Below, one piece after another: positions 1 through 64,000 of a stretch of DNA of 64,000 nt. The first letter of the stretch is position 1, and each line of letters starts with the position of its first letter. The position numbers and the translations under genes were made by a program. The DNA is from Branchiostoma floridae (taxonomy: Eukaryota; Chordata; Leptocardii; Amphioxiformes; Branchiostomatidae): contig NC_049979.1 of the NCBI RefSeq assembly GCF_000003815.2, forward strand, positions 12,438,766 to 12,502,765, given 5' to 3'. The notes beneath the pieces are model-generated. The model was not told where the DNA came from and searched no databases. It saw only the letters and a program-made list of their open reading frames with translations.

Positions 1-1570
1 GATGCCATTACCTCTGAGTGCAAATAGAGACTGGGGCTTGGACCTTCCCTGGCATAAGGATTATACATTACCGCGAAAGGGCTATAGTATAGAGCGAGGG
101 ACTGGTATCCAGGCTACATTATAGAAGACCTGCAAACGAGACTACTAGTACCTCATGCCATGAAGAGGTCCCTCGACACTTGGAGAATGTTGAAGACTGG
201 ACTCCCCAGTAGGCTCTATGGGCGGCGTGATCAGCGATCAGCAAAAAACGGCAATATCAAAAAGTTGCCCGCAGCGCCTGTTACGAAGAGGTCAACAGCC
301 TGGGTGACTCGAGCCTCTGTCAGGCTCCTCGGATCGTTGGTAAAATAGTAGAACAGAAATTGGACAAATAGAGGTTATGGTGTGCTTGGGGAGTCGTGTA
401 CTGACTCCTCTGGCCGGCCGACCCCCCCTAGCACACTATTCCATATAAATTTATGTATCCAATTTCTACTATTTGACCAACGATCCGAGGAGCCTGGTAG
501 AGGCAAGGGTGACTCGGCATGACTCACACTCTGTGGTCTTCCTTAGTCTTCAAGAAGATAACGTTATGTAGTTTGGGACCGTGATTTCAGATATCCTTCT
601 TCATTTTTCTAGTAGTAACGTTGTTCGTTAAACTGGAGCCGTAAAGCTAAAACCAATTATGACATTATATAAAACCTTCTAAAACATACAACGTCCTCGT
701 TAAAATAAAGAGAAGAAATGCCACAAAACTTGCGGGGAAACACAAACATCAAACACCAAGTCGGACGCTACTGCGCCAGTGGAGACCCCCCTTCCGGTAC
801 TTGCTCCCTTCTCTCAGCACTTCGCAAAGTTGTGTCAGAGTGAAAAGTAAACCCCACAAATCTGTGACTATCTGTGGGTGAACGAGCTGCCTTGCCGGGG
901 TCCAAATCATTTCCATGTTGCCGTGGCCGTTCGCTGCTTGTTCCATGCTGCATCCACAGTCTTCTAATAGCAAGCCGTGCCAAGCGCGAATTCATGGCGG
1001 TAACGTATGTATTGAAAGCAAGAACTGAGCTGCCTTGAAAGGCACAACTGTCTGCACTTTTGTTCTCTTTCCAGCTGAGTTTTCCTTTGTAAAGCATTCT
1101 AAGGCTCTGCGCTACCGTGTCTGAAAGGGGTCGCCAAACTCGAGACTGTTAGGTGCATGTTTAACCTTGATTTCGTCAAAGAAATTGCCGGTGCATCTCG
1201 AACAGGTCTACCTCAGGTCAGTTGGCCTTTTTTGGCCCTGGAAACAGCCTGGCATCCAGTCTACACTGAGCGCTACAACCAACGACGAAACAAATCTCGA
1301 CTGGTCTGTTGGGCTTACGAAAGACGCAGAAGGTTAGCCTCTTTACGTCAGAATGAAATACGATGCAGCTTTCCCCTGTGTCCCAGCAGACTAGTGAGAA
1401 AAGTGGGTCAGATGTAAAAATGTTGTGACGAAGGACAGATCTGGTCAAGTAGTCACCCCAGAATTCTTCATCACTGCTACTGCTACTGTATCCGTCCCTC
1501 TGTTTCCAGGGCTTACGCAAGCCAAGGAGGTCTCTTTCAACCTCAGCACAACTGAACTCTACATGACTCA
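1..1570. other. Non-genic left end of window
   Basis: Apart from the foldback MITE at 302-516, no exon with recognisable homology was seen. Short open frames here have no family signature. Around 1213-1275 there is a degraded stretch resembling the CCTGG-ended repeats seen at 1823-2058 and 20850-21066. Confidence 0.5.
302..516. mobile_element. Foldback MITE with 10-bp flanking direct repeats
   Basis: The arms at about 312-361 and 450-506 are inverted copies sharing GCTCCTCGGATCGTTGGT and AATAGTAG. The element (312-506, 195 bp) is flanked by the direct repeat GGGTGACTCG at 302-311 and 507-516, the expected footprint of a target-site duplication. It has no coding capacity, so it is a non-autonomous element; 8 of the 10 flanking bases could be the true duplication. 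The superfamily is not determined. Confidence 0.7.
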
Positions 1571-1670
1571 NNNNNNNNNNNNNNNNNNNNNNNNNNNNNN
1601 NNNNNNNNNNNNNNNNNNNNNNNNNNNNNNNNNNNNNNNNNNNNNNNNNNNNNNNNNNNNNNNNNNNNNN
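1571..1670. other. Assembly gap (100 N)
   Basis: One hundred N, the usual placeholder for a gap of unknown size. It lies upstream of the first visible exon of the left GPx gene and could hide its selenocysteine exon. Confidence 0.95.
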
Positions 1671-1822
1671 GGAGTCTTTCTAGACTGACGGCTTGGCTGA
1701 AATTAAGCATTGATAATCCGCCACAAACAGCAGATGTTTTCTCCAGATTGTTTATCGCGTGTTTTGTACATATTTCACTCTCGTCGTTGTGGGCGTCTTT
1801 CTGGTGTTCGAGAGGACCGTGC

Positions 1823-2058
1823 TAGCCTGGGTAACAGACTGTCTCCCTGCTCTCTAAGGCCGGTTCCTAGATTCTTGATCCAGCCAAAATGCCCCCAAGT
1901 AAATTTTATTCGAGATCGCTCCCCCTTCCATGAGTTACAAACATTTCTCACGGACTATCTCGGGGTGGGGTCGGGCTACTCATGGGAGCCACAATGTTGG
2001 CTCTCGAGTCGAAGAGCCAGCCTGTGTAGGTTCTGGAAACTGCCTGGCATGTAGGCTA
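1823..2058. mobile_element. TAGCC-ended MITE, degraded copy
   Basis: It starts TAGCCTGGGTAACAGACTG and ends in CTGCCTGGCATGTAGGCTA, inverted termini of the same type as the intact copy at 20850-21066. The flanks show no matching duplication, so this copy is old or rearranged. It is non-coding. Confidence 0.55.
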
Positions 2059-2724
2059 CATGGAGTCGTACAAAACAGGTTGGAGCAATGGTCGCATCTG
2101 CTTTGAGATCACCTACAGCCTTGGACGGCGTAGTTGTGTTGTTGTTGGCAGCGCAGCTCGCTTCCGCCCGGTAAGTTCGGGTCACCTCAACTCGACGACA
2201 GACCCGCGAAACCTGGCGGTTTGACAGCTAAACATTCTTGGTTTTGGAAGGTTCTGGAAGTGGGGCCTCTTGTTGGCAACAGTTAACATTCTTAAAGTAC
2301 AAGGGCAATTCGTGAAAGACCGTACGCCTCACCCATGCCACTTCTTATCATTGTTAGTAGTAATCGCTCGACCATTGCACATGTTCTTGAATGGAGTCTT
2401 GACTTTATTTAGATAGACAAAAGCTTGATATTTCTTTATGGTCTGTACATAACTTCTTCTGGGCTCATTCATTCAAAACTGCCAGTGGACAAGCCCGCTG
2501 ATGTAGTGTTTGCACAAAGTTGATCAAAGTTGTGTGGCCCAAGGGTTTCGGAACAGAGATGGCCGCCGACACATGCACCATTGACAGTGCGGAATGATTC
2601 TTTGAACATTCTCCCTAAACTGCCACATGGCGTAGTAAGAGAAGAGAAAGAAAAATGAAACCACAGTTATTTGTAGTCCTTTGCAGATAGTAAAACGGAA
2701 ATAGAACTCGATATCTTAGACGTA

Positions 2725-2885
2725 GAGGTCCGGTGGCACTACTGATCTTACACGACTTTCCTCACTCCGCCCAGGTGTAAAAATGGTTACCTAACTTCGG
2801 TTGCCGCGGTCCTAGACACAGTGGATAACAACCCGGTTCTATCCCTTCGGTCTCTAAAAGGTTACAGGACTGCCTTTACCTTTAC
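2725..2885 (+). repeat. SINE 3' body fragment (tRNA-derived family)
   Basis: The stretch with ACACGACTTTCCTCACTCC followed by CCAGGTGTAAAAATGG and CTAACTTCGGTTG matches the tRNA-unrelated body of the SINEs at 24850-25020 and 41470-41750. No tRNA-like head is present, so this is a truncated copy. It lies in the intron before the first visible GPx exon. Confidence 0.55.
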
Positions 2886-2943
2886 TTGCACTTTGATAGT
2901 AAGTGCCAAGTTTCTTACTCCGCCATGTTTCCCTTCTCAACAG

Positions 2944-5124
2944 ATACGTCCGTCCGGGGAACGACTACGTCCCTAACTTCACCATGTTCCAGAAGGGAGA
3001 CTGCAACGGGGAGAACGAACAGTCGCTCTTCACTTATCTAAAGGTGAGGTCACCACAGGAGCCCATTAGTTAGTACCGTGGCCGACGCGTGCAACGGACA
3101 ACACACTTGTTTACATCAGTCCACACACCTATTTTGCCTGATCATCGACACACATGCTTTGCTTGTGCCACATACCCCTACTTTCGCTGCGCCACACACC
3201 AGCATTTATAATAGCTGCGTGACACATCTACCTATTTTCTGTCGCACCCTCCAATTTTACAATTAGTGGCCCATCTTAACGTAAGTAGGTGTATTATGCA
3301 GGGAAAGTTGGTGTGTTGAGCAGGTTAACAGGTTTAAATTTGTTGCTCAGTGTACGTGTCGGCCACGGTAAGTTAGACCTCGCGCCTGGACGGTAACTGG
3401 TGTGTCTTTCTGCATGTGTAAAGTTGTTTGGGTTTCCTCAGAGTCACGGGGAACTGTTGTTTTTCTCTGGAATGTCTGCAGTCTGGAAATACAGCCTCCA
3501 AGCAACTAGTTAGCTTTAAGTGGTGTGAAGCGTTTCCCATTGGCAAATTTTCTACAGACCAACCTTGAGATGTTGAGGAGCAAAAATGACATGTTTTATT
3601 TGATTGAACCAAGAGGTCCAGTATAGTCTGAGTAGTATTCTGTCCGTTTCTTGAGTATCTTCTTCATTCCATTTGTGAATTGTAGAGCTGAGTAAGTTTA
3701 ACTCCAAACATGATTTCCTTCACGCCTTTTCAGTGAAAAGAACGTCGCTGTTATTCTTGACTTGCCTCTGTATCTTTATTTCGTTCACATTTACCATCTT
3801 CCTTAAAGTTTGAGCATTCAGCTATTCTCAAAGATTTTGTCTTGTTACCATCAACGTCGAATATTTCTTGTCACCAGAGCTGCTGCCCTCCCATCTCTGA
3901 CGTCATGGGCATCAGAGGCGACAAAGACAGGCTATACTGGAAACCGCTCAAGGTCAACGACGTCCGCTGGAACTTCGAGAAGTTTCTGGTGGATCCGGAA
4001 GGGAGAGGAGTCAAGAGGTAAGTGGTGCAGTACTGTTTAGTGTTAGTCTAGAATCTCGTTAGCCTTCCTTAGCATGAAAGCCTCCGTTGCAGACTTCGAA
4101 CGGGGCTGGCTTTTTAGAGGTGTGGGGGCGCTTGTTTCCGATTTTCAACGTTGGCTAGTTGTCTAATGCCGGGGAATGGAGTTTTTCCCGTCTCCCTTCC
4201 TCGGCAAACTTCCTTCGCGAACCAGCGCCAGCCCCCACCCCCACCCCACCCCCCCACCCCCCCCAAAAAGCCAGCCCCGTTCAAAGTCTGCAACTGGGGC
4301 CAGTAGCCTGGATGTCACGCGTAATGCTTCGGTCCCTATTGCGCCGTTGCCCGTGCATGCTGGTGTTGGCCCGGTCGGGCCCCGAAGCCACAGATTTGTA
4401 CCGGGAAAAACTCAATTCCTTGGCAAACCCCCTTTCCATCTTGGCCGAGGACGCCTGTCTTCTGTGCGAGAGTGTGTTTTTGGTTTAAGATCGAAGGTCA
4501 ACATTAATCTTGTGTCTACATGCAGAAGAAGGACTCAATCTTGGGACGAAAGAGGTGCAGGTCAACAACAACAGTTACACAGAGGCACCCCTGTCAGTGC
4601 CTCTCCGAGAAAACACAAATTCTAGTCTTTGATCCTCAGCGCGACGACCTTTCTCTCATTTACAGGGCAAACAGCAGTCAGACGTTTCAGGTAGCATCCA
4701 CTACATTTCATGTACCTTTCGTCAGTGACACTGTGGATGTAATCTCCAAGCACTGGCGGCCAAATTTATGCACGCTCCTGGGCCAGCTACACTCCTTAGG
4801 CTAACTTTACCAGCTTTTGATACTATCTTATGGTACTGTAGGATCTGCTTGGAGATTATGTGGATGTGGACGCTACCTGAAATTTCTGACCGTTTTAAAA
4901 GCAATATCATGTTGCTTGAGTAATTGCTAGTTGACGTATCTTATTACTTGGATGTCTAACCTCCATCGATGCCTCTCTGTTTCAGGTTTTCGTCTTACGT
5001 GACGCCGGAGGATTTGGAGTCCGTCATCGAGGAGTTCATCCAGAGCTGGAACGACACGCACGGGGGCGACACCTCGGGCGCCAGGAGCGCAAGGGACACC
5101 GGCCTAATGTCCTGGCTTAACTAA
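2944..5124 (+). CDS. Glutathione peroxidase, GPx3-type selenoprotein (5' end missing)
   Basis: Reduces peroxides with glutathione or another thiol; the GPx3 branch is secreted and tetrameric. Three exons are visible: 2944-3043, 3878-4017 and 4986-5124, with GT/AG junctions and consistent phases, giving about 125 residues to a TAA stop. The first opens YVRPGNDYVPNF and contains [15 protein letters not shown]. The second holds the WNFEKFLVDPEG motif, whose Trp and Asn belong to the catalytic tetrad. Exon phases are identical to the complete gene at 17174-21229, so the two are tandem paralogues. The exon with the signal peptide, selenocysteine and catalytic Gln is not visible and may lie in the gap at 1571-1670. 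A SECIS-like structure at 5584-5629 and AATAAA at 5709 support a selenoprotein. The family is clear; whether the locus is intact is not. Confidence 0.9.
4672..4890. repeat. Palindromic dispersed repeat with a nested MITE (4740-4858)
   Basis: The outer repeat has inverted arms around TTTCAGGTAGCATCCAC and its complement near 4866-4890; related copies occur near 28300-28440 and 54170-54340. Inside it, 4740-4858 starts TAATCTCCAAGC and ends GCTTGGAGATTA, flanked by perfect 8-bp direct repeats TGTGGATG (4732-4739, 4859-4866). That footprint fits a 119-bp hAT-like MITE inserted into the older repeat. A relative lies at 37218-37354. Both sit in the last intron of the left GPx gene. Confidence 0.75.
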
Positions 5125-5580
5125 ACATTCCTTACTCTAGAGGCCAGCCATGATTTTTTTTCCTTTTCCGTCAACACTCAGCCTCTCCCTCAACAATCTA
5201 GCCTGAGCTTTTAACGCTACTTCACCTTTATCCACTGTGTAACATATATCCGTTGTATTTAAAAACTGAGGGTATTTAGGGTCAGCAAGGACTGTGGTTT
5301 CTAGTTGCAATATTTTAAAAATATTTCACTTTGAAAACGTTGTCCGTCGACTTGATATCCCAAACGTACACCCAGTTTTCTGAACAACGGATAAACGTTA
5401 CCCCGGAGATAAAGATAAACTAGCGTTATGGTCGTCTAATAGAACAGTTCCATAATTATATAAATAGAAGTAATCACGTTGATATTTCTTGAAGTCATTC
5501 AGTTCTTCGATAATGGAATATCATATATATAGAGAGAAAGTGCGTACTTTGGTAAACCGTTAGTTCTTGGGCCCGACAAC
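5125..5580 (+). other. GPx 3' UTR, proximal part
   Basis: AT-rich sequence between the GPx stop codon and the SECIS-like structure. No open frame or repeat was recognised; it is presumably transcribed as 3' UTR. Confidence 0.5.
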
Positions 5581-5583
5581 TCT

Positions 5584-5629
5584 ATGACGAGGGGAATCAC
5601 AAACCGCACCGCGGGGGGTCCCCTCAGAT
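5584..5629 (+). promoter_or_regulatory. SECIS-like element of the left GPx gene
   Basis: ATGAC at 5584-5588 is followed by GAGGGGA (5589-5595), an apical AAAC at 5601-5604 and TCCCCTC (5619-5625), which pairs perfectly with the 5' strand; AGAT at 5626-5629 completes the non-Watson-Crick quartet (ATGA opposite NGAN). This is the layout of a eukaryotic SECIS, which recruits SBP2/eEFSec for UGA recoding. The paralogue has a matching structure at 21660-21707, and in both genes AATAAA follows 70-80 bp later. The pairing below the quartet is weak by eye. Confidence 0.78.
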
Positions 5630-5644
5630 GTGGATGGAACCTTC

Positions 5645-6239
5645 CTCGGCCTTCGTGCATTCAGCTGAGGGGGGCGACATCCGGCGTTGTTTGGGTTCAA
5701 CAATGTAGAATAAACGTTTACCAACACTTTCACGGACAAGGTTTCAGTGTTGTTGGCTTTTTTTTCTTTTTGTCGCGTTGGTCTGGATGCGCATCTAGTT
5801 TGCGTGCTGATCGATTTCCCTGAATCCATATAGGGCGAGGTTTCGAGCCAAAGCTCTGTATGATCCTGTATATGGCTGTTTTTTACTGCTATAAACTTGA
5901 TGCAACTTCTTGTTCGTATGATAATCGTGAGCATCTTATAAAGGGCATGGTAAACAGTGGAGAATGATCCGACTTGTAGTTTCTGTAGTTAATGTGCTGA
6001 CTTGAAATTCTAACGTATTGTGTTTGCGTTTTATTATAAACCTCGTCCTTCCGGGCCTGGGAGCCAGCCGTAGCCAGGCCCGGCAGAGAATTTGTTCGCA
6101 GTCAATGCAGTTCTTCCCGAGGACCTTACATAAGCACTCTGGGGAGTAGTCATGCAGGGAGCTGAGCCGAGAGAGTTTGACGGCCTAGCTAGTGCTCCCA
6201 GGGTATCACAGATGGGTTCGTAAACCTGGTGGCCCAGTG
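5645..6239. other. Distal 3' UTR and spacer
   Basis: Begins with a segment conserved with 21708-21778 of the paralogue and ends at AATAAA 5709-5714, the probable polyadenylation signal. The rest is non-genic, with a small hairpin at about 6053-6083 (GGGCCTGG/CCAGGCCC). Confidence 0.5.
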
Positions 6240-8117
6240 TACTTGTGGGTTACGGTCGCATTTGTCTCGTCACGAAAATGCAAATGAGCAAACGCCCGAT
6301 TTCACGACCACGAAATTGGAATATGACCTGACGTTGCGACGCCGCACGTGAGTTGCCCAATCCCGGCACGCGAGGAAGCCCAGGACAGCGATCGTGCCCC
6401 ACGACGTATGTCTATGATTCTCAAACTGACAACATACAATTGACGAATCGCTGGGAAAAATGATGCCCCACGACGTAACGTTATGTCTATGATTCTCAAA
6501 CTGACAACATACAATAATTGACGAATCGCTGGGAAAAATGATACCCCACGACGACCTTTCGATGCAACGCTGCACGTGGGTTATGCAATCCCAGCACGCG
6601 AGGAAGCCCAGGACAGCGATCGTGCCCCACGACGCATGTCTATGATTCTCAAACTGACAACATACAACAATTGACGAATCGCTGGGAAAAATGATGCCCC
6701 ACGACGTATGTCTATGATTCTCAAACTGACAACACAGCACGCGAGGAAGCCCAGGACAGCGATCGTGCCCCACGACGCATGTCTATGATTCTCAAACTGA
6801 CAACATACAACAATTGACGAATCGCTGGGAAAAATGATGCCCCACGACGTATGTCTATGATTCTCAAACTGACAACATACAATTGACGATTTAAATCGCT
6901 GGGAAAAATGATGCCCCACGACGTATGTCTATGATTCTCAAACTGACAACATACAACAATTGACGAATCGCTGGGAAAAATGATGCCCCACGACGTATGT
7001 CTATGATTCTCAAACTGACAACATACAATTGACGAATCGCTGGGAAAAATGATGCCCCACGACGTTTGTCTATGATTCTCAAACTGACAACTTTGTCATC
7101 TGCCCTACTATGATTTTAAATCTAGTAATATCTGACAATGGTCCTTACAACCGGTGTCAGATTTTTTTATCTAAGATCTGACATTGGCCCTTACTCCATG
7201 TCAGGTTTTCAATCTAACATCTGACATTGGTCCTTATGCCATGTCAGATTTTTTAATCTAACACCTGACATTTTTCATATCATTGTCAGATTTCCTGTCT
7301 GACATCTGACAATCATCCTCCCAATGTAAGATTTCTAGTCTAACATCTGACACTTTTTGTAGCACTGTCCAATCGCCAATGTCAGATGTTTGATTAAAAA
7401 CCTGACTTGGTGTAAGGACCAATGTCAGATGTTAGATTAAAAACCTGACTTGGTGTAAGGACCAATGTCAGATGTTAGATTAAAAACCTGACTTGGTGTA
7501 AGGACCAATGTCAGATGTTAGATTAAAAACCTGATACCGGTTGTAAGGACCATTGTCAGATGTTAGATGTTAAAATCATAGGTCATATTTTAGGTCATCA
7601 TAGTAGGGCAGATGACAGAATTAGTTCTTCGCATTGTCATATGTCACATATTCACATCATTACGGTAGCACTGTCAGAAATCAGATATGACAGAACTGAT
7701 GTATGTTGTCAGTTTGAGAATCATAGACATACGTCGTGGGGCATCATTTTTCCCAGCGATTCGTCAATTGTTGTATGTTGTCAGTTTGAGAATCATAGAC
7801 ATACGTCGTGGGGCATCATTTTCCCCAGCGATTCGTCAATTATTGTATGTTGTCAGTTTGAGAATCATAGACATAACGTTACGTCGTGGGGCATCATTTT
7901 CCCCAGCGATTCGTCAATTGTATGTTGTCAGTTTGAGAATCATAGACATACGTCGTGGGGCACGGTCGCTGTCCTGGGCTTCCTCGCGTGCCGGGATTGG
8001 GCAACTCACGTGCGGCGTCGCAACGTCAGGTCATATTCCAATTTCGTGGTCGTGAAATCGGGCGTTTGCTCATTTGCATTTTCGTGACGAGACAAATGCG
8101 ACCGTAACCTACTTGTG
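6240..8117. mobile_element. 1.86-kb nested palindromic foldback transposon with 8-bp TSD
   Basis: The element runs 6248-8109. It starts GGTTACGGTCGCATTTGTC and ends in the inverse complement, and is flanked by perfect 8-bp direct repeats TACTTGTG (6240-6247 and 8110-8117). The left arm has nine copies and the right arm four inverted copies of a roughly 75-bp unit containing TCTATGATTCTCAAACTGAC. The centre (about 7090-7690) is a second inverted array of units with CTGACATTGGTCC / TGTCAGATGTTAG. Almost the whole element folds on itself. It encodes no transposase; the long open frames across the repeats (reading FENHRHTSWG and relatives) occur in both arms and are repeat artefacts. The 8-bp duplication suggests a hAT- or P-like transposase acting in trans, which is an inference. 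Confidence 0.88.
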
Positions 8118-9682
8118 AGCTTGTATCAGGCCTTAGATCCACACACGCATCGATAAGAGTAGGTACGTGTGTCCTGAAAACGCTAGTCACATCGAAGCCC
8201 ATTGCTCTTCTACCACTAGTTACTCGAGAAAAACATCAAGCTTCACCCCAACTGAGGAGCTTTATCTTATCTGACCCTTATCTAGCTTACCTTGTTTCTA
8301 TATCTAACACCTTTACCCTAGAAATCATAGAATGTGGAAGGCCAGATGTGCCCTGAAAGAGGTCGCCTAATGTTGCTCAAACCAGTGGGAGCCAACTTAC
8401 AAACAGCCAAGACCGATTAGAACTGGGGTTCCTAACCAGACCTTGGCGTAGGGGAGGCCTACGCTGTTTATCAGTCATGTCAGTATCAGGAATACTAGTA
8501 TGCCGCGGATTCCTCAGCCATGTCGACAACTACCTCCTGTAACTCCCCCTCAGGCCTCACCGCTAATCCGCACCAGTCCCTGATGGGCGCCCGTTTCCAG
8601 GAGATACATCAAACAGAGAAGTCGTGTCGGGAGAGGTTAGGTTATAGGCTGGTACCCGGACTACATGAAGATAGGGGTGATTCGTTTGAAAGGTGTAGTA
8701 CTAGAAAATAGTACTGAATGTTGCAACAACAACAACAACAAAAACACATGCGTAAAACACTGAGAATGAGCCCGATCCTTATATCTGCTTGGAGATACAT
8801 GTACGTGTAGCAGACAACAGCAGAAATGAAACCACAGATGTATTGTAACGTCACCATGCATCAACGTGTATCTCCCCGGGCCTCAGGATCTTCAGAGAAT
8901 GCCAAATCTACCGACACAAAACAAGCAGATCTATAACAGTTATTTGTCCTTATGCTTTACCCCACCTCTCATTAAGCCCTTATACAAATGTATTACATGC
9001 TTGAAAATTGCAGTCCCAAAGGATCCCGAAGGTTCAAAGACCTACACTGTTGCACCAATACTAATAAGAATCTTCAGCAGCATTAAAACATCCTTCATAC
9101 GGACGTAGATTCCTTCCTAGAAAGTACCTTTTTACATACCTATCTACTGTGCGATCAGCAATCAGAGAAGTCCATTTCTTACTTTTTTAGTTACCCTGTT
9201 CACGGACTCACTAACCAAATCAACACTCTCTCCTTAGATAGTACTGGGATATGGACACATCCAGGTATACACGCGTCCTGTTCATTTTTCGATTCCGTTT
9301 TGTTTTGTTTTCAGAGCCATACTCTACTGATAGTAAAATGTCAAAGACGTAGCTGAGGCGTACATGACCGCCATGCACTTATGTAGAACCACAACAATTT
9401 AAGTGTTCTTTCGGTTACTGTCACGACGAGGCTGCTGTTCTTTAAACCCCTGTGATCTCTAAGGACTCCCGGTTCAGGCCCTCTCGATGTACTGTCCTAA
9501 GTCGTAAGTCGGTGTATCCAGCAGGATTCCCGTTGTAAGCGGCGTTGCCTTGTCTTGTGGAGTCTTTATTTCCTGTGTAACGGAGTTTCTCGATGCCAGG
9601 GACTTCAAGGTCTGTAATGCTGTGGTCTGTTTGGTTCAAGTGAGTCGAGACCGGGGTGTTCTAGTGTTCCTCCTGTGACACA
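8118..9682. other. Spacer between foldback element and GPR143-like gene
   Basis: No exon with homology was seen. There is a short AAC microsatellite at about 8723-8745. The last few hundred bases before 9683 are probably the 3' UTR of the minus-strand receptor gene. Confidence 0.45.
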
Positions 9683-12600
9683 TCACCTCAGTAGCGGGTC
9701 GGCCTCCCTGGGGTGGAGGTTGACGGGTGGTCGCCTCCTGAGCAGCCAGCCAGACCTTCCCATCAGCCACTGCTGGAAGGTGGCGGGCCCGTAGGCCAGG
9801 CAGTTCAACAGGCCCTGCAGCGGGTTCAGGGCAGCCTGGGCCGGGGGAAAACAGAAAGAGAAAGGATTTATTGTGATGAAAAATACTCTTGCAACACAAC
9901 AGCTGAAATATAGTTTCTTACAGCGGGTACAGGCATGTTTAAAAGGTACCCAGCATATTAAAAGCGTTAAAGTGACATGGATAATAACTTCAGTAAGATC
10001 AATTCCTTTGCGAAAACATTAAAAGAAAACGGCATAAAAAACTCTATGAATCTAAAATGTTCTTGGCTCGAATGAGTCCATTCTTGTATCAAAATTGCAA
10101 CCACCAGTACCTCGATGATCCATAAAGCTAAGAACCTGTCCCCGATGCGCTCGCCTTGGATCAGGTTGGCGATTTGAATCACCCCGTCGATGACGTTAGG
10201 CAGCCAGCTGGAAAGGAAAGAATACTGACTCAGGTAGTTGACACGCTGGCTGCTGCACTTGGCCCCAAACCAAATGAAATATGGCTTGCATGATGCCCTA
10301 ACTGGATTAACTCGGGAAAACTTTATAGAGTTCACAAGGTTGCGAAAAGTTCACAGGGTCCACACATCTGTTTCCATTTATACATGCAGGACGTGCGACC
10401 GGCAAATCGCCAGGAGGAACCAGTTTCGGAGTGTGTCAAGGCCGTTGGAGACATCTGTGCAATTACGTATCACGTCCATTGTAGTCTATATCGGGATTCT
10501 TGAGTTGCCTATAAGAAGTACAGTCGGCAAACTCCTTTTGTAACGTATTCAGACTATTTGGCTAATTTCCATTGCTTTTTTCGTCTTTGAGGGCAGACAC
10601 ACCACACTTTTCGAAAAGAGTACAGGTCGGCCATCCTTCCCGGTGTAAGTGGTTCAAAACCTTACCTCATTTAATACAGTCCTATCTGTATCGCTGCACC
10701 TAGGGCTATTGTATTATCGAGGCCAATTAAATGCTGAAAAGCTACGTATCATTACAGATCCGGCCTCATTGATTGTTAGGCTAGGTGTCAGAGCATTTCC
10801 AGTATTCCCATACTCTTCCCCTATAATCCTATAACGTAACACTAGCCTGGAGTCCAGCCTTGTTCGCGGGGTTCGCGGGTAGGGCAGCGAACTTCGGAAG
10901 CGGACCAAACGAACAAGGCTGGAGTACAGGCTACTCTAACACCAACGGAGAGCTTAAAAATCCTTAACTTAAAAGCTAATCGGTCGCGAAGAGAGACTGG
11001 TCCTCCGCTCCTAAATACTAGAATCAAATATATACGTAACTTACCACAGAGTGAAGACCACTACAATGAGGAGGAACTTGATTTTGATAGCGGAGATGAC
11101 CTGCCGCTCTCTCTGCGTGTATCTGCCGAGCATGGGCGGTACTGTGAGCTCAACTAGAATGGTAGGAACAATAGTAATGTAAAATGCTCCGTATTGGCAT
11201 TCCTTTTATTCAGGTTAAGTTTGTGGTGAAGAAGTTGTATGTTTTACTTTGATGTTAATATGCAGCCTAGTTATCGAACCTAAAGGACAACTTTTCGTCC
11301 ACATTTACCTAAATAAAACGTGCAGATACGGACCTTATTTTGTGCATTCTTTTCTCGGTAGCTTTCTCGGTAGCTTTAGATAACACTTGCAGTCAGATAC
11401 GCAAAAGTGTAACAGGTCGTTCTGTGTAATGTAACCAGCTGCTACCGTGCCGTGTGCCTGCGAAGCTGGTGTGTTACGCCCAATGGTGGTAATTATTATA
11501 CCGGCTACGTGGATACAGAAACAGATGCGTGTTCCTTGAAGTACTTACTTAGCCTAGAGGCAGTGATGTAGATGGCTGGGTTGGCCAGCATGACAGTGAC
11601 GATCGGCGTGTACGAGAAGATGTAGTGTAACACCAGGTGGAACCCTGAGGCGCACTGCTGAATGTCCCCTCCCGGGCTGGAACACAGCACAACATGGAAG
11701 ATGGAAAATTTGTTGTAAGAAAGATAAGAGGTGACTGACCAAGGCAGTGGTAGTGGACAACAATACATGTTTTTCTGTTTTCTCTTTTAACTATACAATA
11801 TACTACATTCGGCCCTTTCGGTAGGAATATGCAATAAAGATCATTGCTATTGGTATCGTTTTTCTTCAGTCTGGAGTCCAATGTTGAACACGGTGGTATG
11901 TAACAACCCTGGTCGAAGTCTGTCACATACTAGTAATTCATCGTACCCGATAATAAAGAAAAATTGAGTTCTTACGCCAAGGGCACATCGAAGAAGACGC
12001 TGAACATGCTCAGCCCCACAAACACTACCGGGGCTGTCCAGCACAGCACGTGGTACAGAGACATCGGGCTAGGGACGAAACATTGGGGGATTGTTCTGAA
12101 CATTTATCTGCCAATCGTTTACGGATATCACTATGTTTATACATCGTAATACCATTTAAACAGTTATTTCCATTTTTTATTTCTATCTATACGAACTGTA
12201 GACCCTAGCTGTGATCCGCTGGTAAAATAGATAAGGAATGCTGATGATGATAATGTTGATGATAATGGTGATGGATAATAGCCTGAGTACCATCCTCCGT
12301 GGTTAGCAAGCGAAAGTAGTGAGCCAGCGGTCACTACGGAGGATGGTACTCAGGCTAGATGGTTAATGCCGCTGCTACCACTGATGACGAAGATGGACGA
12401 CGATGATAATGACAGTTGTGTAATCCACTTATTTACTTGATTTTTATCAATAATTCTTTGTGTGTATGATGGCCCTGATGCAACCTCCTATATCCTAACA
12501 ACATGAATTCCTTAGCATAAATTTTACTAAATACAGCACTATTTCGGCAAATTTACGAGAAAAAACAAGTCACTCTAGGTAACACTTACACGTCGATGTT

Positions 12601-14201
12601 TTTGAGCTGCATGGTTATGTCTATCGCGTACACCAGAGTCCATATGTACGTGGCGCTGTAGAAGTACAGGTTAATGATCTGCGGAAATAAATTCAGACAT
12701 CTTTCATTTAAAGGCGAAACCCCCTAGCAGATGTGAGAATGTAAATCTTGTTGTGACCACGTCCTACCATATTTTGGAGAAAAAAAACACATCTGGGCTG
12801 AATTGCACATTTCTGTTGATAACAAGGTACCTCTGACCATGTGGCTGTAGCCAGTCATGAGTCGTATCCCAGTGCGCGAGAACTTCATATCTGTATCTCT
12901 TAGCTCGGGCTACCCTACATTTGGTGGCAGCGGTGGGATGCGAACCTACGTCATCGAAATGACACTTGTGCTCTCTCCCGTTGCCTGCTCAAAACTGCCC
13001 TGCAGACTCAGGGTCTACTTACAGATGTGGCCTCCGAGTCTGCAACACATTGCAACCTTCAGATGTGCTCCCATTAATCGTAACGTCACACGTTTCTAGC
13101 TTGATAAGATGGTTACTTGTCGGAGAAACAAGGTAGACAGGAACGATACGATATTCTATACTTCCGCTTGGAGATAAACAAAATTTATCATTCTGACTCT
13201 TATACCTTCTACTTAAACTAGTGCCCGGACATACCTACCTCTATAGTACTGCCCGTATATATCGCCATGATGCCCTGTGCTGGTACGTAGACGCCAGGGC
13301 CCAGTTCTAGCGGTGGGTCTATCACAAGGATGCCGACGGCCCGGGCTATCACTCCTAGGTGTTGTAAAGTGTTGAACTTATAAACTGTCTATTCTTCCAA
13401 CTGACGAAATTGTCAAATGTGATTTAGGACTAGAATCCGCTCTCAGGTCCAGCTTTGGAAACGTGCGTTACGTTGAAAACATGGAACCGTGAAAAACTGT
13501 GTCGTCAGTCGAAAGAAGGACTGTATTGGAAGGACCAGCTTACCTACCAATGATACAAACGCAGTACTACTTGAGAATGATAATATAAAGCTAAAAAGGT
13601 AATTAAGAAAATGGAAACAAGGAAACAAAGGCACTCTGGAACATCTGACCGTTTCAAAAATCATATCTAGTTACTTAAAAAAAAGATATTTGACGAAAAC
13701 GATCTTGATTTTGCACTTACCACGCCGTATAATGTCACTGATTGTTTTATGGCTTCTATGGTAGACCTCCAAAGCGTTGGAAGGACCAGATCACAAAGGT
13801 CACTGGGCCTAGTCTTAAGACTGTGGAAACTAGAGCACAGGACCTTGCGACTTGGGGAATCTTGGCGGGGAGGAGCAAGGGGCCAGTCTCTGGCCCAAGC
13901 ACTTTATTAGGCAGGTAGGCATAACTATGTGTCAATAGATTAAATGAAATTCTGTGTCCTCACCTATGCAGGCCATGAAGTCTGACAGGGCGAGACAGAA
14001 CACGATGACGGGGTTGGGGGACGGTCTCCGCCGCTGCGCTGCCCCTGCGAGCCGCCCCCGCCACCGCACCACCTGCCAGCCGGCCCCGCCGAGCCCCAGC
14101 ACCGCCGCGCCGATGGCCACCCCGCAGTACGCCGGCCGCTCGGGCAGGCTCAGCTTTGTCTCCGGGATGCAGTAGAACGACTCCTCGTGCAGCGAGGCCA
14201 T
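9683..14201 (-). CDS. GPR143-like (ocular albinism type 1) seven-transmembrane receptor
   Basis: Vertebrate GPR143 is a melanosome/endolysosome receptor responding to L-DOPA and controlling melanosome biogenesis. Eight exons on the minus strand join in phase: 14201-13964, 13354-13239, 12678-12590, 12068-11976, 11676-11549, 11141-11045, 10207-10111 and 9835-9683, giving 336 residues and TGA. Shared family signatures are the N-terminus MASLHEESFYCIPETKLSL, DFMACIGVIARAVGI in TM2, YIWTLVYAIDITMQ in TM3, HYIFSYTPIVTVMLANP in TM5, GRYTQRERQVISAIKIKF in loop 3, FTLCWLPNVIDGVIQIA in TM6 and AALNPLQGLLNCLAYGP in TM7. The start was chosen by alignment with the human MAS start; a farther in-frame Met exists at 14291. 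The C-tail is shorter than the roughly 404-residue human protein. It lies between two GPx paralogues on the other strand. The family is firm; strict orthology is inferred. Confidence 0.9.
10843..10933. mobile_element. TAGCC hairpin MITE (91 bp)
   Basis: Inverted ends TAGCCTGGAGTCCAGCC and GGCTGGAGTACAGGCTA pair across a short GC-rich loop. The flanks share TAACAC just outside each end, possibly a decayed 9-bp duplication. It is in an intron of the GPR143-like gene. Confidence 0.65.
12270..12366. mobile_element. TAGCC hairpin MITE (79 bp) with 9-bp TSD
   Basis: The element at 12279-12357 begins TAGCCTGAGTACCATCCTCC and ends with the inverse complement through CAGGCTA. Flanks GATGGATAA (12270-12278) and GATGGTTAA (12358-12366) are a 9-bp duplication with one difference. 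The same arm sequence (ACCATCCTCC) recurs in the hairpin at 25320-25412. It is in an intron of the GPR143-like gene. Confidence 0.75.
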
Positions 14202-14425
14202 GTTCGCGGTGGGCTGTTCCCGCTCAAAAGTCGTACTGCTGGGTAAAAACGAACATTTATTCGTAATCATTCTCCTACGCAGAGGGACCACAGTCGTATG
14301 AACACTTCCTGTGTTATGCCGTTGGGGACCGGGCGTTAGGAAGATGATTCGTACTGGGCAGTAACCTTGCTTTTGATAGTTTCAAGCAGAAGCCCGCTTT
14401 TACTAGTGATTGTGTGTAACTATCA

Positions 14426-15075
14426 CTATATGAATGAATGGATGAATGAATTATATTTTATTAAGGTGTCATGCGTTTTGAAAACGCCCAGTCCACGTGG
14501 GCTTATTGGACACAAACCAACATACAACTTAAATGAACAGAGGACATTACAACATAAGAGAACGGAGAATGCATAATCAAAAACTACTAAACAAATTAGG
14601 TAACAGAACAGATGTCGTAACATAGGCACATTAAAAAAGACACACAAAAAACATAATGACATAAATCAAAGCTATCAAACCAAGATTTCGCAGAACTGAA
14701 CAGAGCAAAAGATATATACAGAAAATAAGGGAAACAAAACGGCAGTTGTATATTTGGAGACAAGTTGTATAATCATGTGTATAATTGCCTTGTTCTTTTG
14801 TTCGATGTTTTGTGTATGAAGTTAGAAATTTCAGAAACCTCCACTTAATTCTGAATTCATCCCTTTCCCAGATGACCTCTGGGAATTTGACAAACATTTT
14901 GCGAAAGAGGCTTAATTTCCCGTCTGTCATCATAGAAAAGGCAGTAGAAAAGAAAGCGTGACTCGTTTTCTACTTCACCCAGACTACACATTGTACAAAT
15001 CCTATTTCCTTAGGGATTGCTTGGTACCGTCTGGTTTCAATATATAGCGGTAATATTCCCGCTCGTAAATATATG
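14426..15075 (-). mobile_element. LINE 3' fragment (minus strand)
   Basis: Read on the minus strand, the stretch encodes pieces typical of the C-terminal end of LINE polyproteins: ETRRYQAIP followed by a Cys-x-x-Cys (CTMCSLGEVENESRFLFYC) region, then AT-rich sequence ending in a CATTCATC-type tail at 14426-14450. In-frame stops show it is a dead 5'-truncated copy. The family is CR1/L2-like by its tail; the exact clade is not determined. Confidence 0.65.
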
Positions 15076-15172
15076 TTGATTGTTCACCACGTCGACATTA
15101 TTATATATACATTTGTAGTATAATGTGCAATAAAGGTCTTCATTCATTCATTAATTCATTCAATAATGAAAA
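15076..15172 (+). mobile_element. LINE/SINE 3' tail (plus strand)
   Basis: Ends CAATAAAGGTCTTCATTCATT and runs into an ATTC microsatellite, the usual 3' end of CR1-like non-LTR elements. The orientation is opposite to the neighbouring fragment, so two insertions abut near 15070. Confidence 0.55.
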
Positions 15173-17173
15173 CCATTTGTATCTGTACAACATCATCGCG
15201 CATGCCTTAAACTAGCATGCAAGGTAGTAAGACAGACAAACGACAAAATCGATGTATCAAGCTAAATTGCCAATGCTGTCTAAAGAGTGATATAACGTTA
15301 CACGTAGATAGAATTCCCAGCCCGAAATCGATATTCAACTCAGAGTACCTTTCAGTTTCGCGTTGATTCAATGTACGGCACCGCCCTATGCCGTCGCTGG
15401 GTGCCTTTTGGTGGACCCCAACATGTTGTAAACTTCCTTCAGAAACAGTAGTGAGAGCAGTTGAATACTGTCAATGGAAAGGTTATTGAGTGGCAGCAAT
15501 GAATAGTTCAGACTACTCGACAGCGAAGCTTGCAAACTGGGCAGGAGCGTCATGTGATGCCGACATCAGCTGACAAAAGCGTGACTCAAACCCGCAGGCA
15601 AAATAACCAAAGTAACCAATCCCCTGCTGCTANNNNNNNNNNNNNNNNNNNNNNNNNNNNNNNNNNNNNNNNNNNNNNNNNNNNNNNNNNNNNNNNNNNN
15701 NNNNNNNNNNNNNNNNNNNNNNNNNNNNNNNNNNNNNNNNNNNNNNNNNNNNNNNNNNNNNNNNNNNNNNNNNNNNNNNNNNNNNNNNNNNNNNNNNNNN
15801 NNNNNNNNNNNNNNNNNNNNNNNNNNNNNNNNNNNNNNNNNNNNNNNNNNNNNNNNNNNNNNNNNNNNNNNNNNNNNNNNNNNNNNNNNNNNNNNNNNNN
15901 NNNNNNNNNNNNNNNNNNNNNNNNNNNNNNNNNNNNNNNNNNNNNNNNNNNNNNNNNNNNNNNNNNNNNNNNNNNNNNNNNNNNNNNNNNNNNNNNNNNN
16001 NNNNNNNNNNNNNNNNNNNNNNNNGGTCGCGAATTCGTCTATAGCTGCGGTTTTCCACCTTGTACCAACGAAAGTTCATGAATACTCACGAAGATGATAA
16101 AGCTAGTGGGGCACTGGACTGACATCTTAGTACTAAACTTCCATATATCCTAAGCTTCTTACTACTAATTTTCCGATGAACCAAGATTTTAAATAAGAGC
16201 TCATTGCAGCAAGTCATATAGTATGTCGTTGGTTGAAGCAAGGGGGTTATATGTCCAACTGATACCCCCCTTGATTGAAGACAATGGCATATATATTGTA
16301 GTATTAGAATAAAGAGATGTTTTATTGAAAAGAGATCAACCACGGTTGTTAAAAACTACTTCTGCTCGCCCACACCTTTCCGACTTGCTCACTCTGCTCA
16401 CTAACGTTATATTCCAGGTACTTATAACGCAAATGGCCATGGGGGCAGTTCATTATGGCCCATGATGGTTATTATCTCCCCATTACCCATCAGGCCGTAT
16501 GCAAGGAGAATACTAACTTCTACTATTGAGCTAGCGTCAAACAAACAGCAGAAAGTGGTTTACCCAACGAGTCGATCTGCTAATTCGAAGGTACATTTTT
16601 GCCTGGAATATCAGACTACCCGGCTCTGTAGGTCGCTGGGTAATATTACAAATTGGCATTTTCTAATGTAGCAGGGTACATTTTTAGACGAAAAATAAGT
16701 TCGATATTCTGTCAATTTTGAAATAACGGTGACGCTCTGTCGATCAGGAAATTCGTCCCATGGTTCGGCTCGATAAACGTGTAACATCTAAGTGCTAACG
16801 AGCTCACATAGCATCTATTGACCATGCTTAATTACAGCACTAGTAAAATGTTGGGAACCATTTCGGAGCTCTTTTCCAAGTCTAGCATGACGTTACGTGA
16901 GACGAAATATGAGACATGATGTGAAATTATGCACCTGTCATAAGTTTATGACAGCATATTATGAATAGCTAAGTAGTGTTTACTACGGGTCAAATGTTTG
17001 ATTTGTAAACTAACTATTGTTGATGAGTTGGTACAGAGATCCTGTTTTGTATCTGTGTGTCTGTCTGTTATTCGATTGCAGAACCTGACTTTTCCAGTTG
17101 ATCGCGCCTGACGATAAGTACCTACAGACTGCTGCTAGTGTGAGAGAATATTCTGGGCACACTACCCACAGGG
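15173..17173. other. Spacer with assembly gap 15633-16024
   Basis: No coding exon was recognised on either side of the 392-N gap. Sequence just before 17174 is presumably the promoter and 5' UTR of the second GPx gene. I see no TATA box I would defend. Confidence 0.45.
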
Positions 17174-21229
<4,056 letters not shown>

Positions 21230-21659
21230 CTGGTCAACTTCGCGAAGTGGACTGATTAATTAGACTAGGCCCCATCGCCAGTAGTTATCACTGGAAAGCA
21301 AGTGAAACGAGGTATCCAGGCTGATAATCATTAAATTAATCGGACAAACCGTCCACTCACACTGCTATGATTTGCACAGCTACGCATAGAGCAACTGTGC
21401 CAACGGCGTCACTTCTTTACATGTCTGCAGCATGAAAAAACTGTACTATCTAATTACTATTGGATTGAAACAAACATCTTGCAGTGGTAAGGGTTACATT
21501 ATACTTGTCACAGTTATGACTGTTATTAGCCGGAATGATCCAGAATCGTTATTTATTTGTAATGCATCCGGAAAATCCACGCCAAAATTTATCGACCAAA
21601 GATGTACAGGGAAATGCATGGATGAACCAGTTTTTTTATTGTGGGAATCTGACGACTTC

Positions 21660-21707
21660 ATGACGTAGGAACCACAAACCACCGCGCGGTGGCAGGGTCC
21701 TGCCGAC
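21660..21707 (+). promoter_or_regulatory. SECIS-like element of the second GPx gene
   Basis: ATGAC (21660-21664), GTAGGA (21665-21670), apical AAACC (21676-21680), then TCCTGC pairing with GTAGGA (one G-U), followed by CGAC (21704-21707) as the 3' side of the quartet. The arrangement matches 5584-5629 with compensated stem changes (GAGGGGA/TCCCCTC there, GTAGGA/TCCTGC here), which argues for conserved structure rather than conserved sequence. AATAAA follows at 21779-21784. Confidence 0.8.
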
Positions 21708-21784
21708 GGGATGGAACTTTCCTCGGTCTTCGTGCGTTCAGTCGAGGGGGCGACATCCGGCCTCGTTTGGGTGCTAACAATAAA

Positions 21785-23489
21785 GCTGGCATGGAAAAAA
21801 GATTCTGATTATCGTTATCTTTGCTCTCTTTCCGAGGACCATTCGTATGCTATATCCAAGATGTTTTTAAAGTGCCAGTTTGGTTTAGTTAAGTTCATTT
21901 CATTCAGATATCTTTTAATTCCTTCTTGGGCAATCTTCCAGCTATAGGGCTCAGAAAAGAAATGACATATTATGTAAATATACAAACATAGATATACAAA
22001 CACTGGTCAGAGGGCAAATTGCAATGGCGCCAAAATCTAAAATTATTTGGCTGTTACCATATACATGGGTTCTGTATTTGTTATTCCTAAGTTACTTTGG
22101 TATTGTATCAATTAGGAATGTGCATTAACGGTTGCTATTTCTTGATTTCATTCGCTGTTCATGTGGCAACTAAGCTACAAAGACGCACCTTGTTTACAAA
22201 ACACCGAGTGCATACGAAGGAATGAAACGAAGGAAGGAAACAAATACATGTACTAGTAACTCAATTTTCTTTTGCGTCGTGATACGCACTAGTAATTGTG
22301 AGGTAAGACCGGCCCTAATGCCGAAGAGCCGACTTTCTTATGCTCTGGGAACAGTCGAAATTCCAGATTACGATCATTGTGGACTATGGAAAGTTTCGGT
22401 CCCGAACAGGGAAAGTTTGTGTTGTGCAGACTAATTATTCAGCACCAAGGACAGCATCAGTACGGACGGGAGAGAGGCCATCTGTAATGTTTGCAGCACT
22501 GGCCTCTCGTTAGTGTTTATCCGGAGAGTTGTATTATACAAAATAGAAATCCAGCCGAAGAATACAGACCTATGTATGCAAAAAAACGTCAAATTTGAGT
22601 GTCCCTTGCTTCTCAGTATTGTTAAGAAGGACACCCATAGCCTCGTTCTGTTACAGCTGTAAAATATTGTGCTGTGGTAATGCTTTATGTATTGCATCCT
22701 TCTTATGAATAAAGTCATTAAGGTTTTTAAAACAAAACACAAAAATACACCGCTATTAAGCGCCAGGGACGGCATGGTAAAACGTGAGCGAGGAGCTTTA
22801 TATTGTTCTGAATGATTCTAGCACTGTGATGTGAATAAAATAATAAAATGGCGTCCGTATTGCTTATATGAATGCGCTTTTGATACGTAATATTTACTAC
22901 CTTCATTTGATCTAGTATGTAATGTATGTGCGGTTGAATAAGGCAACGGAAAGCCAGACTAATAATCGACAACACGTCGCGCGATCGTTTCACATCAACC
23001 TGGGTGGATGCACGTAGTAAAGGCTGGATACTGCAATAGACAAGCACGAGAGGTGTTTCCTATCCATTCCATTCTCTCATGAAGATAAGTTGCTTGCTTA
23101 CGGTTACACCGTTCCATCGGGGCTCCACGGGATCTCTACAGTGCTAGGAGTGTTGTCCTCCCGCCCAGGCCCGGGATTTTTGTGGCGTTAGGTTCAATGA
23201 CTACTCCTCTTTATTCTTGTGACGTAATTGTCTCGGTCCCCGTCGAACATAAACTGGTCACCAGTCCACCTCTCCCAGGAATGAAGGTTGGGTTTGCTCG
23301 GCCAAGGTGAGCTTCTATCCCGCCTGGCCAACTTAACTTATCGGTGATTTTTTCCATGAAGGAACTAACAAGCATTATTTAGCAGGGGGGTGAGGCAAAA
23401 TTTCCTCGGGGGTATGTTGAGCCTCCTACCGAAAACGTGACCCGTGTAAGGTACTGACAACAGTTTCAGGACTCCAGGATTCGCCCAAC
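21785..23489. other. Spacer between second GPx gene and LRR gene
   Basis: No exon was recognised. At about 22336-22510 lies one copy of a repeat whose inverted partner is at about 24110-24265 (see the separate entry). The 5' UTR and promoter of the LRR gene should lie in the last few hundred bases. Confidence 0.45.
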
Positions 23490-24265
23490 ATGGCTTTTCA
23501 CAACTTCTTACTTCTAGTCATGATTCTATGGACTTGCAGGCTGCAAGACACCGTCATCTGCTCGGAGCACCGCAAGTGCAACAGTACCGCGGCCTATCTA
23601 AACTGTGAGGGGCTCGGCTTGGCAAACTGGGACGTCGAAAACTTTGAAATATTCCAAACCATTTCTCGGCTCAAGAAGGATAAGATATCCATCGTCTACT
23701 TTAGTAGGAACCGACTCACGGAGGTACCTTGGAACGGACTCTCGACAGTTCCTAGCCTGTACGTACTGTACCTGGACCACAACCAGGTAGAGTCATTTTC
23801 CCCGGGAACGGCACTACGTCATCTGTCCAAGCTCAGCTCCATCCACCTGTCGTACAACAGGTAGGCTACATTTTACACACAAATGTGTAATTGTCACATG
23901 TCGTCTTTTAGCGTAGTTGCATTCTGCTTGAAATTGTGACTACATCAGTATCTGCAAGTAAGTCTGAAATGTTTGTATGAAGGTTGAACTTCTAACCAAC
24001 TCCGTTATCATATTTGAGCCTGTAGGATTCCTTCTTAGCAATGCGGAACAATTAGATTTGACGTCTCTGTGTTAGTGTTTGGGTTGGCTAGATTTCTCTG
24101 TTTTATATCGACGAGAGACCAGTGCTGTAAACATGGCCTCTCCCCTGCTGTCCTTGGTGCTGAATAACTAGTCTGTGTAACACAAACTTTCCCTGTTCGG
24201 GACCGAAACTTTCCATAAGTCCATGTCGGACGTAACCTGGAATCTCGACCGTTTCCAGGGCCTAC
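22336..24265. repeat. Inverted repeat pair bracketing LRR exon 1
   Basis: 22336-22510 and 24110-24265 are inverted copies sharing GGAAAGTTTCGGTCCCGAAC, CAGGGAAAGTTTGTGTT and TTCAGCACCAAGGACAGCA. They are about 1.6 kb apart and bracket the first coding exon of the LRR gene at 23490-23860. They are probably two insertions of one non-coding element in opposite orientations; no target duplication was resolved. Confidence 0.65.
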
Positions 24266-26174
24266 ATAGATTCTTGGTGCTGAATGACCCATAATTTAGG
24301 GTAACAGGTTTCAAACATTATTAAAGCACCAACGAGCGGCCTTGCCCCACGATTACTCCCCAGGTAGAAGTAACCGGTTGTTACGGAGTTGGTTTCAATA
24401 ACTAAGACCGGCGCTTGGTAGGACTGAGGTCAGTTTATCGAAATAAAACTAAGAAAAAAATGACATGTAGTTCCGGTTATCACTTAGGTCTAAATCTTAA
24501 AAAAAGTTTAGAAAGGAGAACCCCTACCTACCAATCCTATTTTTTTCTGGGGTAAATCAGAAACAGAACATTTTCCCTAGGCCTTTGCCGGCCCGTGCTG
24601 AATGGCTACCAGGCTATTAGGGTACAGATTCCATGCCACATGTACAATATGTCTCACACTCAGGATCAAGGCGTTAACTGAAGGCGAGTTCCGCAGACCG
24701 GTACAGGACAGACCGCTGCTCAGAGTGTACCTGGATAACAACCCCATACACTGTGACGCAACGGTTCTGTGGTTGGCCAATATCTCACTCCACGAAAGGA
24801 GCTGCAGGTAGGGATATTTTCATAATTTATCATTTTTTATCAGGCAGTGGCGTTGGCGTGACGTATCTGTTAGAGCGTTGGACTCGGAATCAAAAAGTCT
24901 CGGGTTCGACACTCGCCATGCCCCAGGTCGACGTTGTGCCCCTTGGGAAAGACCCGGATTTCCCTTAGTGACGCTAGCAGCGCCTGTCGGCTAACCTGTC
25001 AAAAGTGTGCAGAAAAAAAACCTCACGGATATGGAGCATCATGTATGTGCCAACATTTGACACTGAGAGTTGTAAATTGTTTTTCTTTAGATCGAGGCAA
25101 TAATTCTTTTCACTAACATGATATTCCTGTAAATAGGATTGTTTGTACTATTGACATGATGTACTAGCCCGGTTAGTTTATCGGGGCTCCCATACTCACC
25201 CCTCTTCGATGCTCACCTGGTTGGTGAGGGGGGGACACCCTCATGTCGATGGCACAAAAATTTCTATTGACAGGAATATCCTGTCAGTAGTGGAAAAATC
25301 ATTACCTGGATACCTAACGTGGATACCATCCTCCCTAGTTACCGCTCGCTCGCCGTGGGCAAAGGAAGCGAAAAGAGCGGGCCGGCGGTAGCGATCACGA
25401 ATAGTAACTAGGATAATGATGTTCCTGTCAATAAGACTTAACTATTGACAGGACGATCGTTTGGTTTGAAAAAAAAACTATCCATGACTATAAGTTTGTT
25501 GAAGTTCAAAAGTCTCTTTCCGTACATGGGGACGCAATTGATGAAACTGTGCTTATCTATTTCTTGAAAGGTGTTTCAAAGAGTGTTACGGCGACGTCAT
25601 TTGTATGCAGCAATGTCAGGAAAACTGCACCGAGAATGCACTAAACCTCCACTTCCACAGCGACTACTCCAGTAGGATAACTTGTGCCTCACCCGAATAC
25701 ATGCGGGGAAAACTGATTCACGAAATGCTCACCACTGAAAACATGCCTTCGACTGATGAGACAACCGAAACAGGGGCTAACATAACAACAAACGTTGCAG
25801 TCTTTCAACCGTTCACGAAAGCAACTGCTCCAAATGGGGACATTCGGTATATTCTACCGAAACACAACCAGCAAGGGCGATCCCAACTCATCAGGCACAT
25901 TGCTGTTTCGGTTGCAATGGCAATCGTGGCCATCGTTCTCTTGGTGTTGATATGCAAGTGCAGAAAGGCCAAGCTTGTACAACGTCGCCGCAGAGCAGAA
26001 GCCAGGGGAAGGCAGCTGACCTGTTCCCGCAACCACGCGTACGAGACGGCCCGAAATGTGGTCGTCGAGAATGTGGAGGAAGAGCAGGACAGGGACGAGA
26101 CGACGCCATACGGGATCGCTAAACAGAACCCGATCTACGTGACCGCGGACGAGCAGGACGGAGAAGAGCCGTGA
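23490..26174 (+). CDS. Single-pass transmembrane leucine-rich-repeat protein
   Basis: Three exons (23490-23860, 24664-24807, 25571-26174) join in phase to 372 residues. Residues 1-24 (MAFHNFLLLVMILWTCRLQD...) form a signal peptide. A Cys-rich LRR N-cap follows (CSEHRKCNSTAAYLNCEGLG). About three leucine-rich repeats include LYVLYLDHNQVESF, LSSIHLSYNRIKAL and LLRVYLDNNP. The C-cap runs from HCDATVLWLANI through several cysteines to CASPEYMRG. A linker leads to a membrane helix at about 281-300 (VSVAMAIVAIVLLVLIC). The cytoplasmic tail of about 70 residues is basic, then acidic, with tyrosines in HAYETA, TPYGIA and NPIYVTA that could be phosphorylated. The architecture resembles amphioxus LRR-TM expansions and LRR adhesion or immune receptors. 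The ligand is unknown and no specific orthologue is claimed. Confidence 0.85.
24850..25020 (+). repeat. tRNA-derived SINE
   Basis: Head TTAGAGCGTTGGACTCGGAA and GGGTTCGACACTCGCC resembles a tRNA with A- and B-box promoters; the body CCCCTTGGGAAAGACCC continues as in other SINEs of this window. It is in intron 2 of the LRR gene. Confidence 0.75.
25260..25460. repeat. Nested hairpins in LRR intron 2
   Basis: An outer pair built on TATTGACAGGA / TCCTGTCAATA (about 25266-25290 and 25425-25455) encloses a foldback at about 25320-25412 with arms ACCATCCTCCCTAGTTACCG and its degenerate complement. The inner arm matches the MITE at 12279-12357, indicating one element family inserted in another. Confidence 0.55.
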
Positions 26175-28107
26175 TTACCGGGGCAAAGGTACAAAAGTAA
26201 CGTACTCGGCGCCCAGTGCGGAGACCCATTGAGAAAATATCGTGCGGAAATCGTGGACAAAAAAGCGCCGGCACTTGGGGCACAGTGCGGATGAAAGTTA
26301 TTTTCAAGCAGACCTTCTGGTGGTGAAATCGTTATGCCTGTCATAGTATGCAGGTGTTGGTCGACATAACACTTTTAGCCATCGGAGGATCTGGTTGGAG
26401 TTTCAATAGGCATCCTTTCCTACAGACGGACATGGTTGACCGACCAAAATTGTATTTGTAACGCTGTGATTAAGTAACCTTTTAAATTGAATAAAATTTA
26501 TGTTGTAAAAGTATGTTTTTGATAAAAAAACTTACGAAATGCAATCCTTACGAAAGAGACTGGGAGACCTACTGGTGAGATTTTCAGTACAGTAGCCCAA
26601 TCGTCACCAACGCAGTATATTTAGAGTTCATATAAGGTAGTGTGTTTTGTCAGCATATGTTGATAATTATTCATTTCATTATACATGAAAGGACACTTTG
26701 TAGACATTGGATGAAATGAATTTTATCAGGATGATGACTTGGATCTTAAGTAAGGCTGAACTACAAAGAAATTGTAACCCTTCAAAGTCTATAAATGCGT
26801 TTTCACAAACATGATCAACACTTGTGTATAGACTACTACTCTTTACCAAACTTCATTTGAATACACAGAATTTGATTTCAAGACTTGGATCTCATTGCAA
26901 GAGAGATCTACAAAGAAATCTGAAGCCCTTTTATGCTTCTACACCAATATGATAAAAAATTGAGTGTGTTCTCGTACCAGATATCATTNNNNNNNNNNNN
27001 NNNNNNNNNNNNNNNNNNNNNNNNNNNNNNNNNNNNNNNNNNNNNNNNNNNNNNNNNNNNNNNNNNNNNNNNNNNNNNNNNNNNNNNNAATATTGTTGTT
27101 GTCTACTGAGAGATTTTGTCCTTATGTGAAGTAGAGATGCTTAAAGGACTGAGAGGATTGAATAATGAAAAGAACATTTTACAACATAAAAGAGTAAAAG
27201 ACATGTAGCAATCTGTAAAAACAACTTGCTTGATGTTGTGAAGGCCATTAAAATTGAATACATTTTAAGATGAGCACGTTTTATAATAGCATCCTAAATG
27301 TTAAGACAGTTGTCTTCTTTGAAGCCACTTTGGATAGCATAATTCTACGTTCACAGGTTTCTAAGACGTCTTTTCTATCATTGTTTATTCATGAGAAGCT
27401 GAAATCGGCCTGCAGGCTGCTTTTCATTGAGATCTCAAGGAGGATGTATACATAAGGGCTGGACAAGATATAAGAAAGATACATATATAATTACTTGAGT
27501 ACTATTCTCACACATACATGGAATACAAGTTCAAGTATCACAAAACTGAATAAAGTGAACGTCTATGTATGATTTGTTTTCATTTGGTCAGTTATTTCTG
27601 TTATTGTAAGAGTCTCTTGTGCTCCCAGCTTGTGTTGTGGACACATCTTAACATCCTTGTATACAACCCATCCAACTGTATAGTACCCATCAAACTGCAC
27701 AAGCTGGGAGCAACACTGTACCAACAAAGTGTTGTACTCTGGACTTTCCCAACTGTCACGCAAAGTACGGGCAAGACGGCTGAGGTTTGCTGGACATTGC
27801 TACAGAAACAACAAAGAAGCAGCCTAGTTCTATGGACACCAGCACACAGGAATAGGAGGCAGGGAAGACCACCCCTTACCTACATAGATGTGCTGAGAAT
27901 GGATACAGGACTAGAGCCAGACAGCCAGGGAAAAGCAACGCTGGACAGGGACTCCTGGGCAGCCAAAGTGGTTCGGATGGAAGGGAAGGGGCGGCACACA
28001 ACATAAGTCAAGTAAGTCAAGTCAGAGTTGCAGCTGGGCATATGTCTGATGGTACATGTAGGCTGTTACAGTTATTATTAACGTGTAGGAGGACCCATTG
28101 CTGTTTG
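26175..28107. other. LRR 3' UTR, gap 26989-27088 and spacer
   Basis: Begins with the 3' UTR of the LRR gene (AATAAA-like motif near 26490). A 100-N gap interrupts it. No host exon was seen. At 27800-28006 is a retroelement tail (see next entry). Confidence 0.5.
27700..28010 (+). mobile_element. Non-LTR reverse-transcriptase tail remnant
   Basis: An open stretch reads RNRRQGRPPLTYIDVLRMDT then GLEPDSQGKATLDRDSWAAK. The G-R-P-T-Y-D-LR-DTG and DR--W pattern is common at the C-terminal end of animal reverse-transcriptase polyproteins. Only the last 70 or so residues are recognisable, so this is a 5'-truncated copy; the clade is not assigned. Confidence 0.5.
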
Positions 28108-31100
28108 TCATACTGTTTGAGCTTTTTGTCTCTCAAATAACACTACGAGTTCTACATGGCTGGTGTGAGGGAACATGTCAATGGGAACAGCTTGCACGGG
28201 TACAAATGGAGGTCCTTGCACATTGCCTGTAGGTGGACCGCACAGCCTGGAAATGTAGAAAAAAAAGAACTGATGTAAATAAAGAATCATACACCTCAAT
28301 GAAGGTAAGACATCTAGGTAAGAAGATACATTAAAAAGCAGTTCCTCAAGCAACTGGACATAATTTTGGAAATGGTCAGACTTTTCAGATAGAGTCCATG
28401 AACTTTCGTCAGTGACACTGAAAAGATCTGGAAGGAACTAAGACAAAGACCTCATGCCTTTTTCAAATATTGTTAATTTCTAGCCAATTCTGTCTATTCA
28501 TTCCCCTGCCAGTACAAGTTTAAACCTGAGCCAAGCCAACCATCACATCCTGGGGAGCAGCTTGTGCCCTTGTCATAGTGCCTGGTAGCACTTACATGTA
28601 TGTCAGCAACATTCCTTATTGCTTTTTTATAGGGAGAGGTTGCCTCTCCCTGAACATGCTTGATACACACCTCAAACATGGGACCCTCAAGTGAACTGAG
28701 GTGACCCCCAGTTACAAACTAAATATGGAGGTGAACTGTGAGGCTGCCACCAGTTGAGCCACATGGACATTCCACAGATGAGATTAGTACTTACTCAATA
28801 AAGTTCCTCATGGTTTCTCCACGAGGCTTGCAGGATATGTACACCAGTCTGTTCAGGGAGGGGCAGTTTCTTATTGCGCCGGTCACTTTAGGATCTACAT
28901 GGTAGACAGGTGCTGTTAAAGTTGTTATCATGAAAGGAATGATGAATTTGTCAGTTCATACCTGGCTGTTACAAAAAATAACTTCTCATAACACATGTAT
29001 GTTGATGAAGGTTAAATATCCAGGTAATAAGATAAGCAGGATAACAGTTGCACCAGATTTTGGAAATGGTCATGACTGGTATCACAATACTGTACAATCT
29101 TGCTCATGTAATAATAACAGTCATTTTGGGGGATGATGGTTGAGCTCTGCTTTCATGTTCATTCCCTTTAAAGGGGCATTCCACTCCACACGGGAGTGTT
29201 ATTTTCCGATAGATATTAATTTTAGGAAGTGATAACTGCATACTACTTCACATTATACGATAAAGTACCCAGTTGCTCCACATGCCTCAAAAGCATTCAG
29301 TCTTCTACTAAACTCCCCAAGTACCCTCTAATTGAATTAATCCTATGGCTGAATACAATGCAAAACTTTTAGGTAAGGTTACAAAACTAATTTAAGGTTT
29401 GCTAAGAAATCTTGTCTTGTTCTTGTATTCTTTGCTATCTTATGAGCAATTTGCCTTGTCGGTGTGCTTAGCGTACCTCATTTTTCCGAAAATATGTACG
29501 ATAAACACAGTGTCTATGCGTATAGAGAATGCATGGGTAGGGTCTGCATGGGTTTATTGAGTGTCATTATTATACACATCATGTAATTCATCCCAAGGTG
29601 AATTCCACAAAATTCGGCTGATTATGTATTCATTGCCACATTATCTAGTGGAAAACAAGACTCCTTTCTGGAGTGGAATGCCCCTTTAACAACTTGATAT
29701 ACATGTAATAAGAAACTCTAGTAAAAACAACTACCTAGCTTTTGATAGGAATAGGAGTCCATCCTAGTGTGAGGTTGATCAGACCTTACAGTTTGCAGTC
29801 TGCAGTACACAGCTTATGTCTACTGTATTAACTGGTGTGTTACACCTTAAGACGGTTATGTGAAACAAAGACTCACTGAGGCCCTTCCTGGCCGGGTCCA
29901 CCACAGCCACCACCTCGGGGGTGTTCTGCAGTTCTGGGACCAGATGGGGGAGGACGGTCTCTGCTTTACCGCAGATGAATTCTGCGTTTTCTACATCTGA
30001 GGGGGACAGAAACAACAATAACAGGAACATATTACATAGAGGACACTCCCCATAGGAAAGTTTCTGCTCGCATTACTAGCCAAGCACACCAGGTTACCCC
30101 GACTCTTCTTAAAAAGTGTTTTGGGTTATTTTATATACCAAGGTATGACACCTGAGGCTTACACCTGAACACGTCGATGAAGGTTAGAAGAACGCTATTT
30201 GGCATATCTTACACCTGAAGTTCCATCAAAGAAAGATGGAGTTGATGGCTTTAAGTTACCATCTGATCATAAAATGACAAATGCAATCCCTTACACTATG
30301 TCCAAGCTGGGAGCTCTCAAACTGGCTTACCCTTAATCTAGATACAAACAGACAAGTGGAAATTTTGAAGGTACTGAAAGTTGCTGGCATTGCTCGTGAC
30401 TTTTGAAATCTTACAATTAAAGTCACTCACCATTTAATACAGCGTTAACGTTAGCATCCTCCACTGCCTGGGAGACCACCTCCACTCCTATTACTTTTTT
30501 CACAGAGTCGGCAAGGACTATGCCTATTGTGCCTGCAGGAAGAAGATACATGCACAGTAAGTATATGCACACAGTATTTAAAAACACAACCTTTTTAATG
30601 ATGTTGATTGCAGACATGCCAGATCATGTAATATTAGAGTTTTATCGTACACAATCATGTTATTCAAGAGGTAGTCATTGCATGCCTTAGGTAGGAAAGA
30701 GACAGATTTTTGGCAGGTAAAATGTACGAACCTCCTGCACAGACCTTCTGGGGGGCCGAGGGTTTACAATGTGTGCTTTTTCTTGCCTTTGTCCTGTTTT
30801 CTAATTGCCCGCAAGTTCTGATATGCCCAATATTATTCAGCACACACAGGCAATGAAAGAAAATGGCACAAAAATGGAAAAAATGGTCATAGAAAAATAC
30901 CAGCCAGTCTGAATTCAAAGCTCTGTACAGCTAGGCTGAAAATCACATGGTTGTGTACAACAGAACTGGTGTAGTCTACAAAGCAAAGCTGTTATGACCT
31001 GTCCCACAGCATATATCCAGCAGAGTAGTGTTGGCTGTCACACGAAGACAACCTGGACAGGCCGATTGGCNNNNNNNNNNNNNNNNNNNNNNNNNNNNNN

Positions 31101-34100
31101 NNNNNNNNNNNNNNNNNNNNNNNNNNNNNNNNNNNNNNNNNNNNNNNNNNNNNNNNNNNNNNNNNNNNNNNNNNNNNNNNNNNNNNNNNNNNNTGCCTTT
31201 CCCAATGGCACAAGATCAGCAGCATTGCAGGATTCGAGCCAGAACCTCTAGCTTTTGGCTGCTGTAATGGAGTAGAAAAAAAGGACAGTACCCTTATACA
31301 TGGTACCCTTATACATGCTTATGATAATTGAAAGAAAATGCTGCACCTTGCTTGGAAGTACAGCGAGGTGATGTTGCAGACCTTGCCTGGTCCATTGATG
31401 AAGAACTCCACAATTTTGCTCTTCTCAGCCTCCATGTCTTCCTGCAAGAAATCACACAGCTTTTCAGCATTCCCTGAAAACCTCAAAACTGATGCAAGCC
31501 TGCAAATAAAATAAAAATTGTGCAAATGGCTACTAGTAAACATTTATGCACGCCCCGCTGTCATCCATATACATGTAATCAAATCAACACGACCCTATGT
31601 GATCAAACACACATATTCTGTTCCTGACCTGTGAGAGCTGACCAGGGAAGAATGTGATGATGACCATCTTGTCCCCTGCCACGTTGGTCCTGACAGTGAT
31701 GTCCCGCCAGTGTCCTCCCTCGTGGAACAGGATGCAGGCGGGCAGGGGGGAGGACCGGATGTACTGCTGATACACCTGCGACATGGGAACACGGGAGGTG
31801 GTCAGTTTGAATTTCAGCAGTGTCGCTCAACTAATACGCACACAAAAGGGCTGTGGTGAATCTGTATCTACTGTACATGTTGTCTGTCAAAGACAAGTGA
31901 AAAAGTAGCTCAAATGTTCACTGTCTTCATTTGAGCTAAACTCTTTCACTTTAACTCACTTAACTACTATCCTGGTTATCGTCTTTTGTTCACCATCTTG
32001 CAGGGGTTAGACCAGAAAATAATATAAATAAGGCTGCTCTGTGACCCTTCTAGTCTCACAGACAAAAATATCAGTATTAAGGATGTTTGGCAATGCTGAA
32101 TTGTGTATAATGGGAACTACAGATTGAAACAGACACACACAGACTTGCCAAAACAATACTTCACTTCCTTCAGGTGAATTTAGGATGATATTAGTCTGTT
32201 TGAGATCTGTCATAAAGAGGATCTGTCGTAGCCCCTACAAGGAAGTAGAACTAGCTTCTCAATTACAAGTAGTTCAATGATATTGACCTAGGGGCAAAAT
32301 GATGACCTGAATGCATCTAACTACCATGGTTGCTGGCTTGCTCTGAAGTATGACAGACATTTAACTAAAACTAAATATCACAAGTTGTTACCTACCCTAG
32401 CCACCTGTAGATGTGCCTCAGGTATGTTGATGCACCTGTCTGCTGGCACACAGATGATGTTATACCCTGGGGGGGGGGGGGGGGGGAGAGTTGTAACAAT
32501 TTAGTATGTGGTAGAAATGGCAGTAATGTAGTTAAAATTTTAAGAGACTTTTGAAAGTTCTAAGTAAGTTGAGAAACTAAAGGGGTCCTGATAATGCTTT
32601 ATGCTAAATTCAGCAAGTCATGCCATCTCCCTACAACTTATGGGGATGTCAAAGCTTTCTCTATAAATTATGGTATATAAAAATAGCTTGCTAAAAAGGG
32701 GCATGTCAGCTGCCAATATTTTTTTTCTAACAAACAATACAACAGAAGGTGCAAACTTGTACTTCAATAAAACTGGTAAAATACAAAGTATATAATAATG
32801 CACAACAAAATAGACACAACAAAATGCATGAGCAAGTGGCAATGTTGAGCAATTGTTCTATGAGGACTTTTCACACGTACGCCTCCCTCTGCCTGCAAAC
32901 AGTCCCACTGTCTTCTCGTTCCCGTCCGGACCCTTGTTTATGGAGAAGCCAGACTTGTTTCTGTAACCTTCTGTGATGGGCTGAACCAGAAAATATTCAC
33001 ATGTAATAGTATTAAGTGTTACACAGTAATCGTCATTGACACAACAAAAGAACAGAGACTTTCGCAAGATCTGTACATACATGCTACTCTCCAAGCAAGG
33101 CTCCGGCTGTTTTTTTATCGTTTTTTTAGTTGTTTTTATCGGGCTTTCTACAAATGTTTGTCATGGTATCTTGTATTGTTGCTGCTTGGAGAGTACATAC
33201 ATACAAACAAGTGGATACAAATAGGGTAACAAATAGGTATATGAGAATATCAACATGTTGAGTTTAACATATCATTTACACTACTGGCTCTATGGTCTAA
33301 ACATTCTTTGACATACATACCTATTTGTAACAGTAAGGGTTATATCCTCCTAGCATGTAATCAAAATTAGCTGTAGGACGGGATGAATTGAATTCATTTT
33401 ACAAAGCAGCAAGAAAGGTGAAAAGCTTCGTGCATCATACTGTGAACAATTGATGATAATCATAAAGTGAGGTTTGAAATTAAGAGAGAGACGGGAAAAC
33501 ACCCCATCACATACTCACTGAAGGTTTGGTATTGTCAAGTGGACAGCACATGCCGCTGTTCTCCTCGGCCTGCCTCATGACAGGCCAGTCAGGGGGACAA
33601 ACTGCTGACAGCTTCCGGGCCAAGATCTTCAACACATGGGCTGCCTCGTGGTACTTCCACTGGAAGGTAGTTTGGGATTAGAATGAGAATTACTAGTATG
33701 ATTTGTCTATGCCATAATTAAAACAAATTTTTAGGGACACAAGCCTCTTTCTGTTATGATGGACAAACATCTCTGGACAAAAAATTAGCTCCAGCTAGCA
33801 AGACGACAACTGATGATGATGATGATGTTCTAATCCTTTTAAAATAGAAAAGTCTGGAGCTGCAAATCATAGGCAGTGGTACTTTTTACTTTTGGAGGTA
33901 AAAGAGACATAGCAATTATTGTCTTTAATCAATTTAGGTTTTGTACAGATACAATCATTGACAAAATGGCTGTAGACTATGAGGATAAAAGACATGGTCA
34001 ATAGTATTTCATGATTTTTTTTTTAAACAAAGTTGATGTTTACCTTTAACTGGGCCTCATATGACATTCCTGATCTCCACAGTGGTATAACCTGCTTCAG

Positions 34101-37100
34101 TAATCTGGAAGTTTAGGCAAGGAAAATCAAGTATCACTCTTCAGTGTAAAGGATAGGGTGTCTAACCATATCTTTAAAAAAAACAAATCAGAAGAAAGAA
34201 GAAAATACTGGTACGTTGAATGGCAAAGAAAACCCTGTTACCTGTCCTGAATGCTTTCCTCATCTTTGAGAGTATTCTCTGTAACATTTTGTGGCTCCCC
34301 GGGTTTCAAAGAGCTCTCTAGCTTCCTGAAACTAAAGCAGATTAGCAATACATGTATGAAAATGTAAAATTTAACTTTATGAGACTATCGACAGGGTGCT
34401 CCTTTCAGTAATCCTTTTAGAGGGTCAGACTTTTTACCGGAAAACACAGTTAAACACCGGAAAACACCGGAAAACACCGGAAAACACCGGAAAACACATG
34501 AAGGAGTGTATAATCTACTGAAATACAGTATGTTTTGATGAGTAAACATTACAGGTCGCTATGTTTTGCCACAGAATAATCTACATATGGCCCTGGAATG
34601 AAGAAATCGTCAGAAAATGCATGAGACGACGGGCCGGACCGACGCCACCCGGCGGCCATGTTTGTTTTCATTGCAGAATACATGTTTGTTTAGCGGGGTC
34701 TGATACTTTCACAACAAGACAGCTGATATCTACCGAATTTCAGTGCAAAAATCTGTTATATATTGGCATAGATATAATATATATGAATCTACTCGGATTG
34801 TGATAAGAATCTGTTTTCTGTATTTCTTCTAGCCGTCAACGTTACATAATTTTGCACACTGAGCAGCACGTCCTGAGTCCGCCAAATTACAAATAAAGCA
34901 GTGTCCTACGTGCTTTCAAGAGTGTATATTCATTCCACAGACACACATTTCCCTAAGTGGTTTCTCACTAGATGTGGCAATTATACCCAGTATATCGAAG
35001 AAAGAAAACTATTATATTGTCTGCTCAATTTCTCCGCGTAGTGTGTACGTTGGGTCCCTGCGTTGGGTCAACAATGGCGGGTTTTCCTACCCAAGCTATA
35101 CCGTGATGCTCTAGCGGCCCGCCCCGACCCGGGCGGGACATACAATTTTTTTGGCGCGAAGTTCTATAATTTCGTGTTGAGGGGAGAGTGCTGATTCGCA
35201 AAATGATCGGGTCAGGTCCTAATATGCCGTGTCTGCATTTTTTTCGGCGTAAGAACCTGGTCCCGATATGCTGGAAATCGCGAACCTATAATCGCCAGTG
35301 CTCGTGGAAGGCCGCAAAGCCCTAAAGAAGTGAGTGTTTACAAACTGATCCGATTGTAAACAAAGGACCCACGCTGGCTGCATTATGCAGATTGGGGCCC
35401 CCGGTAATTGGCATCTCAATGGGAAATGTGTAAAAAAAGATAGCCCGACAAATAAGTCAAACAAGAAAGCACTTACCGGTGCGTGAAAAAAAAACTGATT
35501 GTGGGGCGTGAGTGTGACGATGTGTTGGGTGATAAAAAATAATAAATTTATATTTCTCATGAGTGCAATTTCCTATTTATGCTGACGTTCTTGATGGATG
35601 ACAAGCATTATCTTATTTGAAAAAAAAATGCATGTTGCTGTTTCCTTGTTAAAAGGATTTCATTACTTTGTACCTTTGAAGAACGGCTGGACGGATTTCT
35701 TGGAGGTATGTATGCCTCGAAATCAGCTTTCCCCTATTGTCCCATAAAAAGTGGTCCCAAAATAAGTTCCAATGATCCCAAATTTACGATGTTCCAAACC
35801 AGATTATTAGGAAGTATGTGTCACAACAATAAAGTTGAGACAGTATTTCTGTATAAACTGTCAATAACAATAAACTCAAAATCAACACAGATTCAAATGT
35901 CTTTATTCAAATGTCATTTATTATTGAACAAACAGATCTCCGGTGATTAAAGGCAAATTTCCACTGTCTGGAATTACCATAATTACTATTACAAAAATAC
36001 AACTGTTTTCAACAGACAAAAAAAACACAACAACTTTCCGTCCAACTTCCACTTGTTACGGTACTAAATTTACAGCAAGTGGTCCCTGTAAAGGAGTCTG
36101 GGAGTACCGTTCCCAAAAATACAACTGTTTTCAACAGACAAAAAAAAAAAAAAAAACTTTCCGTCCAACTTCCACTTGTACCGTAACAAGTGGAAGTTGG
36201 ACGGAAAGATATTTTTAGCGGGCGGGCCGCTAGAGAATCACGGTATAGCTTGGGTAGGAAAACCCGCCATTGTTGACCCAACGCAGGGACCCAACGTACA
36301 CACTACGCGGAGAAATTGAGCAGACAATATACGTGTAATAGTTTTCTTTCTTCGATATACTGGGTATAATTGCCACATCTAGTGAGAAACCACTTACGGA
36401 AATGTGTGTCTGTGGAATGAATATACACTCTTGAAAGCACGTAGGACACCGCTTTATTTGTAATTTGGCGAACTCAGGACGTGCTGCTCAGTGTGCAAAA
36501 TTATGTAACGTTGACGGCTAGAAGAAGCAAGCTTTATTAAGAAATACAGAAAACAGATTCTTATCACAATCCGAGTAGATTCATATACATTATATCTATG
36601 CCAATATATAACAGATTTTTGCACTGAAATTCGGTAGATATCAGCTGTCTTGTTGTGAAAGTATCAGACCCCGCTAAACAAACATGTATTCTGCAATGAA
36701 AACAAACATGGCCGCCGGGTGGCGTCGGTCCGGCCCGTCGTCTCATGCATTTTCTGACGATTTCTTCATTCCAGGGCCATATGTAGATTATTCTGTGGCA
36801 AAACATAGCGACCTGTCATGTTTACTCATCAAAACATACTGTATTTCAGTAGATTATACACTCCTTCATGTGTTTTCCGGTGTTTAACTGTGTTTTCCTG
36901 TGTTTTCCGGTAAAAAGACTGACCGCTTTTAGACAATAAAAAGCCAAGTAATGCTCACAAACAGAGCAGACCTCACACCCTGTCATTGTCAATCTTCTGA
37001 ATAAGCATGTCCATAGTTCTAAGTACTAGTATGCATGTGCTGCATCAGAGTAGAGTAGAATACTAGTAGAGTAGAGTAGAGTAGGGTAAAGTAGAGTATA

Positions 37101-40100
37101 CCTCTTTCGGTTGAGCAGGAGGGGACAGGAGTTGTGGGTAATATGTCAAGGTGAAGGCCCCTGACTTGTAAACAGTTCTTGTCTCCACTATTGTCTCAAT
37201 TTGATTTGAGACAATTGTAATCTCCAACCAGATCCACGGCGTGTAATGTATAGTATCAAACTTACCGTGACCGTTTGACTCCCTTAGCCGGCTATATTCC
37301 CTGGCCAGCTTTGATACTATCTTATGGCATCGTAGGATCTGCTTGGAGATTATAACAATTGTCCAGATGTGCTTATTGTATGTCTCAGCGGTCAGTCTTA
37401 ATACCGGAAAACACAGGAAACCACAGTTAAACACCGGAAAACACCGGAAAACTCATGAAGGAGTGTACAATCTACTGAAATACAGTATGTTTTGATGAGT
37501 AAACATGACAGGTCGCTATGTTTTGCCACAGAATAATCTACCCATGGCCCTGGAATGAAGAGATCGTCAGAAAATGCATGAGACCACGGGCCCGGGACCG
37601 CCGCCGCCGTGGCGGCCATGTTTGTTTTCATTGCAGAATACATGTTTGTTTAGCGGGGTTCACAACAAGACAGCCGATATCTACCGAACTTCGGTGCAAA
37701 AATCTGTTATATATTGGCATAAATATTAAATATATGAATCTACTCGGATTGTGACAAGAATCTGTTTTCTGTATTTCTTTAATAAAGCTTGCTTCTTCAA
37801 GCTGTCAACGTTAACGTTACATAATTTTGCACAAGCACAGCACGTCCAGTCCTCCAACTTACCAACTTACAAATAAGGCGGTGTCCTACGTGTTTTCAAG
37901 AGTGTATATTCATTCCACAGACACACATTTCCCTAAGTGGTTTCCCACTAGATGTGGCAATTATACCTATATTGAAGAAAGAAAACTATACTGTTGTCTG
38001 CTCAATTTCTCCGCGTAGTGTGTTACGTTGGGTCAACAATGGCGTCATTTCCTACCCAAGCTATACCGTGATGCTCTAGCGGCCCGCCCCGACCCGGGCG
38101 GGACATACATTTTTTTGAGTGCAAAGTTGTATTCGTGTTGACGGGAGAGTGCTGATTCGCAAAATGATCGGGTCAGGTCCTAATATGCCGTGTCTGCATT
38201 TTTTTCGGCATAATTGTGTAACTCCCTGTACATTTTGACGTTCTTGATTTTCCACTCATATTATGATGTAACCATATGATATATGATCACACACAGTATG
38301 TGACCATATGATATATATCAACATGTCCATAAAAAAGAATAACGGATAGATTCACAGCCATGCATCGCGCGCAGTGGAGACTTTACTTACAGGTTATCAA
38401 ACAAGTTAAAAGCGTTTCAATCAAAGCTGGGTGTTGTATCGACACACGGGCATGGAATTTTGAATAAGAATGGTATTAATTCTTTTGTAGCAGGGCACAA
38501 TCGACTTTCAAAGGTATGATTTTTATTGATAATCCGCCGACGCGCCGTGGACATTGTCTAACAAACGCCTCCACGCGCGGGTTTGCCTGTTGTTATTTAT
38601 GATTGTTAGCACCTCGGTCTTTAGATCTCCCGTTTGTTGACTTTCCCGTTGTTGTTATTTATGATCCATTCACACCCAGTCTGTAAAAATGACACACATA
38701 TCCAATACTTGTTGTTTTTATTGATTAATCCGTCACATATAAAGTAAATCACCATCACTGCAAACATTATAATCTTCTTTTTCCTCGAAATTTTGCTAAA
38801 AATTACAGTATCACACCGATGCCCTTGACATACCAATTGTTATTTTTATTATTCCGAACGAAGAACTACCATCACCAAACTACGAAACAGCTGCCACAAA
38901 CTCCATGTGGAATCAGGAAGGCACAACCGCATACGGCGACCGCATACCTGTGAATCTGTGTCAGTTCTGTAACCCGAACAAGGTCGAATATGAATTCCAC
39001 TTTCTAAAAAATTCATTTTTCTTATGAGTTTTGAACAAACGACATTATACAAAGACATCTCAAGCTACATTTTAAACAATACTAAGAAACGAGGAGAAGC
39101 CGGACAAATGTATTAGAATACAATGTAGTTTTAGAACCCATGTTTTAGATTAGTCGTACAAACCGTGTATACTGTATTACGACCTTTCGTATTTATATGC
39201 CTGTACTTAGCCCGATAGGGCATAAATGTGAAAAAAAGGGTATTACAGTTTGTATCATCATTAATAAACGTTACCCGTAATTCTGAATTCTAAGTGTTTC
39301 GAAAGCTACTAGCATGTAAGGCAGGTGCCGTTACCGAATAGGTAAAGTTAACTAAATGGAAACCCTAGTATACATATATTCTTTGTACTTTGTTATCGCC
39401 CTTTGTCATTATATTGACTTTTGTGTATCTGTACTTGTATAGTAACTTTGTTCGAGTCATGTACCGTAGTTTCGTTCCACTTTTAACAATGTAATATTGC
39501 TTAGGTTGCCTTTATCTTACAATTATACTTACGCTTCACATCTCCATGATATCCTAAGCAGACATAAATAAAACTAATTATCATATTAAAAAAACTCGGG
39601 GTTCCCCAGCTGTCACCTCACCATCTGCTTTGAGCTAAGCCCATTAACAAACACATAAAGCACGATGCCTGTACCAATATATCTCAAATATAGGGGTGAT
39701 TTCTGATATTATTACATCGATTATAACGACAGATACGGCTCCCAAAATCTCACAGATTCGAGCTTTCATCACACCCCACCAACACAACAAGTATGAAACC
39801 AATCCATCCAGCCGTTCTTGAGTAATCATCTACACAGACAGAGACACATAACAGAAAATATAACCTCCATTCCATGAAATTTCATGGAGGTAATTACCGG
39901 GGGCCCCAATCTGCATAATGCAGCCAGCGTGGGTCCTTTGTTTACAATCGGATCAGTTTGTAAACACTCACTTCTTTAGGGCTTTGTGGCCTTCCACAAG
40001 CACTGGTTCGTGATTTCCAGCATATCGGGACTAGGTTCTTACGCCGAAAAAATGCAGACACGGCATATTAGGACCTGACCCGATCATTTTGCGAATCAGT

Positions 40101-41237
40101 ACTCTCCCCTCAACACAAATACAACTTCGCGCTCCAAATTTTTTATGTCCTGCCCGGGTCGGGTCGGGCCGCTAGAGCATCACGGTATAGCTTGGGTAGG
40201 AAATACCGCCATTGTTGACCCAACGTACACACTACGCGGAGAAATTGAGCAGACAATATAATAGTTTTCTTTCTTTGATATACTGGGTATAATTGCCACA
40301 TCTAGTGAGAAACCACTTTGGGAAATGTTTGTCTGTGGAATGAATATACACCCTTGAAAGCACGTAGGACACCGCTTTATTTGTAATTTGGCGGACTGGA
40401 CGTGCTCACGGCGTGTGCAAAATTATGTAACGTTAACGTTGATGGCTAGAAGAAGCAAGCTTTATTAAGAAATACAGCAAACAGATTCTTGTCACAATCC
40501 GAGTAGATTCATATATATAATATAGCAGATTTTTGCACTGAAGTTCGGTAGATATCAGCTGTCTTGTTGTGAAAGTATCAGACCCCGCTAAACAAACATG
40601 TACTCTGCAATGAAAACAAACATGGCCGCCACGGCGGCGGCGGTCCGACCCGTGGTCTCATGCATTTTCTGACGATTTCTTCATTCCAGGGCCATGGGTA
40701 GATTATTCTGTGGCAAAACATAGCGACCTGTCATGTTTACTCATCAAAACATACTGTATTTCAGTGGATTGTACACTCCTTCATGTGTTTTCCGGTGTTT
40801 TCCGGTGTTTAACTGTGGTTTCCTGTGTTTTCCGGTATTAAGACTGTCCCATGTCTCAGGGGCCTCAAGTACATGCATGCTTGGAACCGTCTTGTCAACT
40901 TATGGTATACCTTATTCCGCAGCTGTATAACCAACATATGTAACGTTATGGCCATAATTTTTCAGGGCTGGGCCGTTGCTGTAAGCTGACAAAAGCTATT
41001 GAAGCCCAAAAATGTATTTTTGACAGAAGTTTAAATACCCCCCTCCCCACACCACAACCGATGTCAAGACGGACAGTACCTTACAATGGATCGGGCCCAT
41101 ACGTATCTTGCGGCTAGGCGTACCCTTCGTGTTGAGTGCTGAAAGAAGAAACAGTTTCTCTCGGGGAAGCTGACGCCAGAAAAGTCGATCGGAACACGTG
41201 AAGCACACGCGAATATTTTTCTACAGGGGGCTGCCAT
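28108..41237 (-). CDS. TRMT2B: TRMT2B: mitochondrial tRNA/rRNA (uracil-5-)-methyltransferase
   Basis: Human TRMT2B makes m5U54 in mitochondrial tRNAs and m5U in 12S rRNA using SAM. Minus-strand exons: 41237-41080, 34325-34242, 34104-34044, 33659-33519, 32980-32881, 32466-32396, 31775-31629, 31441-31347, then a break, 30532-30431, 29996-29877, 28894-28795 and 28246-28108. Phases agree throughout except across the gap. Exon 1 is Arg-rich (MAAPCRKIFACASRVPIDFS, then STRRVRLAARYVWARSIVR), fitting a mitochondrial presequence. GYRNKSGFSINKGPDGNEKT, HEGGHWRDITVRTN and INGPGKVCNITSLYFQ match TRMT2B better than TRMT2A. The C-terminal catalytic Cys is in LVYISCKPRGETMRN and the base Glu in VELVVLFER. 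The segment ending in the SAM-binding G-x-G must lie in the N gap 31071-31193. Intron 1 (about 6.75 kb) holds two long-TIR elements. The start codon lies in a YY1-like AAGATGGCAGCC. Confidence 0.93.
28290..28440. repeat. Dispersed repeat in TRMT2B intron
   Basis: Contains AATGAAGGTAAGACATCTAG and CTTTCGTCAGTGACACTG; the same words occur near 4670-4890, 28990-29080 and 54170-54340. It is a multicopy non-coding repeat of this genome. Confidence 0.5.
29168..29689. mobile_element. MITE with TTAA target duplication
   Basis: The element at 29172-29685 (514 bp) has inverted ends AGGGGCATTCCACTCC and GGAGTGGAATGCCCCT, bounded by TTAA at 29168-29171 and 29686-29689. TTAA duplications are typical of piggyBac and Kolobok-type elements. 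It is non-coding, in a TRMT2B intron. Confidence 0.8.
29740..29800 (+). repeat. SINE 3' end fragment
   Basis: The string GGAGTCCATCCTAGTGTGAG with TTGATCAGACCTTA matches the 3' end of the SINE at 41470-41750 (GGGTCCATCCTGATGTGAG...). It is a truncated copy. Confidence 0.45.
31071..31193. other. Assembly gap (123 N) inside TRMT2B
   Basis: N run located exactly where the TRMT2B exon(s) coding for the SAM-binding motif I region should be. Confidence 0.95.
33073..33202. mobile_element. Small MITE (TACTCTCCAAGCA type)
   Basis: Inverted ends ACATGCTACTCTCCAAGCA and TGCTTGGAGAGTACATAC flank a T-rich core of about 90 bp. It is in a TRMT2B intron and non-coding; the duplication was not resolved. Confidence 0.55.
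34414..36933. mobile_element. 2.5-kb long-TIR element, copy 1
   Basis: The element is 34422-36925, with ends GGGTCAGACTTTTTACCGG and CCGGTAAAAAGACTGACCG (inverted), flanked by CTTTTAGA at 34414-34421 and 36926-36933. The terminal inverted repeats are about 700 bp each (to about 35124 and from about 36220). Just inside each end is a short tandem array of ACCGGAAAAC. The arms contain CAAACATGGCCGCC, which looks like a YY1-type promoter/start-codon motif. The core 35125-36219 includes a smaller palindromic tandem (AACTTTCCGTCCAACTTCC) near 36040-36210. No transposase was seen. It is in intron 1 of TRMT2B. Confidence 0.85.
37211..37361. mobile_element. TAATCTCC-type MITE, second copy
   Basis: 37218-37354 starts TAATCTCCAACC and ends GCTTGGAGATTATA, with ACAATTG at both flanks (37211-37217, 37355-37361). 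The right half matches the MITE at 4740-4858 (TACTATCTTATGG, GTAGGATCTGCTTGG). It lies between the two long-TIR elements. Confidence 0.65.
37380..40859. mobile_element. 3.5-kb long-TIR element, copy 2
   Basis: The element is 37389-40850, with ends CGGTCAGTCTTAATACCGG and the near inverse CCGGTATTAAGACTGTCCC, flanked by identical 9-mers ATGTCTCAG at 37380-37388 and 40851-40859. The TIRs are about 800 bp (to about 38212 and from about 40046), and the arm sequences are closely related to copy 1. The core 38213-40045 differs from copy 1, with AT-rich sequence and inverted segments but no recognisable transposase. The 9-bp duplication and long TIRs resemble Mutator-like elements. It is in intron 1 of TRMT2B. 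Confidence 0.87.
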
Positions 41238-42089
41238 CTTTGTTGTTGTGGAATATGCCATTCGACAATGGGGGCGCACACCCATCATTTGCATAGATGT
41301 AAAGTTGCACACCTTTCATTCTGCTGTACCAAGGAGGTTGGCTGTACAGACCATGTGCTTTATTCTGCTGCTTCAAAATATTTTCTCTATGGTAAAATCA
41401 AAGATACTGATTGAAACTGAAGAATGTATAACATGTACAAATGGAAAGGACCTGATTGACATTATGTACGGAATCGTGTGGCACAAGGGCAGGGTGTTTG
41501 GCCCATAACCCAGAGGTCCTGGGTTCTAATCTACTGATACACCACCGATCTTGTGCCCTTGACAAAAATACTATACACTACTTTCTTCACTTCACTCAGG
41601 TAGAAATGAGTAGCTTCGGTTAGGGTTGTCCTTTAGACGTTAAATAGTAGTCCCAAGGTCTGTGGAGAGCATGTTAAAGAACCCACCACACTTATCGAGA
41701 AGAGCTGGGGTCCATCCTGATGTGAGTAGATCAAACCTTACAATCTCGTCTCTGTTATAACATCTTGAAAAGGTGATAGACACCTGTTATCCTTCTACTA
41801 ATGTCTCAATGAATATATACTGAGCTCTAAAGATGATAGAAAAATTAATCCAGACTTTCGCAGGTTGCAGTGTATCAAAGGAGCTTGCAGAAAAAGAAGG
41901 AAAACACAACAACAATTTTTAACTGTTACATCATTTATTGACAATCTTTGTTTTCTTCCTATATTACATCAACTGTTCATAAATAAATATTCTATCAACA
42001 AATAGCGTATCATTAAGTTCAATAGGTAACCTAAATAAGGAAGTCTTTCAGTCTTTACTAATTTGTATGCACCACTTATAGGGATTTTG
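41238..42089. other. TRMT2B 5' flank and COA8 3' end
   Basis: TRMT2B and COA8 are co-oriented on the minus strand with about 850 bp between start and stop codons. The interval holds a SINE (41470-41750). 41930-42089 probably includes the COA8 3' UTR. Confidence 0.5.
41470..41750 (+). repeat. Near full-length SINE with initiator-tRNA-Met-like head
   Basis: The head contains TGGCCCATAACCCAGAGGTC, matching the anticodon arm (CAT) of initiator tRNA-Met, then TGGGTTCTAATC as a B-box. The body has CTTGTGCCCTTGACAAAAA and CACTTCACTCAGGTAGAAATG; the end has GGGGTCCATCCTGATGTGAG. Other copies are at 2725-2885, 29740-29800 and 54655-54890. Confidence 0.8.
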
Positions 42090-45000
42090 CTATCTTCTCA
42101 TTAACACCTTTGACACCAGCTGAAACATCTTCACTCTAAACGATAGATAGATGATGTAGAGATTCCTCTTATACCACTCCCTGCAAGAAGAAAAAAAGAC
42201 AGATAAGATCATCCTAGTTATTTTTCTAATGTCTAAAGACATGGATGAAACAATACTGTGCTTTGAGCAATATAACATTACGGACAAATCATGTTCCCGT
42301 TCCTATGTCAGACTTCCTATATACATGGTACATGTACATGTATATAGTCTGGTATCCACCCCATCCTTGCTTATGCTTGTTCAATCACTTTCCTTGCTAA
42401 ATAGTCTGGTACCTGTTATGATAAAAAGGATTGGCATTGGATTCTGGAGTTCTGATTGGCTGAAGTAGAGTTCTGAGTGTAGTGTTCTGAGTTGGAACTA
42501 TACAAGGTTACAGGGTTTGAACAGGCATTTAGAAGGTTTCGATCCCTGTTTCACTGCTTCACAGAAATATTTGATCATGAATTTCCAAATTATGAAGGAC
42601 AGAGTGACCAAACATTTTAATGGAAACAGGGTGCCAGACTTTTCTTCAGAGAAGTGATCAGAGGAGCGAGACTGAGCTAGAGTAAGACGGATACCAGACT
42701 AAGACTTACCGCTGATACTGCAGCTGGCCATGCTGATGCTCAGTCAGAAATGTCCTGTAAAACTCAGACATGTCCTCAGCTGGAGGCATTCTCTTACTTC
42801 CTATTAGGAGAAAACACAGTCAGAGGTTTTACAGATATACATAGAGTATGTATGACAAATGCTTGTGAAAAGCTCATCTAGGTCAACCCTCAAGGTAGTA
42901 CATGTAGTACAATTTCATACAGCAGGATATGGGTGAAAAAATTAAGACTTGTGATCTTAGAAATGAACTTAGTGAAGACTCACCATCAGTGTGAACTGAC
43001 TTGAAATCCTCCTTTTCCAACCAGCTCCTGATAAAGTCTGCCTTCTCCTGTAGGTCATAGCATTAAGACAAGATACTTAAAATTCAAATCCAGATCAAAC
43101 ACAAACAAACTGTTTTTTTGCCAATATTTCAGCAACGTTTTGGCTAGCTACTTTCTTCAGAGTGTGTTTCATCCTTGTGGCATTGTGACATAATGACTGG
43201 GATACAAGGATTCCTAACACCACTAGACTCGGATAATCCCTTCTGCTTTTTGAGGTAGCATGGGTGTGGTCACATTTAACGTTACACTATGTATTGATGA
43301 ACCTGATGAAACTAGTGCCATTTTAAGTACATGTACTTATGGAAGGAGTCTGCCACCTTATTAAACTGCTGGTTGTGGTTGGACCAGAATTCCTGGTTCC
43401 ACTTCTGTGTGTCTGCCCTGAGCTGTCTGAGTCTCTCCTCTGCCGCTGACTCTCCCGTGGGAACCCTGAACTTGATGGGTCTGAGGTTGGAGCTGGGGTC
43501 TGCTGGGCCGATCCAGTCATGAGCCATCTGGGACTGGGGTGGGGGCTGGGCAGCTATACCAGGAACACTGGCCTGCGAGACAATCAATGAAGAAAAGATA
43601 AAGCAGACATCCTCAGTTGAAGTGAAGCAAGATGCTTTGCTATACATTTTCAGACAAGCACACTTACTTACCCCTACCCTGCTCCACGGGTGTGTTGGGT
43701 TCCTTTCTGAGAAGAGGTTTGAATCCTGAGGCTGATACCTCAAGCTCCCATATACATGTTCACAGCTGCCTGCTTTAATTATGTCATCATCCAAAAAGAC
43801 TCATGCAACATCTCACAGCATGCCCTTGCAGGGTTTGAATCAATGAATACTGGCGTAACCATTTCAAAGTAAAAAGCTCTTTACATTGCATTTTAGTACT
43901 CACTCACTCACTCACGGCCCGTAACCTATTTAGTACGGCCCGCATTTAAATTTTTAGTACGGGAAATATTGATAACAAGGCTTCCCATGTTCATCCATGG
44001 ATATAGTTCACCTTTATCCGTGGGGCATTGCAAGTATACAAAAGTAACGGGTTCCGCACTGGTGTTCCAGTGCTGAATAAATGGGTCGAATCGGCCTCAG
44101 CACTGGTTTTCCAGTGCTGAAGAAACGTCAGCACTGGTTTTCCAGTGCTGAAGAAACGTCAGCACTGGTTTTCCAGTGCTGAACGGCCTTGTTGCAGTGC
44201 TGAAGCTCCCTCAGCACTGGAATTCCAGTGCTGAACTTTTCCGAGCACTGGTTTTCCAGTGCTGAACTTTTCCGAGCACTGGTTTTCCAGTGCTGAACTG
44301 CCGTCAGCACTCGGGTACCAGTGCTGAACTTGCGGCGGAGAGGCGGCGAGCCAGTTCAAAGGTCATTCAGCACTGGTTACCCAGTGCTGAAACTGGCGTC
44401 AGCACTGGAACCGAGTGCTGATATACAAAAGTAACGGGTTCCGCACTGGATTTTCCAGTGCTCGGGAACTTTTCAGCACTGGAAGACCAGTGCTGAAAAA
44501 ACTTCAGCTCTGGGCTTCCAGTGCTGACGATTATAAAGCACTGGAACGTTCCAGTGCTGAACGTAATATTCATTCGTAGCATGCGTCCGTACGGCTGAGT
44601 TATTTCCTTTCGACTTGTTACCTTGTTTGGCGGAGATTGACATTACACATGACATTGACAACAACAGTTTTATTTCATGAAATAATGAAAGAATAAAAAG
44701 AGGCCGTGACTTTGAGCTTTTATTGAATTGTGTGAATGTGATAGATATAGCCCTTTCGGGAATCATTTCGGTGGCCCTGAATCATTTGCGTTTTTAGTAG
44801 TTCTTTTCATCGACTGTATACATTTTTCAAACAATTGAATAAAGAAAGAGATACAGTTCAGACACAACTTGTACCATTACGTGACAGCTCACGGTTTATA
44901 GTCGACACTACAAGTGCGGTCCCTCTTGTTGTAACTAAATTGGGACCTTCCAATGACCTTTGGCCAAGAAAATTAAACGTTAGACGATGGCGTTACATGT

Positions 45001-46083
45001 GAGGTGAATAAGTAATGGACCATGTTTACGGCTCGAGCTGCGGTAGATATCTATGTATATAACGTTACCACAGTTGTTTTGACAAGTTACTAACGTGATT
45101 GAAGACGTTTTAGACAGGTTAATTTCGTTATAATTGTAAACAGCAGCTCATGCCGCCTTGAGTCGTGTCGCTAGAGTCTGCGGCTTCAGCACTCGGTTTC
45201 CAGTGCGGAATATTTGTCAGCACTGGATTTCCAGTGCTGAAACGTCCTCAGCACTGGATTTCCAGTGCTGAAACGTCCTCAGCACTGGATTTCCAGTGCT
45301 GAAACGTCCTCAGCACTGGATTTCCAGTGCTGACAGGAGGACATTCAGTGCTGAAGCTGCCTCAGCACTGGATTTCCAGTGCTGACGGCGGCTCAGCACT
45401 GGACTTCCAGTGCTGACGGCGGCTCAGCACTGGAAATCCAGTGCTGACGACCACTTCAGCACTGGTGTTCCAGTGCTGACAGAGGAGACCGTTACTTTTG
45501 TATATTTGCTGGGGCATTACCTATATCCATAGTATTTTTATATAACGGGTGTTGAGTATTATATGTGGCTGATTAACGTGGTCGAGGCGCCTCCTCGAGC
45601 TCCAGCACGGAATCCCCATTTTATGTGCCTCCCGGAAGACGATATAAAAAAGCCTGGTATTTAGGAATATAAAAATTAATATAGATGAAATAGCGTTATA
45701 TAATGTCCCTAATGCATCTTTTGCATGCAGTCTTATCGCCCTATTTATAAGATTGCATGCAAAACAATAGTCCTTGAATAGACCAAGGAGGTTAAAATAT
45801 TATAGACTAATCCTACAACAGTGGCTCGCGGCTAGACATTTACGGGGTTAACCATGACAGAGGTATTTGTGTAACGTTATATATGGACAGAAAGAGTTTT
45901 AACTTCCAACACGGTAAGACTAAAAGACGCAATACCACAAAATACTACCACTTCCAACAATATAATAGCCAGACGATCCCGACAAGTTAACGTTACCTTT
46001 GTTTGTCCTTTTCTCCTGCCAGCCGTGCGGGTTTTCCTGACGGCAGCGTGTGCGTTCCTTGCCGTACAGAAGGATCGAATCAT
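42090..46083 (-). CDS. COA8: COA8 (APOPT1): mitochondrial cytochrome c oxidase assembly factor 8
   Basis: COA8 supports complex IV assembly in the mitochondrion and is lost in a human COX-deficiency leukoencephalopathy. Five minus-strand exons (46083-45997, 43572-43357, 43047-42984, 42800-42710, 42180-42090) join in phase to 182 residues plus TAG. Exon 1 gives a basic presequence (MIRSFCTARNAHAAVRKTRT). The core matches human COA8: HDWIGPADPSSNLRPIKFRV, RLRQLRADTQKWNQEFWSNH, MPPAEDMSEFYRTFL and REWYKRNLYIIYLSFRVKM (human DWIGPPDKYSNLRP, WNQQFWANQ, YNRDWYKRNFAI). Human COA8 is 206 residues. Intron 1 (43573-45996) hosts the palindrome-array element. The gene is head to head with the K/S-rich gene about 800 bp away. 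Confidence 0.95.
44021..45518. mobile_element. Palindrome-array element with 9-bp TSD in COA8 intron 1
   Basis: The element is 44030-45509. Its ends GCAAGTATACAAAAGTAACG and the inverse of GCAAATATACAAAAGTAACG form terminal inverted repeats, and identical 9-mers TGGGGCATT flank it (44021-44029, 45510-45518). Two arrays (about 44048-44560 and 45184-45480) contain about 23 copies of a 22-24-bp perfect or near-perfect palindrome of the form CAGCACTGG-N4-CCAGTGCTG at about 31-bp spacing, plus two half copies. The 4-bp loops and 7-10-bp spacers vary, with TTTT/ATTT loops commonest. A second internal copy of the subterminal sequence (ATACAAAAGTAACGGGTTCC) occurs at about 44424. The 44560-45184 centre is unique and AT-rich. 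It has no coding capacity. Confidence 0.88.
45719..45764. repeat. Short hairpin in COA8 intron 1
   Basis: TTTTGCATGCAGTCTTAT and ATAAGATTGCATGCAAAA form inverted arms around a short loop, just outside the palindrome-array element. Confidence 0.6.
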
Positions 46084-46885
46084 CTCGGCGGTTCACCCTG
46101 ACTTATCACTAAGCTTAGAAGCACACTGTCTGATGACCTTAATCGCAGAAGCACATTCTATGAAGCGGGATCAGTGAGAAACAATCAGAAAGATGCTCCT
46201 CAGAAATACGTAGTTACGGGCAATGATTTCGGATCAAAGGTTGTTTGAGTAGTCCACTACATTTTAGGGGCTCTTTTCTTATCTGAAATTATATTTGCCT
46301 TTAAGAAACTTTCAAAATTATCTTGTTCTTATTTATTACATATATTTATATATTATTATTATGTAATAGAGAAATATTTTAGAAATTTATTGTACAGTGG
46401 TGCTATAAAGAATATTCCATTTAAAAAATTTCCCCTCCTCAAAAGTGATCGCTTTAATACTGCCAACATGGCTGCCAGAGAGTCTGGTATGGAAGTTCTG
46501 CTTATTTTTGCCGTGGTTTTAGTTTTGTTGGTCACGTTTACAGGCGGGAAAAACCTTCCAGATGATTCTATTGTTTTTCTATAGTCGAGAGTAGTTAGAT
46601 TTTTTTCTAGTGATTCCAGTAAACGCGCTTGTTGTGGGATATAACATGATGGTGGGGAGGGGGGCAGAAATATTTGGAAGACGCTCTAGAAATTTAAGCT
46701 CAGAAATTTGGAACAGGTAACGTTTACTCAAGTAAGAATGCTTCGATACTTTTTTGTGCATAGTTTTTTTCTTTCCCATCTGCATATACTGAAAGCAATG
46801 AGAACTGCATGTCTACTTCATAGTGTTGGTGTTTACAATATCCAAGTCACAAGTTTATAGATTCCTTTTTTGACATACAGAGAGA
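46084..46885. promoter_or_regulatory. Bidirectional spacer between COA8 and the K/S-rich gene
   Basis: About 800 bp between divergent genes. At 46463-46475 is CCAACATGGCTGCC, a YY1-type motif often near transcription starts of housekeeping genes, pointing rightward. A non-coding first exon of the K/S-rich gene may start here and splice to the acceptor at 46880 (ACATACAG). A 38-codon frame from 46468 encodes a hydrophobic peptide but has no other support. Confidence 0.45.
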
Positions 46886-49800
46886 ATGGGCAGGAAGAGA
46901 AGCTCCAGCCGACACAGTGAGGATGGGAGTAAGTAATTGATAAGGCAATCAAATTATGCAAATGAGGGGAAAGAAGTTATCTGTTGCTTTGCCTTTGTTA
47001 TCGTGTGTTTTACCAACCTGATCACAGAAGAAGTAATCTATGTAGACTTTGCAAAGTTCCAAATATGCATTTTCTTTGGATTGAATAGAGCTGCTCAGCA
47101 TTAAATTTGGTTTTTAAAAAGGGAAGCTGTTTTTCCTACAGTATGGCAGTTTGGCAGGTGTAATGCGGCTATGCTGCAGCTTGTGTCTTTAGTCAAGCCA
47201 ACCCTTACTCCTCTTGGTTAAATTGTGTTATAAACTTATATACTGAATCACTTGATACTGAATAGATTCTGATGCCTGAAGCTCCCCCATACACAGGGCT
47301 GATGCCTTTAATACTGTTGTTGCACCTTGATGCTTTGGATTAACGGAGTCTGTAGATGCTGTTAATCTTGTATTCTTCTAGAATGGATAGTAGCATACAT
47401 TGATGGACCGTGTGCTCAACTCCACGAGTCTAATGTTGAAGAGATCATAGTAGTACTTAACTTAATATTCATGTTAGACTATGCTACGTTATAGGGTTGA
47501 AGAAGAAGAGGAGACATGGCAGAGATAGCAGCAGCAGCAGCTCAGACAGCAGCCTGTCCAGTTCCAGCAGCGAAGGTACAAAAAGTACCGCTGTAGATCT
47601 TGAAATGTTTGTGTTGGGTTTGTTTTCACGCTTTTCGCAGTGCCCTCTTAATGCAAAATGATAGCTCAAAAGCAGGTCAAAGGACCTGAGTGTATTGCCC
47701 TGGAAAAACAAATAAGTAACAAAGTAAAGTAAACTAAGCTTGGTATCCAAGCCTGTTATAGCTTCCGAGTCCCTTCGTCTTCCCAGGCAAATATCCTGTG
47801 TGAGAGGACAAAGAGACCGCTGAAATAGCTTTAGATACCAGGATACGAAATCATGGATTCACAAATATGTGTTCTGTATATTAACTGTTTTCCTTTTATT
47901 TAGTTAAGTTGATCTTTAAGCAGTAGAAATATATGATCAGAGGGAAGCTAATGCTATCCTCTTCTTTTTTCAGAAGACAGACGCAGAAAGGACAGAAAGG
48001 ACCGTAGGTCTCGATCAAGCAGCACATCATCATCATCATCATCATCTTCATCCAGTTCTTCATACAGCTCAAGCTCAGGTACTATCATCTTCTTTGCTCA
48101 GGTATCATACCATGTCTGACTGCCTCTGCATAAGGTCTGCCTGGATAGCCTGAATAATTGGTGTGGTATTGTGACACTTTATTGTGTTTTTCCAATAACA
48201 GATGATGAAAAGAAGAAGAGAAAGAAGGATAGACATAAGAAGGTGAGTTGGGAACAGTAACATTACTATGTACCAAAAGAAAACAGAAAAGAGTTAAACT
48301 TTGTATATACTCACTGTAGTCTCTTATTTAAGTACTTTCACTTAAAAGTAGGAATACAATTTCCACATTCAAGTTTTTTTTACTAATTTGCATGTATAGT
48401 ATAATATAAAACGAGACACAGTGATGATATATTCCATGTTATCACCAATGCTAAAAAGCACAGGTTGAGTTTAACAAACAAAACCATGCCATTTCATAAC
48501 AGTTTCTTTCATCATCAATGCACAAACACTGTGGTAAATGCAGCTTTGTGCATTAACTTTCTTGACTCTGAACACCAGTACAATGTTGACACCATGTGGC
48601 ACCCACAATGTTCAGGCCTCCCTTCTATGTACCATATGATATGGCCAAAATTGGATTTGTGCAATCATTAATTTCATAAGTAGATTATGATGTAAGATCT
48701 AAGAGTATGATATAAAAGACAACCAAACACTCAAAGTGTAAACTTTGTCCTTGGAATTTGTTATGAAATCTGCCAAATATTTGTTAGATATAAGTCAGCA
48801 TTTGCTGCACAATCACAGCCTCTTGTGAAAAAGGGTGTTTAAAACTTAAACTCATTCTAATGATGTTTATTTTTGTATGATCCTCCCTGAGTCACCTTCT
48901 CCCCCTCCTGACCACATACATGCCTGCTGTCATGTGAGCTGTCTGTAGACTGGGAAGAAGAAGAAGAAGCGTAGCAGCAAGAAGAAGTCCAAGAAATCTG
49001 CCGAGCCTGGCCGTCCTGAAGGGGCAAAGGGCCAAACTAAAAGCAGTCGTCCCGTGCAGCTGTCAAAGGTGATAAGTTGAACAAAACTCAATTTCTTTCA
49101 TGATGACTTTTCTCACTCAATTTCTATCATGTAACAAGACCTGATATTCAAACATGTTAAAGAGAGGACAAAAGAGGCCCAGCAGCTGTAATAGTTGTGG
49201 AGACTAGGCAAAGCCACTGCAAGATGACAGGTTACAGTTATAGAACTGAAACAGCATCTCCTCTTCGTCTAAAACATCTATGCACAAGACAAGCTTGGCT
49301 TACAGAAAGTATGGACTGACTGACCTAAAAGTAGAAGCAGTTGTTTCAAAGGCTGCTGGGGAAATTCTGTATACCATTTAGATCAGAATACTTGCAATTT
49401 GCTCATACCAGGATGGATGCCTACTGCATTCCACCTAAGTCTGGAGTGAAGGGACAATTGTACAATGTATTTATGCTTTGCATCACTGTGGTATAGATGT
49501 TACATATTGAATTCTTTTTGAGTGAGGAATCCTAATTATAGCAGTTACAAAACATACTTGCACTTGGGATGATGTATTTTGCCTTGCCTGCTTAGGCTGT
49601 GTTGAAACCTTCTTCTTCTTTTGTCATACTCGATCATTGAGCTGAAGCACTGACACTTCTGCTTCCAGTATTCTCTGTTGAGGTTCACCTCAGTGACTGG
49701 TAGTTCTTTACCAGATAGACCAGTTTCAGCTACAATAAGTTTATTTACTGTTAAGTATGGAAGTCCTCTTCTCTTTTTGGCTTCGGAGACCAAAGGAGAA

Positions 49801-50456
49801 GTTTAGCGACCGAGTTCCCCTAATGTCTTCCACTTTGTTATTGACACAAATGCAGTACATGAAGGATAAAAAGGAGAAGGAAGAGCAGAGAAGTGTTATA
49901 TCTGGCCACAAGATCAAACTCAAGGTCAAGAAGTCAAAGAAGGACAAGGAGGTAAGTGTTGGCATGATTGTACACTTTAACAATGTGTTTGTAGTTTCTA
50001 TTATTGTTCAGCCTGTCACTATAGTTTGACTTTGTTTGGTATATGGTCCTTGCTGGGTGCAAAGAAGTGAATATAATAGAAAATGTTTAGAAATTACATG
50101 TGAACTATAGCATGAACAACTTTGCTCAATGATGATGTTCAAAACATACCAACATACAATTACTGTCCCTTTTACACAAGTACATCACAGGCCTGGTCAG
50201 AGCCTGAATGTAAATTTAGATAGGCAATTTCCCCACGTTCTCAATCTCAAGCTTTCCTGCTTAAGTAACATAAACCTTGTAATTATCATAAGTGTTCAAA
50301 TAATTATATCCACTTTTTTGTATCATTAGTTATAGAAGACCTTACTGTTGCTATGTCAAGTCTATGAAATTGGAAGCATGTGATGTTTTTTCTACTTTGT
50401 TGTTGTAGCGAGACAAGAACAGAGCAGAGTTGTTGAACTTCCTGAACTCCCAATGA
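46886..50456 (+). CDS. Lys/Ser-rich, SR-like low-complexity protein (unrecognised)
   Basis: Seven exons (46886-46928, 47495-47575, 47974-48078, 48202-48242, 48949-49068, 49856-49951, 50409-50456) join in phase to 177 residues. I cannot name it. It opens MGRKRSSSRHSEDG. Poly-Ser tracts with acidic ends follow (SSSSSSDSSLSSSSSE; a second Ser run with RSRSSST), then Lys/Arg clusters (KKKRKKDRHKKTGKKKKKRS). It ends in a more complex C-terminus, RSVISGHKIKLKVKKSKKDK then ERDKNRAELLNFLNSQ. The composition resembles small nuclear-speckle/splicing-associated proteins such as the FAM133 and SREK1IP1 types, without sequence identity I can defend. The C-terminal block is the likely conserved module. The ATG lies 6 bp after a splice acceptor, so a 5' UTR exon is expected upstream. 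Confidence 0.8.
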
Positions 50457-52638
50457 GACCGAGGACCTGGTCAGGCTTGGAGAACTTTGGAGCCACCTGC
50501 CATAGGATACAGATGAAAGTTACATGATACAGACTGGGCTCAAAGCACTGGTCGCATTTCCAAAATTTGAGCTCCTAACAGAGGTACAACAGTACACCTT
50601 GATGTGTGAAGGTTTATGTACATTAAGGAACTATTGTACACAAGTACACAGCATATACTTGACATTTAAGCGATATGAAAAAATTGAAGAAAAAATTTTT
50701 TTTTACATTACTTGTTTTCATTTTTGTTAGCTGTGGAATTTCAGATTCACACTCTATGTTGTGCACAAAAGTTTTTACTTTTTTAGTGCATCTAAATAAT
50801 TTGAAGTAAAAATCAACTGTTAGGTATACCAATGCTAAATCCCAAACATGAATTTCAAGCCCTGTACAGAAATTGCTTACTTCATTTCTGGCATGGTAAA
50901 ATAGTGCATGTCACCTACCCTAAATAGAATGTATTGAAGAAATGCTGCCATTGGGGGACTCCACAATTTAAGTGTGATGTGCCTTGATATTTTCATTACT
51001 GTTGGATAACATTCCAAAATGTGTTAATGTCTGCCATGGACTGTTTTACATGTATAGAAAATAGTTCAGTGGAGTTGTTTTAGGAAGAGAGAGTTTAGTA
51101 GCCAAATACAATGGATATTGAAGTATTCATAGACAGGGTAACTTGGTAAGATAAGAAATATCAAATCTGTACATGTGCATGCCTGGAATGTTGTTATAGC
51201 TGTGCTGGATTGAGATAAGGTGCAGCATTGGACAGGATGTACTGGTTTCCTTGAAATAAAGCTGTTGTAGTGACTACAGTAGTCATCTCTTTGGTTCATC
51301 TCAAGGCGAATGCTTTTCAATAGCTGACAGCACAATACAACTTCACTGACTCTTATAGCCAAGGACACTGGGTCTAACACTACTACTGTTCTACTTTCTT
51401 AAAAGGCAGAAGATATTTTGTTTAGGAGCTGTACAGGTAATTTATATATCTATCAAGATTTATCACATTTGTGGAAGGATTGACATAACAATGGCAGTTT
51501 GACATTGCTTGGCTGGCTCTTGATACAAGTACTGTCTTATGCCACAGGTAAATCTGCTTGGATTTTAGCTGGAGGCTCTCTATCTAAAGGAAAGAAGGCC
51601 CAAGAAAGACACTATATTCCCACATTGTTAGACATTTTTACTTGTCATCAGAACACACTCTGTAAATGGGAAGGTCAGCCTGATAGGTGGCACGGAAGAA
51701 AGCTGTTAGCAATTTAACATGGTAGGATACACTTTTGCCTTCAAAATCATTGCTTAAAATGTGCAGAACAGCATTCCACTTGATATAGAATTCCTTAACT
51801 CCAGACAGACCTGGTGAAAGAACACAAGTTTTTCCTTGGCAGCCGGGATTCTCAAAGATGCCAGAAAACCTTTGGATCTTCCACCCAATCATCAGTGTGA
51901 ATATCATACAATTCATGTTCTTGGAGCTGAAAAAGTTTATCTGAACAATTTGACTGGCATGGTAAGTCTTCTCCCTTCACAGTACCGGCAATGTCAAATC
52001 AACACAGCTACTAGTATTTCAAAATTTAAGAAGACAGAAAAAGTTGAAAGATCTAATTTTCTCAAAGCCATGTATCGCTGTAGCTCGACACTTCATAGAA
52101 ATAAAATTTAGAAAAAGCTTAAGTAAAGATACTATACTTAAAAGGAGAGAAAAGCATCCCCATACAATTGACTAAAGCATAATCTTTACACAATACAGAC
52201 TCTATTTTTCGCTCCACAAGAAAATTACAATTATCTAGTTGACAGAAGTATATGTACATGTGAAAAAAAGGTAAATAGTAAATAGGAGAAGTACATATTA
52301 TCACCAATGTACTGCTCTAAAAATTACAATGTATGTACTTGGAGAGTTGGGTACCAGTTTAGTGTAGTAAGCCAAAAGTAGTGGATACAAGCTAGAAATA
52401 CAGAAGAATTAAATTGGTGATACAGTTAAACCACATACAGTACATAGGAAAGGAACAAACACAAAAAGGACTAAGGTAAGACTACTACCACCAGTATTAT
52501 TCAATGAATAATTTCATATTTTTATACACAGTAAAAAAAATGCACCAATTGGAAATAACATAAAGATACAGCACAACAGGTTGTTTAGTAATAGGGTATG
52601 TACAATAGACATAATGAATCTGTTGTCAGTTGGAAGGC
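50457..52638. other. Convergent 3' region
   Basis: 3' UTR of the K/S-rich gene (plus) followed by the 3' UTR of NSL1 (minus). No exon or defined repeat was recognised. Two open stretches of 70-90 codons at 51499-52111 have no family signature. Confidence 0.45.
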
Positions 52639-55600
52639 TCAGTTTTTCGGCCTCAGTATGTAGCCAGAGGTTGTGTTTTTCCTGAGTGACCTGGAGGCCA
52701 CCTTGTCTTCCAGCAGGAGTTTTCTGTTGGGCCGTGGGGAGGGCGTGGGGGCGGGGCTCCGATCCAGCTGGTTCCGCAGTGGTGTGAGAGATGCTGCCAT
52801 CTGTCGGAGAACAGGAGAATACTGTGAATTTTGACACTTTCCCGGTGTTTCTAAGGTTGCACCATCACCACACTGCAGCAATATTACTTACATTGTTTCA
52901 GTAGCAAAGCAGAAGGTACAGAAAATTTTGAATGTAGCAAAATCTAAAGTCAATCTACCATTCATCACTTTATGGCCATAATAGATAAGACTGACTCTTA
53001 AGGTCTGTTGACTAGCAAGACCAACACTTATCTGTCTTATCAACAGTATTAGGTACACTTACATATACATTTGTAGTATTTGTATTAGAATTATATTTCA
53101 ATTATTGGCTGAATGTTTGCATGTTCAGACAAAGGAAATTCACGACTTCCAAGTATAGCATTTTCATATATTACTGATCTCCAGGCATATTTACAGGTAG
53201 CATAAAGTAGCATCAAAGCTGGCCTAGGAGTATAGCCGGCCACAGGTAAATCTGCCTGCAGATTAACTAATAGTATAGCATTAAGAATACAATGGTTGAC
53301 TGGAGTAGTGCTACACAATATTTCCATACATTCATATGACTTATTGTACATTGTATCGACATCTGCTTTAGACATTGCAGTCATCTACTAAGATTTGTCA
53401 TTACCACACAAACCTTTGCCTCGTCCTTATGCGGCCTGAAGAGGACCCTGTCAGTTTTGGTGACGGCTGCCGGCTGCTCCAGCAGTACTGCCTTAGTTCT
53501 TTCTGCTTTCTCAAGAACTGTTGGGATGGTCTGGGGACAGACAAGCATAAAAAAGGTCAACTAAGAATGTTGCTAGCAGGGCTAAACAGGGTTGGACAAG
53601 TTTTCTATAAAACTTCAGTCCTATAGGGCAAGACATTTTTTGCTAACACCCAATTTGCCCAAATTTGAATGACATTTTCTAATGTATTTTCATTTACAGC
53701 TATTCTTTTATTATTTATTGGCTCTATTTTCCTGCTTGATAAGTAAAAAGTACATGTGATGTATATCAAAATGTCACGTGTGGAAAAATCTTACTTGCCC
53801 CTTCAGGGGTACAGAGTAGGACATGCACTTTAACTTGCCTGTGACAATTGGTGATAGTGGACCAGTCGTTAGCAAGGCTCAAAATACCCACATGCACGTT
53901 TATGACAGTTTGCATGCTATTTCAGTTCAAGATTTTTAAAAAAGTATTCCAAACGTGCTGGTAGTACTGGTACTCTTGAACAATCATGCTAATTGCACTA
54001 CATGGCAGAAAACAGAAACCAAGTAATGTGTATTTCCAGTCCTATTTGACGTCTAGTTTTGTACACTATTTAACCACACCTTGATTTGCTGTCCTAAGGT
54101 GTGCATTGAGTACCTCCATCTGTCCACAAGGCTCTGATCGTCTGGGTCAAACAGGGTGAAAACGTCTCGATGAAGGTTAGACATCCAGGTAGTAAGGTAC
54201 AACACAAAGTTACTCAACCAACAGGATAGACTTTGAAAAACATTCAGGGTCAGACATTTGGGGTAGCATCCATTACCTTTCGCCAGTTTCAGCCAGTCGC
54301 TGATGAAAGGCAGTAGATGCTACCGTGTCATGAGTATTGATGTGTTGAACACATAACTTTCATAATACATGTAGTAAAACATCTGCATCACATGATACTG
54401 ATAGAATGGTATGCACTACAAAATTGGAATACTAGTACTTGTCACTGACTGCTGAAAATAATGTCAACTTACCTGCTGGATTGTGGTCTTCAGGTACGAC
54501 TAAGGAACTTTCCACCGCTGGGACATAGTAATCCTGTGAGAGATATACATATACATGCAGAAAAGTGTTAACATCATGCCAATGATGATCTTAACTGCAA
54601 AATACAATATTTATAGAGGTTGATGAATGTCAGACATCCAAGTTATGAGATACATAATGGTGGCAAATGGCAGGTTGTTTGAATCCAGGGCTCCTATGTT
54701 CAAATCAAATAATGTTGTACCCTTGACAAAGACACTTTACTCAAGCAAAAAGCTGTGCCAGTCTTTGTTTCGGGTTGTCCTACAGATAGCACATTAAATG
54801 GAGGTGCCGTGTTTTAGGAGAGCCACACACTTTGAGCATGTTTAAGAACTGACCACATGTACACTTACTGAAAAGAGTAGGGGTCCAAATACATCAGATA
54901 TGCAAACGTAAAAAAACCGTAAGCAAAGTAAGTACAACCCGGTTGTGTAAAAGAATCCTAATCCTACATCCATCGTCATCAGATATGCAGTATGTATGCT
55001 TCAGTACAGACATTTTTTAATACAATCAAATATAATGCAACAGTTACTCATACAGGTGGACAGAACCAATCAATCAATAGTAGACCCACCAGTGCCGTAG
55101 CCTGGGCCTTGAGTTTCTTGGCCAGCTGTTTGGTTATCTTCTGGGGGCAAATCTTCCTCTTCCTGGTGGTGGTGCAGATTAAGTTGTCCAGTTCCTGCTC
55201 TAACGCCGTCTCCTCCTGTTTGTCATTCTGGCTGGCCTGCGGATCTACATCTGCAGGGACTGTGGAAGGACGAACCCCATCGTAATTCAACTCAGTGGAC
55301 TAACTCTACCATATTATCTATGCTGGCTAATGTGGCTATAGTATAGGGCACAAGAGAACCCAGCCAACGTTGAAAATCGCGAACCAAGTCACCCCCCCCC
55401 CAATAAAAACCAACCCCATTCGAAGACTGCAACGGAGTCTAAGGGAAGACACTGATTTTCTTTATGATGTCTTGGTTTTTTTATGTGATATAATATCACA
55501 CAAAAAACAAGACGTCATATTATACGAGTAGTAGTATTGTCCACTGGTTTACTCTGACTGACTAACATGTTTTGTTATGTGGGCGAAGCCACACATATAG

Positions 55601-57321
55601 TTTTCTTACAAGTATTTCACCGGAAATCAGAAACAAATGGAAGCCTCCATGTACTCCATGTTTCAAGCTTTTTGATTGGCCTAAAGTCGCACTTTCTCGG
55701 TTGTACGTCAGAGGTGAACCTATCAACGCGCAGGACACAATCGGCATCCATTTTGATAATAGCCAATCAAAACTCAGAAAAATGGAAGCTGTTAGCAAAT
55801 ACTCCGCGTTCCCAGCTTTTTGATTGGCCTAAATTCAGACTGTCTCGGGTGTACGTCAGAGCTGGACCTATCAACGCAGAGAACACAAAATGTCATTCGG
55901 CATCCAGTTTTATAATAGCAGCTGAGACGCGGCAGTAAATCGGCCATGCATTCGACCAAACAGGCGCTCAAGGAAGAAGTTGCCCGCCACGGAATGAACA
56001 AGATTGATAAATTTGCACAGAAAAACATTATCTTCAGAAAATGGGACCTTGGAATCTTGCAAATTAAACAGTGAACGGACGTGTTCAAGCTACGCATTGC
56101 ATTTGTATACATGTTACCTGTTAAAATGCCGGCGATAACGTTACGGCAAGCTTGGCCGAATGGCTAAAGCACCAGCCACGTTTGCGCTTTTTTCGCTAGG
56201 TCAACCCTGGTTCGATTCCGGGCGGAAGCAACTTTCTTTTAGTTGTCCTTTTTTTTTCTTTTATGATATTTACAACAATTTTATCTTGCAAACAGAGCAT
56301 CGTTCAGTTTACACGCCTTTTTATTTATTTTTTAATTGCCCTCAAAAGACGGCGTTTAAACGGTCGGCCGGTCCATGTGGGGAGGGGGGCTCGTCAACGC
56401 CTCGGACCATACCGGCCGCGGCAGCCAAATACTGTATCGTCGATGTCTGTCGCCTGCGGCGTTAAGTCAAATTTGGAATGGAGGCTACGGTACGGTACCG
56501 GACCTGAACCTGATCATGAATTTCAGCTTTATGATTGCTACACAGCACAACCCGTGACGTCAGGTAAAGGCCGAGAATAGGGGTGAACCGAGAATACGGG
56601 GCACCTAATGGCAATTACTATTGTGTGTAAGGTAGTTTGACTTAAACTTCAAAAAAAGGCCACGGGAAAGACTTGCTGCATTTTCGCGAAAATGTTGTCA
56701 TTCTAGTTGTTTCTTTTCTTGCGATTTTTCCTTTCTTTTCCCTTCGCCCACATCCTGCATTTTTTCAAAAATGTTGCCTTTCTAGTTTTCTTTTGTTTTA
56801 CAGTGTATGGTGGGCCCCCTTGGAAATCAACTTTCAAAAGTTGTTGCGGCTACCCACCCGTTTTGAGATAAATAAATATTATAAGTAAACAAATAAATCA
56901 TAAATTATTTTGGATATTTGAGTATGCATATTATATAGTTGTAGAAGCACTAGAAGGCCAGTGAAGTTTGGACACTAAAGGGTTTGACTGGCCTGATACC
57001 CTCATGGCCGAGTTCTACGTTCCATACTCCAGAAGGAAGGAATGGTGGAGGCTTGTTGTAAACTATTTTCACAAGAAATTCTTTGTTGTTGTCGCATGTC
57101 GTCAAGACCGATGCGTCAAGACCCACCCACCGATTAGTAGACTACTAGTAGTGAACAAATATCGACACTGTAAAAGCATATGCTGTTACAAACTGTGTCT
57201 CTCGAGTTTCCTAACATCTACGTGGCCATATAGACAAGGTTAAACTGATCAAAAGTAGCACGCAAACGATAAAAAGCTCGGTTTTCTTACCTGACGGTTC
57301 AGCAGAGTGACTTTCCGCCAT
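52639..57321 (-). CDS. NSL1: NSL1: MIS12 kinetochore complex subunit (short form)
   Basis: NSL1 is one of four MIS12-complex subunits linking CENP-C chromatin to NDC80/KNL1. Six minus-strand exons (57321-57291, 55250-55090, 54533-54473, 54165-54080, 53530-53414, 52800-52639) join in phase to 205 residues. The match begins at ALEQELDNLICTTTRKRKIC and PQKITKQLAKKLKAQ (human DQFDEIIVDIATKRKQYPRKILECVIKTIKAK), continues with IPTVLEKAERTKAVLLEQPA and ends GYILRPKN (human YPLRPKK). Exon 1 encodes only MAESHSAEPS. The first 100 or so residues of human NSL1 have no counterpart in the exons found, so either the region is lost or a phase-1 exon in the 2-kb first intron was missed. Head-to-head with TATDN3, as in human, which strongly supports the call. 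Confidence 0.88.
54170..54340. repeat. Dispersed palindromic repeat in NSL1 intron
   Basis: Contains CGATGAAGGTTAGACATCCA and a hairpin GTAGCATCCATTACCTTTCG / TGATGAAAGGCAGTAGATGC. It belongs to the same family as the repeats near 4672-4890 and 28290-28440. It begins almost at the acceptor of NSL1 exon 4. Confidence 0.6.
54655..54890 (+). repeat. Diverged SINE copy
   Basis: GTACCCTTGACAAAGACACT, TTGTCCTACAGATAGCAC and TAGGGGTCCAAATACATCAG follow the order of the SINE at 41470-41750. It is more diverged, with a decayed tRNA head. In the NSL1 intron. Confidence 0.6.
55560..55935. repeat. Tandem duplication in NSL1 intron 1
   Basis: About 55664-55760 and 55808-55900 are direct copies sharing AGCTTTTTGATTGGCCTAAA, TGTACGTCAGAG and ACCTATCAACGC, with a period of about 145 bp. 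Each carries an inverted CCAAT box. It may be an old promoter-like duplication or a remnant of a repeat. Confidence 0.55.
56146..56232 (+). pseudogene. tRNA-like remnant
   Basis: TGGCCGAATGG fits an A-box and CCTGGTTCGATTCCGGG folds as a clean T-arm with B-box. The acceptor strands (GCAAGCT versus CGGAAGC) do not pair and the anticodon arm is not formed, so this is a pseudo-tRNA (Leu/Ser-type D-arm) or a SINE head. In NSL1 intron 1. Confidence 0.45.
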
Positions 57322-57542
57322 CTTGAAATTTTCCCGCTTACAAATCGCGCACGCGCAATCACTACTTAATTTTTCTAAGGTCAAGGGTCGATAATGTTAA
57401 AAGTCAATAAGGTTAAAGGTCAAACACGTTTTGTTGAGAGAAGCTGTTTCCAAATTTTGAGTTTTCAGAGATGGTTTCCTAAATTCTGAGTTACATTGGA
57501 GTTTACAAATGTGGGCAGTTAAACGGGAGACTGTACAAGGAA
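57322..57542. promoter_or_regulatory. NSL1-TATDN3 bidirectional promoter
   Basis: Only 221 bp separate the two start codons. On the minus strand, AAGATGGCGGAAAG overlaps the NSL1 ATG and combines a YY1-like and an ETS-like motif. GCGCACGCGC at about 57347-57356 resembles an NRF1 site. These are typical of TATA-less housekeeping promoters. The head-to-head arrangement is the same as in the human locus. Confidence 0.75.
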
Positions 57543-60500
57543 ATGGAAGGATATATCGATTGCCACTGTCACCTTTCCGCGCAGGAGTTTGACGAGGTAA
57601 CGTTAGGGATAACTTCAATTCAATTCCTTCAACGCTTGCATTCAATTCACTCTGAGTTTAATATGTATGGTCTATATATCTAACGTTGATACACATTGAT
57701 ATGGTATTACATGTGTAATACACAGTGTATAGTATTGTAATAATTATTACAATAGAGCATAAAGAAGCATTATATAGTTGTCTCAGATTATGATGGAAGC
57801 TCGAGTGTTGGCGACAAAATTCATATCAAAACTCAGAGTTTTGAGACGACTTTGTTCCCCTCTGCGCAGGAGAATGTGTGATGAAATTACATGCATCAAA
57901 TTTTCAACGATCACTGTTGCCTCCTTCAGAATCAATACTGATGACCAGAGTACCTTTGTGTTGGAAGAAGTTTTTAATAGCATTGTACTATAAAAGCATT
58001 GTATAAATTAACACCAAATGTCAAATTTGCCCACATTTATCTCATCAGGATCTGGATGAAGTTATAACAAGAGCAAAAGAGGTAAGTTAAGAAATTTTGA
58101 AATATGATGTTGTAAGAAGCATCTAACAGTTGCATATAGAAAATACACCATGGCTGATGTTTACTCGTGGTATTCTGCTGTAAGTCCTGGAGATATGTTA
58201 TCTATGGTTGAAGTTTTGATGGTTGGATTATCATTTCCCTCAAGGCTGGCATTGGTGCAATTGTTGCAGTTGCAGAATTTCCTTGGGAAGCTCCAAAGAT
58301 TCTTAGTCTTTCTCAAAAGTGAGTAACAAACTGAATATATATACATTTCAGTTATGCTTTGATGTAAAGGCAGTCTCTTGTTCAGGTGTGACTGTACATC
58401 ACTAGTAAATAACTATCAAACATAATTCTAATAGTGGTCCCTTTCACAGTCAGTGCAAAGATATTTTTGACACTTTTAAATTCTTATTTCACAGACATAA
58501 AGACTTCATTTTCCCATGCCTTGGGGTCCATCCTGTTCAGGTAGGGTGTTATAACATGAAAATGTTTTCATGCAGTAGCCTTGCTGTAGTGAACAATAGT
58601 TACAAAGGAAATTCCTAAGATTACTAAGGCTGTAAGGGCTCTACATATAGTACTTCAGTTCACTGAGTTTACAGCTGCCAAGTTCTTGCATCTTAAGAAG
58701 GCACGGTGTTGTTGTTTAGTATCAAAGAGATTTCAAACCTTTCAGAAAAACACATTCAGAATATGTACAGAAAATCTTTTTTTCCTTTCCATGCAGGCTG
58801 AACCACCTGACTCTCAAAGAAGTGTGACTTTGGAGGTAACAGTGTTTTAAAACATTTTCCTGGAGGCTACCAGTAGACATGTGCATATCTGATACATTTT
58901 GATGATGCAATGCAAAACAAGTCAAGCAACTGGATAAATTTGTGTAAGAGTCAGTTGTCATCCATTAAACAAAGCTACTTGTCTTCAGTGACAAAAAATG
59001 TCTATTCTGAGATTGAGTATCAAGACAAGTGTAGCCTGTATATAAAGCATCTCAAATGATATGTTATATACTGTAAATGCAGAAATGTTCGCGGTGGATT
59101 AATGTTCGTGGTTTTTGCGGCGGCCACTGCACCGCGAATTTAAAACCACCGCGAACATTTTTTCATAACAGTAAGAGACTACTGTAACAGTGCATGGTGC
59201 TACCGCGAAATTAAAACCACCGCGAAAAGTCCATTTTCCCGCTACCGCGAAATTAAATCCCCGCGAACTTAAATGCATTTACAGTATATTATTGTTTTGT
59301 ATTATTTCGTCAATGTATCTGACCCTCGTTGTAAAGTTTGGTTGTTTTCCAGGACCTTGGGCAAGTGGAACCAGTGATAGGGGATAATGTGGAAAAATTA
59401 GTTGGTATTGGTGAGGTATGTTTTTCAGTACTACTGGTACATATATTAATGTCTTTGAATTCCATTGATTTTGTAGATGTCATCTATCCTTTGTGAAATG
59501 CCAAGTATTGCAATTGAGGCTTATGCTGAAATCTAGTCTTCAGTCAGGCTCTAACACTTATCACCATTAGAAGCTAATGACTTAATAGCTAACAATAAGA
59601 CTGGATTGCAGGCTTGTTGAGGTTGTGCTTAAGATTCAACTTTTGGTCCATTTTGTCTCCTTGCACAGGTTGGTCTGGACTTCACACCATTCAACGTGAA
59701 GGGTGCCTCTGACAAAGACGTGCAGAGACAGGTGTTTGCAAGGCAGGTAAGATACAACATGTCCTTAAGAAACCACCTTAACCTTTAGGACCTAGAGTGT
59801 AAGTACAAATAATTTTGGCTTTCTGTAAGGTACAATGTTACTGTAGAGATTCAAGTGCTCGTGTACCAGTATGTATGTATAAAGTGGCAGTGTTGGAGAG
59901 CAATCATTGAGTGCACTTGGTATAGGATGCAAGGGAAAGGGGATCAATAGTTGTTTAGTATACTTCTGGAATTATGGCAGAAAGAAGTGGGGTTTTTTTT
60001 GGTAACACACAGGTTTTCTCAAGGCTGTCTCTGAATATCTTTGAATTTCTTGATTTGCACTTTCAGATTGACTTGGCCAAAAAGTTTGACTTACCAGTGT
60101 AAGTTGACATTTCCGTATTTGAAGATAAGTAACTTTCACATCTTCTACATTTACTGTATAATATATATATATATATACACAAATGTATTATGTATCTTTC
60201 ATTTTATGAGACAATTTTGTGTTACCATGTGCACATATCTAATTTAAATTGCTGGTCTTTGTTGATATTTCCCCATACTACAGGAATGTGCACTCTCGCT
60301 CAGCTGGGAGGCCAGTTATACAGCTGCTTAAAGAGCAAGGTAAATGATAGCAAATCTTTTTACTGCATGTCAAGTTTTGTCATATAATAGTGTGTCTTCA
60401 TGATATGTTCAAACCATACAACCTACTTGTATTAGTTAAAGTTTGGGCAAATACTTATCTGAAGTTTTACAATGTGTACTCTTGTAAAGAGAAACTATTA

Positions 60501-62391
60501 GTAGAAAATAGAATTCATTACTACAGTCGACCTTTGTTTTGCCCAGGAGCCAGCAAGGTGCTGCTGCATGCCTTTGATGGGAAGGTGTCCGTGGCTCTGC
60601 AGGGGGTCCAGAGTGGCTACTTCTTCTCTGTTCCTCCCTGCATCGTCAGGAGTGAACAGGTGGGTTGTCCTGGTAATGTAGCAGTACCTATTATCATGTG
60701 GTACCTATTATCATGTGGTATCCAAGGAGGTTATCATGTGGTATCTATTATCATGTGGTACCTGATATAGTTCACTCTGGGTCATCTTAACATGTCAACG
60801 TGTATTATGCAGAAGTCACATCTCATCAGCAAAGAATTCTTTTTACTAATAAAGCAGTGAAATGGGTTTGTATTCATCTATATAACAAAATAAGGCCCTG
60901 AAGCATGAACAACTATTACTTCCCATGTGTCACAAGACATCATCTCAAGCGACCAAGTCCACCCTCTCTTTCCAGACGTTCTTGTTCCTCATAGACACTA
61001 ACATATAGCCTCCTTCACCGGCCTCTCTGGGAAGCTTGGCAATTTTTTTTTTTTTGGGGGGGGGGGGGGGGGGGTAGGTCGATTCGCGATTTTTAACCGG
61101 GAATATGCCGGGAAAGGAATATATGCCGGGAAAGGAATATACACCGGAAATCTTGTACGGGCTAGGCGAAATTGGCTTCCCAGTAGGCCTGCTACTCTTC
61201 GGTATCTACAAAGCCCTATTAAAAAACACTTATCACCATTTGGTATGGATGTGCGAACTTCCCGTCATAAACGCGTCCAGCACTGGCAGCCCGGCACACA
61301 CCCCGTTGCGCGATGACCCGTAACTTTGTAACGGTCGTCGGGTCACGCATTTCAAAACACGGCTCATTTGAAAACGAGTACTTACCGTAGAAAAACTCCG
61401 CTGAAACTTCCCATCATGTACGAAAGAGCTTCCCCGAGTTGAGGGAAGGACTATCCCTGGCCATTGCTGTGGTCTGCGAAGGCAATGATTGTTTTGTTGG
61501 CCTTGCTACAGGCCAAGGCAAGTCGCTCTGCTATCAGATTTTGCCGTCGATTGCCAGAGAACTCACCATGGTCATCGTCATCTCGCCACTTCATGCCCTT
61601 GTTGCTGATCAGGCAAGGCTTGTATGCACTACGTGTGGGAAATCGTTTTTTGTATTTTTCGAGATCGAGGGACCGTCTTTTTACGGCTCTCGCCCCCCTC
61701 CCCATTCAGATTGCCGGTCGGATCATCGATGGTGTCTGAAAGTATGTTTTAAACCCACTGGAAAAAATGTTTTACACTGATCTGAAATGTAAGTTTTGCA
61801 CGTGTATCAATTATTCAAACTGTTGTATCAATTATTGTAACTCTGGAAGGGACAAAGGCAGGCAGCGTGTGCACCGTTTCCGGTAACGTTACGTAGGTTT
61901 GTGGCACGCTTCGGGGTGGCCGTGCACTATTAACGTTGAAGTGTGAATTACTTCTCGCGGCAGTGTGAATAACTTCTCGCGAATACATTAATTGGCCGTC
62001 TGAAAGGCATTCTTAATCATTATTGCGTTTGTAGATACCGAAGAGTAGCAGGCCTACTGGGAAGCCAATTTCGCCTAGCCCGTACAAGCTTTCCGGTGTA
62101 TATTCCTTTCCCGGCATATATTCCTTTCCCGGCATATTCCCGGTTAAAAATCGGGAATGGACTTACCGCCCCCACCCCCCCCCCCCAAAAAAAAAATTGC
62201 CAAGCTTCCCAGAGAGGCCGGTGAAGGAGGCTAACTAACATAATCGTTACTAAATCATGATTATTCTAGAATTAATGAGCCTCAAGATCTATCATGTCTT
62301 TCTGCCACAGAAACAGAAGCTGGTGAAGGCGATCCCGCTGGAGAATCTGATGTTAGAGACAGACTCACCTGCACTGGGACCTGTCAAACTG
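57543..62391 (+). CDS. TATDN3: TATDN3: TatD-type metal-dependent hydrolase (3' end beyond window)
   Basis: TatD proteins are TIM-barrel metallo-nucleases. Eleven exons (57543-57596, 58049-58081, 58245-58318, 58495-58540, 58797-58835, 59353-59415, 59669-59746, 60067-60098, 60284-60339, 60547-60659, 62311-62391) join in phase to 223 residues. Metal-site motifs are all present: DCHCHLS at the N-terminus, VGIGEVGLDF (Glu), [11 protein letters not shown] (His), VLLHAFDGK (His) and [10 protein letters not shown]-type [10 protein letters not shown] (Asp). Human TATDN3 is about 274 residues, so roughly 50 C-terminal residues are missing; none is recognisable before 64000, where the intron is full of repeats. 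Intron 10 carries a 1.2-kb TIR element. The start was chosen because [12 protein letters not shown] aligns with the human start region. Confidence 0.95.
59067..59288. mobile_element. MITE with TA duplication (TACTGTAAATGC ends)
   Basis: 59069-59286 has ends TACTGTAAATGC and GCATTTACAGTA, with TA on both sides. The interior repeats ACCGCGAA and TTCGCGGTGG in both orientations, giving a complex hairpin. The TA duplication suggests Tc1/mariner-type mobilisation. In TATDN3 intron 5. Confidence 0.78.
60997..62242. mobile_element. 1.23-kb TIR element carrying a helicase-like fragment
   Basis: The element is 61006-62233, with ends TAGCCTCCTTCACCGGCC and its inverse complement, and perfect 9-bp flanks ACTAACATA (60997-61005, 62234-62242). 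The inverted repeats are about 195 bp (to about 61205; from about 62030) and include a poly-T/poly-G run and direct repeats of ATGCCGGGAAAGGAATAT. The unique core of about 825 bp contains the RecQ-like fragment at 61436-61630. There is no transposase. The 9-bp duplication with long TIRs and captured coding sequence recalls Pack-MULE elements. In TATDN3 intron 10. Confidence 0.88.
61436..61630 (+). pseudogene. RecQ-type helicase fragment inside a DNA transposon
   Basis: The frame reads [36 protein letters not shown] and [17 protein letters not shown]. That is RecQ motif I (usually PTGxGKSLCYQ, here [11 protein letters not shown]) followed by motif Ia (VVSPLxxLxxDQ). Only about 60 residues are recognisable; the rest of the helicase is absent, so this cannot be a working enzyme. 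It is either a captured host exon or the relic of a helicase belonging to a larger autonomous relative. Confidence 0.75.
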
Positions 62392-64000
62392 GTAACTGAC
62401 TTACTGTGTATTCCTTTTCTTCCCTTTTTACTGTTATTTACATGATGAAGGTTGTCAGAATCTTACATTGGACAAAATATATTTTAAGTGGGTGCTATCT
62501 AACTGCAAAATCTATCCAGTTGGTGGAGTTACTTTAGTTTTGTGTTATATGGTGAAAATAAAGTGTGTGAGAGTGAATCATCTCTGCACTTGAACTGTAA
62601 CTGAGCATTGACAGTCATAGGATCCATGTCACAGAAACTTGTGTCTGCTGCAGTATTGTTTTTATATTTCAGCCATACCATAGGTATGGTGAAATATATT
62701 GTTATATTTCAGCCATACCATAGGTATGGTGAAATATATTGTATTCGTAATGTTTCTTTCTCCTGTCAAATCTTCGGAACACGGTATCTCCGTTTTTTTC
62801 TAAACCGATTGACTTGAAATTTGGCACAAGGGTAGAGTGGGCCAATACCCTTAGACGTTTTTTTCATTTTTTTCATATCTGCCTTTAAAATGATTTTATT
62901 GAGTTTTTTGTCAATTTTTATGTATATTTTGGGCTCCTGTACCCTGGTATTACAGCCGAATGACATGAAATTTGGTACAAAGGTGCCCTGATCATATGCC
63001 CACCCAGATTTAATAACACTTTTGGCATATGGTACAACAAAATGCTTAATTTTGCAATTTTTGGCCATTTTTTGACAAAAAAAGCACATTTTTGCCTCCT
63101 GTACCCTCGTTTTACAACCGAATGACCTGAAATTTGGTATAACAGTGCCCTTCAATTATGTGCACATGAAACCAATAACAGTTTTTCCATACAGTACAAC
63201 ATAATGCTCAATATTGTGATTTTATGGCCATTTTTGGACAAAAATTTGACATTTTTGGCTCCTGTTCCCTCGTTTTACAACCAAATGACCCGAAATTTGG
63301 TAAAGGGGTGCTCTAGATATTTATTCAAATGACCCATTTATAATTTTTGGCATGGAACACTTTAAAATGATATATTTGGGAAATTTTTGGGTCATTTTCC
63401 AATGGCCTAAGGGGTCAACGACCTCAAGGCCTATTGTTGCATGAGGGAGATGGCTGAAATATGCTGTATTTGCTCTCAAGCAAATGTCGGCCTTTCTAGT
63501 TATATTGCAATCCATACATAGTATGGGATTGCAATATATTGTTATATTGCAATCCATACATAGTATGGGATTGCAATATATTGTTTTTTCTTTGTCTCTC
63601 CTGTCAAATCTTCAAATGGGAATAACTTTTTTATTTTTTGACCAAATGACCTGAAATTTGGCAGGGTGGTAGAAATAGCAAATACCCCTAGACGTTTTTT
63701 TCACTTTATTGATAGAGGCCTTAGAATTTATGATATTTAGGGTTTTTGGTCATTTTTAGACAAAATATGTATATTTTGGGCCCCTGTGCCCTGGTATTAC
63801 AAGCTAATGACCTGAAATTTGGTACAGAGCTGCATTGGACATATGAGTACAGAAAACCATTTACACTTTCTTCATAGATCACTTCAAAAATTAGTTATTT
63901 TAGGGTTTTTGGCCATTTTTGACTAAAAATGTATATTTTTGGCTCCTATGCCCTTGTATTAAAACCAAATGACCTGAAATTTGGTACAGAGGTGCATTAA
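62392..64000. other. TATDN3 intron 11 start, then repeat field
   Basis: No further TATDN3 exon was seen. From about 62630 to the window end the sequence is occupied by paired palindromes and a degenerate tandem array (next entry). Confidence 0.6.
62676..64000. repeat. Palindrome doublets plus degenerate about 165-bp tandem array
   Basis: Two blocks each begin with a tandem pair of short palindromes: 62676-62740 (ATTTCAGCCATACC / GGTATGGTGAAAT, twice) and about 63498-63582 (ATTGCAATCCATAC / GTATGGGATTGCAAT, twice). Each pair is followed by TCCTGTCAAATCTTC and then several copies of a unit containing CCGAATGACCTGAAATTTGG and TTTTTGGCCATTTTT at about 165-bp spacing (near 62820, 62965, 63125, 63290, 63650, 63810, 63975). 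The array continues past the window. Confidence 0.75.

Follow-up and report, generated by a model that had tools for sequence, protein, structure and literature searches.

The window analyzed in this study comprises 64,000 nt of the Branchiostoma floridae genome (GCF_000003815.2, contig NC_049979.1, positions 12,438,766-12,502,765 of the forward strand) and harbors a 1,480-bp element at positions 44030-45509. On both flanks, the identical 9-bp target-site duplication TGGGGCATT is located (44021-44029 and 45510-45518, plus strand), as had been recognized in the initial annotation of this region. The element is bounded by terminal inverted repeats, namely the G-type end GCAAGTATACAAAAGTAACGG on the left (44030-44050, plus strand) and the A-type end GCAAATATACAAAAGTAACGG, read on the minus strand, on the right (45489-45509). 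The 21-bp inverted ends described previously are present and match each other at 20 of the 21 bases. Screening for palindromes revealed 23 units in two arrays, of which 14 belong to the left array (44054-44559, loose criterion) and nine to the right array (45187-45478); both arrays additionally contain a lone right half-unit CAGTGCTGA (44195-44203 and 45346-45354, plus strand). Furthermore, the left array encloses an internal copy of the end sequence (44422-44449, plus strand). This 28-nt direct repeat of positions 44035-44062 consists of 16 bp of the inverted repeat and the start of the first unit. Inverted pairing was found between the left and right arrays, which pair, though not strict inverted copies, because each unit is a palindrome. 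The arrays account for about 54% of the element, so that its earlier description as mostly consisting of two arrays holds for the arrays as such but has to be adjusted for an interior of approximately 620 bp devoid of units. This interior (44563-45183) lacks coding potential; its two flanks recur, mostly at 93-99%, in other members of its subfamily, and its middle differs. On the minus strand, a COA8 domain is encoded at 43336-43521, some 0.5 kb away from the element; the latter may be located upstream of the COA8 transcript.

The unit was defined as the 24-bp palindrome TCAGCACTGG-N4-CCAGTGCTGA with a conserved arm of 10 bp. A strict 22-mer search allowing up to three mismatches yielded 20 matches in the window, all within the element, compared with 0.02 expected from shuffled sequences; allowing loops of 2-7 bases (the loose criterion) led to the 23 units and the lone half-units of both arrays. 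The number of about 23 palindromes and their spacing, mostly 31 bp, agree with what had been reported before. Centre-to-centre steps are often 31-32.5, 42, 44, 52 or 63 bp and hence near whole helical turns, with a helical-phase figure of R = 0.895 over eight spacing classes, in which related spacings are treated as independent. The register of 31, 52 and 63 bp is maintained across subfamilies, and the 52-bp step around the lone half-unit recurs in 23 of 24 left arrays (not in L055; shifted in L059). Moreover, neighboring units have spacers in common, e.g., in runs with AAGAAACGT or AAACGTCCT, indicating local duplication.

Across the genome, exact matches were counted for the palindrome (838), the G-type end (72) and the A-type end (68), with about 42 further places carrying ends with one mismatch; the reversed control of the G-type end was found nowhere. 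Among the 45 copies in which both ends were read, 32 feature a perfect 9-bp duplication and 39 agree at eight or nine of the nine bases. None of 1,980 mismatched left/right flank combinations used as a control reached 8/9, and nine reached 7/9. Only a duplication length of 9 bp fits, no copy being compatible with 6-8 or 10-12 bp, and the 31 perfect duplications tabulated out of the 32 all differ in sequence, which rules out a satellite or single-locus artefact. Copies range from 77 to 9,863 bp in length. Perfect duplications are borne, for example, by a 7,773-bp copy at C191:84476-92248 and by a 290-bp copy containing little beyond the ends and seven units. Unit counts in 24 copies range from 9 to 13 in the left arrays and from 4 to 11 in the right arrays, except for L059, which was counted as having 2 and 12 since a long insert mis-splits its arrays; considering the whole family, one to about 14 palindromic sites are present per end. 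A second inverted-repeat copy with one to three mismatches is also present in many other copies. Identity of two copies over a stretch of 822 bp points to recent activity, and the family is sizeable and apparently recently active. Common ends, exact 9-bp duplications and the occurrence at many loci identify the window element as a non-autonomous cut-and-paste (TIR) DNA transposon. The initial proposal of a transposable-element family with variable unit number was therefore borne out within the same genome, where many copies share the ends.

Regarding sequence conservation, the information content of 420 units amounts to about 1.4-2.0 bits per base in the arms versus about 0-0.4 in the spacer core. 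Conservation of the arms had been claimed before and is evident here, but the loops, described as variable, are not free, as T occupies their last two positions in 84% and 83% of cases, respectively. Changes common to several copies were observed at 0.225 per site in arms versus 0.371 in spacers (p = 0.013), and the 21-bp end showed no such changes; changes seen once amounted to 0.685 versus 0.808 per site (p = 0.26), and the test of shared versus single changes was not significant (p = 0.11). Arms accordingly change more slowly than spacers, but the contrast between arms and spacers is modest, the copies are related by descent, and arms of degenerate units were counted as spacer. Within 3,780 arm base pairs, one side was changed in 226 cases and both sides in one, this double change not being complementary. 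Many of the 226 pair-breaking single changes were inherited by whole unit lineages.

Part of the family carries a histone-type 3'-end stem-loop in its interior. It was detected by pattern search in 13 of the 55 loci read, a count leaving out two weak one-mismatch matches (L060 and window position 1234). Alignment of the window element to these 13 copies, most of which also match RF00032, uncovered a remnant of the module on the minus strand (44727-44781), of which 44773-44781 represent the 3' half of the stem-loop and the rest the sequence downstream of it. The RF00032 score exceeded the Rfam cut-off in L058 and L061, was just below it in seven more loci and was weak in L059 and L021; L062 and L063 gave no RF00032 match at E-values up to 0.0002, though the stem-loop is present by pattern. 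At the gathering threshold, Rfam yielded no match in window positions 43800-45800. Other Rfam matches mostly concern microRNA families far below the cut-offs; many of these lie within the palindrome arrays and were interpreted as fold mimicry. A histone gene was rejected as the source of the stem-loop: L102 and L103, which match the stem-loop region, provided no evidence for histones, neither as a Pfam match in L103 (551 bp) nor by eye in the frames of the remaining sequence, and palindrome units were absent from their 1 kb.

Copies of the family were screened for transposase domains. The 9,863-bp copy (L065) was dismissed as an autonomous element, as its six frames lack Pfam matches and its extra 8.8 kb represent an unrelated nested repeat encoding nothing in Pfam; large parts of this repeat occur at about nine further sites, with smaller parts at additional ones. 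Of the 29 remaining open frames that lie outside the arrays and reach at least 110 aa, 28 were scanned (all but L049:1277-1717), and these encode no transposase domain, the only finding being reverse transcriptase in L006 and L049. Both the 4,198-bp copy (L049/L066), whose frame is a nested reverse transcriptase, and L006, a diverged locus measuring about 4 kb and also containing a reverse transcriptase frame, were discarded as autonomous candidates. In the interior of the window element (L018), no frame outside the arrays reaches 110 aa. In the genome, the MULE domain PF10551 was found at 27 places, with a minimum distance of 31.7 kb to the listed exact ends, and the Merlin IS1595-type transposase PF12762 at three places, of which only one is on the contig of a listed end, at a distance of 336 kb. 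No MULE or Merlin gene lies beside the listed exact ends. The P-type transposase PF12017 gave zero matches, as did its control. Target-site duplications of the P superfamily measure 7-8 bp, compared with 9 bp in the window family. The presence of MULE-domain frames differs from the outcome of a 2019 survey, in which no MULE transposases could be recovered for the Florida lancelet (PMC6446971). The same source specifies MULE target-site duplications of 8-11 bp (PMC6446971), a range that includes the 9 bp determined here. Moreover, long composite ends, a variable number of short tandem repeats and the ability to fold back correspond to the Foldback (FB) type. The family is accordingly regarded as non-autonomous and of the foldback type, its superfamily being unproven.

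Based on these features, a non-autonomous foldback-type transposon is proposed that is probably moved in trans by a MULE, with the palindromes as putative docking sites for a dimer. A MULE-like transposase supplied from elsewhere is the most likely mover because of the 9-bp duplication and the architecture, and the 24-bp palindromes would most likely dock a dimer of this transposase or of a partner protein. Units about three helical turns apart would place the dimers on one face of the DNA. As the units are self-inverse, any unit gained through tandem duplication could serve either end in either orientation. Furthermore, recombination between left and right arrays could delete the interior and generate miniature copies, the interior representing dispensable, variable cargo that includes the histone-type stem-loop in part of the family. 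The perfect duplication of the 290-bp copy suggests that ends and arrays are sufficient in cis.

Three other roles of the arrays were weighed against this proposal. It is very improbable that the palindromes act structurally, as DNA cruciforms or RNA hairpins, a role put forward in the initial annotation. The RNA fold of the right array is extremely stable (-218.1 kcal/mol, z -19.15), as any such array must be, yet none of the 3,780 arm pairs has undergone a compensatory double change, pair-breaking single changes persist, and GNRA and UNCG tetraloops are not among the common loops. The related suggestion that hairpin RNAs arise from the array within the COA8 pre-mRNA is unproven. Arm changes uncompensated on the other arm instead favor binding of a dimeric protein, which, judged from sequence, is the best-supported of the roles initially suggested. 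A neutral origin, in which slippage or unequal exchange multiplied a short end palindrome lacking any role, also appears improbable. Spacers shared by neighboring units, variable unit numbers and the non-significant test of shared versus single changes would fit such a by-product; however, plain duplication would keep arms and spacers alike, whereas spacers diverged and arms did not, both between units and between copies, and the register is maintained across subfamilies.

Somewhat less doubtful, though still unlikely, is a host dimeric transcription factor or chromatin protein as the ligand, aiding transcription, chromatin state or repair. Arms conserved in sequence rather than structure fit any sequence-specific dimer, and no transposase was found in the scanned copies. 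The 290-bp copy, however, retains ends and palindromes together with a perfect duplication, as would be anticipated if these sequences were required for transposition, and tandem repeats in the foldback ends of Galileo hold additional transposase sites, according to the report on Tetris (PMC4079207). Docking of the transposase or its partner is therefore preferred. The family offers a natural series of ends differing in site number, in copies from 77 bp upwards, and the question why foldback transposons expand their end repeats becomes directly testable. A self-inverse unit would solve a simple problem, since a single tandem duplication yields a site that works irrespective of its orientation.

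More surprising is the histone stem-loop. According to the description of Tm1 of root-knot nematodes, the motif was previously known only from replication-dependent histone transcripts (PMC3169594), and its recurrence in another family of the foldback type, this time from a chordate, makes capture by chance harder to accept. As a speculative and rather improbable explanation, foldback/Mutator-like elements of two distant animal lineages, root-knot nematodes and this chordate, may carry the stem-loop since their parents use or used histone mRNA 3'-processing, which would couple transcripts of the transposase or the element to S phase; in the lancelet family, this would be combined with ends of palindromic, helically phased putative dimer sites.

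Among known elements, those of the Mutator/Foldback group come closest, including nematode Tm1 and mosquito Muta1. The FB foldback element of Drosophila also possesses long ends with tandem repeats, which measure 31 bp. A literature search covering titles and abstract openings retrieved no description of this lancelet family and no palindrome array of this length. The initial statement that no family of this design had been described thus fits the long palindrome array, as far as this search reached, but is too strong for the overall architecture, as foldback-type Mutator elements with short-repeat arrays in their ends have been reported (Tm1, PMC3169594; Muta1, PMC5225508). Drosophila Tetris and Galileo likewise possess long ends with tandem repeats; Tetris also has no known autonomous copy but features repeats of about 220 bp, and Galileo differs in belonging to the P superfamily (PMC4079207). 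The MULE-like Rehavkus group shares the 9-bp duplications and has a minisatellite before one end; it differs in that the minisatellite is confined to this end, in its PHD-finger transposase and in its hosts, given as arthropods and annelids (PMC6446971). Plant MULEs with tandem terminal repeats have long ends, with a palindrome array unmentioned in the abstract, and resemble the window element in an end sequence duplicated inside one end, as at 44422-44449 (PMC3310237). Muta1 of Aedes aegypti, an active MULE that its authors assigned to the type 2 foldback elements, shows 8-9-bp duplications, ends with nine subterminal tandem repeats and more than 300 putative non-autonomous derivatives, which often vary in repeat number and enclose foreign sequence; it differs in its 12-bp repeats, not described as palindromes, and in its known transposase, active in yeast (PMC5225508). 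Tm1 differs in units of about 14 bp (CGATTCAGTATCGC) versus the 24-bp palindromes spaced 31 bp, in the outer motifs CGGTTAA/CCTACCC and the 14-bp motif C, from which the lancelet ends and units deviate, and in a copy with a Phantom-type transposase, none being found in the scanned lancelet copies (PMC3169594). Tm1, especially Tm1-HH, nevertheless shares with the lancelet family the 9-bp duplications, composite ends in which the number of short tandem units varies, asymmetry of the outer ends, a predominance of non-coding copies and, in Tm1-HH, the interior histone hairpin in part of the family (PMC3169594).

The transposable element recognised in the initial annotation was delimited as a 1,480-bp segment at positions 44030–45509, located approximately 0.5 kb to the 5' side of a minus-strand exon (43336–43521) in which the COA8 domain begins; the match there starts with position 1 of the family model. 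One copy of TGGGGCATT was observed on each side of the segment, and 20 of the 21 bases of its inverted-repeat ends match, confirming the perfect 9-bp target duplications and 21-bp inverted ends described initially. A strict search tolerating at most three mismatches to CAGCACTGG-N4-CCAGTGCTG returned 20 matches, every one within the element (0.02 in shuffled sequences), and allowing loops of 2–7 bases yielded 23 palindromic units, as first estimated, together with lone half-units in the left and right arrays. Both arrays keep an odd step of 52 bp that is due to a half-unit, and the outer end is repeated once inside the left array.

Screening of the 513-Mb genome placed this element in a genuine multi-copy, non-autonomous transposon family, representing an already-known kind of element that differs in its unusual end design. 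Exact 22-mers numbered 838, with none in the reversed control. The outer 21 bases occur exactly at 72 places in the G-type form (left end of the window element) and at 68 places in the A-type form (right end). Of the end pairs, 14 were read as short pieces, and each of these combined one end of either type; the two ends are therefore distinct and stable. Among the 45 copies with both ends read, which leaves out loci where one or no end was recognised within the stretch fetched (e.g., L005, L007 to L012, L014 and L015), the 9-bp duplication was perfect in 32, and flanks matched at eight or more of nine bases in 39 and at seven or more in 41. In the control comprising 1,980 left and right flanks from different copies, none reached eight and nine reached seven. 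Lower values were obtained for L016, L026, L045 and L076; judging by the flanking sequence, the duplication of L026 and L045 seems to be shifted by 3–4 bases rather than absent. The 31 perfect duplications tabulated (all except that of L059) are all different, and no strict target was seen. Multiple copies with common ends and 9-bp duplications, named as support in the initial annotation, were thus found, as was the variable unit number: left arrays hold 9–13 and right arrays 4–11 units in 24 copies, except in L059, where splitting the arrays by the largest gap fails.

Copy lengths range from 77 to 9,863 bp, and a 290-bp copy with seven units still features a perfect duplication. At least two subfamilies are separated by their unit pattern; within a subfamily, the interiors have both flanks in common, and their central parts vary. 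L062 and L063, which are more diverged, possess arrays but no recognisable ends. Identity over 822 bp between two copies indicates recent movement. With a self-inverse palindrome, recombination between the two arrays would be possible in direct orientation; the arrays of the window element are indeed alike as direct repeats (82% over 147 nt), and such recombination could explain the origin of miniature copies. The 77- and 141-bp copies on contig C323 (L096, L097) consist of two ends enclosing one or three palindromes, with duplications matching at 7 and 8 of 9 bases, and possibly arose by array-to-array deletion.

Concerning the role of the palindromes, the conserved positions TCAGCACTGG and CCAGTGCTGA carry approximately 1.4–2.0 bits per base, compared with 0–0.4 bits in the spacer core (420 units, 24 copies). 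The loop is not free, since T occupies its final two positions at frequencies of 84% and 83% among units. A structural role, i.e., palindromes acting as hairpins, would predict matched arm changes. Among 3,780 arm pairs (units with more than five mismatches left out; inherited changes included, the events therefore not being independent), 226 were changed on one side and one on both, none being complementary, and broken pairs persist through whole unit lineages. Between subfamilies, arms diverge less than spacers (left 2.4% vs. 6.8%, right 5.7% vs. 11.9%, as pairwise counts with common ancestry). In 32 left ends, with arms of degenerate units counted as spacer, changes common to at least two copies affected 45 of 200 arm sites and 108 of 291 spacer sites (p = 0.013), and none fell within the outer 21 bases; the contrast was smaller for single-copy changes (p = 0.26), and the direct test between both contrasts was not significant (p = 0.11). 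This pattern weakly suggests the trace expected of selection at the time of movement.

Furthermore, frequent steps between unit centres (31–32.5, 42, 44, 52 and 63 bp) approximate whole DNA turns, the spacing classes behind this fit being few and related to each other; such steps would suit dimers placed on one DNA face. Because arms are conserved without compensation, shared changes follow the above pattern and spacing is close to helical, we prefer the reading that the array serves to dock a dimeric protein, most probably the transposase, to binding of a host factor, to arrays as a neutral by-product and to hairpin formation. Among the roles proposed initially, the dimeric-protein binding array was accordingly retained on arm conservation and spacing, and the hairpin lost ground for want of complementary changes. 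A docking role is what we infer from these sequence patterns.

Transposase was detected in no frame of the 9,863-bp copy (L065). Of the further 29 non-duplicate frames outside arrays with a length of 110 aa or more, 28 were scanned, likewise revealing no transposase; reverse transcriptase alone stood out, in L006 and L049. Positions ~324–9120 of L065 represent a nested 8.8-kb repeat without Pfam matches, a large part of which recurs at nine or so places and smaller parts at more. The best candidate left for a copy with coding capacity is one of 7,773 bp (G000:C191:84476-92248), which is bounded by a perfect 9-bp duplication. The MULE transposase domain PF10551 was detected at 27 places in the genome, and at 12 of these it lies in an open frame of 350 aa or longer without internal stop; the place nearest to any listed exact end is 31.7 kb away from it. 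In a 2019 MULE survey (PMC6446971), duplications of 8–11 bp are given and no MULE transposase is reported for the Florida lancelet, in contrast to the 27 places observed here. Judged by its architecture, the family would work like a foldback MULE and likely belongs to MULE, the superfamily we infer.

Moreover, a stem-loop of the histone 3'-UTR type was observed in element interiors. Pattern scanning located it on the minus strand of interiors in 13 of 55 distinct loci, some read in part only, against 3.6 such loose hits in shuffled sequence of the same length. Scores for Rfam RF00032 (gathering score 34) in these 13 loci were 37.1 bits in L058 and L061, 33.2 bits (E ~5e-6) in L019, L020, L023, L025, L026, L027 and L031, 22.2 bits in L059 and 19.5 bits, partial, in L021, with L062 and L063 giving no match at E up to 0.0002. 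Weak pattern hits in L060 and at window position 1234 were not counted. The 16-mer is identical in 11 of the 13 copies. Across them, 2 of the 16 stem-loop columns vary, compared with 22 of the 40 columns before it and 11 of the 40 after it. In 10 copies, an AATAAA motif is present within 64 bases downstream. The window copy (L018) retains a remnant on the minus strand, a 55-bp interior piece at 44727–44781 found again at several other places; the 5' half of the stem-loop is lost, with the junction at ~44781, and neither this copy nor L022 matched RF00032 at E up to 5. Since perfect duplications also occur in copies without the stem-loop (e.g., L017, L029, L042), it is not needed in cis. The same module occurs outside palindrome elements at L102 (G000:C16:12654000-12654450; 31.5 bits), where no palindrome units were present in the 1 kb read. 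A second match lies 4.4 kb away in opposite orientation, and others on C2, C5, C14 and C17; no histone gene was found beside the stem-loop at L102/L103.

Among known elements, the active mosquito MULE Muta1 is described with nine subterminal 12-bp repeats and more than 300 putative derivatives (PMC5225508). Tm1 is a Mutator/Foldback family of nematodes that shows 9-bp duplications and ends composed of 14-bp units in variable number; one class of it also carries a histone hairpin (PMC3169594). Identity with Tm1 was rejected, since sequences and unit design differ. In architecture, Tm1 is nevertheless unexpectedly close to the palindrome-array family, its Tm1-HH form also having the histone stem-loop, and this histone signal common to both is the point most worth following.
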